From positions 62,001 to 126,000 of the forward strand of contig NZ_JAIUJY010000007.1 in assembly GCF_020166105.1 (NCBI RefSeq): 64,000 nucleotides of DNA, read 5' to 3'. Shown one piece after another: positions 1-64,000 of this stretch; positions within the stretch are counted from its first letter, which is position 1; each line of letters opens with the position of its first letter. A program made the position numbers and the translations under genes. The stretch is from Blastococcus sp. LR1. Lineage in GTDB: Bacteria; Actinomycetota; Actinomycetes; Mycobacteriales; Geodermatophilaceae. A model generated the notes under the pieces. The model searched no databases. It saw only the letters and a program-made list of their open reading frames with translations, and was not told the origin of the DNA.

Positions 1-1422
1 CTCGCGGTCGCCGAGCTCCGCCGAGAGCCGCTTCACCGCGTCGTCGAAGCGCCGGTCGGCGCCGCGGGCGAGCTCCAGTTCCGCGACGACGGCCGCCAGC
101 GACTCCTCGGAGCGCTCCAGGGCGCGCAGGACGTCGAGGGCGATGACGTTGCCCGAGCCCTCCCAGATGGAGTTCAGCGGCGCCTGCCGGTAGAGCCGCG
201 GCAGGCCGGACTCCTCGACGTACCCGTTGCCGCCCAGGACCTCCATCGCCTCGGCGACGACGCCCGGCGTCCGCTTGCACACCCAGTACTTCGCGGCCGC
301 CCCCGCGAGCCGGAGGAACGCCGCCTCGCCCTGGTCGACCGCGGCCGCCAGCCGGATCGCCAGCGCGGTGGCCGCCTCGCTCTCCACGGCGAGGTCGGCC
401 AGCACGTTCTGCATCAGCGGCTGGTCGACGAGCAGCGCGCCGAAGGCCGACCGGTGACGGGCGTGGTGGATCGCCTGGGTCAGCGCCGCCCTGACCGTCG
501 CCGCGGAGCCGAGGACGCAGTCCACGCGGGTCATGTTGACCATCTCGATGATCGCCGGGACGCCGCGACCGGGCTCTCCCACCAGCCAGCCGGTGGTGCC
601 GTCGAACTCGACCTCGCTGGAGGCGTTCGACCGGTCGCCCAGCTTGTCCTTGAGACGTTGCACGGAGAACACGTTGCGGCTGCCGTCCGGGAGCACGCGC
701 GGAACGGCGAAGCAGGAGACCCCGTCGTCCAGCTGCGCCAGGACCAGGAACAGGTCGCTCATCGGGGCGCTGGTGAACCACTTGTGGCCGGTGAGCGCGT
801 AGCTGCCGTCCGGCCGGGCGACCGCGCGGGTGGCGTTCGCCCGCACGTCGGAGCCGCCCTGCTTCTCGGTCATGCCCATGCCGGCGATCAGCCCGGCCTT
901 GCCGGTGGGCTCGGTCAGGCCGAACTGGTAGGCGCGCGCGGTCAGGCCGGGCTCGTACCGGGCGGCGAGCTCCGGGGCGCGCCGGAGCGCGGGGACGACG
1001 GCGTAGGTCATCGTCACCGGGCAGCCGTGGCCCATCTCCACCTGCGTCCAGCCCAGGTAGCCGACAGCGCGGCGCACGTGTGCGTGGCGCGCCCCCGCGG
1101 ACTGCTCGGCCCAGGGCGCGCCCGCCAGGCCGTGCTCGACGGCGCTGCGCATGAGCTCGTGCCAGGCGGGATGGAACTCCACCTCGTCGATCCGGTGGCC
1201 GTAGCGGTCGTGGGTGCGCAGCCGGGGCGGGTTCTCGTTCGCCAGCCGGCCCCACTCCTGCGCCTGCTCGCTGCCGGCCAGCCGGCCGAGGTCGGCCAGG
1301 GAGGCGAGGGTCCCGGCGTCCGCGTGCCGCACGCAGGCCTCGGCGAGGGCGGCGTCCCCGGCGATCGGGTCGTGGCCCGCCAGCGGGGGGACCTGGTTGA
1401 GGACCTCGTGCGTCGCGCTCAT
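1..1422 (-). CDS. AidB-like acyl-CoA dehydrogenase (3' end outside window)
   Basis: The leftward frame opens at ATG (1422) and stays open to the window edge (474 codons), so the C-terminus is missing. The protein begins MSATHEVLNQVPPLAG and contains GMGMTEKQGGSDV, GHKWFTSAP, RLKDKLGDRSNAS, EAMEVLGGNGYVEES and NSIWEGSGN. These are the landmarks of the E. coli AidB branch of flavin acyl-CoA dehydrogenases (DNA-alkylation response). AidB binds FAD and DNA; its physiological substrate is unsettled, so the reaction here is not assigned. The next gene on the same strand, cinA, starts about 1.3 kb upstream and its stop is 40 bp before this start. Family assignment is firm; the role is inferred. Confidence 0.9.
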   Translation of the reverse strand, partial: MSATHEVLNQVPPLAGHDPIAGDAALAEACVRHADAGTLASLADLGRLAGSEQAQEWGRLANENPPRLRTHDRYGHRIDEVEFHPAWHELMRSAVEHGLAGAPWAEQSAGARHAHVRRAVGYLGWTQVEMGHGCPVTMTYAVVPALRRAPELAARYEPGLTARAYQFGLTEPTGKAGLIAGMGMTEKQGGSDVRANATRAVARPDGSYALTGHKWFTSAPMSDLFLVLAQLDDGVSCFAVPRVLPDGSRNVFSVQRLKDKLGDRSNASSEVEFDGTTGWLVGEPGRGVPAIIEMVNMTRVDCVLGSAATVRAALTQAIHHARHRSAFGALLVDQPLMQNVLADLAVESEAATALAIRLAAAVDQGEAAFLRLAGAAAKYWVCKRTPGVVAEAMEVLGGNGYVEESGLPRLYRQAPLNSIWEGSGNVIALDVLRALERSEESLAAVVAELELARGADRRFDDAVKRLSAELGDRE

Positions 1423-1461
1423 GGGCGCACCGTAACGCGGCCCGGCTGCGATCCGGCTCCT

Positions 1462-2751
1462 TCAGGCGGGCGGACCACCCAGCAGCAGCTCGCGCAGCAG
1501 GTGCATCGCCATCGTGACGGATCGGTCCCGCACGGCCGACCGGGAACCGTGCAGGCGCAGCGCCCGCTCCCGGACCCCGTCGGGGCCGACCACGCAGACG
1601 TGCACGGTGCCGACCGGCTTGTCCGGTGTTCCGCCGCCGGGGCCGGCGACGCCGGTGATGCCCACCCCCACGTCCGCGCCGAACCGCGCCCGGACGCCGT
1701 CGGCGAGCGCGCGGGCCACCTGCGGGCTGACCGCCCCGTGCTCGGCCAACAGGTCCGCCGGGACCTCCAGCAGCTGCTGCTTCGCCGAGTTCGCGTAGGC
1801 GGTGACTCCGCCCAGCACGTAGGCCGAGGAGCCGGGACGCTCGATGAGCCGGGCGGACAGGAGCCCCCCGGTGCACGACTCGGCGGTCGCGATCGTCAGC
1901 CCGCGGTCGGCGAGAGCTCCGGCCACCAGCTCGTCGAGGGTGGGCCCGGTGGAGAAGAGGGTGTCCGCGTACCGCTGGGTGAGGACGTCGGAGAGCCGGT
2001 CGTAGACCGTCTGCGCCTCGGGCGCGAACCGGGTGACGATCTCCAGCTCGCCCTCGCGCAGGCAGGTGGTGACCTCCAGGCCGTCGAGCCCGGCCCCGGT
2101 CCCGGCCTCGCGCAGGGTCGACGCCAGCTGGGCCTCGAGCGTCCCCCACAGCCGCAGGGTCCGCTGGCGCAGCTCCGGCGCGCCCTCGAGCAGCTCCCGG
2201 ACGCCCGGCGCGGCGACGGCTGCGGGCCACATCCCCTGCAGCTCGCCCGGCGGACCGGGGAGCACCACCACCGGCGGTCCGTCCCGTCCCTCGGCCGGCG
2301 GCACCACGAGGCCGGGCGCCGTGCCGACCGGCTCGAGCACCGTCGCGCCGTCCGGGACCACCGCCTGCTTGCGCACCCCCGCCGCGGTGGCGTCCGGATC
2401 GGCCCGCCAGCCCCGGCGGGCCATCAGCCGCTCGACGACCGCGGCCACCCGCTGCTCGAGCGCCGGGTCCACCGCGGTCGGACGGCCCTGGAAGTCGGCG
2501 ACGACCTGCGCGGTCAGGTCGTCCGCGGTCGGGCCCAGCCCACCGGAGGTGATCAGCAGGTCCGTGCCGAGCCCGGCGAGGAAGCCCAGCGTGGCGCGCA
2601 GGTCCTCGGGCCGGTCCCCGACGACGACGACGTGGCCGACGTCGACCCCGAGCAGGCGCAGCTGCTCGGCCAGCCACGGCCCGTTGCGGTCGGTCACCCG
2701 GCCCGTGAGCACCTCGGTTCCCGTGACGACGATGCCGGCGCGCGTGACCAC
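1462..2751 (-). CDS. cinA: CinA: nicotinamide-nucleotide amidase / competence-damage-inducible protein
   Basis: 429-residue two-domain CinA. The N-terminal MoeA/MoaB-like (COG1058) domain shows [14 protein letters not shown] and [13 protein letters not shown]. The C-terminal amidase domain shows [26 protein letters not shown] and [21 protein letters not shown]. The family deamidates nicotinamide mononucleotide in pyridine-nucleotide salvage and has a pyrophosphatase-like N-domain. I chose the GTG at 2751 because it directly precedes the conserved start ([13 protein letters not shown]). The frame is open for 137 more codons upstream, but that stretch is Arg/Pro/Ala-rich and looks non-coding. 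No convincing ribosome-binding site precedes the GTG, so the message may be leaderless. Confidence 0.93.
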
Positions 2752-2858
2752 GGGGCCGACCCTAGGTGCGGCGGCTCCGGGCGGCAGGCCCGGGCCGTTA
2801 GCGTGGGAACGAAACCCGCACCGACCGGCGATCCGCCGGAGCCCGCGAGGAGGCACCG

Positions 2859-3602
2859 ATGAGCACGCCGTCCGACCCGCAGTCCCCCGACTCGCCTCCC
2901 GGCCCGCGTCAGCCCAGCACGCAGGAGATCCCCGTGGTGACGCCGCAGCCGGCGGGGGCCACCTCCGTGCAGCAGCTCCCTCCGCCGTCGGCGCCGGCCC
3001 ACGCGGCGGCGCACGCGGCACCTCCCGTGCCGGCAGAGCCGCAGCCGATCGCACCTCCGGAGCCGACCGCACCCCCGGAGCCGAACCAGCCCCCTCAGGC
3101 GACCGGCCCGGTGGACTTCGTGCCGGGGCTCCCCGAGCTCGGCACACCGCCGCCCCCGCCACCCGCGGCCGAGGGCTCCTGGCCGCAGACGCTGGAGAGC
3201 GACGCCGCCACGGCAGCGACGCCGAAGAAGGTCCGCGCCCCGCTCGACCGGACGCAGCTGGCCGCGGCCGGACTGGTCGTCCTGTCGCTGGTGCTGCTGC
3301 AGCTCGGACTGTCGCTGGAGTTCGGGACCGAGCGCTTCTGGTCCGCCGTCCCGCTGTGGTCGGCCTTCGCCACGCTCTGCGTGGTCCTGGGGCTGGCCGC
3401 CGTCGCCGAGCTGATCCCCGGCGCGCGCCGGCTCGGCAGCTCGGGGTGGACCATCGCGGCCGCGGGCCTGGTCGGGCTGGCGATCTTCTGGGTGCTCGTC
3501 GTGCTGCCGAACGCCGACAGCGACCGCGGCTTCCTGCACACCGCGGCGCTGGGTGCCCTCGGCGTCGCCCTCTGGCTCACCGCCGGACGACGCCCTGCCT
3601 GA
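2859..3602 (+). CDS. Pro/Ala-rich membrane protein, function unknown
   Basis: 247 residues. The first about 120 are a disordered Pro/Ala/Glu-rich segment with no signal peptide. About four hydrophobic segments follow (around [54 protein letters not shown] and the C-terminal [17 protein letters not shown]). GAGGAGG lies just upstream of the ATG. It is divergent from cinA and convergent with the kinase gene at 3626. Such a tail facing the cytoplasm beside Ser/Thr kinases could be a phosphorylation substrate, but that is inference only. No enzymatic motif is visible. Confidence 0.8.
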
Positions 3603-3625
3603 ATCCGGGGCCTGAACGGGCCTGG

Positions 3626-5059
3626 TCAGCCGTCCTTGCCCCGGCCGTTCCCCTTGCCGTTGCCGTTGCCGTTGCCGTTCCCGCGGCCGTTCTCGCTCCC
3701 GCCCCGCTCCCCGTTCCCCGCGACTGGGGCCGGAGCAGGAGCGGGGGCAGGCGCGACGACCACCGGCACCGGGACGGGAGCGGGCGCCGGAACGGGCGCC
3801 GGGGCCGGCTGCACCGGAACCGCCGGCGCGACCGCGGAGACGACGGTGACCACCGTCCCCGGGGACAGGGGGCCGACCGGGCCGACCTCGATCACCTGAC
3901 CGGCGGGGATCTCGGCCGTCTCCCGGCCCTCCCGCCGCACCCCGAGGCCGCGATCGACGAGCTCGGCCGCCACCTCGTCGACAGGGCGCCCGACGAACTC
4001 CTCCGCGGCGATCGCGACCGACGTCGGCTCCGCGGCCTCGGCCACCGCCTCGGCGGGCGGGGCACCACCGAACTGCAGGGCAGCGACGCCGAGGCCGACG
4101 CCCGCGAACAGTGCGACGGCGGGGACCAGCAACCGCCGGCGCAGTGACGGGCGGCCGCTGCCGGGAGCCGTGAACGGACGGGTGCGCGGTGCGCGCGGAA
4201 CCGGGGCCAGCGGACGCCCGGCCCGGACGTCCTCGACGGCGTCCCGGAAGGCGGCCGCGTCGGAGAACCGTTCGGTGGGGTCCTTGAGCAGCGCCCGCTC
4301 CACGAGGAGGCGGACCTGCTCGGGCACCTCGTCGGGCAGCGGCGCCGGTACCTCGCGCAGCTGACGCAGGGCGATCTGCACCGAGTTGTCGCCATCGAAG
4401 GCGCGGTGCCCGGCCAGGCACTCGTAGCCGATCATCCCGAGCGCGTAGACGTCGCTGGCCGGGCCGGCCTTCTCACCGGCCGCCTGCTCCGGCGAGAGGT
4501 AGTGCGCGGTGCCGACGACCTGACCGGTCTGGGTGAGCGGGGCGCTGCCGGCCGACCAGGCGATGCCGAAGTCGGTGACCTTCACCGTGCCGTCCCGCGC
4601 GACCAGCAGGTTGCCCGGCTTCACGTCGCGGTGCACCAGCCCGGCGACGTGCGCGGCGGCGAGACCCGCGGCCGCCTGTTCGAGGACGGCGAGGGTGAGG
4701 TCGGCATCCAGCCGGCCCTGACGGTTCAGGAGCTGGGCCAGCGACTCGCCCTCGACCAGCTCCATCACCAGGTAGGCCAGGTGCTCCCCGTCGGCGGCCG
4801 GTGTCTCGCCGTAGTCGAACAGCGCGGCGATGTTCCGGTGGGCGAGCGCGGCGGTGTGCTGCGCCTCGGCCCGGAAGCGGGCCAGGAAGGTGGCGTCGCC
4901 GGTGTACTCGCTGCGCAGCACCTTCACCGCGACCGGACGGCCGAGCACGGTGTCCCGGGCCCGCCAGACCTGGCCCATCCCGCCGGTGGCCAGCAGTGAG
5001 AGGAGCTCGTAGCGGCTCCCGAGCAGCGGAACGCCGTCCGGGTCGAACCGGCGGGTCAC
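3626..5059 (-). CDS. Membrane Ser/Thr protein kinase with one PASTA-like domain
   Basis: 477 residues. The Hanks-type kinase domain (about 15-275) has TGGMGQVWRA (glycine loop), AVKVL (catalytic Lys), HRDVKPGN and DFG. A transmembrane helix follows (LLVPAVALFAGVGLGVAAL), then one PASTA-like module (EEFVGRPVDEVAAELVDRG onward), then a Pro/Ala/Val-rich tail ending in Gly-Asn repeats. It starts with GTG overlapping the TGA of the upstream kinase gene by 4 bp, so the two are translationally coupled. The kinase domain closely resembles its neighbour and the PknA at 31.5 kb. The tail is encoded by a CCGTTG-type microsatellite, a likely site of length variation. Confidence 0.93.
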   Translation of the reverse strand: MTRRFDPDGVPLLGSRYELLSLLATGGMGQVWRARDTVLGRPVAVKVLRSEYTGDATFLARFRAEAQHTAALAHRNIAALFDYGETPAADGEHLAYLVMELVEGESLAQLLNRQGRLDADLTLAVLEQAAAGLAAAHVAGLVHRDVKPGNLLVARDGTVKVTDFGIAWSAGSAPLTQTGQVVGTAHYLSPEQAAGEKAGPASDVYALGMIGYECLAGHRAFDGDNSVQIALRQLREVPAPLPDEVPEQVRLLVERALLKDPTERFSDAAAFRDAVEDVRAGRPLAPVPRAPRTRPFTAPGSGRPSLRRRLLVPAVALFAGVGLGVAALQFGGAPPAEAVAEAAEPTSVAIAAEEFVGRPVDEVAAELVDRGLGVRREGRETAEIPAGQVIEVGPVGPLSPGTVVTVVSAVAPAVPVQPAPAPVPAPAPVPVPVVVAPAPAPAPAPVAGNGERGGSENGRGNGNGNGNGKGNGRGKDG

Positions 5060-6648
5060 GGCTCTTGAGGCGTCGAGGTGACCGGAGCGGTGGTGGCGGG
5101 CGGCGGGGTGGAGGTCTCCGACGCGGTCGACTCGGCCGGCTCGCTGGGCTCGGGCTCCTCCGGGGTCGGGGAGGCGGCCAGGGTCGGGGTGGGGGACGAC
5201 TCGGCCGGAGTGGGCTCGGCCGGCGCCGGCTCCTCGACGGACTCCTGCGTCGCGGGTGCGACCCGGTCGACGGCGGCGCCGGTCATGGCCGACCCGGGGT
5301 TCTCACTGCGCCGCTGGGCAGCGGCGGCGTAGTAGACGACCACCCGGTCGCCGGCCTGCATCCGCTCTCCGGCCGGCTCGATGCCGGTGACGCGGTCCGG
5401 CACCACGTCGTCGCGCACCTCGGCGCGCACGGTGACGATCAGCCCGAGCGCGGTGAGGCGGTCGGTGACCTCGCCGACCGGGCGGCCGACGTAGTCGTCC
5501 TCGGACAGCTCGAAGCTGCCGTTGATCCGCTGCTCGGCCACGGTCGTGGTGGACGACGGCGGGTCCGAGGTGAGCGCGTTCAGCACCGCCGCGGTGATCC
5601 CGGCACCGGCCAGCAGGCCGACCAGCGGGAGGAGGAGGACGGCGACCCGGTTGCGGCTCCGCGCGGCCGGCGGACGGGAGATCCCGGGCTCGGTCAGCGG
5701 TCCGCCGGAGTGGAGGTCGTCCGCCCTGCGGCGCCGCCCGGCTGCGGGAGCCGGCACGTGCCCGGCCACGACCGGGACCCCGACCGTGCCGTCCAGCGGC
5801 GTCAGCTCGCGGCCGGCCTCGATGTCGGCGATCGCGGCGACGAAGGCCGTGCCGTCGGGGATGCGTGCGGACGGGTCCTTGAGCAGAGCCCGCCCGATCA
5901 GGGTGCGCACGCCCGCGGGGAGCTCCTCGGGGAGCGGCTCGGGGTCCTGCTGGACCTGCTTGAGGGCGATGGTCACCGCATTGTCGCCCTCGAAGGCCGG
6001 CCGGCCGGTGAGGCACTCGTAGCCGATCAGGCCGAGCGCGTAGACGTCGCTGGCCGGGCTGGCGTGCCGGCCCTCCGCCTGCTCGGGGGAGAGGTACTGC
6101 GGCGTGCCGATGACCTGCCCGGTGCGGGTGAGCGCCACGCTGCGGGCCGACCACGCGATGCCGAAGTCGGTGATCTTCACCGTTCCGTCGGGGCGGACCA
6201 GGATGTTGCCCGGCTTCACGTCGCGGTGGACCATGCCGACCCGGTGCGCCTCGGCCAGCCCTGCGGCCGTCTGGCGGAGCAGCGCGAGCGTGGTCGGCGC
6301 GGGGAGCGCCCCCTCCCGGCGCAGCAGCGCCGACAGCGGCTCACCCTCGACGAGCTCCATCACCAGGTAGGCGAGCGTCTCCCCCGACCCGTCCTGCGCC
6401 GTCTCCTCGCCGTAGTCGAAGACCGCGGCGATGTTGGGGTGGCTGAGCGCGGCGGCGTGCTGGGCCTCGGCGCGGAACCGGGCGACGAAGGTCGGGTCGC
6501 CGGTGTACTCGCTGCGGAGGACCTTGACGGCGACCGGCCGGTGCAGGGCGATGTCCAGCCCCCGCCAGACCTGCCCCATGCCGCCGGCGGCGATCAGCTG
6601 GTGCAGCTCGTAGCGGTTCCCCAGGCACCTGCGCCCTGGTTCCACCAC
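5056..6648 (-). CDS. Membrane Ser/Thr protein kinase with one PASTA-like domain
   Basis: Hanks-type kinase with AAGGMGQVWRG, AVKVLRSEY, HRDVKPGN, DFG and the activation loop GQVIGTPQYLSPEQ. A single transmembrane helix (VAVLLLPLVGLLAGAGITAAVL) and one PASTA-like module (DDYVGRPVGEVTDRLTALG onward) follow, then a Pro/Glu/Ser/Thr-rich C-terminus. I start at the GTG at 6648, 8 nt after AGGAG and 12 residues before the kinase domain. In-frame GTGs at 6657 and 6732 have poorer ribosome-binding sites. It forms a two-gene operon with the next kinase (4-bp GTGA overlap). Sequence likeness to its neighbour and to PknA suggests local duplication of a PknA-type ancestor. Confidence 0.9.
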   Translation of the reverse strand: MVEPGRRCLGNRYELHQLIAAGGMGQVWRGLDIALHRPVAVKVLRSEYTGDPTFVARFRAEAQHAAALSHPNIAAVFDYGEETAQDGSGETLAYLVMELVEGEPLSALLRREGALPAPTTLALLRQTAAGLAEAHRVGMVHRDVKPGNILVRPDGTVKITDFGIAWSARSVALTRTGQVIGTPQYLSPEQAEGRHASPASDVYALGLIGYECLTGRPAFEGDNAVTIALKQVQQDPEPLPEELPAGVRTLIGRALLKDPSARIPDGTAFVAAIADIEAGRELTPLDGTVGVPVVAGHVPAPAAGRRRRADDLHSGGPLTEPGISRPPAARSRNRVAVLLLPLVGLLAGAGITAAVLNALTSDPPSSTTTVAEQRINGSFELSEDDYVGRPVGEVTDRLTALGLIVTVRAEVRDDVVPDRVTGIEPAGERMQAGDRVVVYYAAAAQRRSENPGSAMTGAAVDRVAPATQESVEEPAPAEPTPAESSPTPTLAASPTPEEPEPSEPAESTASETSTPPPATTAPVTSTPQEP

Positions 6649-6975
6649 GGAGGCCACTCCTCGTCCTGAGCCCGGATTCTCGGGCTCCCTCGCCGTTCGG
6701 GTGCCGTCCGGCGCCCCACGGTTGCTGTCCACTCTGCCGTGCGGCTACACATGGCTGCCTGCCCATCGTCCCCGACCGGGGGACGTGCTCAGGACACCCA
6801 CCCGATCGGGCGACCCTCCTCCGGCGCGCCGGTTGCACGGCGTACGCGGGGGAGCACAGGGCCTGCCGCGGGGACGAGCGGCTCCGGCGCCCCTCCGGAG
6901 CCGTGGCAGGGTTCCCGGCGGAGCGGGGAACGCGGCAGGCGCGGTCCTCCGGACGAGCCGGGAGGCGGGACGACG
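6649..6975 (+). other. Divergent intergenic region with two hairpins
   Basis: About 330 bp between the leftward kinase operon and the rightward enoyl-CoA hydratase-family gene, so it must hold both promoters. GAGCCCG-ATTCT-CGGGCTC near 6674 and CGGCTCCGG...CCGGAGCCG near 6890 can form hairpins. I see no clear -35/-10 pair and no supported small gene. Confidence 0.4.
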
Positions 6976-7749
6976 ATGTCCGACACCGTGACCAGGGAGG
7001 ACGCCGGGGGCGTCGCCACGCTGACCCTGCTGCGGCCGGGGCTGACCCACGCCGCCCGCCACGACCTCCTGGCCGCCGTCCGCGCCGTCGCCGAGGACGA
7101 GTCGGTGCGCGCGGTCGTGCTCACCGGCACCGGCCGCGCCTTCTGCGTCGGGCAGGACCTCGGCGAGCACCTGGCGGAGCTGCAGAGCGGCGTTCCGGCG
7201 CTGGCGGTCGTCGAGGAGGAGTACAACCCGCTGGTGCTGGCACTGGCCGCGCTGCGGGTGCCGGTCGTCGTCGCGATCAACGGCGCCTGCGCGGGTGCGG
7301 GCCTGGGGATCGCCATGGCCGGCGACATCCGAGTGGCGGCCGCCGGGGCGAAGTTCACCACCGCGTTCACCGGCATCGGCCTGTCCAGCGACTCGGCGCT
7401 GGCCGCACGCCTGGTGCACAGCGTGGGTGGCTCACGCGCCGCGGAGCTGCTGCTGTTCCCGGAACCGTTCGTGGCGGAGAAGGCGGCCGAGTGGGGCCTG
7501 GTGCACCGCGTGGTGCCGGCCGAGGAAGTGCTCGGCGAGGCCCGGGCGCTGGCCGAGCGGCTGGCCGCCGGCCCCACCGCGGCGTTCCGGGCGGTGAAGA
7601 CGGTGCTGGCCACGGCGGCGACCGACTCCCTGGAGGAGACGCTGGCGCTCGAGGCCCGGCTGCAGACCGAGGTGGGCCGGAGCGCCGACCACCGGGAAGC
7701 CGTCGACGCGTTCCTCGCGAAGCGGCCGCCGGTCTTCACCGGCCGCTGA
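6976..7749 (+). CDS. Enoyl-CoA hydratase/isomerase family protein
   Basis: 257 residues, the usual length for crotonase-fold enzymes. It shows GRAFCVGQDLGEH, VVAINGACAGAGLGIAMAGDIRVAA (oxyanion-hole region), AFTGIGLSSDSALAARLVHSVGG and GLVHRVVP. The GIGLSSDS segment resembles the PaaG/PaaB phenylacetate-pathway isomerase branch more than a canonical hydratase, but no other paa genes are nearby, so the substrate is not assigned. The start ATG follows GGAGGCGGG by a normal spacing. The frame is open further upstream but without crotonase-like sequence. A strong hairpin terminator follows the stop. Confidence 0.9.
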   Translation: MSDTVTREDAGGVATLTLLRPGLTHAARHDLLAAVRAVAEDESVRAVVLTGTGRAFCVGQDLGEHLAELQSGVPALAVVEEEYNPLVLALAALRVPVVVAINGACAGAGLGIAMAGDIRVAAAGAKFTTAFTGIGLSSDSALAARLVHSVGGSRAAELLLFPEPFVAEKAAEWGLVHRVVPAEEVLGEARALAERLAAGPTAAFRAVKTVLATAATDSLEETLALEARLQTEVGRSADHREAVDAFLAKRPPVFTGR

Positions 7750-7762
7750 TCCGGCGCACGCC

Positions 7763-7814
7763 GAGAACCCCCTCCTCCTGGCCCCGATGCCGGGGCGAGG
7801 AGGAAGGGGTTCTC
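7763..7814 (+). terminator. Hairpin terminator after the enoyl-CoA hydratase-family gene
   Basis: Long imperfect inverted repeat (GAGAACCCC ... GGGGTTCTC outer arms; CTCCTCC and GCCCC inner arms) 13 bp after the stop codon. No T-tract follows, as is common in Actinobacteria. It may act in both directions because the next gene converges. Confidence 0.75.
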
Positions 7815-7875
7815 CGACGGGGCACCTGCCTCCGGGGTGGGCCGGACCGACCCGGCGGCAGGGCGTTCGGGAGGG

Positions 7876-8094
7876 TCAGTCCGCGAGGACCGCGCAGAGC
7901 TGGCAGACGTCGGTGGCCACGAGGGGCCACTGCTGGTCAGGGGTGACCCGGGCCAACGTGCCGCAGACGGTGAGCTCGCAGGCGCCGTCGATCTCGGTCG
8001 GCGGCCGGTGCAGCTCCACGGCGTGCCACAGCGCGGCGGTGGAGCCGTGGGCGCGGCTACGGGCGGCGACGTGGACGGTCGTCTGCAGCATCAT
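7876..8094 (-). CDS. Small Cys-containing protein, function unknown
   Basis: About 72 residues from the Met at 8094; an upstream start at 8151 is possible. Residues include ACELTVCGTL and VCQLC, i.e. spaced cysteines near the C-terminus that could bind a metal, and a WHAV segment. This arrangement is seen in short uncharacterised actinobacterial proteins. It is divergent from the metallo-hydrolase gene and converges on the 7.76-kb terminator. No function is assigned; coding status rests on length and the conserved-looking Cys pattern. Confidence 0.55.
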   Translation of the reverse strand: MMLQTTVHVAARSRAHGSTAALWHAVELHRPPTEIDGACELTVCGTLARVTPDQQWPLVATDVCQLCAVLAD

Positions 8095-8183
8095 GCAGAC
8101 GACGTCGGCAGGAGCCGCGCCTGCGGTTACGGGTTCCGGCGCCGGCCTCACCCCGAGGGGTGAGACGGGTGCAGGATGCGTCC

Positions 8184-8822
8184 ATGCAGCTCACCAAGCA
8201 CGGGCACGCCTGCGTCGTCCTCACCGACGGGGAGCGGCGCCTGGTCATCGATCCGGGCGCCTTCACCGACCCGGGCGCGCTCCAGGGCGCGACGGCGGTG
8301 CTGATCACGCACGAGCACCCGGACCACTTCGTCGCCGACCGCATGCGAGCGGCCCTGGCGGAGTCGCCGGGGCTCGAGATCTGGACGAACCGCTCGGTGG
8401 CCGCGCAGCTGGAGGGCTCCGGGGAGCGCGTGCACGTGGTGGGGAACGGCGACGTCGTCGACGCCGGAGGGTTCGAGGTGGCGGTGCACGGGGAGCTGCA
8501 CGCCGAGATCCACCCGGAGATCCCACGGGTGGCGAACATCGGCTTCCTGGTCGCGGGGCGGGTCTTCCACCCGGGCGACGCCTTCACGGTCCCGGAGGTG
8601 CCGGTGACGACGCTGCTGGTTCCGCTGCACGCGCCGTGGTCCCGGACGGCCGAGGTCATCGAATACGTGCGGGAGATCCGGGCCGGCCAGGCCTTCTCCG
8701 TGCACGACGGGTTGCTCAACGACACCGGGCTCGGCGTCGTCGGGGGTCTGCTGGGCGAGCGGGGTCCGGGGATCCCCACGCCGCTGCGCCGGCTGGCGCC
8801 GGGGGACGCGGTCGAGCTCTGA
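8184..8822 (+). CDS. MBL-fold metal-dependent hydrolase (UlaG-like)
   Basis: 212 residues. It begins MQLTKHGHACVVL and has the metal-binding signature THEHPDH, later HPGDAF and VHDG. This compact layout matches small UlaG/YtnP-like metallo-beta-lactamase-fold hydrolases found widely in Actinobacteria. I use the ATG at 8184 because the conserved beta-strand starts there; the frame opens eight codons earlier. It is probably monocistronic. The substrate cannot be told from sequence. Confidence 0.88.
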   Translation: MQLTKHGHACVVLTDGERRLVIDPGAFTDPGALQGATAVLITHEHPDHFVADRMRAALAESPGLEIWTNRSVAAQLEGSGERVHVVGNGDVVDAGGFEVAVHGELHAEIHPEIPRVANIGFLVAGRVFHPGDAFTVPEVPVTTLLVPLHAPWSRTAEVIEYVREIRAGQAFSVHDGLLNDTGLGVVGGLLGERGPGIPTPLRRLAPGDAVEL

Positions 8823-8847
8823 GGCCCGGGCCGCGTCCCCCGAGCGG

Positions 8848-9123
8848 TCAGCGGACGGCGCCGCGCGAGCGACCGCCAGAGAGGGACTCCGCGACACCGA
8901 TCAGGAGCACCGCCGCGATCACCGCGATGATGAAGCCGACGATGTTCAGCTCCCAGATGCTGGTGTTCCGGTTGAAGAGGTGGCCGATCATGCCGCCGAT
9001 GACGGCACCGACCACGCCCAGGAGCAGCGTGGCCAGGATGCTCAGCCGCTGCTTACCGGGCTTGATGAGCCGGGCGAGCGCGCCGATGATGAGGCCGACC
9101 ACGATGAGGCCGAGGATCTGCAC
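8848..9123 (-). CDS. GlsB/YeaQ/YmgE-family membrane protein
   Basis: 91 residues with three hydrophobic segments rich in Gly/Ile (LGLIVVGLIIGALARLIKPG; LATLLLGVVGAVIGGMIG; IVGFIIAVIAAVLLIGV), typical of the transglycosylase-associated/GlsB stress membrane family (COG2261). The start is GTG at 9123, 7 nt after GGAG in AAGGAGAACGCT. The ATG further upstream would add a polar tail and has no ribosome-binding site. The role is presumably envelope stress; family members are poorly characterised. Confidence 0.9.
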   Translation of the reverse strand: MQILGLIVVGLIIGALARLIKPGKQRLSILATLLLGVVGAVIGGMIGHLFNRNTSIWELNIVGFIIAVIAAVLLIGVAESLSGGRSRGAVR

Positions 9124-9252
9124 AGCGTTCTCCTTCGTTCGTACCGGTGTGGCCCCGTCCCGGCATTCGCCGGTTGCGCACACCGGTGCACGACGAGCTC
9201 TGATACCCCGTGATCGCCCGCCGAAGCGCCAGATCCCCCGATCGGGGTCAAT

Positions 9253-9741
9253 TCAGGCTGCGCGCCCGGCCCGCTCGACGTGCGCCGGGACCTTCGCCAG
9301 CTCGGCGTCCACGGTCCGCTGCACCAGCCGGCGCAGGGCTCCGCGCTGCAGCCTGCGCACCACCCGTCCCCCGGTGGTCGGCTCGTGGGTGATCGTGATC
9401 GTCACCCGTGTGCCGCCGGCGGCGTCCGCCAGCTCGATGCGCGTCGTCCACGTCTCGGGGGTGAGCCGCAGCCGGGTGGTCACCAGCCGCGTCGGCTCCC
9501 ACTCCACGATCTCGCCCTGGGGCGAGCCCGCGGCCGGAGAGCCCTCGAGCCGACCGGGGGCGCAGACGAACGTCGTCCCGACGCCGGGTGCACCGGCGGC
9601 GCCGCCGAGGTCGTAGGAGACGTCGCAGACGGAGCAGTAGGGCTCCAGCACCGCCAAAGCCCGCCACACCTCGGCGGGCGGCTGCGGCACGTCGCACGAG
9701 CCGGTCGCCGAGGTCGCGGAGGTCCGGGAGGTGATGGCCAT
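9253..9741 (-). CDS. SRPBCC (START/polyketide-cyclase-like) family protein
   Basis: 162 residues. Early motif DVPQPPAEVWRAL and later TRLRLTPETWTTRIEL and GTRVTITITHEPTTGG fit the SRPBCC lipid/hydrophobic-ligand binding fold. The ATG overlaps the stop of the upstream GntR regulator gene (TGATG), so the two are translationally coupled and the regulator may control it. The C-terminus has an Arg-rich stretch (RRLQRGALRRLVQR). The ligand is unknown. Confidence 0.82.
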   Translation of the reverse strand: MAITSRTSATSATGSCDVPQPPAEVWRALAVLEPYCSVCDVSYDLGGAAGAPGVGTTFVCAPGRLEGSPAAGSPQGEIVEWEPTRLVTTRLRLTPETWTTRIELADAAGGTRVTITITHEPTTGGRVVRRLQRGALRRLVQRTVDAELAKVPAHVERAGRAA

Positions 9742-10481
9742 CAGCGGCCGCCCACCGAGACCTCGAACTCCACCTGGCTCACGTCCGGGCGCAGCCGCGA
9801 GAAGCTGTGCACCAGCGGCTCGCCGGCGCTGTCGCGCACCGTCGTCCGCACCACGAGCAGCGGCGAACCCGCCACCACCTGCAGCATCACCGCCTCCTCG
9901 GGCGCCGCGGTCCCGACGTCCACGACGATCCGGGCGTGGGCGAGGTCGGCGCGGTACTCGCGCCGGAGGTAGGCGTAGAGCGAACCCTCGCTGAAGTCCT
10001 CCTCCGCCGCCCGCGGGTAGAGCGTGGCCGGCAGGTAGCTGTGCGCGACGTGGTTGGGGGCGCCGTCCACGCTGCGCAGCCGCTGCAGCTCGATGACGTC
10101 GGCCGCTCCGTCGAGCCCGAGTTCCGCGGCGACCGCGGCGGGCGCGGGGACCACCCGCTGGGCGAGCACCGAGGTGCCGACCTGGGCGCCCTGCTCGGTC
10201 ATCACCGAGCTCCATCCGGCGATGCGGTGCACGAAGCTCTCGCGGTACTCGTGCCGGATGGCCGGGCGGGTGACGTAGGTGCCGCGGCCCTGCTCGCGCA
10301 CCAGGTGCCCGTCGGCCACCAGCCCGTCCACGGCCCGGCGGAGGGTGATGCGGCTGACGCCGTACTCCGCGCAGAGCACGGGCTCCGGCGGCAGCAGGGT
10401 CAGTTCCGGGAGAGAGGCCACCCGACGGCGGAGGTGCTCCCGGACCGAGAGGTACTTCGGTCCGGGTACTGGGCTGACCAC
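9741..10481 (-). CDS. GntR-family (HutC/UTRA-type) transcriptional regulator
   Basis: 246 residues. The N-terminal winged helix-turn-helix has YGVSRITLRRAVDGLVADGHLVREQGRGTYV. The C-terminal UTRA effector domain follows (ELQRLRSVDGAPNHVAHSYLP ... HARIVVDVGTAAPEEAVMLQV ... SFSRLRPDVSQVEFEV). HutC-type members bind small acids, sugars or nucleotides. It is divergent from pfkA across a 140-bp region with three AGACGTC-type sites, the likely operators, and coupled to the downstream SRPBCC gene. Confidence 0.92.
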   Translation of the reverse strand: MVSPVPGPKYLSVREHLRRRVASLPELTLLPPEPVLCAEYGVSRITLRRAVDGLVADGHLVREQGRGTYVTRPAIRHEYRESFVHRIAGWSSVMTEQGAQVGTSVLAQRVVPAPAAVAAELGLDGAADVIELQRLRSVDGAPNHVAHSYLPATLYPRAAEEDFSEGSLYAYLRREYRADLAHARIVVDVGTAAPEEAVMLQVVAGSPLLVVRTTVRDSAGEPLVHSFSRLRPDVSQVEFEVSVGGR

Positions 10482-10500
10482 GGCTCAAAGGTACTGGGAA

Positions 10501-10584
10501 ACCAGACGTCTGGTCGTCATGTCGTATGAGACGTCACATCCGGTGGCGACGCGACGCCACGAAACGGCAGTCATCGAGACGTCA
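10501..10584. promoter_or_regulatory. Candidate GntR operators between the regulator and pfkA
   Basis: A perfect 14-bp palindrome ACCAGACGTCTGGT lies at 10501-10514, 20 bp upstream of the regulator start. Two more AGACGTCA copies lie at 10529-10536 and 10577-10584. The gntR start is on one side and pfkA (10624) on the other. HutC-type GntR proteins bind short palindromes of this kind, so autoregulation and control of pfkA are plausible. No binding data. Confidence 0.55.
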
Positions 10585-10623
10585 TGACGTATGGTCGGGG
10601 CTTCCGACCCGGAGGGAGGGCCG

Positions 10624-11652
10624 ATGCGCATCGGAGTCCTCACCGGCGGGGGTGACTGCCCCGGCCTCAACGCCGTGATCCGGTCCGTCGTGCGGACCGC
10701 TGACCACTCCTACGGCAGCGAGGTGATCGGCTTCCGCGACGGCTGGCGCGGGCTGCTGGAGGACCGCACCATGCCGCTGGACGTCGGCCGCGTGGACGGG
10801 CTGCTCACCCGCGGTGGAACGGTGCTCGGGTCCGCCCGGGTCGCACCCGAGCTGCTGCGCGACGGCCTGGACCGGATGAAGGCCGTGCTCGCGGCGCACG
10901 ACGTGGACGTGCTGATCCCGATCGGCGGCGAGGGCACGCTCACCGCGGCCGCCATGCTCTCGGAGGCCGGGGTCCCCGTGGTCGGCGTTCCGAAGACCAT
11001 CGACAACGACATCGACTGCACCGACCTGACCTTCGGTTTCGACACGGCGGTGAGCATCGCCACCGAGATGATCGACCGGCTGCACACCACGGCCGAGTCC
11101 CACCAGCGCGTGCTGCTGGTCGAGGTCATGGGTCGGCACGCCGGCTGGATCGCCCTGCACGCCGGGCTCGCCGCGGGTGCCCACGTGACGCTGGTGCCCG
11201 AGGAGCCGTTCGACGTCGACGAGGTCTGCCGGATGGTGACCGCCCGCTTCGAGCGCGGCGCCTCGCACGTCATCGGCGTCGTCGCCGAGGGAGCCACCCC
11301 GAAGCCGGGCACCATGTCCATCCGGGACGGCGGGGTCGACGAGTTCGGCCACCGCCGCTTCACCGGGGTCGCGCAGCAGCTGGGCGAGGAGCTGGAACAG
11401 CGCACCGGCAAGGAGGTGCGCACCACGGTGCTCGGCCACGTGCAGCGCGGCGGCACACCCACGTCGTTCGACCGGGTGCTGGCGACCCGCTTCGGGCTGC
11501 ACGCGGCGATCGCGGCCCACGAGGGCCGCTTCGGGGAGATGGTGGCGCTGCACGGCACCGACATCGAGCTCGTGCCCCTCGCCAAGGCCGTCGCCCGGTT
11601 GAAGACCGTGACGCCGGCCCGGCTCGCCGAGACCGAGTCCTTCACCGGCTGA
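10624..11652 (+). CDS. pfkA: 6-phosphofructokinase
   Basis: 342 residues. [17 protein letters not shown] (donor phosphate site), [26 protein letters not shown] (catalytic TIDND), [11 protein letters not shown] and [13 protein letters not shown]. It phosphorylates fructose 6-phosphate in glycolysis. The ATG follows GGAGGGAGG at good spacing. The donor is uncertain: Gly in GGEGT is the ATP-type residue, while Lys in PKTIDND is the residue found in pyrophosphate enzymes. Characterised actinomycete enzymes of this clade include both ATP- and PPi-users. It is divergent from a GntR regulator. Confidence 0.95.
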
Positions 11653-11732
11653 CCGGGCACCGGAGCCCGGTCGCCCTCCCGGCCACGCCCCCGCCGCCTC
11701 GGCCCTCCGGCGGGGAGGGGAGGATCCCGGCC

Positions 11733-12368
11733 GTGGGAGACCGGGCCGGGGGGCCGAACCGCAGGTGGGAGGCCACCCACGAGCGGATCGCCGACGTGGC
11801 GCTGCGCCTGTTCCGCGACGAGGGCTACGGCCAGGTGTCGATCGCGCGCATCGCGGACGCGGCCGGTGTCTCGGTGCCCACCCTGTACGCGCACTACCCG
11901 AGCAAGGAACACCTGGTCATGCCCCCGCTCGAGCCCGAGCAGATCATCGAGATGCTGAACGACCACCCGCCCGACCGGCCGCTCGGGACCCGTATCCGGC
12001 TGGCGGCAGTGAGCGCGCTCCTGGGATTCGACGCCGACCAGCGCGCCCAGCTGCTCACGCGCTGGCGGATCATCGCCGGGAACCCGGCGCTGCGGCTGCG
12101 GGTGGGCGAGTTCGACCGGGAGCGGGCGGCCGTGGTGGCCGGGTTCCGCGCCGGGGGCGGCCCGATGCGGCCGGCCGAGCTGGTGGTCGCGGGCGCGCAC
12201 CTCTCAGCGCTCACCTCCGGGCTGCTGAGGTGGGCCGACGGCGACGGGCGGCGCGACCTCGGGGAGTGCCTCGCCGAGGCCTTCGCCGCCCTCCCCGCGG
12301 CGGCGCCCTCCCCGGCCGACCGGCGTCCGCCCCTGCCGGACGGATCCGAGCAGCCCGACCCCGTGTGA
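11733..12368 (+). CDS. TetR/AcrR-family transcriptional regulator
   Basis: 211 residues. The N-terminal helix-turn-helix (ERIADVALRLFRDEGYGQVSIARIADAAGVSVPTLYAHYPSKEHLV) is classical TetR. The C-terminal domain is divergent, as usual. It starts with GTG. The next gene is a paralogue in the same direction. No divergent target gene is obvious; the two may have arisen by tandem duplication. Ligand unknown. Confidence 0.9.
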   Translation: MGDRAGGPNRRWEATHERIADVALRLFRDEGYGQVSIARIADAAGVSVPTLYAHYPSKEHLVMPPLEPEQIIEMLNDHPPDRPLGTRIRLAAVSALLGFDADQRAQLLTRWRIIAGNPALRLRVGEFDRERAAVVAGFRAGGGPMRPAELVVAGAHLSALTSGLLRWADGDGRRDLGECLAEAFAALPAAAPSPADRRPPLPDGSEQPDPV

Positions 12369-12424
12369 GCGAATCGCCCCTCTGACGTGCGTGTTCACCG
12401 ACCGCGGCGGGGAAGACTGGACCC

Positions 12425-13036
12425 GTGAGCGATGAGGACGGGCGGAGCACCTGGTGGGAGGGCACCCCCCCGGGGCGGAGCGCGCGGTGGGAGGAGACCC
12501 ACCACCGCATCGCGGCGGTCGCCGTCGAGCTCTTCCAGGACAGGGGCTTCCTCGCGGTGGGCATCGCCCAGATCGCTGCCGCGGCCGGGGTCTCCGTGCC
12601 GACGTTCTACGCGCACTACGCCGGCAAGGAGCACGTGGTCCTGCAGCTGCCCACCCCGGAGCAGACCGCCGCCCTGCTGGCCGCGCAGCCGCACGAGCTC
12701 CCGATGGGTCAGCGGATCCGTCGGATGTGCGTGCAGGCGGTGACCGCCATGACCGGCACCGAGTACGAGGGCGTCCTGGCCGCCCGGTGGCAGGTGATCG
12801 CCTCGACGCCCGTCCTGCGCCACCGCACCGGCGAGTTCGAGCGCGCCACGGCGGCGCTGGTCCTCCAGCAGCTCGCGGTGGCCACCGGCCGGCCGGTCAG
12901 CCCCGCTGACGAGGTCATCGCCGCGGCCTATCTGTCGGCGTACACCGTCGGCCTGCTCGTCTGGGCGGACAGCGCCGGGCAGCGCGAGCTCCTCGAGTGC
13001 ATCGAGGAGTCGTTCGACGCGCTCGACGCCGGCTGA
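12425..13036 (+). CDS. TetR/AcrR-family transcriptional regulator (paralogue of the preceding gene)
   Basis: 203 residues with HRIAAVAVELFQDRGFLAVGIAQIAAAAGVSVPTFYAHYAGKEHVV. Similarity to the upstream TetR extends beyond the HTH (LAARWQVIASTPVLRHRTGEFER versus LLTRWRIIAGNPALRLRVGEFDR), which supports tandem duplication. GTG start. A 56-bp gap to the previous stop means co-transcription is possible. It converges with the metallophosphoesterase gene. Confidence 0.9.
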   Translation: MSDEDGRSTWWEGTPPGRSARWEETHHRIAAVAVELFQDRGFLAVGIAQIAAAAGVSVPTFYAHYAGKEHVVLQLPTPEQTAALLAAQPHELPMGQRIRRMCVQAVTAMTGTEYEGVLAARWQVIASTPVLRHRTGEFERATAALVLQQLAVATGRPVSPADEVIAAAYLSAYTVGLLVWADSAGQRELLECIEESFDALDAG

Positions 13037-13043
13037 GCCGGGC

Positions 13044-14336
13044 TCACCGCCCGGGCGCGCGGAGCTCCACCACGGTGACCTCCGGGCGGGCGCCGATCCG
13101 CATCGGCGGCCCCCAGAACCCCGCGCCGGCGCTCACGTAGAGCTGGGTGTCGCCGTGCCGGGAGAGACCCTCCACGGCCGGCTGGTCCAGCCGGATCGCG
13201 TAGTCGAAGGGCCAGAGCTGGCCGCCGTGGGTGTGCCCGGAGAGCTGCAGGTCCACTCCGGCCCGCGCCGCCTGGTCGACCATGTACGGCTGGTGGGCGA
13301 GCAGCACCACCGGCGTGGCGTCGTCGCGGCCGTCCAGCGCGGCGTCGAGGTCCGCGCCATGGCCGGCCAACCCGGAGGCGGCGGCGGTCCGGTCGTCGAT
13401 GCCGGCGAGGTCGAACGAGGCCCCCCCGCGCACGATGGGCACCCGCTCGTTGCGGAGCACCTCGACGCCCAGGGTCGGCAGGTGCCGCAGCCACGCCTGG
13501 GTCTCGGTGAAGTACTCGTGGTTGCCGGTGACGAAGTAGACGCCCTGCTCGCTCACCAGGTCGGCCAGCGGGGCGACATCCTCCCGGAGCTCCTCCACGG
13601 TGTCGTCGACCAGGTCGCCCACGATCGCGACGACGTCGGGGCGCTGCTCGTTGATGATCTCCACCAGCCGCTCGAACCGGCGCCCGCCGTAGGTGGCCGA
13701 GAGGTGGCCGTCGGAGAAGGTGACGATGCGCAGGCCGTCGAGGGCCGGGTCCAGCCGCGGCAGGGTCACCGGGACGCGGCGGACGACCGGGGCGCTGTTG
13801 GCGAAGTACGCGCCGGTTCCGGCCGTGCCGAGCGCGACGGCGCCCGCCGTCACCGCCAGGCTCCGCGCGAGGAACAGCCGCCGCGACGGATCCGGGGGAG
13901 CGGGGCTCTGCACATCGCCGTCCTGCCGGACGGCACCGCTCTGCACATCGCCGTCCTCAAGGACGGCACCGCGGCCAGGTGCCGTTCCCTCGTCGGGCTG
14001 AGCCGTTTCGTCGTCGCTGCGCGGGCCCCTCCGGGGACCACTCGCGACGACCGGGTCTTCATTCTGCCGTCGCCGGATCAGGGCGGTGCCCAGCGCGCGG
14101 ACGGGCTCCAGGGCCAGCAGGGCGAGGAACGCGTAGAACGCGACGCCCAGCAGGCTGAAACCCACCCAGCTCAGCGGGGCGGCGGCGTCCAGGGGCAGCC
14201 GGCCCCGGAGGACGACGGCCAGCACGGGCAGCACGGCGAGGACCACGGTGAGCCAGGTCAGCCGGCGCCGCAGCCGTCCCCGGCCGGTGGTGCTGCGCAC
14301 GAGGCGGAACCACAGGTAGCCGTACAGCAGCCCCAC
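13044..14336 (-). CDS. Membrane-anchored metallophosphoesterase (YaeI-like)
   Basis: About 430 residues. N-terminal hydrophobic helices, a cytoplasmic linker with an 11-residue repeat, an RRLFLARSLAVTAGAVALGTAG membrane segment, then a calcineurin-like phosphoesterase domain: FSDGHL, VGDLVDD, GNHEYF, LLAHQP and SGHTHGGQLWP carry the metal ligands. The family includes YaeI/UDP-sugar or lipid-linked phosphodiesterases; the substrate is not predictable. The GTG at 14336 has no ribosome-binding site. A CTG at 14384, 5 nt after GGAGG, would complete the first transmembrane helix and may be the true start. Confidence 0.85.
   Translation of the reverse strand: MGLLYGYLWFRLVRSTTGRGRLRRRLTWLTVVLAVLPVLAVVLRGRLPLDAAAPLSWVGFSLLGVAFYAFLALLALEPVRALGTALIRRRQNEDPVVASGPRRGPRSDDETAQPDEGTAPGRGAVLEDGDVQSGAVRQDGDVQSPAPPDPSRRLFLARSLAVTAGAVALGTAGTGAYFANSAPVVRRVPVTLPRLDPALDGLRIVTFSDGHLSATYGGRRFERLVEIINEQRPDVVAIVGDLVDDTVEELREDVAPLADLVSEQGVYFVTGNHEYFTETQAWLRHLPTLGVEVLRNERVPIVRGGASFDLAGIDDRTAAASGLAGHGADLDAALDGRDDATPVVLLAHQPYMVDQAARAGVDLQLSGHTHGGQLWPFDYAIRLDQPAVEGLSRHGDTQLYVSAGAGFWGPPMRIGARPEVTVVELRAPGR
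13905..13970 (-). repeat. 33-bp tandem repeat inside the metallophosphoesterase gene
   Basis: Two adjacent 33-bp units (13905-13937 and 13938-13970) differ only in the middle. In protein they read GAVRQDGDVQS and GAVLEDGDVQS within the linker between membrane part and catalytic domain. The in-frame unit length allows expansion or contraction without breaking the gene. Confidence 0.85.
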
Positions 14337-14483
14337 GGCGAGCAGGACGCCGGTGCCGAAGCCCAGCAGGCCGATGAGCGACAGGACGGCCTCCGGGCCT
14401 CGGGGGTGGGACGACGGACTCCGACATCGTGCCCGCCGGTCCTCCTGGACGACGACGGGGCGCGGCGAGAGGTTCCCCTCACC

Positions 14484-15101
14484 TCAGCCGGACAGCCGGG
14501 ACCCCAGTGCCGTGGCCAGCTTCGACGCCCGCGGCGACGACTGGGCGCCGGCGCCCACCAGCCGCTCCCCCACCGCCGTCAGCAGCGAGTCGTCCCCCGC
14601 GACGAGCTCCACCTCGACCTCCCGCCAGGTCCGCTCCTCGGGCGCCTCGCCCGGGAGGGCCGGATGTCGGGTGGCCCGGACGGTGTCGTCGGCGAGCTCG
14701 GCCAGCTCCCGGCCGGCGGCGTCGGAGAGGGCGGTGACCACCCGCCGGGTGCGCAGGGTGACCACCGGGGCGAGCTCGGCCCCCTCCAGCAATCCGGCGA
14801 CCTCGGCGAGCAGCTCGGCGGGCACCTCGTCGCCGGAGTCCAGCGGGACGTGCAGCTCCCGCCGCGCCGCCCCCGCCGGCAGCTTGAGGTGCCACCCCTC
14901 GTCCGGGCCGCCGGTGCGGCGGCGGAGGGTGATCCGCGACCGGGCGAGCCGGAGCTCGGCGGTGTCGAGGTAGACCGCGACCAGGTCGTGGGTCACGGGC
15001 GTAGCGGCTGCCGCCACACCGGGCAGGCCGCCGAGATCCGGGACGACGAACTGGGGGTCGACGTCGAACTTCCGCTCGACCTCGAGCTGCTCGGTGACCA
15101 T
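14484..15101 (-). CDS. CYTH-domain (triphosphate tunnel metalloenzyme) protein
   Basis: 205 residues. The diagnostic N-terminal EVERKF is present (LEVERKFDVD), followed by VYLDTAELRLARSRITLRRRTGG and WHLKLP, the alternating charged strands lining the triphosphate tunnel. These enzymes hydrolyse inorganic triphosphate or thiamine triphosphate. No CHAD domain is fused, unlike many actinobacterial relatives. Start ATG at 15101; the stretch upstream in frame lacks family similarity. Confidence 0.9.
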   Translation of the reverse strand: MVTEQLEVERKFDVDPQFVVPDLGGLPGVAAAATPVTHDLVAVYLDTAELRLARSRITLRRRTGGPDEGWHLKLPAGAARRELHVPLDSGDEVPAELLAEVAGLLEGAELAPVVTLRTRRVVTALSDAAGRELAELADDTVRATRHPALPGEAPEERTWREVEVELVAGDDSLLTAVGERLVGAGAQSSPRASKLATALGSRLSG

Positions 15102-15176
15102 CCCCCGACGGTAGGGCCCCGCCGCCGGCCGGTCGCGCCGGTGGCCGTCCCCGCCACGCCTGGCTACCTTCCGGGC

Positions 15177-16148
15177 ATGCGACCCCGACCCGCCCCGCAG
15201 CGACGCTGGGCGGCAGTCGCGGGCCTGCCCTGGGCGGTGTGGGCCGTGCTGCGGGCCGCCGGCGCGGAGCGCGGTTTCCCCCTCGTACCGGCGCTCGCCT
15301 TCACCCCGCATGCCGCGGCGAGCGCCGTCCTGCCGCTGGCGGCGGCCGTGGTCGCCCGCTCGCGCAGCGGCGCCGTCGTCGCCGGTCTGGCCGCGGCGAC
15401 GCTGGCCGGCGCCGTGCGGAGCAACCGGGGAACCCCGCGGCCGGCCCCGCCGGCCGGGACCACGCTGCGGATCGCGACGGTGAGCCTGCGCAAGGGGCTG
15501 GTGCCCGCCGCATCGGTCGTCGACCTCGTGCGCCGGGAGGTGGTGGACGTCCTGGCCGCCCAGGAACTGACGCCGGACGCGGAGCGGCAGCTGCGGGCCG
15601 CGGGACTGGGCGAGCTCCTGCCGCACGGACACGTCGTCCCCGCGCGGCCGGGTTCGGTCGTCTCGGGCTCCGGCGCGATCTGGAGCCGCCTCCCACTGCA
15701 CGCCCTCGGGAACGTGCCGGGCGAGTTCGAGCAGCCGTCCGCGCGGCTGAGGGTCGACGACGGCCTCGAGGTCGAGATGGTGTCCGTGCACTCCGCGCCC
15801 CCGGCCACCTCCCCCGGCGCCGTCCGCACCTGGGCCGCCGACCTGGCCACGCTGCCCCGACCCACCCCGGACGTGCTGCGGGTGCTCGCCGGCGACTTCA
15901 ACGCGACGTGGGACCACGCGGCCCTGCGCGCCGTCCTCCGCCGCGGCTGGGTGGACGCGGCGCGGACCCTCGGACTCGGCAGCACCTGGACCTGGCGCCC
16001 GCTGCGGCTGCCGCTCCCCCGGCTGGTGCTGGACCACGTGCTCGTCGACCCGCGGCTGGGCGTCGTCTCGTGCTCGTTCGTGGCTGTTCCGGGCAGCGAC
16101 CACCGCTCCGTCGTCGTCGACCTCGTGGTGCCCGTCCGAGCGCGGTGA
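15177..16148 (+). CDS. Endonuclease/exonuclease/phosphatase-family protein with membrane segments
   Basis: 323 residues. N-terminal Ala/Val-rich hydrophobic segments (about 10-85) form two or three membrane helices. The EEP fold follows: LRIATVSLRKG, DVLAAQELT, LAGDFNATWDHAALR and a final SDHRSVVVDL carry the metal- and phosphate-binding residues. The layout matches secreted or membrane-tethered actinobacterial DNase-I-like proteins. It is divergent from the CYTH gene. Confidence 0.88.
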   Translation: MRPRPAPQRRWAAVAGLPWAVWAVLRAAGAERGFPLVPALAFTPHAAASAVLPLAAAVVARSRSGAVVAGLAAATLAGAVRSNRGTPRPAPPAGTTLRIATVSLRKGLVPAASVVDLVRREVVDVLAAQELTPDAERQLRAAGLGELLPHGHVVPARPGSVVSGSGAIWSRLPLHALGNVPGEFEQPSARLRVDDGLEVEMVSVHSAPPATSPGAVRTWAADLATLPRPTPDVLRVLAGDFNATWDHAALRAVLRRGWVDAARTLGLGSTWTWRPLRLPLPRLVLDHVLVDPRLGVVSCSFVAVPGSDHRSVVVDLVVPVRAR

Positions 16149-16227
16149 TGTTCACCGATCGGCCGCACGGGGAAGGCCTAGCGGCAGCGGCGCCCGTCGG
16201 AGCGCGCCGCTGCGGAGAGGAGCGGCC

Positions 16228-17094
16228 ATGTTGAGCCAGCGCGAGGTCACCGCTGCGATCGGGAGCACCGCGTACGGGAGCGGCGGCGACAAGCTGGGCA
16301 CGGTCGAGCACTTCTTCGTCGACGACCGGACCGGCGAGCCGACCTGGGTCGCGGTGACCACGGGCCTGTTCGGCACCCGGCACTCCGTCGTCCCCGCCCG
16401 TGAGGCCACCTTCGCCGAGGGACACCTGCGGCTCCCGGTGACCGCCGACGCCGTGAAGAACGCCCCCGCCATGGCCGGCGACCACCTCGACCCGGGCGAG
16501 GAGGCGGAGCTGCGCCGGCACTACGGACTGGGCGAGAGCACCGCGCCCGACCTCACCGCGCCGGCCAGGTCCGCCGACGCCGACACCGTGGCGGTGCCCG
16601 TGACGCCGCCGGTCCCGGCCACTTCCGAGACGACGGCGCGGCACGCCGCCCCCGACGTCACCGCGCCCGACGTCACCGCGCCCCACGCGGCGCCGAACCC
16701 GGCCCCGGCGTCCGACGGCGCGATGGTCCGCAGCGAGGAGCGGCTCCGCGTCTCCACCGAGCTCGTGCCCGAGCGCCGGGTCCGGGTGGTCAAGTACGTG
16801 GTCACCGAGGAGGTGCAGGTGACGGTGCCGATCCGCCGCGAGGAGATCCGCATCGAGGAGCTGCCGTTGGGGGCGACCGACGGGGTGCCGGCCGGCAGCC
16901 TCGCCGCCGGCACGCTCCCGGAGGAGATCGTCCTGCACACCGAGCGCCCGGTGATCGGCGTCGAGGTGGTGCCGGTCGAGCGGGTGCGGCTGCGCACCGA
17001 GCTGGTGCAGAGCCAGGAGACCGTCAGCGGCCAGGTGCGGCGCGAGCAGGTCGTCGTCGACCAGGACACCCTGCCGCCGCGCGACGCCGTCTGA
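16228..17094 (+). CDS. PRC-barrel and DUF2382 domain protein
   Basis: 288 residues. The N-terminal PRC-barrel (GSTAYGSGGDKLGTVEHFFVDDRTGEPTWVAV about 11-45) is followed by an Ala/Pro/Thr linker with a duplicated PDVTA unit (15-bp DNA repeat near 16655). A C-terminal DUF2382 domain contains SEERLRVSTELVPERRVRVVK and EEIVLHTERPVIGVEVVPVERVRL. Such proteins are associated with stress responses in desiccation- and radiation-resistant Actinobacteria, but the function is unproved. ATG preceded by GGAGAGGAG. Confidence 0.92.
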   Translation: MLSQREVTAAIGSTAYGSGGDKLGTVEHFFVDDRTGEPTWVAVTTGLFGTRHSVVPAREATFAEGHLRLPVTADAVKNAPAMAGDHLDPGEEAELRRHYGLGESTAPDLTAPARSADADTVAVPVTPPVPATSETTARHAAPDVTAPDVTAPHAAPNPAPASDGAMVRSEERLRVSTELVPERRVRVVKYVVTEEVQVTVPIRREEIRIEELPLGATDGVPAGSLAAGTLPEEIVLHTERPVIGVEVVPVERVRLRTELVQSQETVSGQVRREQVVVDQDTLPPRDAV

Positions 17095-17098
17095 CGCC

Positions 17099-17860
17099 TC
17101 AGCCCCGGCGGTCGGCCAGGAAGCGGAAGCGGTCGCGGGTGGCCGCCACCTCGGCGGGGTCGACGTCGGCCAGCACGATCGTCTCGACGCCGGCCGCGGT
17201 GGCCAGCAGCTCGCCCATCGGACTGACGATCCGGCTGTCACCGGCGTGCTCGGTGCCGTCGCCGGCGGTGCCCACCCGGTTGCAGCCGACGACGTAGGCC
17301 TGGTTCTCGATCGCCCGCGCCTGCAGCAGCGTCTGCCAGTGCAGTCGGCGGGCCGCCGGCCAGTTCGCGACGACGACGTAGAGATCGGTGTCGGGGGCGG
17401 CCCGCCAGAAGACGTCGGCGAAGCGCAGGTCGTAGCAGATGAACGGCGTGATCCGCACGCCCCCGACGGTCACGGTGAGCGGCCCCTCGCCCGCCCGGAA
17501 GCGCTCGTGCTCGCCGCCGTGGCTGAACGGGTGCAGCTTCCGGTAGCGGTGCGTGGTGCCGTCGGGACCGGCCAGCACGAACGAGTTGTAGGGGAGCGGC
17601 TCGCCGTCGGCGATCTCCGGGCAGCTGCCGCCGACCCAGACGCCGCTCTCGGCGGCCTGAGCGGCGAGGAACGCCGCGGACGGGCCGTCCTCCGGCTCGC
17701 CGATGCCCGGCGTCATGGAGAACCCGGTGGAGAAGGTCTCGGTCAGCAGGACCAGCTCCGCGCCGGCTGCCGCTGCCCGGGCGACCTGGGGCGCGAGCCG
17801 GGCGTAGTTCGCCTCGCGGTCCTCCCAGACGATGTCGTGCTGCACCGCTGCGACCTTCAT
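17099..17860 (-). CDS. Carbon-nitrogen hydrolase, probable omega-amidase (Nit2/YafV-like)
   Basis: 253 residues with the nitrilase-superfamily Glu-Lys-Cys triad: LTETFSTGF (Glu), RKLHPFSHGGEH (Lys) and FICYDLRF (Cys), plus NSFVLAGPDG and YVVGCNRVG. Omega-amidases hydrolyse alpha-ketoglutaramate or alpha-ketosuccinamate. Its ATG overlaps the stop of the upstream aminotransferase by 4 bp, the expected partner in the glutamine transaminase/omega-amidase pathway, which supports this specificity over other nitrilases. Confidence 0.88.
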   Translation of the reverse strand: MKVAAVQHDIVWEDREANYARLAPQVARAAAAGAELVLLTETFSTGFSMTPGIGEPEDGPSAAFLAAQAAESGVWVGGSCPEIADGEPLPYNSFVLAGPDGTTHRYRKLHPFSHGGEHERFRAGEGPLTVTVGGVRITPFICYDLRFADVFWRAAPDTDLYVVVANWPAARRLHWQTLLQARAIENQAYVVGCNRVGTAGDGTEHAGDSRIVSPMGELLATAAGVETIVLADVDPAEVAATRDRFRFLADRRG

Positions 17861-19041
17861 GCCGACAAACCCTTCAGCCGCTCGACGGCGTCGGCGAGGA
17901 CGCCGTCGCTCTTGCAGAACGCGAACCGGACCAGGTGCCGGCCCAGTTCCGCGTGCTCCGGCGTGTAGAAGACCACGGTCGGGATCGCGACGACGCCGGC
18001 CAGCCCGGGCAGCTCACGGCAGAACGCCAGACCGTCGCCGTCGGAGCGCACCGGGCGGACGTCGACCGTGGCGAAGTAGGTGGCCTCGGGGCTCACCACC
18101 CGCAGCCCGGCCTCCCGCAGCCCGGTGACCAGGACGTCGCGGCGGTACTGCAGGTCACGGGCGACGCCGGCGAAGTAGTCGTCGGGGAGCCGGAGCCCCG
18201 CGGCGACCGCGGGCTGGAACGGTCCACCGTTGACATAGGTCAGGAACTGCTTGGCGGTGCGGACGGCGGCGACCAGCGGCGCGGGACCGCAGATCCAGCC
18301 GATCTTCCAGCCGGTCACGTTGAACGTCTTGCCGGCGCTGGAGACGACGAGGGTGCGCTCGCGCATGCCGGGGAGCGTGGCGGGGGAGAGGTGCCGGGCG
18401 CCGTCGAAGACCAGGTGCTCGTAGACCTCGTCGGTGAGCACGGTGAGGTCGTGCTGCTGCGCCAGCCCGGCCAGCACCGCCAGCTCGTCGGCGGTGAACA
18501 CCTTGCCGGTGGGGTTGTGCGGGGTGTTGACCAGCAGCAGCCGGGTGCGCGGGGTGATCGCGGCACGCAGCTCGGCCTCGTCGAAGGTCCAGGCACCGGA
18601 GCCGTCCACCGGCGGGTGGAGGGGCACGGCCCGCACCACCCCACCGGCCATCGCCACCGAGGCGCTGTAGCTGTCGTAGATCGGCTCGAAGAGCACGACC
18701 TCGTCGCCGGGCTCGAGCAGGCCGAGCATCACCGACGCCAGCGCCTCGGTGGCCCCGGCGGTGACCAGCACCTCGGTGCCGGGGTCGTAGCTGAGTCCGC
18801 GGAAGCGCTGGACGTGCTCGGCGATCGCGGCCCGCAGCTCGGGGATGCCGGGGCCGGGCGGGTACTGGTCGGCGCCGGTGCCGATGGCCGAGCGGGCGAC
18901 GTCGAGCACCTCGGGCGGGCCCGGGTAGTCGGGAAAGCCCTGACCGAGGTTGACCGAGCCGGTGTCGATCGCCAGCGCGCTCATCTCGGCGAAGACCGTC
19001 GTCCCGAAGCCGTGCAGCCGGGAGGCCAGCGGTGCGCTCAC
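17857..19041 (-). CDS. PLP-dependent class I/II aminotransferase (glutamine transaminase K / YbdL / DapC-like)
   Basis: 394 residues, fold-type I. NLGQGFPDYPGP, TAGATEA, NTPHNPTGKVF, DEVYEHLVF and SSAGKTFNVTGWKIGW (PLP-binding Lys) are all present. Relatives include E. coli YbdL, kynurenine/glutamine transaminases and mycobacterial DapC; sequence alone does not separate them, but coupling with an omega-amidase favours glutamine-dependent transamination. Start GTG at 19041, 6 nt after GGGAGG. An upstream GTG at 19062 falls inside the ParB-type palindrome and is less likely. Confidence 0.88.
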   Translation of the reverse strand: MSAPLASRLHGFGTTVFAEMSALAIDTGSVNLGQGFPDYPGPPEVLDVARSAIGTGADQYPPGPGIPELRAAIAEHVQRFRGLSYDPGTEVLVTAGATEALASVMLGLLEPGDEVVLFEPIYDSYSASVAMAGGVVRAVPLHPPVDGSGAWTFDEAELRAAITPRTRLLLVNTPHNPTGKVFTADELAVLAGLAQQHDLTVLTDEVYEHLVFDGARHLSPATLPGMRERTLVVSSAGKTFNVTGWKIGWICGPAPLVAAVRTAKQFLTYVNGGPFQPAVAAGLRLPDDYFAGVARDLQYRRDVLVTGLREAGLRVVSPEATYFATVDVRPVRSDGDGLAFCRELPGLAGVVAIPTVVFYTPEHAELGRHLVRFAFCKSDGVLADAVERLKGLSA

Positions 19042-19053
19042 GGTGCTCCTCCC

Positions 19054-19071
19054 CGGTTCCACGTGGAACCG
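19054..19071. other. parS-like ParB-binding site
   Basis: Perfect 18-bp palindrome centred on CACGTG with core GGTTCCACGTGGAACC. It lies 12 bp upstream of the aminotransferase start. It matches the bacterial parS consensus (TGTTTCACGTGAAACA; here the GTTCCACGTGGAAC form). Three more copies occur in this window. Confidence 0.8.
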
Positions 19072-19079
19072 CTGGTCGC

Positions 19080-19295
19080 TCAGCGGATGCGGACGTCCTC
19101 GTGACCGACGATCGAGACGACGTCGCCCTTGTGGAGCTGCCGGCCCCGGCGCTCCTCCTGGTCCCCGTTCACGGCCACCGCGCCGGAGAGCAGGACGTCC
19201 TTCACCTGGGCGCCGGTGGGCACGGCGTCGACGAGCTTGAGCAGCTGGCCGAGCCGGATGGTGTCCTCGCCGGGACGCAGATCGATGGTGCGCAC
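19080..19295 (-). CDS. S4-domain RNA-binding protein (YbcJ-like)
   Basis: 71 residues forming a single S4 RNA-binding fold: DTIRLGQLLKLVDAVPTGAQVKDVLLSGAVAVNG and RRGRQLHKGDVVSI. Short stand-alone S4 proteins of the YbcJ type bind structured RNA; the target is unknown. GTG start at 19295, just after the stop of the MOSC gene, so probably in one operon with it. Confidence 0.88.
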   Translation of the reverse strand: MRTIDLRPGEDTIRLGQLLKLVDAVPTGAQVKDVLLSGAVAVNGDQEERRGRQLHKGDVVSIVGHEDVRIR

Positions 19296-19300
19296 GGTGC

Positions 19301-20020
19301 TCAGTCTGCCGTCGGCGCCAGGACGTCGCCGACCCGGACCGTCCCGGACCCGAGGACGGCGGCCCGCACGGCGAGCAGACCGTCCCGTTCCCGGTGGATC
19401 GTCTTGAGCACCGAGGTGTCCCGGCCGAGGCCGCCGGGCTGCGGTCGGGTGGTCATGACGCAGCGGGGGATCGGCGCGCCGACGCGCAGCCGGACGCCGC
19501 CCACAGTGGCCTCCAGCCCCCGCAGCCGGTCCTCCCCCTCGCCGTCCAGGACGACGTTGGCGCGGAACCGGCGGCGGTCCCAGCCGCCGAGCGTGCCGGT
19601 GGAGACCAGCGACAGCCGGATCCGTGGGCTGTCGTGGAACGGGCCGGCAGCGCCCTCCCACTGCAGCCACTCGCTGGGATCGGGCGCCTCCTCGTCTGCC
19701 GGCGTCTCGTAGGTCGGCGCCACGTCGTCAGCAGCTTCCCGCAGCTCCACCCGGCGGCCGAGCCAGCCGGAGAGGACGGCGTCGTCGCTGGTGACCGTGC
19801 CGTCGGGGAGCACCACCTCGACGCGGCCGTCGTCGCGCAGCCGGGCGGCGCCGAACAGCAGCTCGGGCACCCGCCGCGCGGTGAGTCCCAGCCCGGTGTC
19901 CCGGTCGAACAACGCCCACCGCCGGTCGCCGGCGATGCCGAGCGGGTCGATCTCCGCCACGGCCAGCCGCTCGCCCTGGAGCGACTTCACCGGATGGCGC
20001 CAGAGCTCGTGCACCCGCAC
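19301..20020 (-). CDS. MOSC-domain protein
   Basis: 239 residues. The N-terminal MOSC beta-barrel (ELWRHPVKSLQGERL, GIAGDRRWALFD) and MOSC domain (RFRANVVLDGEG, PIPRCVMTTRPQPGG with the conserved Cys) are like the C-terminal half of Moco sulfurases, YcbX and mARC. It probably handles sulfur or reduces N-hydroxylated compounds with molybdenum cofactor. GTG start. It follows the aldose-epimerase gene closely and precedes the S4 gene by a few bases. Confidence 0.9.
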   Translation of the reverse strand: MRVHELWRHPVKSLQGERLAVAEIDPLGIAGDRRWALFDRDTGLGLTARRVPELLFGAARLRDDGRVEVVLPDGTVTSDDAVLSGWLGRRVELREAADDVAPTYETPADEEAPDPSEWLQWEGAAGPFHDSPRIRLSLVSTGTLGGWDRRRFRANVVLDGEGEDRLRGLEATVGGVRLRVGAPIPRCVMTTRPQPGGLGRDTSVLKTIHRERDGLLAVRAAVLGSGTVRVGDVLAPTAD

Positions 20021-20021
20021 G

Positions 20022-20936
20022 TCAGGCGGGCTTCCAGCTGAGCGCCCAGGTGCCCGCCCACTCCTCGCCCGGCTCGAGGACGACCAGGTCGGCCCCGTCG
20101 GCGAACGCGTTGGGCGGGCAGGTCATCGGCTCCACCGCGAGGCTGCGCCGCCACTGACCGGGCGGCAGGGTGTCACCGCTGTACACCTGCAGCCACGGCC
20201 ACGAGCCGTCCAGCGCGACCTCGAGCTCCCCCGCCGCGCCGGCCAGCCGCACCCGGGCCCAGCCGTCGGCGTCCCGGTCGAGGTCGGTGAGCGGGGTGTC
20301 CAGGGCGCGGTCGCCGATCCGGCCCACCGCGCCGTCGTAGGGGCGCCGCTCCCCCGTGGGCATGCCGCCGTCCAGGACCAGCTCGGTGCGGGCCGGGAGC
20401 GTGAGGTCGGCGTCGCCGATCCCGCCGTCCTCGGTCGCGCCCACCGACAGGTACGGATGGACGCCGGCGCCGAACGGTGCCGGCCGGTCGCCGACGTTGC
20501 GCACCCGGACCGTGCAGGTCAGCCGGTCGCCCTCGAGGACGTGGTCGACGGCGGCCGCGAGCCGGAACGGATAGCCGGGTTGCGGCTCGACCGTCGTCCC
20601 GATCGTGACGGACCGGTCCGCTCGGTCCAGCAGCGTCCAGGGCTGCCAGGAGAGCAGGCCGTGGATGGCGTGCGGCTCGGCCGGCGACTGGACCTCGAGC
20701 TGCAGCTCCTCGCCCTGCCAGCTCCACCGGCCGTCGCGGATCCGGTTGGGCCAGGGCAGCAGCATCGCGCCGCGCCAGCCGGGAAGCACCCGGCCGGCCG
20801 GATAGCCGTCGAGCACCTCCCAGTCGCCGACCGCCAGCCGGCGCAGCGCACCGCCGCGCAGGTCGACGACGAGGCGGGCGTCCCCGGCGGTGAGTTCCAC
20901 CTCGGCGGGCGTGGTCGGCGGCCAGGTGTCGGGCAT
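20022..20936 (-). CDS. Aldose 1-epimerase family protein
   Basis: 304 residues. MLLPWPNRIRDGRWSWQGEELQL, HAIHGLLSWQPW, FGAGVHPYLSVG and a C-terminal LAVEPMTCPPNAFADG match the galactose-mutarotase superfamily (catalytic His and Glu positions present). It interconverts anomers of a free or phosphorylated hexose. The MOSC gene begins almost at its stop, so they likely share a transcript. Confidence 0.92.
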   Translation of the reverse strand: MPDTWPPTTPAEVELTAGDARLVVDLRGGALRRLAVGDWEVLDGYPAGRVLPGWRGAMLLPWPNRIRDGRWSWQGEELQLEVQSPAEPHAIHGLLSWQPWTLLDRADRSVTIGTTVEPQPGYPFRLAAAVDHVLEGDRLTCTVRVRNVGDRPAPFGAGVHPYLSVGATEDGGIGDADLTLPARTELVLDGGMPTGERRPYDGAVGRIGDRALDTPLTDLDRDADGWARVRLAGAAGELEVALDGSWPWLQVYSGDTLPPGQWRRSLAVEPMTCPPNAFADGADLVVLEPGEEWAGTWALSWKPA

Positions 20937-20980
20937 GCGGCCACCTCACCACATCCCGGCACCCGGCCGCCTCGGCGCCC

Positions 20981-22060
20981 TCAGGGCGTGTAGGTCACCC
21001 CTCCGGCGATGGTGAGCACGTCGTCCGGCGAGAACTCCTCCGGTGTCGTGACGGTGCACACCGTGCCGTCGGGAAGCTCCCACGCGGCCATCCAGAACCG
21101 GATCGTCGGGTCGACGTCGTCGTGCGCGCGGACGAGCTGCGCCGGAACCCCGCCGATCTCCGTGGGAACGACCGGGTCGATCGGCGTGACCGCCGCGATG
21201 CGCTGCTCGGCGGAGCCGTTGTCCATCTCGTGGACCCCCGCCGGGGCCTGCGGCAGGCACTGCACCCCCAGCACCCGGGCGGGGTCCTCGTCGTCGACGA
21301 AGGTGACGGCGCCGCTGCTCTCGTGCCAGTCGACCAGCGACCAGCCGGCCGGTGCCAGTTCCACCTGCAGACGGATCGGCTGCGGCCGGTCGACCAGCGA
21401 CCCGCCGACCGCGGCGAGCGCGGCCAGGTCGCCGTGCCTGCCCTCGCCGTAGAGGTTCACCCACTGGCCGGGCGCCCGCTCCCAGACCAGTTGCGCGAAG
21501 GCCAGGTCCTCGAAGCAGACGTTGGCGAGCGTGCAGGTCCGCTCGGTGGACCCGACGACGTAGTGCGCCTCGGCGCCACCGACGGTGGTGGTCCCGCTGT
21601 CGGCGATCTCCGAGGGCTGGAACTGGTCGGCCGCCCACACCGGCTCCGTGGGCGAGAGGTAGACGGTGAAGCCGGTTCCGTCGGGGAACGTGTACCCCGC
21701 GATGGCCTCCGTGCTGCCCGCCGAACCCGTGAAACTGGGCGTCATCCCCGGCGGCGCGGGATCCGGGGAGAGCGGGAAGGTGATCGCCTCGGTGGCCACC
21801 ATCGAGAGCCCGCCGGGCCCGGGCCGGGGACCGTCGACCGCTTCCGGACCGGTGATCACCACCGCCGCAGTCCAGGCGGCCGCGGCGGTCACCGCGGCGA
21901 CGCCGACGCGGAACACCGCCGTCCGGCTCGGCCGGCGGGAGCGACGGGGCGCGGGCCCGTCGATCTCGGCCAGCAGCGCGGCGCGGGCGGTCGAGCGGGC
22001 CGCCGGGGTCAGGGGCGGGCCCTCGGGGCCGAGTTCGCGGAGCAGCGTGAGGTCGTTCAT
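20981..22060 (-). CDS. CU044_5270-like membrane protein coupled to an ECF sigma factor
   Basis: 359 residues. The cytoplasmic N-terminus begins MNDLTLLRELGPEGPPLTPAAR, then one membrane helix (VFRVGVAAVTAAAAWTAAVVITG) and a long extracytoplasmic domain rich in Trp/Asp/Val strands. No zinc-binding anti-sigma (HxxxCxxC) motif is seen. The ATG overlaps the sigma gene stop by 4 bp. This arrangement is typical of the CU044_5270 family (recognised from its N-terminal pattern), which probably modulates the sigma factor. Function inferred from context. Confidence 0.8.
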   Translation of the reverse strand: MNDLTLLRELGPEGPPLTPAARSTARAALLAEIDGPAPRRSRRPSRTAVFRVGVAAVTAAAAWTAAVVITGPEAVDGPRPGPGGLSMVATEAITFPLSPDPAPPGMTPSFTGSAGSTEAIAGYTFPDGTGFTVYLSPTEPVWAADQFQPSEIADSGTTTVGGAEAHYVVGSTERTCTLANVCFEDLAFAQLVWERAPGQWVNLYGEGRHGDLAALAAVGGSLVDRPQPIRLQVELAPAGWSLVDWHESSGAVTFVDDEDPARVLGVQCLPQAPAGVHEMDNGSAEQRIAAVTPIDPVVPTEIGGVPAQLVRAHDDVDPTIRFWMAAWELPDGTVCTVTTPEEFSPDDVLTIAGGVTYTP

Positions 22061-22746
22061 CGGTCCTCCTCCTCGGAGGTCGGCTGGAATGGGGAGACGT
22101 CGCCGAGTGCGGCGCGGGTCTGCCGCCGGGCGCGGTGCAGGCGGGAGCGGACGGTGCCGATGGGCACGTCGAGGACGGCGGCGATCTCCTCGTAGCCCAG
22201 CTGAGCCCAGGCCAGCAGCAGGAGCGCGTCGCGGTCGTGGCCCTTCAGCGTCGCCAGTGCGGCGGCGAGCGGGCCGCGCAGCGCCTCGGCGTCCAACCGG
22301 TCGGCGGAGTCGCCGGGATCGGCGGCGTGCCCCGGGGAACGGCCGGCTTCCCGGGCCAGTGCCCGGTAGCGGCGCTGCTCGGTGCGGACGTGGCCGTGCA
22401 CGAGGTTGGTGGCGATGCCGAACAGCCAGGGGCGGACCTCCACGTGATCGGCCCGGTAGGCCGCGCGGCGCCGAAAGGCGACGAGGAAGGTCTCGCTGAG
22501 CAGGTCGTCGGCCAGCTCGCCCACACGGCGGCCGAGGTAGCGGTGCACCGTCGCCGCGTGCCGGTCGAACAGCGGGGCGAACTGCTCGGGATCGTCCAGC
22601 GAGCGGGCGATCAGCTCGGCGTCCGACGGGGCCGCGTTCGGCAGCGCACGCATGCGGGGTGGTTCGGGCGGTGGACCGGCGGACCGGTGCAGCGCCGTCG
22701 GGGTCACGGAGCGGAATGATCCGGCCGCGAACGGTGAAGTCGTCAC
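22057..22746 (-). CDS. ECF-type RNA polymerase sigma factor
   Basis: About 229 residues. Region 2: APLFDRHAATVHRYLGRRVG, DLLSETFLVAFRRRAAYR and RPWLFGIATNLVHGH. Region 4: LKGHDRDALLLLAWAQLGYEEIAAVLDVPIGTVRSRLHRARR. It directs RNA polymerase to a stress or envelope regulon. GGAGG sits 3 nt before the GTG at 22746; an ATG at 22653 would shorten the disordered N-terminus. It is coupled to the membrane protein downstream. A second such pair sits on the mobile element at 44.3-45.6 kb. Confidence 0.93.
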   Translation of the reverse strand: MTTSPFAAGSFRSVTPTALHRSAGPPPEPPRMRALPNAAPSDAELIARSLDDPEQFAPLFDRHAATVHRYLGRRVGELADDLLSETFLVAFRRRAAYRADHVEVRPWLFGIATNLVHGHVRTEQRRYRALAREAGRSPGHAADPGDSADRLDAEALRGPLAAALATLKGHDRDALLLLAWAQLGYEEIAAVLDVPIGTVRSRLHRARRQTRAALGDVSPFQPTSEEEDR

Positions 22747-22795
22747 ACCCCTCCATGTCCGGAGCGGTGGATCCGGTTCACGGGCCGGAACGGAA

Positions 22796-22828
22796 CGGCG
22801 GCGACCCCTCGGTCAGGGGCCGCCGCCG
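22796..22828 (-). terminator. Hairpin terminator after the small lipoprotein gene
   Basis: Inverted repeat CGGCGGC-G-A-CCCC ... GGGG-C-C-GCCGCCG, 12 pairs with one mismatch, starting 6 bp beyond the stop codon of the leftward lipoprotein gene. GC-rich without a clear U tract. Confidence 0.7.
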
Positions 22829-22833
22829 GGAGC

Positions 22834-23190
22834 TCAGCTCCCGCAGTTCTCGTCGCCGTAGGACTGGACGGTGTCGGCGGCCGCGGCGAACTCCTCCGCG
22901 TCCTCCTCGCTGAGGTCACCGTTCTCCACGGCTGCCTCGAAGTCCCCGTCCTCCGGGAAGTTCTCGGCCAGGAACTTCGCGGCCTCCTCGACCTCGTTGC
23001 CGGCGTCGTCGGGCACGTTGCCGGCCAGCTCGTCGAAGGCGTCCTTGGCCTCGTCGGTCTCGTCGTCCTCCATCTGGTCGATGGCCTCGTACTGCTCGCA
23101 GAAGTCCTCCACGCTGGCTCCACCGCAGGCGGTGAGGCTGAACGGCAGGGCGGCGACGGCCGCGGCCAGGGCGAGCTTCCGGATGCGCAT
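22834..23190 (-). CDS. Small acidic lipoprotein, function unknown
   Basis: 118 residues. The signal peptide MRIRKLALAAAVAALPFSLTAC ends in a lipobox (LTAC, lipidated Cys). The mature part is very acidic (many Asp/Glu) and Ala-rich and carries two further cysteines (FCEQY and NCGS). It resembles small secreted actinobacterial proteins without known role. ATG start with AAGGGA upstream, followed by a hairpin terminator, so probably monocistronic. Confidence 0.82.
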   Translation of the reverse strand: MRIRKLALAAAVAALPFSLTACGGASVEDFCEQYEAIDQMEDDETDEAKDAFDELAGNVPDDAGNEVEEAAKFLAENFPEDGDFEAAVENGDLSEEDAEEFAAAADTVQSYGDENCGS

Positions 23191-23258
23191 GGGGATCCCT
23201 TTCCAGGCTGCGGCCGAGGGAGTTCGGTCCGGCCGCGAGGATGACGTCGGGCTCACCC

Positions 23259-23765
23259 TCACACACCCGGCGGGCCAGCCGCCTGCACGCGGCCGGAGCC
23301 TGTGGATCCGGCGATCCCTCGTTCGAAGAAGAGCGAGCCCACCGCAGCGAGGTCGCCGACGTAGGCCCCGAAGGCGCCGACCTCCCGGTAGCCGGCCCCG
23401 CGGTACAGCGCGACCGCCTCCGGCTGGAGCGGGCCGGTCTCGAGCCGCAGCGTCGTCCACCCCCGCTCGCGGGCCGCCTGCTCGAGCCCGGCCAGCACCG
23501 CCTTCGAGACACCCCGCCCGCGCGCTGCCGGCACGACGTACATCCGCTTGATCTCGGCCGCTCCGCCGCCCAGGTCCCGCAGCGCCCCGCAGCCCACCGG
23601 CGTGCCGTCGTCCTCGCGTGCCACCAGGACGACGGAGATGTCAGCGGCGGAGGGGTGCGTGCCCGGCTCCCCCTTGCCCCCGTAGCGGACCCGGAGCTCG
23701 GCCTGCTGGTCGTCGGTGAGGCGGCGGACGTCGGCGTCGTCCCACGCGGCGGGCTCGATGATCAC
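23259..23765 (-). CDS. GNAT-family N-acetyltransferase
   Basis: 168 residues. Motif A of GNAT enzymes is clear: EIKRMYVVPAARGRGVSKAVLAGLEQAARERG, then LETGPLQPEAVALYRGAGY. It transfers acetyl from acetyl-CoA to an unknown amine. Start GTG at 23765. The frame continues open upstream antisense to the acyl-CoA dehydrogenase, but without family similarity. Divergent from that gene with only 63 bp between them. Confidence 0.9.
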   Translation of the reverse strand: MIIEPAAWDDADVRRLTDDQQAELRVRYGGKGEPGTHPSAADISVVLVAREDDGTPVGCGALRDLGGGAAEIKRMYVVPAARGRGVSKAVLAGLEQAARERGWTTLRLETGPLQPEAVALYRGAGYREVGAFGAYVGDLAAVGSLFFERGIAGSTGSGRVQAAGPPGV

Positions 23766-23828
23766 GCTCCGATCCTCACAGGGCGCCGGAGGTACGGTCC
23801 GAGGCAGTACCCACCGCGAAGGAGCACC

Positions 23829-24992
23829 GTGCCGGTCGACCGCGAACTGCCCACCCCCGAGGCCGCCGATCTGCTGGCGCTCACCCGCGAGATCGCCGAC
23901 GCCGAGCTCGCGCCGAAGGCCGCCGCGTACGAGCGCGAGGAGCGCTTCCCCCGCGAGGTGTTCCGCACCCTCGGCGAGGCCGGGCTGCTGGGGCTGCCGT
24001 TCGCCGAGGAGGTCGGCGGAGGCGGTCAGCCCTACGCGGTCTACCTGCAGGTGGTCGAGGAGCTCGCCGCCCGCTGGGCCAGCGTCGCGCTCGGCATCAG
24101 CGTGCACACCCTGGCCTGCTCCCCCATCGCCACCTACGGCACCGAGGCCCAGCGCCGCGACCTGCTCCCGGAGATGGTCGGCGGAACCCTGCTGGGCGCC
24201 TACTCCCTGTCCGAGGCGCACGCCGGCTCCGACGTCGCCGCCATGAAGGCCTCGGCGACCCGGGCCGACGACGGCTGGACCGCCCGCGGCGAGAAGGCAT
24301 GGGTCACCCACGGCGGGCACGCGGACTTCTACTCGACGTTCCTGCGTACCCCCGATGACGGCCCCCGGGGCATCTCCTGCTTCCACCTGACGCCCGATCT
24401 CCCCGGCTTCAGCGCCGCGAAGCCCGAGGAGAAGATGGGCCTGACCGGCTCGACGACCTCGGCGATCCGGCTCGACGACGTCGCCGTCCCCGCCGACCGG
24501 CTCGTGGGCGAGCCCGGCAAGGGCATGGCGATCGCCCTGGGCGCGCTGGACTCCGGGCGGCTGGGCATCAGCGCGGTCGCCGTCGGGCTGGCGCAGTCGG
24601 CCCTCGACGTCGCCGTCCGGTACGCCGTCGAGCGGGAGGCGTTCGGCCGGCCGATCGCCGAGCACCAGGGCGTCTCCTTCCTGCTGGCCGACATGGCCGC
24701 GGCCGTGGAGTCCGCCCGCGCCACCTACCTGGTCGCCGCCCGCCGCAAGGACGCCGGCAAGCCGTTCTCCCGGCAGGCCAGCATCGCCAAGCTGGTCGCC
24801 ACCGACGCGGCCATGAAGGTGACCACCGACGCCGTCCAGGTGCTCGGCGGCGCCGGCTACACCCGCGACCACCCGGCCGAGCGATACATGCGCGAGGCGA
24901 AGGTCATGCAGATCTTCGAGGGCACCAACCAGATCCAGCGGATGGTCATCGGCCGGCACCTCACCGCGGAGGCCGCGCCGCCGGCGGGCTGA
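23829..24992 (+). CDS. Acyl-CoA dehydrogenase
   Basis: 387 residues, standard length. YSLSEAHAGSDVAAMK (FAD and substrate site), GEKAWVTHGGHADFYSTFLRT, MGLTGSTTSAIRLDDVAVP, EREAFGRPIAEHQGVSFLLADM, VQVLGGAGYTRDHPAERYMREAKVMQIFEGTNQIQ (catalytic Glu in FEGT). It oxidises an acyl-CoA to the 2-enoyl-CoA with FAD. GTG start after GGAG. A ParB-type palindrome begins on the base after its stop. Confidence 0.95.
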   Translation: MPVDRELPTPEAADLLALTREIADAELAPKAAAYEREERFPREVFRTLGEAGLLGLPFAEEVGGGGQPYAVYLQVVEELAARWASVALGISVHTLACSPIATYGTEAQRRDLLPEMVGGTLLGAYSLSEAHAGSDVAAMKASATRADDGWTARGEKAWVTHGGHADFYSTFLRTPDDGPRGISCFHLTPDLPGFSAAKPEEKMGLTGSTTSAIRLDDVAVPADRLVGEPGKGMAIALGALDSGRLGISAVAVGLAQSALDVAVRYAVEREAFGRPIAEHQGVSFLLADMAAAVESARATYLVAARRKDAGKPFSRQASIAKLVATDAAMKVTTDAVQVLGGAGYTRDHPAERYMREAKVMQIFEGTNQIQRMVIGRHLTAEAAPPAG

Positions 24993-25014
24993 GCCGGTTC
25001 CACGTGGAACCGGC
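24993..25014. other. parS-like ParB-binding site
   Basis: Perfect 22-bp palindrome with core CCGGTTCCACGTGGAACCGG, starting on the base after the acyl-CoA dehydrogenase stop codon. It is the longest of the four palindromes in the window. Confidence 0.82.
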
Positions 25015-25075
25015 CCAGGGGTGGACCGGAACGCCTCGGCGCACGACACTGGATGCCCCGTCCCCGGAGCGCCCG

Positions 25076-25519
25076 ATGACCGAACCGCACCTGCGCGCGG
25101 CCGACGCCGACCGCACCGCCGTCGCCACCACCCTCGGCGAGCACATGGCCGCCGGGCGGCTCACGGTCGCCGAGTACGAGGACCGGCTGAACCGGGCCTA
25201 CTCGTCGAAGACGTACGGGGAGCTGGCCGAGCTCACCGCCGACCTGCCGCCCGGGACGGCCGTGGCGCCGGTCGCGGCCGAGCGGGCGCCGGAGCCCAGC
25301 GCCTGGTGGCACGCCCGGCTCGATGCGTCGGAGTGGCGCGACTGGGCCGGCACCGCGGTCATCGTGATCGGCATCTGGGCCGTCATGAGCCTGGCGACGC
25401 AGGAGTTCCTCTACTTCTGGCCGATCTGGGTCTTCGGCCCGTGGGGCGCGGTCCTGCTCGCCCAGATGTTCTTCGGGAACGACGAGGAGGGCGACCCACC
25501 GGCGCTGCCCTCGCACTGA
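25076..25519 (+). CDS. DUF1707 (SHOCT-like) membrane protein
   Basis: 147 residues. The N-terminal DUF1707 module (LRAADADRTAVATTLGEHMAAGRLTVAEYEDRLNRAYSSKTYGELAELTADLP) is followed by two hydrophobic segments (WAGTAVIVIGIWAVMSLAT and FYFWPIWVFGPWGAVLLAQM-like). Common across Actinobacteria; function unknown. It is followed by a bidirectional terminator shared with tRNA-Leu. Confidence 0.92.
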   Translation: MTEPHLRAADADRTAVATTLGEHMAAGRLTVAEYEDRLNRAYSSKTYGELAELTADLPPGTAVAPVAAERAPEPSAWWHARLDASEWRDWAGTAVIVIGIWAVMSLATQEFLYFWPIWVFGPWGAVLLAQMFFGNDEEGDPPALPSH

Positions 25520-25557
25520 GGCGCCCGGACCCGCGGACGAGGAGGCGTGGAAACGAC

Positions 25558-25583
25558 GAAGGGCTCCCCGGGGGGAGCCCTTC
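25558..25583. terminator. Bidirectional hairpin terminator between DUF1707 gene and tRNA-Leu
   Basis: Perfect 12-bp stem (GAAGGGCTCCCC / GGGGAGCCCTTC) with a 2-nt loop, between the rightward DUF1707 gene and the leftward tRNA-Leu. Confidence 0.85.
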
Positions 25584-25590
25584 GGTCTGG

Positions 25591-25673
25591 TGGGCAAGGG
25601 GGGACTTGAACCCCCACGTCCTTTCGGACACACGGACCTGAACCGTGCGCGTCTGCCATTCCGCCACTTGCCC
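25591..25673 (-). tRNA. tRNA-Leu (anticodon CAG)
   Basis: 83-nt class II tRNA on the minus strand. Acceptor GGGCAAG pairs with CTTGCCC, with discriminator A at 25591. Anticodon stem-loop CACGG-TTCAGGT-CCGTG gives CAG. A long variable arm is present (TGTCCGAAAGGACG). The T arm is GGGGGTTCAAGTCCCCC. CCA is not encoded. Confidence 0.96.
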
Positions 25674-25846
25674 TGGCGAGGGAAGACAGTAGCAGTCGTG
25701 ACCCGTACCTCGCGGCGGGGGTGCGTCGTTGCCCTGTCCGCGGGTAGACGTCCGGGGCGTCGCGGTTCACTGGACGGTCAGCCACGTCGCACCCCGCTAC
25801 GATCATCGATGGCACAGCTGGACCCGACGAGCGCAAAGGAGCGACT

Positions 25847-26677
25847 GTGGGCGTGCTGCAGCGCTTCGAGCGCCGTCTCGAAGGCATGGTGGGTCTGGCG
25901 TTCGCCCGGCTCTTCAAGGGCAAGGTGCACCCCGCCGAGATCGCCAAGGCCCTCCAGCGCGAGGCCGACGAGCAGCGCTCGGTGATGGGCGAGGGCCGCG
26001 TGCTCGCCCCGAACGTCTACGTCGTCCGGCTGGGCGAGACCGACTTCGGCCACCTCGGCCAGTGGTCCGACCAGCTCGCCGGTGAGCTCGCCGACATGGT
26101 CACCGAGCACATCGAGGACGAGGGCTACCAGGTCTTCGACAAGGTCACCGTCCACCTCGAGCAGGACGACGAGCTCACCACCGGCGTCTTCGAGGTCAGC
26201 TCGCACGTCGCCGACCCGGCCCGTCCGGCCCCTCGGCCCGACGTCGCACCGATGGCCTCGGCGCCGATGGCGCCCGGCATCCCCCCGCTCCCCCCGCTGC
26301 CCGCCCTGCCGCCGCTGCGCGGGCGCAGCGCCACGGACACCGGCAACCAGGGCCCGTCGATGGTCGGCCGCGCCGGCTCCCGGAAGACCGCCACCCACGT
26401 GCTGGTGGTCGACGGGCCGGGTACCCGTCACGAGCTGTCCACCGGCCGCAACGTGATCGGCCGGGGCACCGAGGCCGACATCCGCCTGCCCGACACCGGG
26501 GTCAGCCGGAAGCACGTCGACGTCGTCCTCGAGGGCGGCGTCGCCACCGTCGAGGACCTGGGCTCGACGAACGGCACGCTGGTGAACGGACGTCGCATCA
26601 CCCGCCAGGCGCTCAGCGACGGCGACGTCATCCGCATCGGCCACTCGGTCCTGGTCTACCGGCAGGACGGCGCGTGA
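25847..26677 (+). CDS. fhaA: FhaA: DUF3662 and FHA-domain protein
   Basis: 276 residues. DUF3662 (about 1-120: MGVLQRFERRLEGMVGLAFARLFKGKVHPAEIAKAL), a Pro-rich linker, and a C-terminal FHA domain (GRNVIGRGTEADIRLPDTGVSRKHVDV; DLGSTNGTLVNG) that binds phosphothreonine. In mycobacteria FhaA links PknA/PknB signalling to peptidoglycan precursor flipping through MurJ. GTG start after AAAGGAG. First gene of the conserved fhaA-fhaB-pstP-rodA-pbpA-pknA-pknB cluster. Confidence 0.95.
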   Translation: MGVLQRFERRLEGMVGLAFARLFKGKVHPAEIAKALQREADEQRSVMGEGRVLAPNVYVVRLGETDFGHLGQWSDQLAGELADMVTEHIEDEGYQVFDKVTVHLEQDDELTTGVFEVSSHVADPARPAPRPDVAPMASAPMAPGIPPLPPLPALPPLRGRSATDTGNQGPSMVGRAGSRKTATHVLVVDGPGTRHELSTGRNVIGRGTEADIRLPDTGVSRKHVDVVLEGGVATVEDLGSTNGTLVNGRRITRQALSDGDVIRIGHSVLVYRQDGA

Positions 26678-26741
26678 GCGGATCCGCGCGCTCGCGACGG
26701 CTCGAGGCTGGACGGCACCTCCTCCCCGGGGTGGTCGACCG

Positions 26742-27200
26742 GTGAGCGAACTCGTCCTCCAGATCTTCCGGTTCGGCTTCCTGCTGCTGCTGTGGCTGTT
26801 CATCTTCGCGGCGTTCCGCGTCGTGCGCGCCGACCTGTTCGGTGGCCGCCCCGGCCGCGTCGCCTCGGTTCCGCCGCGCGCCTCGGCACCGAAGAAGCGC
26901 GGGCAGCGCGGGTTCCGCACCCTCGTGGTCACCGCCGGCCCGCTCAGCGGCACCAAGATCACCCTCGGTGACCAGCCGATCCTCATCGGCCGCGCCGACG
27001 ACTCCACCCTCGTCCTGACCGACGACTTCGCCAGTTCCCGGCACGCCCGGCTCACCAACCGTGGCGGCCAGTGGTACGTCGAGGACCTCGGTTCCACCAA
27101 CGGCACGTACCTCGACCAGCAGCGCGTCCAAGGGCCGCTGCTGGTCGCCCCCGGCCAGCCGATCCGCATCGGCCAGACCGCACTGGAGCTGCGTTCGTGA
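26742..27200 (+). CDS. fhaB: FhaB (FipA-like) FHA-domain protein
   Basis: 152 residues. N-terminal membrane helix (FRFGFLLLLWLFIFAAFRVV) and C-terminal FHA domain (ILIGRADDSTLVLTDDFASSRHARL; EDLGSTNGTYLDQQRV). The mycobacterial counterpart FipA joins FtsZ and FtsQ during division under oxidative stress. GTG start. Its TGA overlaps the pstP GTG (GTGA). Confidence 0.94.
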   Translation: MSELVLQIFRFGFLLLLWLFIFAAFRVVRADLFGGRPGRVASVPPRASAPKKRGQRGFRTLVVTAGPLSGTKITLGDQPILIGRADDSTLVLTDDFASSRHARLTNRGGQWYVEDLGSTNGTYLDQQRVQGPLLVAPGQPIRIGQTALELRS

Positions 27201-28621
27201 CGCTGGTTCTCCGCTACGCCGCTCGTTCCGACCGCGGCCTCATCCGCGGCAACAACCAGGACTCGGTCTACGCCGGGCCCCGGCTGCTGGCCGTGGCCGA
27301 CGGCATGGGCGGCCACGCCGCCGGCGACGTCGCGAGCAAGGTCGTCATCGCCGCACTCGAGCACCTCGACGACGACACCCCCTCCGGCGACATGCTGCAG
27401 TCGATGCGGTCGGCCGTCTTCGAGGGCAGCGAGCACCTGCGGGAGGTGATCCGCGAGTCGCCGCAGCTCGAGGGCATGGGCACGACGCTCACCGCGATCC
27501 TCTTCGCCGGCGGCCGGCTGGCGCTCTGCCACGTCGGCGACTCCCGCGCCTACCTGCTCCGCGACGGCCAGTTCTCGCAGATCACCCATGACGACACGTT
27601 CGTGCAGACCCTGATCGACGACGGCCGGATCACCGCCGAGGAGGCCAACCACCACCCGCAGCGGTCCCTGCTGCTGCGGGCGCTGAACGGCCAGGAGGTC
27701 GAGCCTGACCTCTCCATGCGCGAGGCTCGGGCCGGCGACCGCTACATGCTCTGCTCCGACGGCCTCTCCGGCGTCGTCAGCGAAGAGACCCTGGCCGAGG
27801 CGCTCCTCGATCCCGATCCGCAGGCGACCGCCGACCGGCTGATCGAGCTGGCCCTGCGCAGCGGTGGCCCGGACAACATCACCGTGATCGTCGCCGACGT
27901 CATCGAGGACACCGGTGGTGGCGGCCGCCTCGACCCGGTCGTGGACGGCGCAGCCGGCGACAACATCGGGCAGCGCCAGGTGGACGGCCGTTCGGCCGCC
28001 GGTCGGGCCGCCCTCGCCGACACAGGTCCCGCCTCCGCTCCCCCGCCGACAGCGACACTGCCGACGGGCGGCGGCCCCTCCGCCCGCCGCCGCCCGCTAC
28101 GCGCTCTCCTGGTGGCGGGGGTCCTCCTCATCGTGCTGGTGGCGGGGGCGATCGGCACGTACGTGTGGGCGCTGAACCACTGGTTCGTCGGCGTCGAGGG
28201 CGACGGCGAGAGCCAGGAGGTCGCGGTCTTCCGCGGCCTCGACGTCTCCGTGCTCGGGCTGGACCTCTACCGGCTCGACCGGAGCGCCGACCTCGCCGTC
28301 TCCGATCTCACCCCCGCGGCCCGCACCCGGGTCCGGGACGGCATCACCGCCGACGACGCCGGCCACGCCGACCGCATCCTCGACGCGCTCCTCGACCAGC
28401 GGCTGCCGGTCTGCAGCACCTCGGACCGCGACGAGGCCGAGCCGACGCCGTCGGCCGCGCCCTCCCCCATCCCCGCGTCCCCCGCCGATCCCCAGCAACC
28501 AGTCCCCGGCGAGCCGGCTCTTCCCGAGCCACCGGCCCCCGAGGAGGCGACGACCTCCTCGTCGTCGGCCCGGACGACGACGTCGTCCGAGCCGGGGGTG
28601 AACTGCCGAGAGGCGGGCTGA
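27197..28621 (+). CDS. pstP: PstP: PP2C-family Ser/Thr phosphatase
   Basis: 474 residues. The cytoplasmic PP2C domain (1-235) shows NNQDSVYAG, VADGMGGHAAGD, GDSRAYLLRDG, CSDGLSGVV and GGPDNITVIVADV, the metal-coordinating Asp residues. One transmembrane helix follows (LLVAGVLLIVLVAGAIGTYVW) and an extracytoplasmic Thr/Pro-rich tail. It dephosphorylates PknA/PknB substrates. The GTG overlaps the fhaB stop; its TGA overlaps the rodA ATG. Confidence 0.95.
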   Translation: MTLVLRYAARSDRGLIRGNNQDSVYAGPRLLAVADGMGGHAAGDVASKVVIAALEHLDDDTPSGDMLQSMRSAVFEGSEHLREVIRESPQLEGMGTTLTAILFAGGRLALCHVGDSRAYLLRDGQFSQITHDDTFVQTLIDDGRITAEEANHHPQRSLLLRALNGQEVEPDLSMREARAGDRYMLCSDGLSGVVSEETLAEALLDPDPQATADRLIELALRSGGPDNITVIVADVIEDTGGGGRLDPVVDGAAGDNIGQRQVDGRSAAGRAALADTGPASAPPPTATLPTGGGPSARRRPLRALLVAGVLLIVLVAGAIGTYVWALNHWFVGVEGDGESQEVAVFRGLDVSVLGLDLYRLDRSADLAVSDLTPAARTRVRDGITADDAGHADRILDALLDQRLPVCSTSDRDEAEPTPSAAPSPIPASPADPQQPVPGEPALPEPPAPEEATTSSSSARTTTSSEPGVNCREAG

Positions 28622-30030
28622 TGCCGGGCCCCGTCACCGATCCCCGCGGCACCGCCGCCGGGGACACCCCGACCCGCCGGAACACCGAGGCGTGGCTCCT
28701 GGGCTTCGCCGTCCTGCTCACCGTCGTCGCCCAGGTCATCGTCGACCTGACCGTGACCGGCTCACTCCGCCCGGAGATGGCCGGCTTCAGCGTGTGGATC
28801 TCCGCGCTGTGGGTGGTGGCGCACCTCGTCGTCCGGAAGTGGGCGTCCTACGCCGACCCGCTGCTGCTGCCGGGCGTCGCGCTGCTGGTCGGCCTCGGGC
28901 TGACCGTGATCCACCGTCTCGATCTGGCCGCGGAGCAGGTCGGCAGCACCGTCACCCGTGAGGACGCCCCGGTCCAGCTGGTCTGGGCGACCCTCGGCGT
29001 GGCCCTGTTCGTCGCCTTCCTGGTCGTCGTCAAGGACCACCGCTCCCTGCAGCGGTTCGCCTACACCCTGGCCCTGCTGGGCATCGTGCTCCTGGCGCTC
29101 CCGGCGGTCCTGCCCGCATCGATGTCCGAGGTCAACGGCGCCAAGATCTGGATCCGCGTCGCCGGCTTCTCCATCCAGCCGGGCGAGTTCGCCAAGCTCT
29201 GCCTGGTCGTCTTCTTCGCCGCCTACCTCGAGGACAAGCGCGACGTGCTGGCCCTGGCCAGCCGCAGGGTCGCCGGGCTCGAGCTGCCCCGTGGCCGCGA
29301 CCTCGGCCCAGTGCTGCTCGCCTGGATCCTGTCGATCCTCGTGCTCGTCTTCGAGCGCGACCTGGGCAGCTCGCTGCTGCTGTTCGGCATCTTCGTGGTG
29401 ATGCTCTACGTGGCCACCGAGCGGGCCAGCTGGCTGTTCATCGGCCTGGGTCTCTTCGCCGGCGGCGCGATGATCGCCTACCAGATCTTCGGGCACGTGC
29501 AGCAGCGCGTGGACACCTGGCTGTCCCCGTCGGACTACTACGACGGCGCCGGCTACCAGGTGATGCAGTCCCTCTTCGGCCTCGGCACCGGCGGCCTGTT
29601 CGGCGCCGGCCTGGGCGGAGGGCGCCCCGACCAGGTGCCGGTGGCCAAGAGCGACTTCATCGCCTCGGCGGTGGGCGAGGAGCTCGGGCTCTTCGGCCTG
29701 GTCGCCGTGATCGTCCTCTACCTCATCCTGGTCGAGCGCGGCCTGCGCACCTCGCTCGTCGTCCGTGACTCCTTCGGCAAGCTGCTCGCCGCCGGCCTCG
29801 CGTTCGCCATCGCCTGGCAGGTCTTCGTCGTCCTCGGCGGGGTGACCGGCCTGCTCCCGCTCACCGGGCTCACCACGCCGTTCCTCGCCTACGGGGGTTC
29901 CTCGCTCGTGGCGAACTTCGTGCTCGTCGCGGTGCTCGTCCGCATCAGCGATGCCGCCCGTCGCCCGACCGTCCAGCACGCCGCCCCGATGCGCCTCGGC
30001 GACGCCCCGACGGAGGTGGTGATGCCGTGA
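28621..30030 (+). CDS. rodA: RodA/FtsW-family peptidoglycan glycosyltransferase
   Basis: 469 residues with about ten or more membrane segments of the SEDS family. Conserved sites: NGAKIWIRVAGFSIQPGEFAKLCLVVF, FERDLGSSLLLFGIF, YQVMQSLFGLGTGGLFGAGLGGG and LPLTGLTTPFLAYGGSSLVAN. SEDS proteins polymerise lipid II together with a class B PBP, here PbpA encoded next. The ATG overlaps the pstP TGA; the pbpA GTG overlaps its own stop. Gene order supports RodA rather than the FtsW of the dcw cluster. Confidence 0.94.
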   Translation: MPGPVTDPRGTAAGDTPTRRNTEAWLLGFAVLLTVVAQVIVDLTVTGSLRPEMAGFSVWISALWVVAHLVVRKWASYADPLLLPGVALLVGLGLTVIHRLDLAAEQVGSTVTREDAPVQLVWATLGVALFVAFLVVVKDHRSLQRFAYTLALLGIVLLALPAVLPASMSEVNGAKIWIRVAGFSIQPGEFAKLCLVVFFAAYLEDKRDVLALASRRVAGLELPRGRDLGPVLLAWILSILVLVFERDLGSSLLLFGIFVVMLYVATERASWLFIGLGLFAGGAMIAYQIFGHVQQRVDTWLSPSDYYDGAGYQVMQSLFGLGTGGLFGAGLGGGRPDQVPVAKSDFIASAVGEELGLFGLVAVIVLYLILVERGLRTSLVVRDSFGKLLAAGLAFAIAWQVFVVLGGVTGLLPLTGLTTPFLAYGGSSLVANFVLVAVLVRISDAARRPTVQHAAPMRLGDAPTEVVMP

Positions 30031-31475
30031 ACGCACCCCTGCGCCGGGTGGCGATCAGCGTGCTCGTGCTCTTCACGCTGCTGATCGTCAACGTGAACAT
30101 CATCCAGGTGGTGCGCTCCGACGATCTCCGCACCGACAACCGGAACACCCGGGTGCTGGCCGAGGAGTACGACCGGGAACGCGGCTCGATGGTCGTCGCG
30201 GGCAACGAGATCGCGATCTCCGTGCCCACCGACGACCGGCTCGAATACCTGAGGACGTATCCGCAGGGGCCGTTGTACGCGGCCGTCACGGGGTACTACT
30301 CGCTAGTGTACGGGAACACCGCCCTCGAGGACGCCGAGAACGACGTCCTCTCCGGTGAGGACGACCGGCTCTTCGTGCGCCGCATCGCCGACCTGTTCAC
30401 CGGGCGTGACCCCGCCGGCGGCGACGTCGTCCTCACCCTGGACCCCGCCGTGCAGCAGGCCGCGATGGCCGGGCTGGAGGGCGTGACCGGCGCTGTCGTG
30501 GCTCTGGATCCGCAGACGGGGGCGATCCTGGGCATGGCCAGCACGCCGACCTACGACCCGACGGCGCTCTCCTCCCACGACCCCGACGCCATCCGTGCCG
30601 CCATGGAGCAGATCACCGCCGGTGACGGCCCCGACCCGCGGGTGAACCGGGCGATCGCGGACAACTATCCGCCCGGCTCGTTGTTCAAGGTCATCGTCTC
30701 GGCCGCCGCCCTCGAGGAGGGCTACGCCCCGGACACAGTCGTGCCGGCGCCGGACATCATGACCCTGCCGCAGACCAGCCAGCAGCTGCGGAACTTCAAC
30801 AACTCCCGGTGCGACCCCAGCCAGGAGCAGCGCCTGATCGATGCGCTCACGATCTCCTGCAACACCGCCTTCGCCCAGCTGGGCATCGACCTCGGCGAGG
30901 ACAAGGTCCGGGCGATGGCCGAGGCGTTCGGTCTGGACGACGAGCGCTCCGAGATCCCGCTCCCGGTCGCCGCCAGCCACGTCGGCGAGATCGAGAGCGA
31001 CGCGGCGCTGGGCCAGACCTCCATCGGTCAGCGCGACGTCCGCATGACGGTGCTCCAGGCGGCGATGGTGGCGGCCACCGTCGCCAACGACGGCGTGCAG
31101 ATGAAGCCCTACCTGGTCGACCAGCTGCTCGCGCCGGACCTGTCGGTCATCGACGAGACCGACCCCGAGGAGCTCCGGGAGCCGATCTCCGCGCAGGTCG
31201 CCGACCAGCTCACCGAGATGATGATCAGCGTCGTCGCCCGTGGCTCGGGCCGGTCGGCGCGCATCCAGGGCATGGACGTCGCCGGCAAGACCGGCACCGC
31301 CCAGGTGAAGGAGGGCGTGCCCGACCACAACTGGTTCATGGGCTTCGCCCCGGCCGACGACCCGCAGATCGCCGTGGCGGTCTTCGTCGCCAACGGCGGC
31401 GGCACCGGCGGCGACACCTCCGCGCCCATCGCGCGCGAGGTCATGCAGGCGTACTTCGAGGGGCAGGGCGGCTGA
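30027..31475 (+). CDS. pbpA: PbpA: class B penicillin-binding protein (transpeptidase)
   Basis: 482 residues. One N-terminal membrane anchor (VAISVLVLFTLLIVNVNIIQVV), a PBP dimerisation region, and the transpeptidase with SxxK (PPGSLFKV), SxN (SCN) and KTG (AGKTGTAQ). It cross-links peptidoglycan with RodA at the septum or cell pole. Its GTG overlaps the rodA stop and its TGA overlaps the pknA ATG. A patch near 30240-30315 uses rarer A/T-ended codons than the rest of the gene. Confidence 0.95.
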   Translation: MNAPLRRVAISVLVLFTLLIVNVNIIQVVRSDDLRTDNRNTRVLAEEYDRERGSMVVAGNEIAISVPTDDRLEYLRTYPQGPLYAAVTGYYSLVYGNTALEDAENDVLSGEDDRLFVRRIADLFTGRDPAGGDVVLTLDPAVQQAAMAGLEGVTGAVVALDPQTGAILGMASTPTYDPTALSSHDPDAIRAAMEQITAGDGPDPRVNRAIADNYPPGSLFKVIVSAAALEEGYAPDTVVPAPDIMTLPQTSQQLRNFNNSRCDPSQEQRLIDALTISCNTAFAQLGIDLGEDKVRAMAEAFGLDDERSEIPLPVAASHVGEIESDAALGQTSIGQRDVRMTVLQAAMVAATVANDGVQMKPYLVDQLLAPDLSVIDETDPEELREPISAQVADQLTEMMISVVARGSGRSARIQGMDVAGKTGTAQVKEGVPDHNWFMGFAPADDPQIAVAVFVANGGGTGGDTSAPIAREVMQAYFEGQGG

Positions 31476-33181
31476 TGGCGCTGGGCATCGGAAGTCTGCT
31501 GGCGGGGCGCTACGAGATCACCGCACCCATCGCCACCGGCGGCATGGGCGAGGTGTGGAAGGCCCGCGACCAGGTACTGGACCGCATCGTCGCGGCCAAG
31601 GTGCTCAAGACCGAGTACACGAACGACCCGAGCTTCCTGGCCCGGTTCCGCAACGAGGCCCGGCACACCGCGGCGCTCTCGCACCCGAACATCGCCTCGG
31701 TCTACGACTACGGCGAGACCACCGACGACAGCGGCCTGCAGACGCTGGCCTTCCTCGTCATGGAGTTCGTCGAGGGCCAGCCGCTGGTGACGATCCTCCA
31801 CGACGAGGGCCGGCTGCCCGTCGACTGGACGCTGCACGTGCTCAGCCAGTCCGCCGACGGCCTGTCCGCCGCGCACCGGGCCGGCGTCGTGCACCGCGAC
31901 ATCAAGCCGGGCAACCTGATCGTGCGCCCCGACGGCGTCGTGAAGCTGACCGACTTCGGCATCGCCCAGGCCCGGGACGCCGCCCCGCTGACCCGCACCG
32001 GCATGGTCGTGGGCACCGCCCAGTACCTCTCCCCCGAGCAGGCACAGGGCATGGAGGTCAACGCCTCGTCCGACGTCTACTCCCTCGGCGTCGTCGGCTT
32101 CGAGTGCCTGACCGGCGCGCGGCCGTTCGACGGCGCCTCCCAGGTGGCCGTCGCGCTGGCGCACATCAACCGCCCGCCGCCCCCGCTGCCCGGCGACATC
32201 CCCCCGGCGGTGCGGATGCTCGTCGAGCGCGCCCTGGCCAAGGACCCGGCGGACCGGTTCGCCGACGGCGGCGCCTTCGCCGAGGCCATCCGTGCCGTGG
32301 CCAGCGGCGGCAGCGTCCCCGTCGGGGGCCGGATGGCTGCGGCGGCCACCGTGATCGCGCCGGCGACGGCGCCGACCCAGGTCGTGGACCTGGCCGCCGA
32401 CGGGCACACCCAGGTCTTCGCCACCCCGGCCGCCGGGATGCCCGCCGTCTCGCCCGCGACGGGCGGCCGCCCCATGCCGCCGCTGCACGCGCCCGCGGAC
32501 GACGACGAATGGCTGCCCGACGAGGAGGAGCCGGCCCGCCGGCGCCGCTGGGTCTGGCCGGCCGCGGCACTGGTCCTGCTCCTGCTGATCGGCGGGGTGA
32601 CCTGGGTGCTGCTCAGCAACGGGGACGGCGACCGGAACCGGTCCGCCGATCCCACGACGACCTCGGCCAGCACGAGCGCCGCGGGCCCCACGGGCATGTT
32701 CCTCGACCCGGCCCAGTTCGTGGGCCTCGACGTCGCCTCGGCCGAGCGGATGCTGCGCGCGGCCGGGCTCGTCCCCGTGACGGCGGTGGCGGACGACGAC
32801 GTCCTGGAGGGCGTGACCCAGACGCTGGACGCCGGCGAGGTCGCCGCGATCGACCCCTCCGGCCGCGCGGCCGCCCCCGGCGAGGAGGTCACCCTCTACG
32901 TCACCGAGGAGGCCTGGGACCCCGACGCCGAGGAGGAGCAGGAGCCGACGGAGACCGTGCAGCCGACGACGACGGCTCCGGCACCCACCACGACCAGCCA
33001 GGCCCCGGCGCCGCCCGCGGACGAGCCGGAAGAGGACGAGCCGCCGGCGGACGAGCCCGCTCCCGGCACCCCCGCCCCGCCGCCGTCGACGACCAAGCCC
33101 CCCGCGCCGACGACGACCGCAGAAGCGACCGAACCCGGGGCCGGGGGCAACGCCGCAGGTCCCACGGGCGACGGCCTGTGA
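31475..33181 (+). CDS. pknA: PknA: membrane Ser/Thr protein kinase with an extracytoplasmic PASTA-like module
   Basis: 568 residues. The kinase domain (about 10-270) has TGGMGEVWKA, AAKVLKTEY, HRDIKPGN, DFG and MVVGTAQYLSPEQ. Then a linker, a transmembrane helix (WVWPAAALVLLLLIGGVTWVLL), one PASTA-like module (FVGLDVASAERMLRAAGLVPVTAV to EEVTLYVT), and a Pro/Thr/Glu tail. It controls cell shape and division with PknB. Mycobacterial PknA lacks PASTA, so the module is noteworthy. ATG overlaps the pbpA stop. Confidence 0.94.
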   Translation: MALGIGSLLAGRYEITAPIATGGMGEVWKARDQVLDRIVAAKVLKTEYTNDPSFLARFRNEARHTAALSHPNIASVYDYGETTDDSGLQTLAFLVMEFVEGQPLVTILHDEGRLPVDWTLHVLSQSADGLSAAHRAGVVHRDIKPGNLIVRPDGVVKLTDFGIAQARDAAPLTRTGMVVGTAQYLSPEQAQGMEVNASSDVYSLGVVGFECLTGARPFDGASQVAVALAHINRPPPPLPGDIPPAVRMLVERALAKDPADRFADGGAFAEAIRAVASGGSVPVGGRMAAAATVIAPATAPTQVVDLAADGHTQVFATPAAGMPAVSPATGGRPMPPLHAPADDDEWLPDEEEPARRRRWVWPAAALVLLLLIGGVTWVLLSNGDGDRNRSADPTTTSASTSAAGPTGMFLDPAQFVGLDVASAERMLRAAGLVPVTAVADDDVLEGVTQTLDAGEVAAIDPSGRAAAPGEEVTLYVTEEAWDPDAEEEQEPTETVQPTTTAPAPTTTSQAPAPPADEPEEDEPPADEPAPGTPAPPPSTTKPPAPTTTAEATEPGAGGNAAGPTGDGL

Positions 33182-33224
33182 CGTCGCTGATCTCCGCTTC
33201 CCCGGATACCGGCTCCCGGGCGGT

Positions 33225-33230
33225 TAGGCT
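33225..33230 (+). promoter_or_regulatory. Possible pknB promoter -10 (TAGGCT)
   Basis: TAGGCT fits the actinobacterial TANNNT -10 pattern in the only sizeable gap (142 bp) between pknA and pknB. The same hexamer precedes crgA. No clear -35 is seen, so this is tentative. Confidence 0.3.
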
Positions 33231-33323
33231 CGCCGGCGGCCCTTCGTCTGCCGGGCCCGCACCCGCGCCCTCCCGGGCGCGGACGCCTCGGTGCACGCAC
33301 CGAACCGCCCGAGAGGACCGTCG

Positions 33324-35141
33324 ATGACCACGCCGCAGGTGCTCGGCGACCGCTACGAGATCGGCGGCGTCCTGGGCCGCGGCGGCATGGCCGAGGTGCA
33401 CCTCGGCCGCGACCTGCGTCTCGGCCGCGAGGTCGCCGTCAAGGTCCTGCGCAGCGACCTGGCGCGCGACCCGTCCTTCCAGGTCCGCTTCCGGCGCGAG
33501 GCGCAGGCCTCGGCGTCGCTGAACCACCCGGCGATCGTCGCCGTCTACGACACCGGCGAGGACCGCACGCCCAGCGGCGCGACGCCCTACATCGTCATGG
33601 AGTTCGTGGAGGGGGAGACCCTCCGCGACGTGCTCCGCCGCGAGGGGCCGCTGCCCATGGAGCGGGCGATGAGCCTGTCCGCCGACATCTGCGGCGCGCT
33701 GGACTTCAGCCACCGCAACGGCATCGTGCACCGGGACGTGAAGCCCGGGAACGTGATGATCACGCCGCAGGGCACGGTCAAGGTCATGGATTTCGGCATC
33801 GCCCGGGCGGTGTCGGACTCCGCGGCCACGATGACCTCCACCGCGGCGGTGATAGGTACCGCCCAGTACCTCTCCCCGGAGCAGGCCCGCGGCGAGGGCG
33901 TGGACGCCCGCTCCGACGTCTACTCGATGGGCTGCCTGCTCTACGAGCTGGTCACCGGAGCGCCCCCGTTCACCGGCGACTCCCCCGTCTCCGTGGCCTA
34001 CCAGCACGTGCGCGAGGACCCCAAGCTCCCGTCGTCCATCAACCGCGAGGTGCCGCCGGAGCTGGACGCGATCCTGCTCAAGGCGATGAGCAAGAACCCG
34101 GCCAACCGGTACCAGTCGGCCGCGGACATGCGCAACGACCTGCTCCGGGCGCTGGCCGGGCAGCGGGTCGAGGCCACGCCGGTCATGGGCGAGGACGAGA
34201 AGACCGCGATCATCGGCGCCCCGGTGGGGGGCTACGGGAACTACGGCGACGACTGGGACGACGACGACTCCGCGCGGCGCCGCAAGCGCCGCATCATCGC
34301 CATCGTGTCCGTGCTGGCCGTGCTCCTCATCGGCGGCGCGATCGCCCTGGCCGTCGCCATGAGCGGTGGGGACGAGAAGGACCCCGTCGCCCGGGTGAGC
34401 GTTCCCCCGGTGGCGAACGTGCCCGAGGCCGAGGCCCGCGCGCAGATCGAGGCCGCCAAGCTGGTCGTCGGCGACGTGACGATCCAGCCGAGTCCCACGG
34501 TCGCCGAGGGCAGCGTCATCGAGACCACCCCGGCCGCCGGCGTGCAGGTGGACGAGGGCGACGACGTCGACCTCGTGGTCAGCTCCGGCCCGGACACGCT
34601 GCTGGTCCCCGGCGTCTCGGGGCTCACCGAGGAGCAGGCGCGGGCGAACCTCCAGCAGGCCGGCTTCACCAACGTCTCCAGCCGGCGGGTGGACTCCATC
34701 GAGGTCGACGAGGGCCGGGTGGTCTCCGTGTCGCCCGAGGAGGGCAGCCAGGCCGGCCGGAGCCAGCCGATCACGCTCAACGTCTCCACCGGCACCATCG
34801 AGATGCCGAACGTCATCAACCAGACGGAGACCCAGGCGCGCGCCGCCCTGCAGGAGCAGGGCATCGGCGCCGGTCAGATCACGGTGGAGAACGCGGAGAA
34901 CGACACCGTCCCGGCGGGCACGGTCCTCGAGACGGATCCCACCGCCGGCACCGACGTGGGAGGCGACGACATCATCACGCTGGTCGTCGCGGTCCCGACG
35001 CCGGAGGAGCCCGCCGATCCCGTCGTGCCCGACCCCGGCACCACCGGGCCGGGCACGGGGCCCGGGACCGGACCGGGCACCGGCACCGGCACCGGACCGG
35101 GTGCCGGCACGGGAACCGGCCCAGGCGCCGGCAACCCGTAA
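33324..35141 (+). CDS. pknB: PknB: PASTA-domain Ser/Thr protein kinase
   Basis: 605 residues. Kinase domain with GRGGMAEVHLGRD, AVKVLRSDL, HRDVKPGN, DFG and the activation loop with paired threonines (TMTSTAAVIGTAQYLSPEQ). Then a juxtamembrane region, a transmembrane helix (RIIAIVSVLAVLLIGGAIALAVAM) and three PASTA repeats that sense muropeptides/lipid II; the mycobacterial protein has four. A Gly/Thr/Pro-rich tail ends the protein, encoded by GGCACCGG repeats. Last gene of the cluster, followed by a perfect terminator. Confidence 0.96.
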   Translation: MTTPQVLGDRYEIGGVLGRGGMAEVHLGRDLRLGREVAVKVLRSDLARDPSFQVRFRREAQASASLNHPAIVAVYDTGEDRTPSGATPYIVMEFVEGETLRDVLRREGPLPMERAMSLSADICGALDFSHRNGIVHRDVKPGNVMITPQGTVKVMDFGIARAVSDSAATMTSTAAVIGTAQYLSPEQARGEGVDARSDVYSMGCLLYELVTGAPPFTGDSPVSVAYQHVREDPKLPSSINREVPPELDAILLKAMSKNPANRYQSAADMRNDLLRALAGQRVEATPVMGEDEKTAIIGAPVGGYGNYGDDWDDDDSARRRKRRIIAIVSVLAVLLIGGAIALAVAMSGGDEKDPVARVSVPPVANVPEAEARAQIEAAKLVVGDVTIQPSPTVAEGSVIETTPAAGVQVDEGDDVDLVVSSGPDTLLVPGVSGLTEEQARANLQQAGFTNVSSRRVDSIEVDEGRVVSVSPEEGSQAGRSQPITLNVSTGTIEMPNVINQTETQARAALQEQGIGAGQITVENAENDTVPAGTVLETDPTAGTDVGGDDIITLVVAVPTPEEPADPVVPDPGTTGPGTGPGTGPGTGTGTGPGAGTGTGPGAGNP

Positions 35142-35154
35142 CAGCCGGTCATGA

Positions 35155-35194
35155 CGCAGCAGGGCCCCTCCCGTCCGGGAGGGGCCCTGCTGCG
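35155..35194. terminator. Bidirectional 18-bp hairpin terminator (pknB / trpG)
   Basis: Perfect 18-bp stem (arms CGCAGCAGGGCCCCTCCC and its complement) with a 4-nt loop, between convergent pknB and trpG. The strongest terminator in the window. Confidence 0.92.
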
Positions 35195-35209
35195 TTGCTG
35201 GGGAGCCGA

Positions 35210-35869
35210 TCAGGCGGTGGCGGTGGACAACCGGCGGGCGGCGGTCTCCGCGGCGCTGACGAGCTCCTCGTCGGGCGCCAGGCCGCAGGACCGCAGCCAG
35301 GTCGCGAGCATCCGGTGGCCGCCCTCGGTCAGGACCGACTCGGGGTGGAACTGGACACCCTCGATCGGGAGCTCGCGGTGGCGCAGCGCCATCACCAGAC
35401 CCGACGGGGTGTGCCCGGTGACCTCGAGCTCGTCCGGGACGGTGGCGGGGTCGACGGCGAGCGAGTGGTACCGCGTCGCGGTGAAGGGGGTGGGCAGTCC
35501 GGCGAGGACCCCGTGCCCCTCGTGCACGACCTCGCTGGTCTTCCCGTGCAGCAGCTCCGGGGCGCGGACCACCACGGCCCCGAACGCCTCGGCGATCGCC
35601 TGGTGGCCGAGGCAGACCCCGAGGACGGGCGTGCCCTGCTCGGCCGCCGCCCGCACCATCGGCACGGTCACACCCGCATCGGCGGGGGCGCCGGGGCCGG
35701 GGGAGAGCAGCACCCCGGCGACGTCGAGGTCGGCCAGCTCGTCCACGGTGACGGCGTCGTTGCGGCGGACCACGCAGCGCACGCCCAGCTGGCCCAGGTA
35801 CTGGACCAGGTTGTAGACGAAGCTGTCGAAGTTGTCGACGACGAGGACCGGTCGGTCGTCGGTGCCCAT
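35210..35869 (-). CDS. trpG: Aminodeoxychorismate/anthranilate synthase glutamine amidotransferase subunit
   Basis: 219 residues, class I glutamine amidotransferase: DNFDSFVYNLVQYL, LLSPGPGAP, GVCLGHQAI (nucleophile Cys), RYHSLAV and GVQFHPESVLT (catalytic His and Glu). It supplies ammonia for p-aminobenzoate or anthranilate synthesis. The position next to pknB is where M. tuberculosis has trpG (Rv0013); pabA would be an equally valid name, and it may serve both pathways. Convergent with pknB. Confidence 0.93.
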   Translation of the reverse strand: MGTDDRPVLVVDNFDSFVYNLVQYLGQLGVRCVVRRNDAVTVDELADLDVAGVLLSPGPGAPADAGVTVPMVRAAAEQGTPVLGVCLGHQAIAEAFGAVVVRAPELLHGKTSEVVHEGHGVLAGLPTPFTATRYHSLAVDPATVPDELEVTGHTPSGLVMALRHRELPIEGVQFHPESVLTEGGHRMLATWLRSCGLAPDEELVSAAETAARRLSTATA

Positions 35870-35917
35870 CGGAGTCGCTCCTCGTCGGTGCTCGCCGGGC
35901 CACGGCCGGACAGCTGG

Positions 35918-36664
35918 TCAGCCGGCGGCGGCGTACTGCAGGGTGAGGCCGCCATCGTAGGCGGGGACCGACACCTCGGACCGCTCGCGTACCTCGAACG
36001 TGAGGCCGAACGCGGTGGCTGCCTCGCGGAGGATGGCGATCTGCCGCGAGGAGTTGAGTGCGCTGCGGACGGCGGACGCGTCCACGACGGCGGAGACGAC
36101 GAACGGCGGGGAGTACGTCCGCCCCTGCAGCAGCAGCGTGTTCCCGACGCACCGGACCGCGCTCGTGGAGATCAGGCGCTGGTCCATGACGGCGACCCCC
36201 TCGGCGCCGGCGGCCCACACCGCGTTGACGACCGCCTGGACGTCGCTCTGGTGGATGACGACGTCGTCGGGCCGGGCGTTGCTGGGCAGGCTGCCGTCGG
36301 AGCGCGGGGGTGCGTCGTCGAGGGTGATCACCACGCCGGCGCCGGCCACCGGGGTCAGCCCGGCCGCGGGTCCACCGGCGGCCCCCTCGGCCGTCGCCTC
36401 GGCGACGACGCTGTTGCGGGACGCCGCCTCCTCCGTGAGCTCCTGGACCTGCCGCTGGAGCGCCGTCAGCTGATCCGCCTGGCGGGCGACGGCGGAATCG
36501 CGCTCCTCGATGAGCTCGGAGAGCTGGGTGATCTCCCCTGCGCGCAGATCGGTGCCCTGAGCGGTCCGGCCGGAGGTCGCGAACAGCAACCCCGCCGCGA
36601 GCGCCACCACCGGGACCAGCACGCTCCAGGCCGAGGGCCGGCGGCGCAGGATCGACAGGTCCAC
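35918..36664 (-). CDS. DUF881-family protein, membrane-anchored
   Basis: 248 residues. One N-terminal membrane helix (SVLVPVVALAAGLLFATSG), a coiled-coil (EITQLSELIEERDSAVARQADQLTALQRQVQELTEEA), and the DUF881 domain (GAGVVITLDDAP; VIHQSDVQAVVNAVWAAGAEGVAVMDQRL). Conserved beside crgA and pknB in Actinobacteria, hinting at a division or envelope role. I use the GTG at 36664 because GGAGG lies 5 nt upstream; a GTG two codons earlier abuts the ribosome-binding site. Confidence 0.92.
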   Translation of the reverse strand: MDLSILRRRPSAWSVLVPVVALAAGLLFATSGRTAQGTDLRAGEITQLSELIEERDSAVARQADQLTALQRQVQELTEEAASRNSVVAEATAEGAAGGPAAGLTPVAGAGVVITLDDAPPRSDGSLPSNARPDDVVIHQSDVQAVVNAVWAAGAEGVAVMDQRLISTSAVRCVGNTLLLQGRTYSPPFVVSAVVDASAVRSALNSSRQIAILREAATAFGLTFEVRERSEVSVPAYDGGLTLQYAAAG

Positions 36665-36743
36665 GGGCACCTCCTGAGGGTCGGCGGGCGACGCGGGACG
36701 GCTCGGTCGGGTGCGGGAGCGCCGTCCGCGTTGCCAGGAAGTT

Positions 36744-36749
36744 TAGGCT
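36744..36749 (+). promoter_or_regulatory. Possible crgA promoter -10 (TAGGCT)
   Basis: TAGGCT (within GTTTAGGCTGG) about 55 bp upstream of the crgA start, in the divergent DUF881-crgA spacer. Same hexamer as upstream of pknB. No matching -35 found. Confidence 0.3.
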
Positions 36750-36803
36750 GGTCCTCGAAGCGGTCCGGGGAAGACGAGCCCCGCCCCCGGGAGGGAGTAC
36801 GCG

Positions 36804-37076
36804 TTGCCCAAGTCCAAGGTGCGCAAGAAGTCGGTGTACACCCCGCCGGAGGAGGCCCTCCGCGCCCGGGGCGGCCAGGCGAAGGTCCTGCAGCCGAGCC
36901 CGCGCTGGTACGCGCCGGTGATGGTCGGGCTCATGCTGATCGGGCTGCTGTGGATCGTCGTCTACTACGTCGCCGGAGACCGGATCCCGTTCCTGGTGTC
37001 CCTGTCGGCGTGGAACTTCGCCATCGGCTTCGGCGTGATGGTCGCCGGCCTGCTCATGTCGATGCGCTGGCGCTGA
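36804..37076 (+). CDS. crgA: CrgA: cell division protein
   Basis: 90 residues. Basic N-terminus (MPKSKVRKK) and two transmembrane helices (WYAPVMVGLMLIGLLWIVVYYV and WNFAIGFGVMVAGLLMSM), the length and topology of CrgA. CrgA coordinates the divisome with FtsZ, FtsI and CwsA in Actinobacteria. TTG start after GGGAGGGAG. Followed by a strong terminator. Confidence 0.95.
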   Translation: MPKSKVRKKSVYTPPEEALRARGGQAKVLQPSPRWYAPVMVGLMLIGLLWIVVYYVAGDRIPFLVSLSAWNFAIGFGVMVAGLLMSMRWR

Positions 37077-37116
37077 GGAGACACCCTCCTGCGGAGGGTC
37101 ACTGCGCGACGGTCAT

Positions 37117-37151
37117 CGAGGCCCTCGTCCCCCAGCGGGACGGGGGCCTCG
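37117..37151 (+). terminator. Hairpin terminator after crgA
   Basis: 15-pair stem (one G-T pair), arms CGAGGCCCTCGTCCC and GGGACGGGGGCCTCG, 5-nt loop, 40 bp after the crgA stop. A smaller hairpin (ACCCTCC-TGC-GGAGGGT) lies just before it. Confidence 0.8.
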
Positions 37152-37543
37152 TCCGTTCCGGGAGCCGTCCGGGCAGGTCGCGGCGGCGCTGTGGACGATG
37201 TGCACAAGGCGGTCGCCGTCATCCACAGGTCGACATGGCGCTCCACCCCCAGGGTTGTCCACCGAGTGTGGAGGGACGCCGGGCCACGGAACCGCGCTGA
37301 CCTGCGGTTTCTCCTCTGATGGGACTCGTGTGACAGGACGTCCACCCGCGTAACTACACCTGTGTGAGTCTGTCCCCAGCTGTGTACCCAGCTGTGGACG
37401 AGTCGACATGTCCGTCCCCCGGGGACGGTCGATGCACACCGGGGGTACCCCTCTGACCTGCGGATACGCCGGTTACACGCGGCATGTGGACGGACCCGTC
37501 CGGTCACCACCACCCGGCTCCGCCGGACCGGGACGCCGGGACG
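37152..37543. other. Gene-free stretch with DnaA-box-like sequences
   Basis: No supported gene lies between crgA and the thiolase. The stretch holds five near matches to the actinobacterial DnaA box TTGTCCACA: TGTGGACGA (37190 and 37393), TCATCCACA (37219), TTGTCCACC (37255), TGTGGACGG (37485). Also CCCAGCTGTG repeated at 37375 and 37387, 12 bp apart. It might titrate or bind DnaA near the origin, or be chance. It is not placed where oriC is expected. Confidence 0.45.
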
Positions 37544-37580
37544 CGACAGCCCCCGGCCATCGGGTGGCCGGGGGCTGTCG
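37544..37580 (-). terminator. Hairpin terminator after the thiolase gene
   Basis: Perfect 16-bp stem (CGACAGCCCCCGGCCA and complement) with a 5-nt loop, 24 bp beyond the stop of the leftward thiolase gene. Confidence 0.88.
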
Positions 37581-37604
37581 TGGACGCGGTCGTCGCCGCG
37601 GGGA

Positions 37605-38765
37605 TCAGGCGTCGAGCAGCTCCAGCACGGTGGCGTTGGCCATGCCGCCGCCCTCGCACATCGTCTGCAGCCCGTACCGGGTGCCGGTGGCCTGCATCTG
37701 GTGGATCAGCGTGGTCATGATCCGGGCACCCGAGCCACCCAGCGGGTGGCCGAGGGCGATGGCCCCGCCGACCGGGTTCAGCCGGTTCGGGTCGGCGCCG
37801 AGGTCGGCCAGCCAGGCCAGGGGCACCGGCGCGAACGCCTCGTTGACCTCGAAGATGCCGATGTCGTCGACCGACAGGCCGGAGCGGGCCAGCACCTTCT
37901 GCGTCGCCGGGATCGGCGCGGTCAGCATGATGACCGGGTCGTCGCCGGCCATGACGGTGGTGTGGATGCGGACGATCGGGCGCAGGCCGAGCTCACGCGC
38001 CTTCTCGCTCGTCGTCACCAGCAGCGCCGCGGACCCGTCGGAGATCTGGCTGGCGTTGCCGGCGCTGATGACGCCGTCCTCCTTGAAGGGGGTCTTGAGC
38101 GAGCCGAGCTTCTCCAGCGTGCCGCCGGCCCGGATGCCCTCGTCTGCGCGGATCACGGTGCCGTCGTCCAGGGTGACCGGCGCGATCTCCTCGTCGAACG
38201 CCCCGTCGGCCTGGGCCTTCGCCGCCTTCTCGTGGGAAGCGAGGCTGAACTCGTCGAGCTGGGTGCGGGAGAGCCCCCACCGCTCGGCGATCATCTCCGC
38301 GCCGATGCCCTGGTTCGGGTGGACGCCGCCGTAGCGCGCCATGAACCGGGGGCCCAGTGGCTTCCCCGCCGAGCCGTCGCCGCGGGCGGCCCCCATGGGG
38401 ACCCGGCTCATCGACTCGACGCCACCGGCGACGACGACGTCGGCCTGGCCGCTGATCACGGTGGCGGCGGCGAACGCGACCGCCTGCTGGGAGGAGCCGC
38501 ACTGGCGGTCGATGGTGGTGCCCGGGACCGACTCGGGCCAGCCGGCGGCGAGCGCGGCGTTGCGGCCGATGTTGAAGGTCTGCTCGCCGACCTGGCTCAC
38601 ACAGCCCCAGAACACGTCCTCGACGACGGCGGGGTCGATGCCCGACCGCTCGGCCAGCGACTCCAGCACGTGGGCGGAGAGGTCGACGGCGTGCACGCCG
38701 GAGAGCCCTCCTCCGCGCTTGCCCACCGGTGTACGGACTGCGGCACAGATGACGGCATCACGCAT
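37605..38765 (-). CDS. Acetyl-CoA C-acyltransferase (thiolase)
   Basis: 386 residues. TTIDRQCGSSQQAVAFAA carries the nucleophile Cys; GGVESMSRVPMG, NEAFAPVPLAW, GGAIALGHPLGGSGARI (His) and MCEGGGMANATV (second Cys) complete the thiolase active site. It catalyses reversible acetyl-CoA transfer in fatty-acid degradation or acetoacetyl-CoA synthesis. ATG after GGAG. It is not in an operon with a hydratase-dehydrogenase, so the direction is undetermined. Confidence 0.94.
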   Translation of the reverse strand: MRDAVICAAVRTPVGKRGGGLSGVHAVDLSAHVLESLAERSGIDPAVVEDVFWGCVSQVGEQTFNIGRNAALAAGWPESVPGTTIDRQCGSSQQAVAFAAATVISGQADVVVAGGVESMSRVPMGAARGDGSAGKPLGPRFMARYGGVHPNQGIGAEMIAERWGLSRTQLDEFSLASHEKAAKAQADGAFDEEIAPVTLDDGTVIRADEGIRAGGTLEKLGSLKTPFKEDGVISAGNASQISDGSAALLVTTSEKARELGLRPIVRIHTTVMAGDDPVIMLTAPIPATQKVLARSGLSVDDIGIFEVNEAFAPVPLAWLADLGADPNRLNPVGGAIALGHPLGGSGARIMTTLIHQMQATGTRYGLQTMCEGGGMANATVLELLDA

Positions 38766-38855
38766 GGACCCACTCCTCGTCGACGACCCGAGCGACCGAT
38801 CAGTCACCCCTGACCGCGATCGTATGTGCCGCAGGCCACTGGCAGGGTGGGGGCC

Positions 38856-39266
38856 GTGCGCTGGTCCCCTCCCCTCGTCCTGCCCGTCGTCCTCGCCGCC
38901 TGCGGGCTGGTGCTCGGCGCGGTCGCCGGAATGCTCGAGGACGCCGGCCGCGTCCTGATCGGGGCCGCGGCGCTGCTGCTGATCGTGCTGGCCGCGCGGG
39001 ACGCCGTGCTGCGCCCACGCCTGCTCGCGGCCGAGGACGGGCTTGAGGTCGCGACCCTCACCGGTCGGCGGGTCCTGCCGTGGGGCCGGCTGCAGGTGCG
39101 GGTGCGGAAGACGCGGCGGTGGGGAACGACGGCGCGCACGCTGGAGCTGGACACCGCCACGGGCCCGGACGACGACGGCGTCCTCGTCGTCCTCGGCCGC
39201 TGGGAGCTCGGCGCCGACCCCGAGGAGGTCGCGCGGGACCTGGCGGCGTGGCGGAACGGCGGCTAG
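38856..39266 (+). CDS. Small membrane protein with bacterial PH-like domain
   Basis: 136 residues. Two N-terminal hydrophobic segments (LVLPVVLAACGLVLGAVAGML and VLIGAAALLLIVLAARDAV), then a beta-rich PH-like part (RPRLLAAEDGLEVATLTGRRVLPWGRLQVRVRK; LGADPEEVARDLAAWR). Typical of actinobacterial PH-domain proteins of unknown role. GTG start at 38856. Its end overlaps the end of the convergent rhomboid gene by 4 bp. Confidence 0.85.
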   Translation: MRWSPPLVLPVVLAACGLVLGAVAGMLEDAGRVLIGAAALLLIVLAARDAVLRPRLLAAEDGLEVATLTGRRVLPWGRLQVRVRKTRRWGTTARTLELDTATGPDDDGVLVVLGRWELGADPEEVARDLAAWRNGG

Positions 39267-40117
39267 AGGCCGAGCACCGCGACGGTCGGCACGGTGAGCG
39301 CGACGCCGCCCAGCACCAGGGCGAGGACCCCGAGGCCGAGTCCTTGGACGGCCGGACGGCGGCGGGTGGCCACCAGCACACCCGCCGTGAGGGCCCCGGT
39401 CACCAGACCGCCGAGGTGGCCCAGCAGCGAGATGCCGGGCAGGAAGCTGAAGACGACGTAGACGGCGACCAGGGTGAGCACCCCCCGCACGTCCTGCCTC
39501 CTGGCCAGCGCGAGGACCGCCAGGGCGCCCAGGAGGCCGTAGATGGCCCCGGAGGCGCCCGCGACGGGTACGCGGGGGTCGCCGAACAGCTGGATGGCCA
39601 CGGCCCCGCCCAGCGCGGAGACGAGGTACAGGGCCAGGTACCGGACCCGGCCCAGCGCGTTCTCCAGCTCCGAACCCAGGAACAGCAGCGCCAGCATGTT
39701 CATGAGCAGGTGGACCGGGCCGATGTGCACGAACGCGGCGGTGACCACGCGCCACCACTGGTCGAACAGCGAGACGCCGTAGGGCCACTGGGACAGCGCG
39801 TCGAAGGCTGGGGAGTCGGAGTTCGACAGCGGCGCGTTGCCCACCGTCACCGCGGACACGGCGGTGACGACGAAGACGGCGACGTTGACGGCCACGAGGC
39901 CGACGCTGACCACGCCCCACCGACGGCCGGCGGAGCGCCAGGCCCCCTGCTCCCGCGGCGTGCGGACCGAGGCGTTGCCCTCGCGGACGCACTCCGGGCA
40001 CTGGAACCCCACCGAGGCGGGGACCATGCACTCGGGGCAGATCGGGCGGCCGCAGCGGGTGCAGGAGATGCCGGTCGGCCGGTCCTGATGCCGGTAGCAC
40101 GTGCGCGGAGGGGGCAC
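39263..40117 (-). CDS. Rhomboid-family intramembrane serine protease with N-terminal zinc ribbon
   Basis: 284 residues. An N-terminal B-box-like zinc-binding module (CYRHQDRPTGISCTRCGRPICPECM ... FQCPEC) precedes six or more membrane segments. Catalytic Ser in GASGAIYGLLGA and His in LLGHLGGLVTGAL; HLLMNMLALLFLGSELE is the conserved helix 2. It cleaves membrane proteins; substrates unknown. GTG start. Downstream of the cyclophilin gene with a short gap. Confidence 0.93.
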   Translation of the reverse strand: MPPPRTCYRHQDRPTGISCTRCGRPICPECMVPASVGFQCPECVREGNASVRTPREQGAWRSAGRRWGVVSVGLVAVNVAVFVVTAVSAVTVGNAPLSNSDSPAFDALSQWPYGVSLFDQWWRVVTAAFVHIGPVHLLMNMLALLFLGSELENALGRVRYLALYLVSALGGAVAIQLFGDPRVPVAGASGAIYGLLGALAVLALARRQDVRGVLTLVAVYVVFSFLPGISLLGHLGGLVTGALTAGVLVATRRRPAVQGLGLGVLALVLGGVALTVPTVAVLGL

Positions 40118-40155
40118 CGGCTGCCCGCCGGCGCCCCCTCCGAGCGGACCGGTGC

Positions 40156-40689
40156 TCAGCTGCGCTGAACCTCGACGGACTCGATCACCACGTCCTCGAC
40201 GGGGCGGTCGTTCCGGCCGGTCTGCACGCCGACGATGCGGTCGACGACGTCACGGCTCTCCTGGTCGGCGACCTCACCGAAGATGGTGTGCTTGCCGGTC
40301 AGCCAGGCGGTGGCGCCCACGGTGATGAAGAACTGCGAGCCGTTCGTGCCCGGGCCGGCGTTGGCCATGGCGAGCAGGTAGGGCTTGGTGAAGGCCAGGT
40401 CGGGGTGGATCTCGTCGCCGAACTGGTAGCCGGGACCACCGATGCCCTGACCGAGCGGGTCGCCGCCCTGGATCATGAAGCCGGAGATGATCCGGTGGAA
40501 GATCGTGCCGTCGTACAGCTTGGCGGTGGTCTTCTCGCGGGTCGCGGGGTGCGTCCACTCGCGGAGGCCCTCGGCCAGGTCGGCGAAGTTGGCGACCGTC
40601 TTCGGAGCGTGGTCGGGGAACAGGTCCACGGTGATGTCGCCGTGGTTGGTGTGCAGGACCGCGCGGCGGGCGGGAGTCGATTCAGTCAC
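40156..40689 (-). CDS. ppiA: Peptidyl-prolyl cis-trans isomerase (cyclophilin)
   Basis: 177 residues, single-domain cyclophilin: FADLAEG, FHRIISGFMIQGGDPLGQGIGGPGYQFGDE (catalytic Arg), LAMANAGPGTNGSQFFIT and LTGKHTIFGEVAD. No signal peptide, so cytoplasmic; M. tuberculosis has ppiA in the same origin-proximal neighbourhood. It assists protein folding at Xaa-Pro bonds. GTG start. A ParB-type palindrome lies about 55 bp upstream. Confidence 0.94.
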   Translation of the reverse strand: MTESTPARRAVLHTNHGDITVDLFPDHAPKTVANFADLAEGLREWTHPATREKTTAKLYDGTIFHRIISGFMIQGGDPLGQGIGGPGYQFGDEIHPDLAFTKPYLLAMANAGPGTNGSQFFITVGATAWLTGKHTIFGEVADQESRDVVDRIVGVQTGRNDRPVEDVVIESVEVQRS

Positions 40690-40742
40690 GGCTCCACTCT
40701 CCCACCGTCACCGGGGACGCGACGCCGCACCCCGTCGTCCGG

Positions 40743-40758
40743 TGCTCCACGTGGAACA
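40743..40758. other. parS-like ParB-binding site (one mismatch)
   Basis: TGCTCCACGTGGAACA, one base off the 16-bp palindrome TGTTCCACGTGGAACA. It sits in the divergent spacer between ppiA and the CMD-family gene, 640 bp from the left end of the mobile element. Confidence 0.65.
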
Positions 40759-40810
40759 TCGGACGTCGGGATCTACCGCTCGAGCACCGACGGCCCTACC
40801 GTGCTCGCCC

Positions 40811-41392
40811 ATGTTCCTGACGACGGCGCCCGACTCCGCCGGAGCCGATCGGCTCTACGACGACGACAGGCGCGAGCAGGGTTTCGTCATGAACGGATCC
40901 CGGCTGTGGGCGCACTCGCCTGCGCTGCACGACGAGCTGTTCGCGCTGCTGCGGGGTGCCGCGGAGGAGGCCGGACTGGGCACGCGGGAACGAGGGGTGC
41001 TGGTCACCGCCTGCGCGTCGACGCTGGGCGACGCCTACTGCAGCCTGGCGTGGGGAACCAGGCTGGGACAGGTGGCCGGCGACGAGCTGGCGGCCGCGGT
41101 CCTCTCCGGCACCGACAGCGGCCTGGATGCCCGGGAGCAGGCCCTGGCGCGCTGGGCGCGCCTGGTCGCCGCCGATCCGAACGGCACCGACGCCGAGGAC
41201 GTGCAGGCCCTCCGGGACAACGGGTTCGACGAACGGCAGATCCTGGCGATCACCGCGTACACCGCGCTGCGGCTGGCCTTCAGCACGGTGAACGACGCGC
41301 TGGGCGTGCGACCGGAGCCCGAACTCGTGACGGGTGCGCCGGAGGCGGTGCGGGAGGTGGTCACCTGGGGTCGCGTTCCGGAGGGGACCTGA
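40811..41392 (+). CDS. Carboxymuconolactone decarboxylase-family protein (AhpD-like fold)
   Basis: 193 residues. LLRGAAEEAGLGTRERGVLVTACASTLGDAYCSLAWGTRLGQ and DEREQ-like helices (LDAREQALARWARLVAADPNG; GFDERQILAITAYTALRLAFSTVNDALGV) match the CMD/AhpD all-alpha fold. Only one Cys is at the position of the AhpD CxxC, so peroxidase-linked activity is doubtful. It ends 4 bp before the 43-bp att repeat and is the last chromosomal gene left of the element. Confidence 0.85.
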   Translation: MFLTTAPDSAGADRLYDDDRREQGFVMNGSRLWAHSPALHDELFALLRGAAEEAGLGTRERGVLVTACASTLGDAYCSLAWGTRLGQVAGDELAAAVLSGTDSGLDAREQALARWARLVAADPNGTDAEDVQALRDNGFDERQILAITAYTALRLAFSTVNDALGVRPEPELVTGAPEAVREVVTWGRVPEGT

Positions 41393-41396
41393 GTGT

Positions 41397-41439
41397 GTGG
41401 AGACGAGGGGAATCGAACCCCTAACCCCCGCCTTGCAAA
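41397..41439. repeat. Left attachment repeat (displaced tRNA-Ala 3' half)
   Basis: 43 bp identical to 52923-52965. It is the original chromosomal 3' half of tRNA-Ala left behind after insertion. It lacks the 5' half, so it is not a functional tRNA. Divergence begins right after TTGCAAA in the anticodon loop. Confidence 0.95.
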
Positions 41440-41504
41440 ACCGGACGAGGCGTGGTTTGGCGCAGTGGGCTGTGACTGAAAAACCGTTCTGACCAGCGCT
41501 TTTA

Positions 41505-41530
41505 TCGTTGGCCGTTGTCGGGCGTCGTTG
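41505..41530 (+). repeat. 26-bp sequence shared with the relaxase upstream region
   Basis: TCGTTGGCCGTTGTCGGG and following bases match 47542-47567 at 20 of 26 positions, mostly C/T or A/G changes. One copy is at the element left end and one directly upstream of the relaxase start, so a shared protein-binding or processing site is possible. Confidence 0.45.
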
Positions 41531-41547
41531 GCCGATTCTGACCGTTT

Positions 41548-41577
41548 TGCGGACTATCTGCGGACTGTGTGCGGACT
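41548..41577 (+). repeat. Left integrase arm-site iterons (3 x TGCGGACT, 11-bp phase)
   Basis: TGCGGACT at 41548, 41559 and 41570, exactly 11 bp apart and in the same orientation, about 110 bp inside the left repeat. The same octamer with the same 11-bp phase occurs at the other end (52833-52862). The likely role is binding of the integrase N-terminal domain. Confidence 0.75.
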
Positions 41578-41889
41578 CGCCGCCTCGCCCACGGCCACTC
41601 TCGGACGCCCCGCCCCGGGCCCCCGAGCCCGATCGCGGTCCGCAGCGCAGTGAGGGCACCCGCCCCATCCCCCGCGGGAGCCTCTCCGACTGCACCGGCC
41701 GCCGGAAGGGCGCTGCGCGTCCCTGCGGGATGGGCCTACGGCCCACCCTTCCCCCGGCGCGGCACAGTCGGAGGAGAGCTGGTTATGGGGAAGCGGGGTG
41801 CGCAGTGGGCTGATCGCCGACATCTGCCTGTCACGCTCCGCTCCCGGGCGCGCCCACTGCCTCGTGCTTCGACCCACCAGGGACGGGGG

Positions 41890-42456
41890 TCAACGGCCGG
41901 CTGCCGGCGGCGGGTCCTCTGACCAGGATCGGTACAGCTGGTGGATGCCCTCCGACTCCGCCACAACAGTTCGCCACTGGGCGTTCTGCGGCTCCGCGCC
42001 CATCTCGATGCACCACTGCACCGCCGACTCCAAGGTCTGGCGCGGCGTGACGAAGTGACCGTCCGGACGGACGGTGTAGAGGTGAAGATGGGGAAAGGTG
42101 GCGTGGCTCTTGCCGGCCGGATGCCAGTGCATCGCCCAGAGCTTCTCGTTGTCCGGTGACCGGAACTCGTACAGGTAGGCCAAAGTGGTGACCCGCCAGC
42201 GCCCCTGCTGGATGTCGTACTTCTCGGGGTCGGTAGGGATGATCCTGTAGTGCATGGACGCCTGGAACCGGCAGCCGGCCGCGCCACCGCGCAGCACAAG
42301 GCCGTCTCCGCCGTTCAGGCTCCAGACGTGCGTCTTGCCCGTGCCCGCGCGGCCGTCGGGTGAGACGACGACCTTGCCCGTGCCCAGGCAGGCCACGGCA
42401 CGTTCGATGGGCGCCAGGAACGCTTCAACGGCTCGGTACGGCGACGCTCCCGGCAC
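41890..42456 (-). CDS. Unknown protein, TumE/DUF6516-like His motif; candidate toxin
   Basis: 188 residues. The middle reads MHYRIIPTDPEKYD ... RVTTLAYLYEFRSPDN, then LWAMHWHP, then HATFPHLHLYTV and PRQTLESAVQWCI. The spaced His residues with TFPHxH recall the DUF6516/TumE toxin fold (RYDN..HH..TFPHHKH), recognised by eye only. It also contains GRAGTGKT, but no Walker B, so a true P-loop is doubtful. It follows the 70-residue gene by 6 bp, the usual order for antitoxin-toxin operons. GTG start. Family assignment is tentative. Confidence 0.65.
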   Translation of the reverse strand: MPGASPYRAVEAFLAPIERAVACLGTGKVVVSPDGRAGTGKTHVWSLNGGDGLVLRGGAAGCRFQASMHYRIIPTDPEKYDIQQGRWRVTTLAYLYEFRSPDNEKLWAMHWHPAGKSHATFPHLHLYTVRPDGHFVTPRQTLESAVQWCIEMGAEPQNAQWRTVVAESEGIHQLYRSWSEDPPPAAGR

Positions 42457-42462
42457 GAGGCG

Positions 42463-42675
42463 TCAGCGTACGAGAGGCAGTGCCATGAGCACGTCGAGCA
42501 GTCCCGGGTGGACATCGGGGTCGACGTCCTCGAACTTGCCACCGTCGAGGGCCGCGAGGAACTCTTCACCGCTCACGTCCAGGGCGGTGCGGGCGATTCG
42601 GTCGAAAGCTGCGGCGGCTTCCTCCGGGTTGAGCTCGCTGACTTCGACAGACGCACTGCTCTCTGCGATCGACAC
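42463..42675 (-). CDS. Small acidic protein, candidate antitoxin partner
   Basis: 70 residues from the GTG at 42675, 6 nt after GGGAGG. Sequence features: LNPEEAAAAFDRIARTALDVSGEEFLAALDGG and a C-terminal LLDVLMALPLVR. Short actinobacterial proteins with the SGEEFL...GEF...LIP ending are common but uncharacterised. No DNA-binding motif is obvious. It is preceded by three TCCACA iterons at 12-bp spacing and followed closely by the 188-residue gene. Confidence 0.7.
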   Translation of the reverse strand: MSIAESSASVEVSELNPEEAAAAFDRIARTALDVSGEEFLAALDGGKFEDVDPDVHPGLLDVLMALPLVR

Positions 42676-42694
42676 GGTCACCCTCCCTTCTCCG

Positions 42695-42724
42695 TCCACA
42701 GGTCCATCCACAAGTATGTCCACA
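42695..42724 (-). repeat. Three 12-bp iterons (TCCACA) upstream of the small-protein gene
   Basis: TCCACA ends at 42700, 42712 and 42724 (starts 42695, 42707, 42719), exactly 12 bp apart. They lie 20-50 bp upstream of the GTG at 42675, where the promoter should be, so an autoregulatory operator is likely. The units (GTCCACA, ATCCACA, GTCCACA) also resemble DnaA boxes. Confidence 0.65.
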
Positions 42725-42924
42725 CCCACGTGTCTACAGGGTGCCACCGACGGAAACGTCGCGGCGAGCCGAGGCGTATGCGCGTCACACGTTCGGGGCC
42801 CGGCCGTTGCCGACAGGCACCAAGCAGGTCCGGGCGATGAAGCTTCGGCGGACGCTCAGCGCGACCGGCCTTCTTCGGCCTCGACGGGGCCCTGCGCATC
42901 GGCACGATCACCTTCTCTGGCCGG

Positions 42925-43488
42925 TTACAGCCGCACACCCAGGTGCTCGGCCACCAGGCCACGGAGCTCGTCGTAGGAGCTGATCTCCCCCTGCTCGACG
43001 TGGACGACCGTCCCGTCGGCGGATAGGAACACCGAGTGCGGCAGCCCGCGCAGCCCGAGCTCGGCGGCCAGCTCGCCGTCGCCATCGAACGCGCTCGGAA
43101 ACGTGAGCCCCGCGTCCGCCGCGAACGAGGTGCCCTGCTCAACGCCTTCATGGCTGACGACCCCGAGCACGCGCACCTGGTCCGCGGCCGCGTCTGACAG
43201 CTGCTCGAAGAGCGGCAGCTCCGCACGACACGGCGGGCACCAGCTAGCCCACAGGTTGAGGACGGTCGGCACACCCGGCGCCTGCGCCAGGTCCAGGCGG
43301 CCGCCCCCGAGGCAGTCGAAGGAAAGCTTCAGGGCTCCCTCGACAGCCGGCTCACCGCCGGACTGGTCGGGGCACGGCGACAAATCGGTTTCGACTGCGG
43401 GGCCGGCCAACGCTTCGCGGTCACCCTCGGAGCCACAACCGGCCAAGCTCAGCAGCACCGCAGCCGCCAGGACGATGAAGCGGATCAC
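42925..43488 (-). CDS. TlpA-like thioredoxin-fold lipoprotein
   Basis: 187 residues. A lipoprotein signal peptide (MIRFIVLAAAVLLSLAGC; lipidated Cys18) and a TlpA/ResA-like domain: GVPTVLNLWASWCPPCRAELP with redox Cys84/Cys87, VSHEGVEQGTSFAADAGLTFPSAFDG, and the cis-Pro region RGLPHSVFL. Two more cysteines (Cys39 and Cys59) may form a structural disulfide. It probably reduces disulfides outside the membrane. GTG start overlaps the upstream small gene (GTGA). Cargo of the element. Confidence 0.92.
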   Translation of the reverse strand: MIRFIVLAAAVLLSLAGCGSEGDREALAGPAVETDLSPCPDQSGGEPAVEGALKLSFDCLGGGRLDLAQAPGVPTVLNLWASWCPPCRAELPLFEQLSDAAADQVRVLGVVSHEGVEQGTSFAADAGLTFPSAFDGDGELAAELGLRGLPHSVFLSADGTVVHVEQGEISSYDELRGLVAEHLGVRL

Positions 43489-43679
43489 TCGGCGTCCGAG
43501 GCCGTAGCAGTTGCGCCCTCGGGCGCGCAGCCTCCGACGTGAGCGGACACAGTGGCTCCTTGCTTACGGGCGTCGCGGGCGGTGGCGCGGTCACGGTACC
43601 GACAGCCCGGCGTCGCGCGGCCCCGCCGAAGGATGAGCGTCGCCCAATCGAGACGAGTCAAGCCGCCCGGTCCTGTCAT
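43485..43679 (-). CDS. Small basic protein between two overlapping genes
   Basis: 64 residues, Arg/Ala/Gly-rich, with two Cys; no recognisable domain. It starts ATGA over the stop of the 185-residue gene and stops TGA over the GTG of the thioredoxin gene, i.e. 4-bp overlaps on both sides. That exact fit supports real, coupled translation despite low-complexity sequence. It may only serve to couple the flanking genes. Confidence 0.5.
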   Translation of the reverse strand: MTGPGGLTRLDWATLILRRGRATPGCRYRDRATARDARKQGATVSAHVGGCAPEGATATASDAE

Positions 43680-44233
43680 GTGCCGGCAGCAACCCGGGCC
43701 TGTAGGCGAGCGCTGAACTCGACGCCGTAGGGCACCGCCCGGAGTTCCTCGGGCGATGTCTCTATGCCCTGAGCACGCAGAAGGTCAGCGAGCCACGTCC
43801 AGGGGTGATCCTCGCCGGTGGCCTCGGCATCATCTGGGAGGACGGTTGCGCGCACGTCGGCCTCCAGGCTCTCCAGGGTCAGGTGCTGCCAGGGGTCGAC
43901 CTCGGCGCTCAGCCCGGGCCCCCGCTCGGCGCTCAGCGTGAACCCTCGCTCGGCGTGCAGCCGGACGCGACGCCCGTCGGCCAGGACGGCGAACTCCTCG
44001 ACACGGAAGCGGATGGCGCCCGGGGATAACACCGGCACCCCAGGTTGGGGAACGAATGGGGCGAACGTGAACCCGCTGACCGGAACGCCGTGAACGCCCA
44101 TGCCCTCAGGCCCGTCGTCCGCTGCCGCGGCGAGGAGCCGCTGACGAGCCTCCTCCTCGGTCACGAGGTCGCACCACGCGCCCAAGCGAACCACCGGCGA
44201 ATCGATGGTTGGACCGTAGCGCCGACTATGCAC
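43676..44233 (-). CDS. Unknown protein of the element
   Basis: Up to 185 residues from the GTG at 44233; a GTG 23 codons later (VTEEEARQRLLAAAADDG) is an alternative. The middle has regular strands (GAIRFRVEEFAVLADGRRVRLHAERGFTLSAERG) and the C-terminus ends WLADLLRAQGIETSPEELRAVPYGVEFSARL. Not recognised. It overlaps the small gene by 4 bp and so heads the operon ending in the thioredoxin lipoprotein. Confidence 0.7.
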   Translation of the reverse strand: MHSRRYGPTIDSPVVRLGAWCDLVTEEEARQRLLAAAADDGPEGMGVHGVPVSGFTFAPFVPQPGVPVLSPGAIRFRVEEFAVLADGRRVRLHAERGFTLSAERGPGLSAEVDPWQHLTLESLEADVRATVLPDDAEATGEDHPWTWLADLLRAQGIETSPEELRAVPYGVEFSARLQARVAAGT

Positions 44234-44289
44234 GTCCTACCGCCTTCGCGAGTGCCGCAGCTCAAGCAGGGCAACGACAATGCCGCTGC

Positions 44290-45009
44290 TCAACGTGGTA
44301 CTCGTCCGGAGAAGTCCATAGTGCCTACGACAGAGCCGTCGGCGGCGTATCCGGTCAGTACGCCGTCGGACCCAGCCGGATACCACCCGTGCAACCACCC
44401 GCGCGCGAGCACGGTCGGGTAGATCGACCCGTCGGGTAGCCGTAGTTCGCCGCGCACGGCGGTTCCGGCACTCACCCCATAGACGACGTACGGGGTGGTC
44501 CCCAGGATGCCCGTCTCCACCGCGAAGTTGTTCGGGAACCCGCCCGGCCCGCACAGTCCGCCGCTTTGGTCAAAGTCGGCGGGTAATGGTCCGGTAGCGC
44601 TAGCCGCCGTTTCGAACACGGCTGAGGTGCACCAGGCGTAGTCGTTTCCGGGTTCTTCTTCCCATGTCACCACAGTGAAGACCCGTCCGTCGGGGCCAGG
44701 AGCGGTCCCGGCCCGCTGGACAGTTGCAGCAGCGGAATCCGGGTCGGCGGACATTGAGCCCAGCAGGTCAAGGAGTCGTTCTGGTAGGTCCATCGCGGCC
44801 GCAGTCCCGATGCCACCGGCGAGCAGCGCCCCGGACAAGGCAACGGACACGATCCTCCGGCGGTAGCGCCTCGGAAACCGCTGCTCCGTCGGGGAGGCTG
44901 TAGTGGAAGCGGTGATGCGGGTGAGTTCAGCCGCCGACCAGTCCTCGTCCAGCGTAGGAGCCGGGCGAAGCGCCTTGAGGCGGGTGAGCGGATCGGTCGT
45001 CTTGTTCAC
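44290..45009 (-). CDS. Membrane protein coupled to the element ECF sigma factor (anti-sigma-like)
   Basis: 239 residues from the GTG at 45009. Cytoplasmic N-terminus (DPLTRLKALRPAPTLDEDWSAAELTRI), one membrane helix (RIVSVALSGALLAGGIGTAAAM) and an extracytoplasmic domain with single Trp/Cys features (YAWCTSAVFETAAS; SGGLCGPGGFP). Start chosen because AAGGAG lies 6 nt upstream and GTGA overlaps the sigma stop. Same topology and order as the chromosomal pair at 20.98-22.75 kb. Probably modulates the sigma factor. Confidence 0.82.
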   Translation of the reverse strand: MNKTTDPLTRLKALRPAPTLDEDWSAAELTRITASTTASPTEQRFPRRYRRRIVSVALSGALLAGGIGTAAAMDLPERLLDLLGSMSADPDSAAATVQRAGTAPGPDGRVFTVVTWEEEPGNDYAWCTSAVFETAASATGPLPADFDQSGGLCGPGGFPNNFAVETGILGTTPYVVYGVSAGTAVRGELRLPDGSIYPTVLARGWLHGWYPAGSDGVLTGYAADGSVVGTMDFSGRVPR

Positions 45010-45566
45010 GAGGCACTCCTTGGACATGGCGTCTGGATGCGGAGGGAGGCTGGTTCAGGATCGGCGGTCGCCTCCCGCAACCGACGGCGCGCGCGGTGCA
45101 ACCGAACGGCGAAGGTTGGGGCCGAGCAGCCAGCCACGTGCGCGGCTTGCGCGGTGCCCAACCCGTCCCAGGCGACAAGCAGAAGCGCCTCACGCTCGGT
45201 AGCGGTCAGCGCGGCCAACGCTGCCAGCATCGCCTGGCGCTCGACGGCGGGGATCTCTGCTGCGGGGCCGTGCCCGGCGACGTCGGTCAGCCGCTGCAAC
45301 TCACTCTGGAGCATGGCCTGCCGGTACCCCGAGCGACGGTGGTTGGCGAGCGTGTTGCGGGCGACGACGAGCAGCCAGGGCAGCGGCTCGCCTGGGACAT
45401 CTGACAGTCGCCGCCAGGCCACGAGGAACGTCTCCGACACAACCTCGTGCGCAGTCTCCGGGTCGGTGTGCCGCTGCGCGTAGGCCAGCACCCGAGGGGC
45501 GTGCTCCTTCCAGAGCGCGGTGAACCGGCTGGCCTCGGGTTCCGCCGCCGGAACGCTTCTCGTCAC
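45006..45566 (-). CDS. ECF-type RNA polymerase sigma factor of the element
   Basis: 186 residues from the GTG at 45566 (AAGG 7 nt upstream; TTG at 45581 is possible). Region 2: FTALWKEHAPRVLAYAQRH, HEVVSETFLVAWRRLSDVPGEPLPWLLVVARNTLANHRRS. Region 4: LTATEREALLLVAWDGLGTAQAAHVAGCSAPTFAVRLHRARRRL. It probably steers RNA polymerase to element or host promoters. It is coupled to the membrane protein downstream. Confidence 0.9.
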   Translation of the reverse strand: MTRSVPAAEPEASRFTALWKEHAPRVLAYAQRHTDPETAHEVVSETFLVAWRRLSDVPGEPLPWLLVVARNTLANHRRSGYRQAMLQSELQRLTDVAGHGPAAEIPAVERQAMLAALAALTATEREALLLVAWDGLGTAQAAHVAGCSAPTFAVRLHRARRRLREATADPEPASLRIQTPCPRSAS

Positions 45567-45756
45567 TCTCACACCTTGCAATGTCCAGCACCTGGCCGTT
45601 TCTTACGTCCTCAGCCCGTGCCGTCCTGCCAAACCCGCCCGGCCGTTGGTTGCTCCAGCGCTCCCGGTGGCTGCTTTGCGAATCCTTGACGGCCGCCGGC
45701 AGGACACCGAAGCCCCCGACCTGTCCCTCAAGGCGACTTCAGGGCCAGGTCGGCCG

Positions 45757-46560
45757 CTATGTCTGCGACGGTGCCTCCAGGTCGGCGTTACCTCGCACGC
45801 CTCCCGTGAGGAGGTCGCGAAGGGCCTGGGTCTTCCATACGACGCCGAGGTCGGACTCAGGGTTGATGCGGCCGGAGTACACGCCAAGCACGTGTACGAG
45901 GGTGTCGTCGCTGAAGGTGAGACCCGCAGGCGTCCGGTGCCCGCCGGCGGGGGTGCTGTACAAGATCACGGGCGAGCCGGATTGGCCCTTGCGCGTTCTG
46001 CTGTCGACGAGGAAGCACGGGAGGGCGTCGAAGTCGACCTCCGGTTCGCTGGCGATAGTGCCGCGGGACCAGACGGCCATCGAGCCGCTGCCGCGGATGC
46101 CGAATGGAAATCCAACGATGTTCACGTCTTCGGTGATGCCGATCGCTAGTGGCGTCGTCAGGTTGTCGACCGGATACGGGTAGTACGAGAGCTCGCTCGG
46201 ATGGTCCACACGTAGGGCGACCACGTCGACGCGGCGGCGCAGTTGCGGGTGCTCGAACCACCTGGGAGCGCCCTGCTCGTCGAACAGGTCGTATTCGACC
46301 GCTCGCCACTGATGTCGCCCCACTGTTGAGGAGTGGGCGTTGTGCCAGACGACCAGCTTGTCGGGGGTCGCACCGGAGCTGTGCATGGGCTGACCGTTGA
46401 GACGATTCCGTCCCGCGGCGATATGCCAGTTCGTGATGAGCCAGTCCCAGCCGGCCCACTTGACCATGAAGGCCGTGCCCAGCCCAAGCTCCTGTTCGCC
46501 GAGCTTCGCACTGACGAATAGGGACATGACGGACGGCAGGGCGACCACTGGCGGCGTCAT
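45757..46560 (-). CDS. Trypsin-like serine protease (S1 fold)
   Basis: 267 residues from the ATG at 46560; the frame is open 55 codons further. Catalytic triad visible: His in WLITNWHIAAG, Asp in RRRVDVVALRVD, Ser in RTRKGQSGSPVIL. No signal peptide or membrane anchor, so it likely acts in the cytoplasm, unlike secreted S1 proteases. Trypsin-fold domains of this sort occur in bacterial immunity and signalling proteins. No clear ribosome-binding site decides the start. Confidence 0.85.
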   Translation of the reverse strand: MTPPVVALPSVMSLFVSAKLGEQELGLGTAFMVKWAGWDWLITNWHIAAGRNRLNGQPMHSSGATPDKLVVWHNAHSSTVGRHQWRAVEYDLFDEQGAPRWFEHPQLRRRVDVVALRVDHPSELSYYPYPVDNLTTPLAIGITEDVNIVGFPFGIRGSGSMAVWSRGTIASEPEVDFDALPCFLVDSRTRKGQSGSPVILYSTPAGGHRTPAGLTFSDDTLVHVLGVYSGRINPESDLGVVWKTQALRDLLTGGVRGNADLEAPSQT

Positions 46561-46743
46561 GGCTGGGCATCGTCGCACGCGACCTCGGGACTCAGCTCCG
46601 CGATTAGCCGTCTGCGTTCGCACGGGCTGCCCAGTCGTCGACCGCATGACGCGTTTCTGTAGCCCTCCGCGGCCACGATTGCCGTCTCGGTAGGGGGACC
46701 CGTCCGAGAAAGACGCGGGCAGCAAAGCCCCTGCGTGGGCAGG

Positions 46744-46986
46744 CTAGGCCTTCGGGCGTCGGAGCAGGTACTCCTTCATCAGACCGCCCTGCGACGGCGT
46801 GACGGCCGGCGGCCCGAGCAGTTCCCAGCCGTCCGCCGACAGGACGTCGAGGGCGTCCATCTGACGTCGGAGGCTGGCGCTCTCAGGATTCACGGTCTCG
46901 TCGTCTCCGGTCGTCAGGAAGTCGATCTTTCCCGGACGGCCTTCGGTGATGGTGACCAGCAGGGTTCCGTGTTCGTAGTGGGTCAT
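46744..46986 (-). CDS. Small DUF4177-like protein
   Basis: 80 residues. MDALDVLSADGWELLGPPAV and a final MKEYLLRRPK fit the pattern of DUF4177 proteins (LNxLGxEGWELV ... YxLKRP). Function unknown; in other mobile elements such proteins appear beside regulatory or defence genes. ATG start. The protease gene follows after a 180-bp gap. Confidence 0.7.
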   Translation of the reverse strand: MTHYEHGTLLVTITEGRPGKIDFLTTGDDETVNPESASLRRQMDALDVLSADGWELLGPPAVTPSQGGLMKEYLLRRPKA

Positions 46987-47499
46987 GACCCCGAGAGTGG
47001 ACCAGCGCCCGGCCGTTCACCGCAGTGGACGCCCGTCAACACGCCGCAGCGGGCGTGGGTCGCCCCTGGCACCCGCCGTAGGACCGTCACCGCGAACGGT
47101 GACGCCGAGCTCCAGCCGGGTGAGCCCTCGACGGTGTGCCGTAAGGGCAGCCCAGTGACCATTCCCGCAAGGGGGCCACAACCGGCGCACGAGCGGAGTC
47201 CCCGCCACAGCGAGCCCTGGGCAAGGCAGTTCCTTCGTCGGCGCGCCGGCGCCCAGACCACCAAGGCCAACCGAGGTACCAGGAGAGCCCAGGCGGACGG
47301 CGGCTGCGCTGGCAGCCACGCCGCAGCCCCCAGCATCTGTCGCTCAACCTTCTTGACGCGACTCAACCACTCAACGGCTATCAACGCCTCCGATCAACCC
47401 TAACTCCAACACTTCGCACATTGACATACATAGGCCTACTCTGTCGCATTAGAAGCTCTCCCGACAGAACGGCACGCATGCTACCTTCGGAAGTAGCTC
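46987..47499. other. Intergenic region between cargo and relaxase genes
   Basis: More than 500 bp without a supported gene; a 133-codon leftward frame lacks any domain signal. The part near 47400-47500 is unusually A/T-rich for this genome and holds TTGACA (in CATTGACATACATAGG, near 47424) and the palindrome TAGGCCTA. Likely holds the relaxase promoter and possibly the transfer origin. Confidence 0.45.
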
Positions 47500-47520
47500 G
47501 GGCCCCGCTTCGCGGGGCCC
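47500..47520 (+). terminator. Perfect hairpin upstream of the relaxase gene
   Basis: 9-bp stem GGGCCCCGC/GCGGGGCCC with a TTC loop, preceded by a weaker GCTAC...GTAGC hairpin at about 47480. It could be a terminator or attenuator or part of an oriT; position 50 bp before the relaxase start leaves both open. Confidence 0.55.
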
Positions 47521-47541
47521 ATTGGCGTTTCTAGGGGTGAC

Positions 47542-47567
47542 TTGTTGGTCATTGTTGGGTGGCGTTG
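47542..47567 (+). repeat. Copy 2 of the 26-bp sequence at the element left end
   Basis: TTGTTGGTCATTGTTGGGTG and following bases match 41505-41530 at 20 of 26 positions. Ends just before the relaxase ATG (47571). Confidence 0.45.
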
Positions 47568-47570
47568 AGA

Positions 47571-50500
47571 ATGCACGGTGGAATGAAGATCTACGCCGGC
47601 GCGCCGGTGGCTGCCCGGCACTACGTGGAGGCCGACCGCGGCCGGGCCGATGACTACTACCTCACCGAGGGCATCGGCCTCGCCCGCCGCTACACCGCCA
47701 CCGACGGACGGGTGACCGAGCTGGCGCCGCTGACCGGCGACAGCTACGAGACCTGGGTCGCCGGCCGCGACCCCGAGACGGGCGAGCCGCGAGGGCAGCT
47801 GCGCGGCGACGAGCACGCCGTTCGGTTCGCCGAGGTGGTGGTCAACGGCCCGAAGACGTGGTCGCTGGCCGCCGCGCTGCACCCGGACATCAGAACGGCG
47901 TACGAGGCGGCGCAGGACCGCGCCGCCGAGCAGATCATCACCTGGCTGTCCGTCCACGCCACCACACGCGTCGGCCCGCGCGGCGGGCAGGTGCAGGTAC
48001 CGGTGGAGGTGCTGGAGGCGGCGACGGTGCGGCACTACACCTCCCGGGCGAACGACCCGCACTGGCACCTGCACCTGCAGCTGCTCTCCCGGGTGTTCGC
48101 GGCAGGGAAATGGCGCGGGTTGCACACCGTCGGGATTCGCGACTTCCTGGGCGCGATCAACGGGATCGGGCACGCGGCGATGGCGTGTGACCCGGAATTG
48201 AACGCCGCCTTCGCCGCACACGGCTACACCAAGGACGCTACTGGAGAAATACGGGAGCTCGCCGAGTACACGGGGCCGTTCAGCGCGCGGCACGCGCAGA
48301 TCGCCCGGAATGTGGACCGCTACGAACGTGTTTGGGCCGCGGCGCACCCCGGCGAGCATGCCGGGCCGGCGTTGCGCCGGGCCTGGGATGCCCGGGCGTG
48401 GGCCGACGGCCGCCCGGACAAGGTCACTGCCCAGCCCGGGGTCGGGCTGGAGGAACGCTGGCGGGCCGAGCTGTCCGTCCTCGGCTACCGCGACCCGGGT
48501 CGGCCGGTCGCCCTGGCCCCCACCCCGATCGGCGCCCTCGATCGAGACGAACTCGCACAGCGCGCGCTGGCCCGGCTCGCGGCGGCACGGTCGGCGTGGA
48601 ACGCCGCCGACATCCGCGGCGAAGCCGAGCAGCTGATCGCCGCCGCAGGCGTCGTCGCCGACGCAGGCGTGCGCATCGAGCTGGCCGAAGACCTCACCGC
48701 CCGCGCCCTGCAACGCTGCCTGCCGCTGCTGGACCGGGACGGGGTGCCCGAACACATCCGCGCCTGGACCTCCCAGCCGGTCCTCGACGTCGAAGCCGAC
48801 CTGACCACCCGGCTCGCCGCCCGCGCCGCGCGCGGCGTGCCGGACACCTGCCCGGCCCTCCCGGCCGAGCGCGCGGCCGCCGCCGGCCGGCTGGATGCCG
48901 GCCAGGCCGCGGCGGTCGCCGCGCTCACCGGCGACACGCCCCTGGTGGTGGTCGAGGGCGCAGCCGGTGCGGGCAAGACCACCACTCTGGCCGCCACCCA
49001 CCACCTGCTCGAGGCGCAAGGCCGCCGGCTGGTGGTGGTCACCCCCACGCGCAAGGCGGCCACGGTGGCCGCCGCCGAGGTAGGTGCGGCAGCCGGATCA
49101 GCGGCGTCCCTGGCCTTCGCGCACGGCTGGCGGTGGAACGACGAGGGGCGCTGGATTCGGCTCACCGTCGGCGAGGACGACCCGGTGACCGGCGGTGTCT
49201 ATGCCGGGCCGAGCGCGGCCGCGCGGCTACGGCCCGGCGATCTGCTGCTGGTGGACGAGGCCGGCATGCTCGACCAGGACACCGCCCGCGCCCTGCTCAC
49301 CGTCGCCGACGAGTGCGCGGTCCGGGTGGCGCTGCTCGGCGACCGGCACCAGCTGTCCGCGGTCGGCCGCGGCGGTGTCCTGGACCTCGCCATCGGCCAG
49401 GCCGACCCGGCGGCGCACCTGACGCTGGAGGCGGTGCACCGCTTCACCCGCACCGACGAGGAGGGCCGCACCACACCCGACACCGGCTACGCCGAGCTGA
49501 CCCTGGCCATGCGCACCGGCGAGGACCCGGGTGCGGTCTTCGACGCCCTCCTGGCCAGCGGCCAGATCCAGCTGCACCCCGACGCCGCCACGCTGCGCGA
49601 CGTAGTGGCCGCCACCGCCGCCGAGTCTTACGGCGCAGGCCACCGGGTTGCCGTGGTGGTGGACACCCGCGACCAGGCCGCCGAACTCAACACCGCCATC
49701 CGCGAACGGCTGGCCGCGGCCGGCCGCGTCGATGACCGGACAGTGGCCGTCACCGGTGCCGGGGAGAGGATCGGCGCCGGGGACCGGATCGCCACCCGGC
49801 GCAACGACCGCCACCTCGACGTCGCCAACCGCGACTCCTGGGTCGTCACCGCCGTCGGCCGCCGCGGCGGGCTGCTTGTCACTTCTGCTGTCACCCCCGC
49901 CGGATCCGTCGCCGGGAACGGGTCCGGCGGTGTCACCCCAGACGCGGGAGAGGCCCGGGTGCTGCCCGCCGGCTACGTCACCGAGCACGTCGAGCTCGCC
50001 TACGCCACCACCGCCCATGGCGTGCAAGGCGACACCGTCACCGCCGCGCACGTGGTGATCGGCGACCACACCGGCGCGGCATCGGCCTACGTCGGCATGA
50101 CCCGCGGCCGGGAAGCCAACACCGCCCACCTCGTCGCCGCCGACGCAGACGAGGCGCGGGAGCAGTGGCTCGCGGTCTTCGCCCGCGACCGCGCCGACCT
50201 CGGCCCCACCCACGCCGCCCAGCAGGCCGCCGCCGAGGCCGCCCGCTACGCCCCATCCCGCCCACTGGCCGACGTGCTGGCCGAGCTGCGCGCGGCGTGG
50301 ACGGCCGAGCAGCACTGCCTTCAGCGACTCACCTACTGGGAGCCGCAGCGCGAGACGCTGCGCGAGGTGGTCAGGCTCGAAGCTCCCCACGCCGGCGAAC
50401 TGGCCAACCTCCAGGCCGCCTGTGAGCAGACGGCGATCACCGCCGAACAGGCCCGGCAGAAGGCCGCAGCCAGCGGCGCGGCCCTCACCGCCCACGCCGA

Positions 50501-51221
50501 TCGGGTCCGCGACACCCTCCTCGCTCGCTGGGACGGCGAACGCGACGCCGCGCGCGCGGCCGCACGAGTCGTGCTCGACGGCCCAGGCCGGCTCAGACTC
50601 CGGCGAGGCGCGGTCGCGCGGGCCGGCCAAGAGCTCACCGACTGGGCCGACCGGTGGCGGCCACACGTGCCGTCCCTGCCCGCCGACCCGTCCGACCTCG
50701 CGCAGGTGGCCGGCTGGTTCGACGACCGCCCCGCCCTGTGGAGGGCGCTCGACACCTCCGCCCGCCAGGCGGGCGAACAGGCTCACCCAGAACACGCCCA
50801 GCTCTGCGCGGCCGCCGACGCCGCCAGGGACGCGCACGAGCAGGCCCGGCGCACCCTGGCCGAGGCCAGCCGGCGGCGCGAGGAGCGGCTCGACCCGCTC
50901 GGACCCGTCGCCTGGACCCCCGACCCGGCCGGCCGGCTCGCCGACCTCCACCGCGACATCGCCGCCACCCGCCAGGAACTGACCGACGCCCGGACGCGCA
51001 TCGCGACCCTCACCGCCGAGCCAGCTCTCCTCGCCCAGCCGCCCGACCAGCTCGATCGCGAACGCGAGGCCTGGCGCACACGGCGCACGGCCGGCTACGA
51101 CCAGCGCGAATCGGCGCGCCTGCGGCCAACCGCCCCCGTCCCCGGCGTCCCCCGGCCCGAGGAGGAGCGCCTCGGTCCGTCCCTCATCCGGCGTGACACC
51201 GCTCCAGGCGTCGGCCGATGA
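47571..51221 (+). CDS. MobF-type relaxase-helicase (TraA-like)
   Basis: 1216 residues from the ATG at 47571 (GTG 47559 and ATG 47583 are possible). N-terminal relaxase: tyrosines in DDYYLTEG (about 29-30) and metal-binding His155, His166 and His168 in HYTSRANDPHWHLHLQL, with the same 11 and 2 spacing as TrwC. Then an SF1 helicase: Walker A GAAGAGKT (about 463-470), LLLVDEAGMLD, GDRHQLSAVGRGG and a C-terminal YATTAHGVQGDT. The tail is coiled-coil. It nicks oriT and unwinds the transferred strand. No coupling-protein gene is present. Confidence 0.95.
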   Translation: MHGGMKIYAGAPVAARHYVEADRGRADDYYLTEGIGLARRYTATDGRVTELAPLTGDSYETWVAGRDPETGEPRGQLRGDEHAVRFAEVVVNGPKTWSLAAALHPDIRTAYEAAQDRAAEQIITWLSVHATTRVGPRGGQVQVPVEVLEAATVRHYTSRANDPHWHLHLQLLSRVFAAGKWRGLHTVGIRDFLGAINGIGHAAMACDPELNAAFAAHGYTKDATGEIRELAEYTGPFSARHAQIARNVDRYERVWAAAHPGEHAGPALRRAWDARAWADGRPDKVTAQPGVGLEERWRAELSVLGYRDPGRPVALAPTPIGALDRDELAQRALARLAAARSAWNAADIRGEAEQLIAAAGVVADAGVRIELAEDLTARALQRCLPLLDRDGVPEHIRAWTSQPVLDVEADLTTRLAARAARGVPDTCPALPAERAAAAGRLDAGQAAAVAALTGDTPLVVVEGAAGAGKTTTLAATHHLLEAQGRRLVVVTPTRKAATVAAAEVGAAAGSAASLAFAHGWRWNDEGRWIRLTVGEDDPVTGGVYAGPSAAARLRPGDLLLVDEAGMLDQDTARALLTVADECAVRVALLGDRHQLSAVGRGGVLDLAIGQADPAAHLTLEAVHRFTRTDEEGRTTPDTGYAELTLAMRTGEDPGAVFDALLASGQIQLHPDAATLRDVVAATAAESYGAGHRVAVVVDTRDQAAELNTAIRERLAAAGRVDDRTVAVTGAGERIGAGDRIATRRNDRHLDVANRDSWVVTAVGRRGGLLVTSAVTPAGSVAGNGSGGVTPDAGEARVLPAGYVTEHVELAYATTAHGVQGDTVTAAHVVIGDHTGAASAYVGMTRGREANTAHLVAADADEAREQWLAVFARDRADLGPTHAAQQAAAEAARYAPSRPLADVLAELRAAWTAEQHCLQRLTYWEPQRETLREVVRLEAPHAGELANLQAACEQTAITAEQARQKAAASGAALTAHADRVRDTLLARWDGERDAARAAARVVLDGPGRLRLRRGAVARAGQELTDWADRWRPHVPSLPADPSDLAQVAGWFDDRPALWRALDTSARQAGEQAHPEHAQLCAAADAARDAHEQARRTLAEASRRREERLDPLGPVAWTPDPAGRLADLHRDIAATRQELTDARTRIATLTAEPALLAQPPDQLDREREAWRTRRTAGYDQRESARLRPTAPVPGVPRPEEERLGPSLIRRDTAPGVGR

Positions 51222-51383
51222 GTGGAGTGGCCGCCGCCGACGCCGCCGTGGACTTGGACTGCGGAGGCAGGAGAACAACTGGAGGTTTTCGGCAGCATCT
51301 TGCGGTCGGCTGTCAGTACGAGCTCCGAATCGGCGCCTTCTCTGGTGACGGAGCCAGTCCACCCGACCAGACCGGAGCCAGCC

Positions 51384-51608
51384 ATGCCCGACCATCCCGC
51401 CAGCCACGAGCCCGAACTGCTCACCATCACCGAGGCCGCCGAGCTCCTCCGCGCCCCGGTCGCCACCCTGCGGTACTGGCGCCACCTGGGCACCGGCCCC
51501 CGCAGCTTCCGCCTCGGCCGCCGCGTCCTCTACCGCCACGACGACCTCCGCAGCTGGATCGACGCCCAGCACGGCCAGGTCGCCCCTGGCCCACGGAACA
51601 GGCAGTGA
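51384..51608 (+). CDS. xis: Excisionase-like helix-turn-helix protein
   Basis: 74 residues. LLTITEAAELLRAPVATLRYWRHLGTGPRSFRLGRRVLYRHDDLRSWIDAQ is the winged-HTH of the MerR/excisionase family (DUF-type helix_turn_helix_17). The ATG follows GGAG by 7 nt; an earlier GTG-type start at 51222 would add a low-complexity tail. Located between relaxase and integrase, as in actinobacterial integrative elements. It probably bends att DNA to favour excision. Confidence 0.9.
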   Translation: MPDHPASHEPELLTITEAAELLRAPVATLRYWRHLGTGPRSFRLGRRVLYRHDDLRSWIDAQHGQVAPGPRNRQ

Positions 51609-51770
51609 GCTGCCACCACTCGGCGCCCACAGCAATCCACAGAATGCCGGTGCACCCACCGAAGGACAGGCGACCGACGGCAAGCTTGGCTCGGCAGATG
51701 CTCGCGTCAGCGGTAGAACCCCTCGTGCGCACGCCGTGGCCGGGGATCGAGGAGAGGCAGGTGGCCGGCG

Positions 51771-52985
51771 ATGGTGTCGATCGCGAGAAGACCTGACGGT
51801 ACGTACCGGCCGCGGTACCGCGACGAACAAGGCAAGGAGCACGCCCGCCACTTCAAGCGCAAGGTCGACGCCCAGCGGTGGCTCGACGAGGTCACCGCGG
51901 CCGTGCAGACGGGCACCTACGTCGACCCCAAACGGGCCAGGACGACCGTGGGCGAGCTGGCGCCCGTATGGCTCGCCGGGAAGATCAACCTCAAGCCCAC
52001 CAGTCGGGCCCGCTACGCCGACGTCCTCAAGACCCACGTCCTGCCGCGCTGGGGGAACGTCCCGCTGATCCGGGTGACCCACGGCGACGTGCAGGCCTGG
52101 CTGTCCGAGCTGTCCGACCGGAGCTTGGCGGGGGCCTCTGTCCGCAAGGCGCAGGGCGTCCTGTCGGGCGTCCTCGGCCTCGCGGTGCGCGACCGGTGCC
52201 TGGCCGTCAACCCCGCGCTCGGCGTGGCCCTTCCCCCGATGCAGGAGAAGCGCCGCCGGTACCTGACCGCTGAGCAGCTCGACGCGCTCGCTGAGGCCGC
52301 CGGGCCCGGCCGGGTCGCCGTCTTGGTGCTCGGCTACTGCGGACTGCGCTGGTCAGAGCTGGCGGCGCTGAGGGTGCGGCACTTCGACTTGCTGCGGCGG
52401 CGGGTCCTGGTGGAGGAGGCCGTCACCGAGGTCGACGGCTCGCGCCTGGTATGGGGTACGCCCAAGACCCACGGCCGCCGCTCGGTGCCGCTGCCGCGGT
52501 TCCTCGTCGACGAGCTCGCCCGGGCGGTCGTGACCCGCCCTGCCGACGAGCTGGCCTTCCCCTCGCCGCAGGGCGCGGTGCTGCGCAACCGGAACGCCCG
52601 GTCCGCCTGGTTCGACGCCGCGGCCCGGGCCATCGGGGAGCCCGGGCTCACGCCGCACGAACTCCGGCACACCGCGGCCTCGCTGGCGATCAAGGCCGGG
52701 GCCAACGTCAAGGCTGTGCAGCGGATGCTCGGGCACGCCTCGGCGGCCATGACCCTGGACCGCTACGCCGACCTGTTCGACGACGACCTGGACGACGTGG
52801 CCGACCGGCTGGACGCGCTGCGGGCCGCATCCCGCGGACGAGTTGCGGACTTTTTGCGGACTGAGACCCCGTCGGAGGGCTCGCCCGAGCCCCCGACGGA
52901 GGTGAATACGCAGGTCAGACGAGTGGAGACGAGGGGAATCGAACCCCTAACCCCCGCCTTGCAAAGGCGGTGCTCTGCCAATTGA
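51771..52985 (+). CDS. int: Tyrosine recombinase/integrase (C-terminus runs through attR into tRNA-Ala)
   Basis: 404 residues. N-terminal arm-binding domain (1-55: DGTYRPRYRDEQGKEHARHFKRK), SAM-like core-binding domain (about 57-160), catalytic domain with Arg193 (GYCGLRWSEL), Lys232, His296-x-x-Arg299 (HELRH), His322 (MLGHAS) and Tyr332. The last 20 codons read antisense through the 43-bp att core into the tRNA-Ala gene. In the excised circle the frame would leave the core at Gln398 and end 17 codons later. ATG start at 51771. Confidence 0.95.
   Translation: MVSIARRPDGTYRPRYRDEQGKEHARHFKRKVDAQRWLDEVTAAVQTGTYVDPKRARTTVGELAPVWLAGKINLKPTSRARYADVLKTHVLPRWGNVPLIRVTHGDVQAWLSELSDRSLAGASVRKAQGVLSGVLGLAVRDRCLAVNPALGVALPPMQEKRRRYLTAEQLDALAEAAGPGRVAVLVLGYCGLRWSELAALRVRHFDLLRRRVLVEEAVTEVDGSRLVWGTPKTHGRRSVPLPRFLVDELARAVVTRPADELAFPSPQGAVLRNRNARSAWFDAAARAIGEPGLTPHELRHTAASLAIKAGANVKAVQRMLGHASAAMTLDRYADLFDDDLDDVADRLDALRAASRGRVADFLRTETPSEGSPEPPTEVNTQVRRVETRGIEPLTPALQRRCSAN
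52833..52862 (+). repeat. Right integrase arm-site iterons (11-bp phase)
   Basis: CGCGGACG (degenerate) at 52833, TGCGGACT at 52844 and 52855, again 11 bp apart and in the same orientation as the left set. They lie inside the 3' end of the integrase gene, 60 bp from the right att repeat. Confidence 0.7.
52923..52965. repeat. Right attachment repeat (attR core, within tRNA-Ala)
   Basis: 43 bp identical to 41397-41439. It supplies the 3' half of the present tRNA-Ala gene and codes for integrase residues 385-398, plus the first base of codon 399. Confidence 0.95.
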
Positions 52986-52996
52986 GCTACGTCCCC
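52924..52996 (-). tRNA. tRNA-Ala (anticodon TGC), integration target
   Basis: 73 nt on the minus strand. Acceptor GGGGACG/CGTCTCC with one G-T pair, discriminator A at 52924. D arm GCTCAATTGGCAGAGC; anticodon loop TTTGCAA gives TGC; T arm GGGGTTCGATTCCCC. CCA not encoded. The element restored its 3' half, keeping the gene functional. The integrase frame overlaps 62 bp of it in antisense. Confidence 0.96.
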
Positions 52997-53022
52997 CGGA
53001 GTGGCCCCGAGGGGCCGGCCGC

Positions 53023-53163
53023 TCAGCGGGTGGGAGTGCTGACTGCCCCCGGTCCGCTCGTGGCCTCGTGCCAGAGATCGGCCTCGCCCTTGCCGGCCGA
53101 CCGCTTGCGGACGGCGGCGAGAGCCCCGGCCGCGACGGCGGCGAGCGCCAGCTTCTTCAGCAC
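53023..53163 (-). CDS. DLW-39 family small protein
   Basis: 46 residues, GTG start at 53163, 8 nt after GAGGAGG. It begins MLKKLALAAVAAGALAAVRKR (hydrophobic helix with basic flanks) and ends with the diagnostic ADLWHEAT. This family of about 39-46 residues sits between gyrA-DUF3566 and tRNA-Ala in many Actinobacteria; function unknown. Too short to be called by length alone, but motif, ribosome-binding site and position agree. Confidence 0.88.
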   Translation of the reverse strand: MLKKLALAAVAAGALAAVRKRSAGKGEADLWHEATSGPGAVSTPTR

Positions 53164-53246
53164 GTGGAGAACCTCCTCGAGCGCCTCGCCCGCCGCGGAA
53201 CGACGACCGGAGGAACCACGGAGCCGTGGGGCTCCGGGTACACGGG

Positions 53247-53320
53247 TGGGCCTGGGAGGACTTGAACCTCCGGCCTCATCCTTATCAGGGATGCGCTCTA
53301 ACCGCCTGAGCTACAGGCCC
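53247..53320 (-). tRNA. tRNA-Ile (anticodon GAT)
   Basis: 74 nt on the minus strand. Acceptor GGGCCTG/CAGGCCC, discriminator A at 53247. Anticodon arm CATCC-CTGATAA-GGATG gives GAT. D arm GCTCAGGCGGTTAGAGC; T arm GGAGGTTCAAGTCCTCC. Located between DUF3566 and DLW-39, the conserved actinobacterial order after gyrA. Confidence 0.96.
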
Positions 53321-53380
53321 GTGAACCTCGGAAAGCTTACCTGGCCCCCGAACCACACCGAACAGGGGGTGGGGCCTCCC

Positions 53381-54046
53381 TCAGTCGCGCTCGGAGAGCG
53401 TGACCTCGAGCCCGCCGACCAGGTCGGAGCAGAGGTTGTAGATGTAGGTGCCGACGGTGCACAGCGCAGTCAGGAGCACCACGTTGATGGCGCCGATGAT
53501 CGCCGCGCCACCGAACACCACGCCCGGCGTGAGCACCTCGCCCCCGCCGCCGGACTCGGAACCACTGCCGAGCTGGCCGACCAGGCCGTTGATGGTGTCG
53601 AAGACGCCGAGGCCGTTCAGCACCAGGTACAGCAGTCCGACGGCCACCATCCAGATGAAGAACAGCGCGATCGACAGGACCAGCGAGATCTTGAGCGCCG
53701 ACCAGGTGTCGATGTGGCGGAGCTGCAGCCGCGCCCGCCGGGGACCGCGGCCGGCGGACTTCGACGCCGGCCGGGCGGACGTGGAGGTGAGGGCGGGGCC
53801 GCTCCCGGTCGCCGGCCCAGTGGCGGACGGAGCGCCGGCGACGACCGCGTGCCCCTCGCCGGTGACCGGCTGCGGCACGACGGGGACCGCCGGCGCCGAA
53901 CCCGTGGCCGGGCCGACCGCGTGGTGGGCGCCCGTCGTGGGGATGGCCTGCGTGGAGGAGGCCGATGCCTGACCCGCAGGGACAGCCGCGGGTTCCGCCT
54001 CGGCCCGGGAGTCGGTGCGCACCGAACCCTGCGTCCGGTCGCTCAT
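53381..54046 (-). CDS. DUF3566-family membrane protein
   Basis: 221 residues. A disordered Ala/Pro/Thr-rich N-terminus (about 1-105) precedes the DUF3566 domain with two membrane helices (SALKISLVLSIALFFIWMVAVGLLYLVL and AAIIGAINVVLLTALCTVGTYIYNL) and a C-terminal DLVGGLEVTLSERD. Conserved directly after gyrA in Actinobacteria; function unknown. I use the ATG at 54046 (GGGAG 6-7 nt upstream); the ATG at 54073 is an alternative. Confidence 0.92.
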   Translation of the reverse strand: MSDRTQGSVRTDSRAEAEPAAVPAGQASASSTQAIPTTGAHHAVGPATGSAPAVPVVPQPVTGEGHAVVAGAPSATGPATGSGPALTSTSARPASKSAGRGPRRARLQLRHIDTWSALKISLVLSIALFFIWMVAVGLLYLVLNGLGVFDTINGLVGQLGSGSESGGGGEVLTPGVVFGGAAIIGAINVVLLTALCTVGTYIYNLCSDLVGGLEVTLSERD

Positions 54047-54094
54047 GCCAGTCTCCCGTTCCGCAGCGGCCATACCGCTCCCTCAGTGCCTGGC

Positions 54095-54121
54095 CCCGCG
54101 GCGGCCAGGGGCCGCCGCGGG
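54095..54121 (-). terminator. Hairpin terminator after gyrA
   Basis: 12-bp perfect stem (CCCGCGGCGGCC and complement) with a 3-nt loop, 31 bp beyond the gyrA stop, before DUF3566. Confidence 0.75.
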
Positions 54122-54151
54122 ACGCATCTCGTGCGTGACTAGCTGCTCACA

Positions 54152-56620
54152 CTAGGCCGCGGGCTCGTCGTTGTCCGTCGTACGCGCGATCGCCACGATC
54201 GACACGTCCTCAGGCAAGTTCATGAGCTTGACACCCATGGTGGCCCGGTCCTTGTTGTGCCGCACCCCGTTCACCGGCGTGCGGATCACGCCGCCGCCGG
54301 AGGTGATGGCGTAGAGCTCGTCGCCGAGCGTCACGGCCAGCGCCCCGACCAGTGCACCCTTGCGGGCCTTGGGGTCGGCGGTGAGCACGCCCTTGCCGCC
54401 GCGACCCTGGTTCGGGTAGTTCTCGATGCCGGTCCGCTTGGCGAAGCCGCGCTCGGTGGCGACCAGGACGTCGACACCCTCCTGGACGACCATCATCGAC
54501 AGCAGCCGGTCGTCGTCGGACAGCGCGATGCCGCGCACGCCCTCGGTGGCCCGGCCCATCGGCCGCAGCGCCCCGTCGTCGGCGGTGAACCGGATCGACA
54601 TGGACTTGCGGGTGACCAGCAGCAGGTCGGACTCGCTGTCGATGAGCGCGGCGCCGACCAGCTCGTCGCCGTCGCGCAGGTTGATCGCGATGACGCCGCC
54701 CTGGCGGGGGGAGTCGAAGTCGGTCAGCCGCGTCTTCTTGACCTGACCCTTGGCCGTGGCGAGGACCAGGTACGGCGCCACGCCGTAGTCCTTGATCTGC
54801 ATGACCTGGGCGATCTTCTCGTCCGGCTGGAACGCCAGGATGTTCGCCACGTGCTGGCCGCGGGCGGTGCGGTTGGCCTCGGGCAGCTCGTAGGCCTTGG
54901 ACCGGTAGACCCGGCCCTTGTTCGTGAAGAAGAGGATCCAGTCGTGGGTCGAACCCACGAAGAAGTGGTCGACGAGGTCGTCCTGCTTGAGCTGGGCCCC
55001 CATCACGCCCTTGCCGCCACGGCGCTGGGAGCGGTAGAGGTCGCTCTTCGTCCGCTTGGCGTACCCGGTGCGGGTGATGGTGACGACGACCTCCTCCTCC
55101 GCGATGAGGTCCTCCATCGAGACGTCGCCCTCGTTGGCGACGAACTGCGTACGACGGTCGTCGCCGTACTTCTCGACGATCTCGGCGAGCTCGTCCTTGA
55201 TGATCTGCCGCTGGCGCGTGGGGGAGTCGAGGATCGCCTGAAGGTCGGCGATGCGGGCCTCGATCTCGGCCAGCTCGTCCATGATCCGCTGCCGCTCGAG
55301 GGCGGCCAGCCGGCGCAGCTGCAGGTCGAGGATCGAGACCGCCTGGATCTCGTCGACGTCCAGCAGCTCCATCAGGCCGGACCGGGCCTCGTCGGCCGAC
55401 GGGCTGCTGCGGATGAGGGCGATGACCGCGTCCAGCTGGTCGAGGGCCTTGGCCCAGCCGCGCAGGATGTGCGCGCGCTCCTCCGCCTTGCGCAGCCGGT
55501 ACCGGGTGCGCCGCTGGATGACCTCGATCTGGTGGTTGACGTACTCGCGGACGAGCTCGTCGAGGCGCAGCGTGCGCGGGACGCCGTCGACGATGGAGAG
55601 CATGTTGCAGCCGAAGGTGGTCTGCAGCTGCGTGTGCTTGTAGAGGTTGTTCAGCACGACCTTGGCGACGGCGTCGCGGCGCAGGGTGAAGACCAGGCGG
55701 CGGCCGACGCGGTCCGAGGACTCGTCGGCGATCTCGCTGATGCCCTGGAGCCGGCCTTCCTTGATCGACTCGGCGATCGACTCGGCCAGGTTGTCCGGGT
55801 TGACCTGGTACGGCAGCTCGGTGACGACGAGCTGGACCCGGCCCTTGGCGTCCTCCTCGACGGTGACGACGGCGCGCATGCGCACCGAGCCACGACCGGT
55901 GCGGTACGCGTCCTCGATGCCCTCGCGGCCGACGATCAGGCCCCGGGTCGGGAAGTCCGGGCCCTTGATCCGCTCCATGCACGCGGTGAGGGCCTCCTCG
56001 GCCTCCGCGTCGGGGTGGTCGAGGATCCAGAAGACCGCCTCGGCGACCTCGCGGAGGTTGTGCGGCGGCATGTTGGTGGCCATGCCGACCGCGATGCCGG
56101 CGGAGCCGTTGATCAGCAGGTTCGGGATGCGCCCGGGCAGGACCAGCGGCTCCTGGTTCTTGCCGTCGTAGTTGGGCTGGAAGTCGACGGTCTCCTCGTC
56201 GATGTCCCGCAGCATCTCCATGGCCAGCGGGGTCAGCCGCGCCTCGGTGTACCGCATGGCCGCGGCCGGGTCGTTGCCCGGCGAGCCGAAGTTGCCCTGG
56301 CCGTCGACCAGCGGGTAGCGCATCGACCAGGGCTGGGCCAGCCGCACGAGGGCGTCGTAGATCGAGCTGTCGCCGTGCGGGTGGTAGTTACCCATGACCT
56401 CACCGACGACGCGCGCGCACTTCACGTACGAGCGGTCGGGGCGGAAGCCCTGGTCGAACATCGCGTACAGCACGCGACGGTGCACCGGCTTGAGGCCGTC
56501 GCGGACCTCGGGCAGCGCACGGCCGACGATGACCGACATCGCGTAGTCGATGTAGCTGCGCTGCATCTCCTGCTGGAGGTCGACCGGCTCGACGCGGTCG
56601 CGGAAGGGGGTCTCGGTCAC
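54152..56620 (-). CDS. gyrA: DNA gyrase subunit A
   Basis: 822 residues. Active-site Tyr124 in [11 protein letters not shown]; the quinolone region is [14 protein letters not shown] with Ser85 and Asp89 (E. coli Ser83 and Asp87), so no resistance substitution is visible there. GyrA box QRRGGKG is present, and the C-terminal beta-pinwheel blades follow. With GyrB it introduces negative supercoils. GTG start. Follows gyrB after 122 bp, usual operon. Confidence 0.98.
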
Positions 56621-56742
56621 TGGTCAGATCTCCACAGGTGAGTGCACAGGAGTGGACGAACGCGCTGGTGACGTCCTGGAACGGCCCTGCTGCAGGGACC
56701 CACCGCGAGCGTGCGGGTGATGGGGTGCAGCGGGGTCCTTCA

Positions 56743-58773
<2,031 letters not shown>

Positions 58774-59056
58774 GTGGGGCCTTCCTCTCGAGCAACCGGC
58801 GACCTCTCGCCCCCGACACGGGACAGGGGGCGGATCGGCGCAGAAGCGCGCTGAGCCGGTTGCTGACGGTTTCCGTCGTCCACGATACCCCGAGGTCTGA
58901 CAGGAACAGCGCCGCGCACGCCCTCACGTCGTGTCTGCGCCACTCTCGACACCTCCGCCACCATGGATGTTGCCCCCCGGGTACCGGCGACGTCCTCGAC
59001 GCCGTGGGCGGCTCCGGCGTCGGGCGCGACCCCGCGGTGGGCCGCAGACTCGGCCC

Positions 59057-60571
59057 ATGACCGTCCCCCACCCCGTCGCACCCCCGTCCCCGGAGCAGCC
59101 GCCGGCCGACCCGCTCGTCTGCCTCGTCACCGGCGCCACGGGCTACGTCGGGGGCCGCCTGGTCCCGGAACTCCTGGCCGCGGGGCACCGCGTCCGCGTG
59201 ATGACCCGCTCCCCGGAGCGGCTGCGCGACCACCCGTGGGCCGCCGAGGTCGAGGTGGTGCGGGCCGACGCCGGCGACGCCGGGTCCGTCGCCGCGGCGT
59301 GCGAAGGGGTCGACGTCGTCTACTACCTGATCCACGCCCTGGGCAGCGGGCCCGGCTTCGAGGAGACCGACCGCCGCACGGCGCGGGTCATGGCCGGGGC
59401 CGCCCGCGACGCCGGGGTCGGCCGGCTGGTCTACCTGGGTGGTCTCGAGCCGCAGGACGAGGAGCTCTCCCCGCACCTGCGCTCGCGCGCGGAGGTCGCC
59501 GCGACCCTGCTCGACTCCGGGGTGCCGACCGTGGTGCTGCGCGCCGCCGTCGTCCTCGGCTCGGGCTCGGCGTCCTTCGAGATGCTGCGGTACCTCACCG
59601 AGCGGCTGCCGGTGATGGTGACGCCGCGCTGGGTGCACAGCCGGATCCAGCCGATCGCGATCCGCGACGTGCTGCGGTACCTGGTCGCCTGCGCCCGGCT
59701 GCCCGCCGACGTGCACCGCTGCTTCGACATCGGTGGCCCGGACCGCATGAGCTACGCCGAGATGATGCAGCGGTACGCCCGGGTCGCCGCCCTCCCGCGG
59801 CGCCGGATCCTGCCGGTGCCCCTGTTCAGCCCGTCGCTGTCCAGCCACTGGGTCGGGCTGATCACGCCGGTGCCGGCGGGGATCGCGCGCCCGCTGGTCG
59901 AGTCGCTGCGCAACACCGTCGTCTGCACCGAGCACGACATCGCCGCCTACGTGCCGGACCCGCCGGAGGGGCTGCTCGGCTTCGACGACGCCGTGGCCCT
60001 GGCGGTGCAGCGGGTCAAGGACTCCGCGGTCACCACCCGCTGGGCCTCGGCCTCCGTGCCCGGAGCCCCCTCCGACCCCCTCCCCACCGACCCGGACTGG
60101 GCCGGCGGAAGCCTGTACGTCGACGACCGGGCGCTCACCTCGACGGCGTCGCCCGACCGGCTCTGGCAGGTCGTCGAGGGCATCGGCGGGGACCGCGGCT
60201 GGTACTCGTGGCCGCTGGCCTGGCGGGTGCGCGGATGGCTGGACCGGGCTGTCGGGGGCGTGGGCCTGCGCCGCGGCCGGCGGGACCCCGACCGGCTCTA
60301 CGCCGGCGACGCCCTGGACTTCTGGCGGGTGGAGGAGCGCGAGGCCGGCCGGCTGCTGCGGCTGCGGGCGGAGATGCGGGTGCCGGGCCTCGCCTGGCTC
60401 GAGTTCCACGTGGAACACGGGCCCGACGGGGGTGCCACGCTGCGGCAGCGGGCCACCTTCGCTCCGCGCGGCCTCTCCGGGCACGCCTACTGGTGGGCGG
60501 TCGCCGCGTTCCACGGCGTCGTCTTCGGCGGCATGCTGCGCGGCATCGTCCGGGCCGCGGAATCGGACTGA
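59057..60571 (+). CDS. NAD(P)-binding atypical SDR fused to DUF2867 domain
   Basis: 504 residues. The N-terminal Rossmann domain (about 18-300) begins VCLVTGATGYVGGRLVPELLAAGHRVRVMTRSPERL and contains YYLIHALGSGPGFEETDR and YLGGLEPQDEELSPHLRSR. The C-terminal DUF2867 part has YVDDRALTSTASPDRLWQVVEGIGGDRGWYSWP and FWRVEEREAGRLLRLRAEM. This fusion is common in Actinobacteria; the substrate is unknown. ATG at 59057. It carries a ParB-type site in frame (codes FHVEH). Confidence 0.92.
   Translation: MTVPHPVAPPSPEQPPADPLVCLVTGATGYVGGRLVPELLAAGHRVRVMTRSPERLRDHPWAAEVEVVRADAGDAGSVAAACEGVDVVYYLIHALGSGPGFEETDRRTARVMAGAARDAGVGRLVYLGGLEPQDEELSPHLRSRAEVAATLLDSGVPTVVLRAAVVLGSGSASFEMLRYLTERLPVMVTPRWVHSRIQPIAIRDVLRYLVACARLPADVHRCFDIGGPDRMSYAEMMQRYARVAALPRRRILPVPLFSPSLSSHWVGLITPVPAGIARPLVESLRNTVVCTEHDIAAYVPDPPEGLLGFDDAVALAVQRVKDSAVTTRWASASVPGAPSDPLPTDPDWAGGSLYVDDRALTSTASPDRLWQVVEGIGGDRGWYSWPLAWRVRGWLDRAVGGVGLRRGRRDPDRLYAGDALDFWRVEEREAGRLLRLRAEMRVPGLAWLEFHVEHGPDGGATLRQRATFAPRGLSGHAYWWAVAAFHGVVFGGMLRGIVRAAESD
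60403..60416. other. parS-like ParB-binding site inside a coding region
   Basis: GTTCCACGTGGAAC, perfect 14-bp palindrome within the DUF2867 fusion gene. Third perfect copy of the core in the window and the closest to recF/dciA. Confidence 0.8.
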
Positions 60572-60575
60572 CCGC

Positions 60576-60610
60576 CGTCCTGGCTCACCATGGGACGTCC
60601 TGGCTCACCA
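60576..60610 (+). repeat. 15-bp direct repeat with 20-bp period
   Basis: CGTCCTGGCTCACCA occurs at 60576-60590 and 60596-60610 between two convergent genes. Purpose unknown; could be a replication-slippage remnant. Confidence 0.6.
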
Positions 60611-60630
60611 CCGGTGCTGAGCCGGGACGC

Positions 60631-60657
60631 GGAACGATCAGGTGAGCTGATCATTCC
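60631..60657. terminator. Bidirectional hairpin between the SDR-fusion and ABC exporter genes
   Basis: 11-bp stem with one mismatch (GGAACGATCAG / CTGATCATTCC), 5-nt loop. Located between convergent stops. Confidence 0.65.
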
Positions 60658-60662
60658 GGGGC

Positions 60663-62438
60663 TCACACCAGGAGCTGCGCGGTGGCGAGCTCGCGGTAGA
60701 GCGGGCTGGTCTCGACCAGCTCGTCGTGCGTGCCACGGGCGACGACCTGCCCGCCGTCGAGGACCACGATGAGGTCGCTGTCCCGGACGGTGGACAGCCG
60801 GTGGGCGACGACGAGCAGCGCCCGGTCCGCGGAAGCCGCGGCGAGCGTGTCACGCAGCAGCCCCTCGTTGCGGGCGTCGAGGCTCGCGGTCGGCTCGTCG
60901 AGCAGCAGCAGCTCCGGGCGGGCCAGGAGCGAGCGTGCGATGGCCAGCCGCTGGCGCTCCCCGCCGGAGAGCAGCACGCCGTCGTCGCCGACCGGCACGT
61001 CCAGCCCCCGGGGTGACCGCTGCACGAGAGCGGTGAGCCCGACGTCGGCCAGCACCGCCCACAGCTCGGCGTCGCCGCTGCCGGGGGCGGCGAGCAGCAG
61101 GTTCTCCCGGATCGTGCCGGCCAGGACCGGCGCCTCCTGCTCGACGTAGCCGAGCCGGGCGCGCAGCGCCGCCCGGGGCAGGTCCCGCACGTCGGTCCCC
61201 GCCCACCGGATCGCACCGCCGGACAGCGGGTAGAAGCCCTCGATCAGCGCCAGGACCGTGGACTTGCCGGCACCCGACGGCCCGACCAGCGCCACCCGGC
61301 TGCCGGCCCGGACCGACAGCGAGACGCCGCGCAGCACCGGCGTCCCGTCCGGATAGCCGAACGAGACGTCGTCCAGCTCCAGCAGCGGCGCGGGGTCCCC
61401 CGCCGCGGGGCTGCGCGGGGCGACGACGGCGCCGCCGCGCTCGGGGCGGTCGTCGGCCTCCGGGGCGAGCCGGAGGATCTCCTGGATCCGGGCGAGCGCC
61501 CCGAGGCCGCTCTGCACCTCGGTCCAGGCGTGCACGAAGCGGCCCAGCGGCATGACCAGCAGGAACAGGTAGAGGATGAAGGCGACCAGGTCCGCGACGC
61601 CGATGGAGCCCTCCGCGACCCGGTAACCGCCGAGGCCCAGCACCGCCAGGAACGCGCCCTGCACCGCGATCGAGCTGGCCGGCGAGACGAGCGCCTGCAG
61701 CCGGGCGACCTGCACTCCCGCGGCGTACGAACGGCCCGCCGTCTCCCACACCGCCTCGACCTCACGCGCGGTCGCGCCGCTGGCCCGGATGGTGCGCACC
61801 GCCGACAGCGCCCGCTCCAGCGCCGCCGTCATGGCGCCGACCGCCTCCTGCGCCTGCCGGCTGAGCCGGCGGATGCCCCGGGAGACGCTGATCGCGACGG
61901 CCATCCCGACGCCGACGGCCAGCACGGTGACCAGCAGCAGCCAGACGTCGACCAGCGCCATGGCCACGAGCGCGCCGACGGCGATGACCACCGACCCGGC
62001 GATCTCCACGATCCCGGAGGTGACCGTGGCCCGCAGCAGCGTGGTGTCCGCGCCGACCCGCGACATCAGGTCGCCGGTGCGGCGCCGGTCGTACTCGGTC
62101 ACGGGCAGCCGCAGCAGCCGGTCGGCCAGGGTGCGCCGGGTGGTGAGGACGACGCCCTCGCCGGTGCGCTGGAGGACGAACTGCTGGGCCGCTCCCAGCA
62201 CGGCGCCGACGACCAGCACCGCCACCAGGGCGGCGACCGCGACGAGCACGGAGCGCCCGGCGCCCACGGCCTCGATGACCCGCGCGACCAGTGCCGGCTG
62301 CGCCAGCGCCGCGGCCGCGCCGACCAGCGACAGGCCTGCGGCCAACATGAGCGCCCGCCGGTGCGGGCGGAGCAGCGGCAGCAGGTCACGGACGCGGGCG
62401 GCGGGTGCCCGCTCCTCGTCGCCGGTCGGGGGCGTCAG
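60663..62438 (-). CDS. ABC exporter (transmembrane and ATPase domains fused), likely CTG start
   Basis: 591 residues from the CTG at 62438. Six-helix exporter domain (about 30-310), then the ATPase: GPSGAGKST (Walker A), EQEAPVLAGTIRENLLLA (Q-loop), LSGGERQRLAIARSLL (signature), LLLLDEPTASLD (Walker B) and VVAHRLSTV (H-loop). It exports lipid, peptide or drug as a homodimer. No ATG, GTG or TTG fits the N-terminus. CTG has GGAGG 9 nt upstream and overlaps the TGA of the preceding gene (CTGA), like the ATGA/GTGA couplings elsewhere in the window. Confidence 0.9.
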   Translation of the reverse strand: MTPPTGDEERAPAARVRDLLPLLRPHRRALMLAAGLSLVGAAAALAQPALVARVIEAVGAGRSVLVAVAALVAVLVVGAVLGAAQQFVLQRTGEGVVLTTRRTLADRLLRLPVTEYDRRRTGDLMSRVGADTTLLRATVTSGIVEIAGSVVIAVGALVAMALVDVWLLLVTVLAVGVGMAVAISVSRGIRRLSRQAQEAVGAMTAALERALSAVRTIRASGATAREVEAVWETAGRSYAAGVQVARLQALVSPASSIAVQGAFLAVLGLGGYRVAEGSIGVADLVAFILYLFLLVMPLGRFVHAWTEVQSGLGALARIQEILRLAPEADDRPERGGAVVAPRSPAAGDPAPLLELDDVSFGYPDGTPVLRGVSLSVRAGSRVALVGPSGAGKSTVLALIEGFYPLSGGAIRWAGTDVRDLPRAALRARLGYVEQEAPVLAGTIRENLLLAAPGSGDAELWAVLADVGLTALVQRSPRGLDVPVGDDGVLLSGGERQRLAIARSLLARPELLLLDEPTASLDARNEGLLRDTLAAASADRALLVVAHRLSTVRDSDLIVVLDGGQVVARGTHDELVETSPLYRELATAQLLV

Positions 62439-63391
62439 CGCGATTCGCCTCCGAGAGCAGCGACGATCGCCGTCAACAGCCGGGCGTGGTGCTCGAGCAG
62501 CGGCGGTCGGTGCCCGTCGGGACGGATCGCTGAGACATGCCCGGCACCGGACCAGAACTCGTCGCCGTCGTCGCTGCCGAGCAGCACCGCGTGCACCGCC
62601 GGGTCCTGGGCGAGCCGGTGCAGCCGCGGGTCGTCCTCGCCGGCGAGGAGCAGCCAGCGCGCGTCGAACGCCGGATCGCCACTGGCCAGGGGCACCAGTC
62701 CGCCGGTCCGGTGCCGCCAGAACCGGGCCGGGCCGAGCCGGAACACCGGCACCTGTCCCAGCACCGGCGCAGCGGTGACCGCGTACTCCGGGACGACGTG
62801 CCGCCCGGATGCGTAGACCACGTCGAAGGCGACGAGCTCGAGGCCGCCGGCCCGGCCGCGCAGCACGTTGCCCGCGCGGTGGTCCTTGGTCGCCCGGACC
62901 GGGGAGCTCGCGATGACGTCGGCCAGCACGGCGTCCTGCGGAGTGGTGCCGTCGGTGACGGTCCACCCGTGCTGGAGCGCCCAGCCCTGGGAGCCGACGA
63001 GGTCGCCCTGATAGGCGAAGACCTGGTCCGCCGCGCCCCGGGCGCGGCTGCCGGTGCGCCGCTCCGGGGAGGCCACGGCCTCCGGCGGCGGGCCGGGCAG
63101 CGGGGGTTCCTGCGGCGGCGGCTTCTGCAACGGGACCGGTGCATCCGACGGCGGCGGGACCGGACGCCGGGGCTCGGCGGCCGGCAGGTCCCAGCCGGGT
63201 GGCTGCCAGGACGCGGAGCTCAGCGAGTCCGACTCGTCCCGCGGCGTGCGGCGGCGGTCGGCGAAGTTCGGCTTGTCCACGTCGTCGTCGGGCGTGCCGC
63301 CGGAGCCGAGGTGCGGGGGCTCCCGCCAGTCGCTGCCGTCGTCGGGCCCGCCGAAGCCGTCGCGGTCCTCAGGGTCGCGTGGACTGGTCAT
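62435..63391 (-). CDS. Conserved actinobacterial protein with Pro-rich N-terminus
   Basis: 318 residues from the ATG at 63391 (frame open to 63514). A Pro/Asp/Arg-rich disordered N-terminus (about 1-120), then a domain with RAGNVLRGRAGGLELVAFDVVY ... FDARWLLLAGEDDPRLHRLAQDPAVHAVLL ... LLEHHARLLTAIVAAL. This pattern recurs in uncharacterised actinobacterial proteins. No membrane segment is seen. It is translationally coupled to the ABC exporter (CTGA) and follows dciA by 43 bp, so it may share the dciA transcript. Confidence 0.8.
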   Translation of the reverse strand: MTSPRDPEDRDGFGGPDDGSDWREPPHLGSGGTPDDDVDKPNFADRRRTPRDESDSLSSASWQPPGWDLPAAEPRRPVPPPSDAPVPLQKPPPQEPPLPGPPPEAVASPERRTGSRARGAADQVFAYQGDLVGSQGWALQHGWTVTDGTTPQDAVLADVIASSPVRATKDHRAGNVLRGRAGGLELVAFDVVYASGRHVVPEYAVTAAPVLGQVPVFRLGPARFWRHRTGGLVPLASGDPAFDARWLLLAGEDDPRLHRLAQDPAVHAVLLGSDDGDEFWSGAGHVSAIRPDGHRPPLLEHHARLLTAIVAALGGESR

Positions 63392-63434
63392 CCCTGCATC
63401 GTCCTCCCCGGCACCCTCCCGGTGGTCGGGCGCC

Positions 63435-63935
63435 TCATCCGTACGTGTCGCGGGGCCCCCGGCCGCGCACGGAGCGCGGGCCCTTCTTCCAGCTGGGAGC
63501 CGTCGGACCGACAACGCGCAGCTTGGTCACGACGTCCCCACCGACCTGCGCGCGCAGCTTCCCCAGGATGGTGGGCGCCAGCAGGCGCAGCTGCGTGGCC
63601 CACGCGGTCGACTCCGCGATGACGAGCAGCTCGCCCTCGCTCAGCGTCTCCGGCCGGCAGTGGGCGGCGATCTCCGGGCCGACGATGACCGACCAGCGCC
63701 CGAAGACCGAGCCCACGCGCGTGCGCTCGGACCAGTCCTGCTGGCTGATCAGGGAGTCCACCAGCCGGCCGAAGGGCTGCGGGTCGTCCGCCCCGGGGCC
63801 CGGCCCGCTCCAGCTGCGCCGAGGGCCGGCGATCCGTCTCCGGGTCGGCTTCGGGCGGGCGGCCGAGGCGGCGCGCGCCGCTTCCAGTGCCGCGCGGGCG
63901 ATGTCGCTGGGCCGGGCGGGACGGTCCTCGGTCAC
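63435..63935 (-). CDS. dciA: DciA (DUF721): replicative helicase loader
   Basis: 166 residues. A basic Pro/Arg N-terminus, then the DUF721 KH-like domain: QPFGRLVDSLISQQDWSERTRVGSVFGRWSVIVGPEIAAHCRPETLSEGELLVIAESTAWATQLRLLAPTILGKLRAQVG. DciA loads DnaB at the origin in bacteria without DnaC. GTG at 63935 overlaps the recF stop (GTGA). Classic recF-dciA order, which fixes the orientation of oriC to the right. Confidence 0.95.
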   Translation of the reverse strand: MTEDRPARPSDIARAALEAARAASAARPKPTRRRIAGPRRSWSGPGPGADDPQPFGRLVDSLISQQDWSERTRVGSVFGRWSVIVGPEIAAHCRPETLSEGELLVIAESTAWATQLRLLAPTILGKLRAQVGGDVVTKLRVVGPTAPSWKKGPRSVRGRGPRDTYG

Positions 63936-64000
63936 GGGGCGCCTCCGTCGGTGGCCGCGACCGCATCCTTCACCACGACGGCGTACCCGTCCCCGACCTC
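63932..64000 (-). CDS. recF: RecF C-terminal end (5' part outside window)
   Basis: The last 22 codons of a leftward frame enter at the window edge and end TGA, overlapping the dciA GTG. The peptide (EVGDGYAVVVKDAVAATDGGAP) is too short to identify by itself; recF is inferred from its coupling to dciA, the standard actinobacterial order. Confidence 0.55.
   Translation of the reverse strand, partial: EVGDGYAVVVKDAVAATDGGAP

Follow-up and report, generated by a model that had tools for sequence, protein, structure and literature searches.

The 3′ end of the tyrosine integrase gene (int) of a putative mobilizable element in Blastococcus sp. LR1 likely doubles as the attP site of that element, and the change of the integrase C-terminus upon recombination is then likely a by-product of this arrangement. 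In the mechanism that we propose, int codons 358–364 would form two arm-type sites and codons 385–398 the core, while a matching arm trio would lie inside the other end of the element; binding of these sites by Int is inferred from sequence. The arms and the tRNA-derived core leave the int frame open by chance, and translation would run on past the core until it meets a stop: within the tRNA gene in the integrated state (404 aa), within the left end of the element in the excised state (415 aa). The tail so added would be flexible and under weak constraint, and recombination most likely alters it only incidentally. In lambda-type systems, the choice between integration and excision is set by arm occupancy and Xis, and the same would apply here with an Xis-like protein. 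The window, meaning the whole 64-kb stretch analyzed, corresponds to C7:62001–126000 of the 4.02-Mb, 10-contig genome.

The element is located between two identical 43-bp cores, neither assigned to a strand, and its excised circle was predicted in silico to comprise 11,526 bp. The right core (52923..52965, int codons 385–398) lies in the intact tRNA-Ala (TGC) gene on the minus strand (52923..52996), the integration target, and the left core (41397..41439), its exact repeat, is a displaced 3′ part of tRNA-Ala. The core covers positions 32–74 of tRNA-Ala(TGC), from the anticodon loop to the 3′ end, so one core edge falls in the anticodon loop. Paired exact copies of the core were also found in the same-genus genomes G002 (across two contigs), G003, G007 and G018. 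In G013 (L056), which is without the element, the two flanks of the window join at one uninterrupted 43-bp core, with 86.5% identity for the left flank through the core and 91.7% for the right flank from the core. These genus copies and the empty site place the 43-bp repeat as an att site beyond chance. When flanks were compared at 11 loci, the core was joined to the right flank in all 11. The left flank aligned over its full length to the core in two loci (L056 and L071) and partly up to the core in two (L058 and L073). In L060, L062, L063, L064, L066 and L067, the alignment of the next leftward gene ended at most about 130 bp from the core, and in L061 it was confined to the core region.

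The element encodes a MobF (TrwC-type) relaxase/helicase (47559..51221, plus strand; PF08751, E 3.7e-50; NF041492 MobF above cut-off) and a small HTH protein that is excisionase-like and a candidate Xis (51306..51608, plus strand; PF12728, E 2.4e-11; TIGR01764 excise below cut-off). Int, a MobF relaxase and att repeats were thus all present, and none of the 10 element ORFs scanned matched a conjugation pore family in Pfam. The element is a putative integrative mobilizable element of tRNA-Ala in which int and attP form a compact module. ORFs in 42925–46725 encode a thioredoxin-like protein, a trypsin-like peptidase and an ECF-like sigma factor, the last putatively labeled from its sigma-70 r2/r4 matches; a 245-aa ORF adjoining the sigma factor gene had no Pfam match. 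An Rfam search over 41000–54000 found two tRNAs and nothing else.

The integrated int gene (51771..52985, plus strand; ATG at 51771, TGA ending at 52985) encodes 404 aa and matched PF00589 (E 4.9e-22). In a 43-sequence alignment, R193, K232, R299, H322 and Y332 were invariant and H296 nearly so; we take these residues to be the catalytic R-K-H-R-H-Y set, with Y332 as the catalytic tyrosine. The PF00589 match and this alignment together place the complete tyrosine recombinase set in int. Residues 4–47, a candidate N-terminal arm-binding domain, form three strands and a helix in the predicted structure. A second integrase, 52% identical, is encoded in the same genome (G000:C4:247510–248601).

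An earlier sequence-only reading had proposed that the int frame runs through the core into tRNA-Ala, that in the circle it would instead continue from 41439 to a TGA at 41490–41492, and that excision would replace six residues with 17. Our analysis confirmed the cores, coordinates and residues of the integrated form, which ends LQ-RRCSAN with its stop codon at tRNA-Ala positions 12–14. The circle-state end (41439..41492, plus strand; 17 codons plus TGA, the first base being a core base) was confirmed in silico: the circle form comprises 415 aa, ends LQ-NRTRRGLAQWAVTEKPF and has 398 residues in common with the integrated form. Since the two cores are identical, the position of the crossover within the core would make no difference to this end. 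The replacement of six residues by 17 follows from the sequence and was common to the close relatives examined. The int–core–left-end circle junction itself is a prediction that the tandem remnant L230, described below, supports.

To place these ends in the integrase family, the best 80 of 471 int relatives (L110–L189) were taken, among which the closest named relatives belonged to Blastococcus, Geodermatophilus and Modestobacter. All 11 close relatives (87–97% identity) with an intact int and a called tRNA crossed the core and stopped in tRNA-Ala, with an int/tRNA-Ala overlap of 63–65 bp; this set was drawn up without the broken genes L120, L121 and L132 and without L123, whose 4-kb contig has no intact ORF. 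In a separate int search, read-through was found in five of five close matches, L110, L111 and L113 being three of them. Of 48 more distantly related integrases whose stop lies close to a convergent tRNA, four overlapped the tRNA (L125 and L135 by 42 bp, L141 by 64 bp and L187 by 4 bp) and 44 did not; therefore, read-through is not required across the family. The Ancrocorticia locus L141 (tRNA-Lys) has a core that ends within the ORF, with a predicted tail of eight residues in the circle versus five when integrated. Because this core ends inside the ORF as in the close relatives, the tail swap is predicted in two separate lineages; judged by their ORFs, most family members stop before the tRNA.

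The evidence that the int 3′ end serves as attachment-site DNA came from short direct repeats. The sequence TGCGGACT occurred six times on the plus strand of the 64-kb window and was absent from the minus strand. Two copies, 11 bp apart, form the right arm within int (52844..52862, plus strand, starting at 52844 and 52855; codons 358–364), three copies with the same phasing form the left arm (41548..41577, plus strand, starting at 41548, 41559 and 41570), and the sixth lies within int at 52338. Similar repeats were found at the left ends of relatives. The 11-bp layout is, by sequence, that of arm-type sites, and binding of Int to these arm-type-like repeats would be expected from it.

The layout was then sought in the relatives without an assumed sequence, as any 7-mer recurring without mismatch at a distance of exactly 11 bp in the 150 nt that follow the tyrosine plus 10 codons; five of the 80 loci, having no clear tyrosine motif or too little sequence, were left out. 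Such a repeat was present in 60 of 75 actinobacterial integrases versus 12 of 857 body windows used as controls, and in 48 of 63 integrases below 70% identity. The repeat copies lay wholly within int in 48 of the 75 loci. The 7-mer varied by lineage (TGCGGAC, TGTGGGC, TGCGTAC, GTGCACC and others). The other end could be located in 16 elements, of which 13 have the tail repeat, and in 12 of these 13 the same 7-mer was found 60–160 nt inside that end; the exception was L145, whose tail 7-mers were absent from the other end. The remaining three (L161, L172 and L173) have no exact tail repeat. The protein tail motifs ADxLRT and VGKMWA appeared to be translations of the 11-bp repeat. A related comparison left out seven of the 80 loci.

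At the codon level, the arm pair had a dS of 0.000 in 13 intact integrases versus 0.20–0.29 elsewhere in the gene, and the core and tRNA codons were likewise invariant. Body windows changing as little as the arm codons numbered 48 of 344 in these 13 integrases and 12 of 344 in a set of 11. The intact L118 was left out of the int sets for dS, omega and codon positions, since its start motif differs.

A different reading assigns a function to the exchange itself: the 17-residue circle tail or the six-residue tRNA tail would alter Int activity or specificity and favor one direction of recombination, as in phage Mx8. A state-dependent C-terminus is plausible in kind because the behavior of Mx8 integrase is modified by one, according to the available text of a review (PMC6070905). 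We nevertheless regard this reading as unlikely in the present element, and the circle tails provide most of the evidence on both sides. A left-end search of 112 family genomes plus the named locus L119 yielded 25 usable left ends, of which L240 and L242 retain just the end of the core; L087 and L243, which have no usable core-like site, and the partial matches G078:C64, G086:C67 and G086:C43 lie outside this set. A 17-codon circle tail was predicted from 22 of the 25, which favors a function, but the tail is cut short by a nonsense codon after 13 codons in L233, extended to 23 codons by the loss of one base in L237 and lacks a stop at codon 18 in L242. The TGA of the circle tail also lies within a block of DNA whose following bases are conserved as well, which speaks against the switch.

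With L233, L237 and L242 left out, the omega of the circle tail in the int frame was 0.59 for 22 rows, 21 of them distinct, or 0.55 for a set of 19 with 18 distinct rows. These values were the lowest of the six frames (0.63–1.16 in the other five), as a functional tail would predict; 27 and 26 of 400 column shuffles, respectively, gave values as low. The first 13 codons had an omega of 0.38–0.47 in the left-end rows and 0.34 in an 11-element set. In the same 11 elements, omega was 0.12 for the body, 0.09 for the catalytic region, 0.72 for the linker (365–384) and 0.47 for the circle tail. Omega alone fails to set the tail apart, because 51 of 333 body windows had values as high, whereas the tail dN of 0.136 was reached by none of the 333 body windows of equal length (17 codons). 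Changes at the three codon positions, counted by parsimony, were 34/21/187 in the catalytic region, 33/28/42 in the linker (13 integrases) and 39/35/44 in the circle tail (23 left ends, without L237 and L242), and this near-uniformity in linker and tail argues against a functional tail. The linker was kept open beyond the equal-rates expectation, a point in favor: about 4.5 stops were expected and none seen in 13 integrases (P0 0.011), with 2.45 expected in 11 integrases of equal length (P0 0.087). G+C-biased mutation would lower these expected counts. Owing to the near-even codon-position changes, the high tail dN and the shuffle counts, the signal for a coding role of the tail is weak.

The predicted structure pointed in the same direction. 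AlphaFold2, run on the 43-row alignment, gave a mean pLDDT of 85.6 for int, with values below 50 at residues 361–394 and 396–404. Matches on viral contigs (58 loci) served solely as rows for the fold alignment; the best near-full-length match was 55% identical, and two short ones were 61% (L304) and 80% (L305). The exchanged residues (399 onward) begin 67 positions after Tyr332 within the low-confidence tail, and are predicted to be disordered and outside the catalytic domain. The idea of a state-dependent feedback on activity accordingly found little to sustain it, with the swapped residues so placed and the three codon positions changing near-equally. An effect on protein stability was not supported, no ssrA-like end being found by a simple check for a terminal AA. 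By the same check, a switch by removal of an ssrA-type degron was rejected: none of the 25 circle tails ends in AA, and the integrated form ends CSAN. Since the tail looks unstructured and poorly conserved, its change between the two states is probably incidental rather than regulatory. An extended version of the switch, in which the 415-residue Int of the circle would be biased to integration and the 404-residue form to excision or inactivity in this Geodermatophilaceae element family, making Int a self-reporting recombinase assembled from attP DNA and possibly one instance of a wider actinobacterial design that forms int 3′ ends out of attP arm DNA, seems to us a speculative and rather improbable outcome.

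It had also been proposed that excision frees the int message from antisense overlap with the tRNA. Here, the integrated int mRNA would overlap tRNA-Ala, convergent transcription of tRNA-Ile and tRNA-Ala would lower int expression, and excision would relieve it. As geometry, this release is right because the circle is without the 5′ part of the tRNA, and int and the tRNA pair are indeed convergent; as an effect we consider it very unlikely, since the 43-nt antisense core remains in the int mRNA in either state. A G+C-rich hairpin inside int, between the right arm and the core (52866..52903, no strand assigned; z −3.3 on the plus and −2.6 on the minus strand), would suit antisense control, and nine of 20 tails reached z −2 on at least one strand. 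However, the other 11 fell short on both strands, pairing across 15 aligned tails was 88.8% versus 88.6% in shuffles, covariation was no better than in shuffles, and no T run follows the hairpin. For the same reasons, the hairpin was rejected as a terminator between int and the tRNA. Two terminator-like sites were found in 51100–53500 versus 0.6 expected, one of them at 52832–52848 on the plus strand, overlapping the first arm repeat. No promoters were found in the same interval, a scan that is uninformative in actinobacteria.

Finally, plain unselected read-through with no link to attP and with coincidental arm repeats draws on the probability of 0.32 for 48 stop-free random codons of the same composition, by which the openness of the int frame alone is unremarkable, but it is highly improbable given the exact 11-bp repeat in 60/75 tails versus 12/857 controls and its recurrence at the other end in 12/13 elements.

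The element joins a known kind of integrases with attP inside int. In phages Mx8 and Mx9, attP lies in int, and integration creates a new int 3′ end without inactivating the integrase, with altered specificity for Mx8; these facts are given at review level (PMC6070905, available text). The present int resembles both phages in that the core lies inside the ORF and recombination changes the 3′ end. Unlike in Mx8, only residues past 398 are exchanged here, far beyond the catalytic domain, and the element resembles a mobilizable island in tRNA-Ala. The "suicidal" SSV-type archaeal integrases also have their att site within the gene (PMC8371274, available text), but they are split and inactivated by integration, whereas here 398 of the 404 residues stay together and the catalytic domain is not separated. 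In integration-dependent immunity of mycobacteriophages and Mycobacterium abscessus prophages, a protein whose ORF contains attP has one C terminus in the virus and another in the prophage (PMC8092301, accessible sections). That protein is the repressor, which becomes 20–35 residues shorter after integration and typically loses an ssrA-like tag. Here, by contrast, the protein is the integrase and neither end is tag-like.

The arm layout has precedents as well. According to the accessible sections of PMC3203893, CrimD attP has 11-bp arm-type repeats flanking the core. In Pixie attP, two arm sites stand on one side and three on the other, all in direct orientation, and a sixth site is inverted. 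Our element resembles CrimD in its paired 11-bp repeats and Pixie in its pair plus trio, whereas in the K1 genomes (CrimD and its kin) the core is located 5′ of int and here the arm pair lies within the int 3′ coding end. For tRNA-targeted islands, Islander explicitly admits integrases that reach across attP, their domains sharing sequence with the tDNA fragment, and mentions Mx8 and SSV by name (PMC4383910); the present ORF, which crosses att, is like this exception; the available text of that article contained no analysis of tail conservation or arms. Arm sites inside int were not described in the accessible parts of PMC9513070, PMC3218068, PMC10865867, PMC3516476 and PMC3203893, nor, as far as the open-access text available goes, was an actinobacterial family whose int genes contain arm repeats. 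The repeats suggest that ADxLRT and VGKMWA, C-terminal "motifs" found in many actinobacterial integrases, may be translated DNA-binding sites, which would affect annotation, the way integrases are truncated when integration vectors are designed and how alignments are read. A functional swap would make the element a bacterial island counterpart of Mx8, and its 22 circle tails of 17 codons would then form a natural panel.

A natural circle with free attP was not found among the 25 plasmid records listed out of 141 (top identity 44%) or among the 25 phage records listed out of 1,287 (top identity 41%); two phage records in the 60–80% band lie outside this listing. Junctions of the predicted type were found as chromosomal remnants. 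In L230, the C-terminal part of another integrase (residues 226–400, 79%) runs in frame through the core into a circle-type tail. Int-like in-frame stretches 5′ of the core were also found in L225 (from residue 338, 52%) and L232 (from residue 352, 61%), and marginally in L233 (from residue 374) and L234 (from residue 379, with 331–360 in a different frame). As far as their sequence goes, these remnants show that int–core–left-end junctions form in nature; none contains a whole int.

Signs of tandem insertion were seen in L230, L225, L232 and L119, where left cores of the remnant type are preceded by fragments of other integrases. L119 has a second core at 7051–7093 with 17 further matching bases upstream. 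In G017:C1:15822–18438 (L043), two cores lie about 2.1 kb apart together with fragments of two different integrases, which suggests a decayed mini-element or a tandem.
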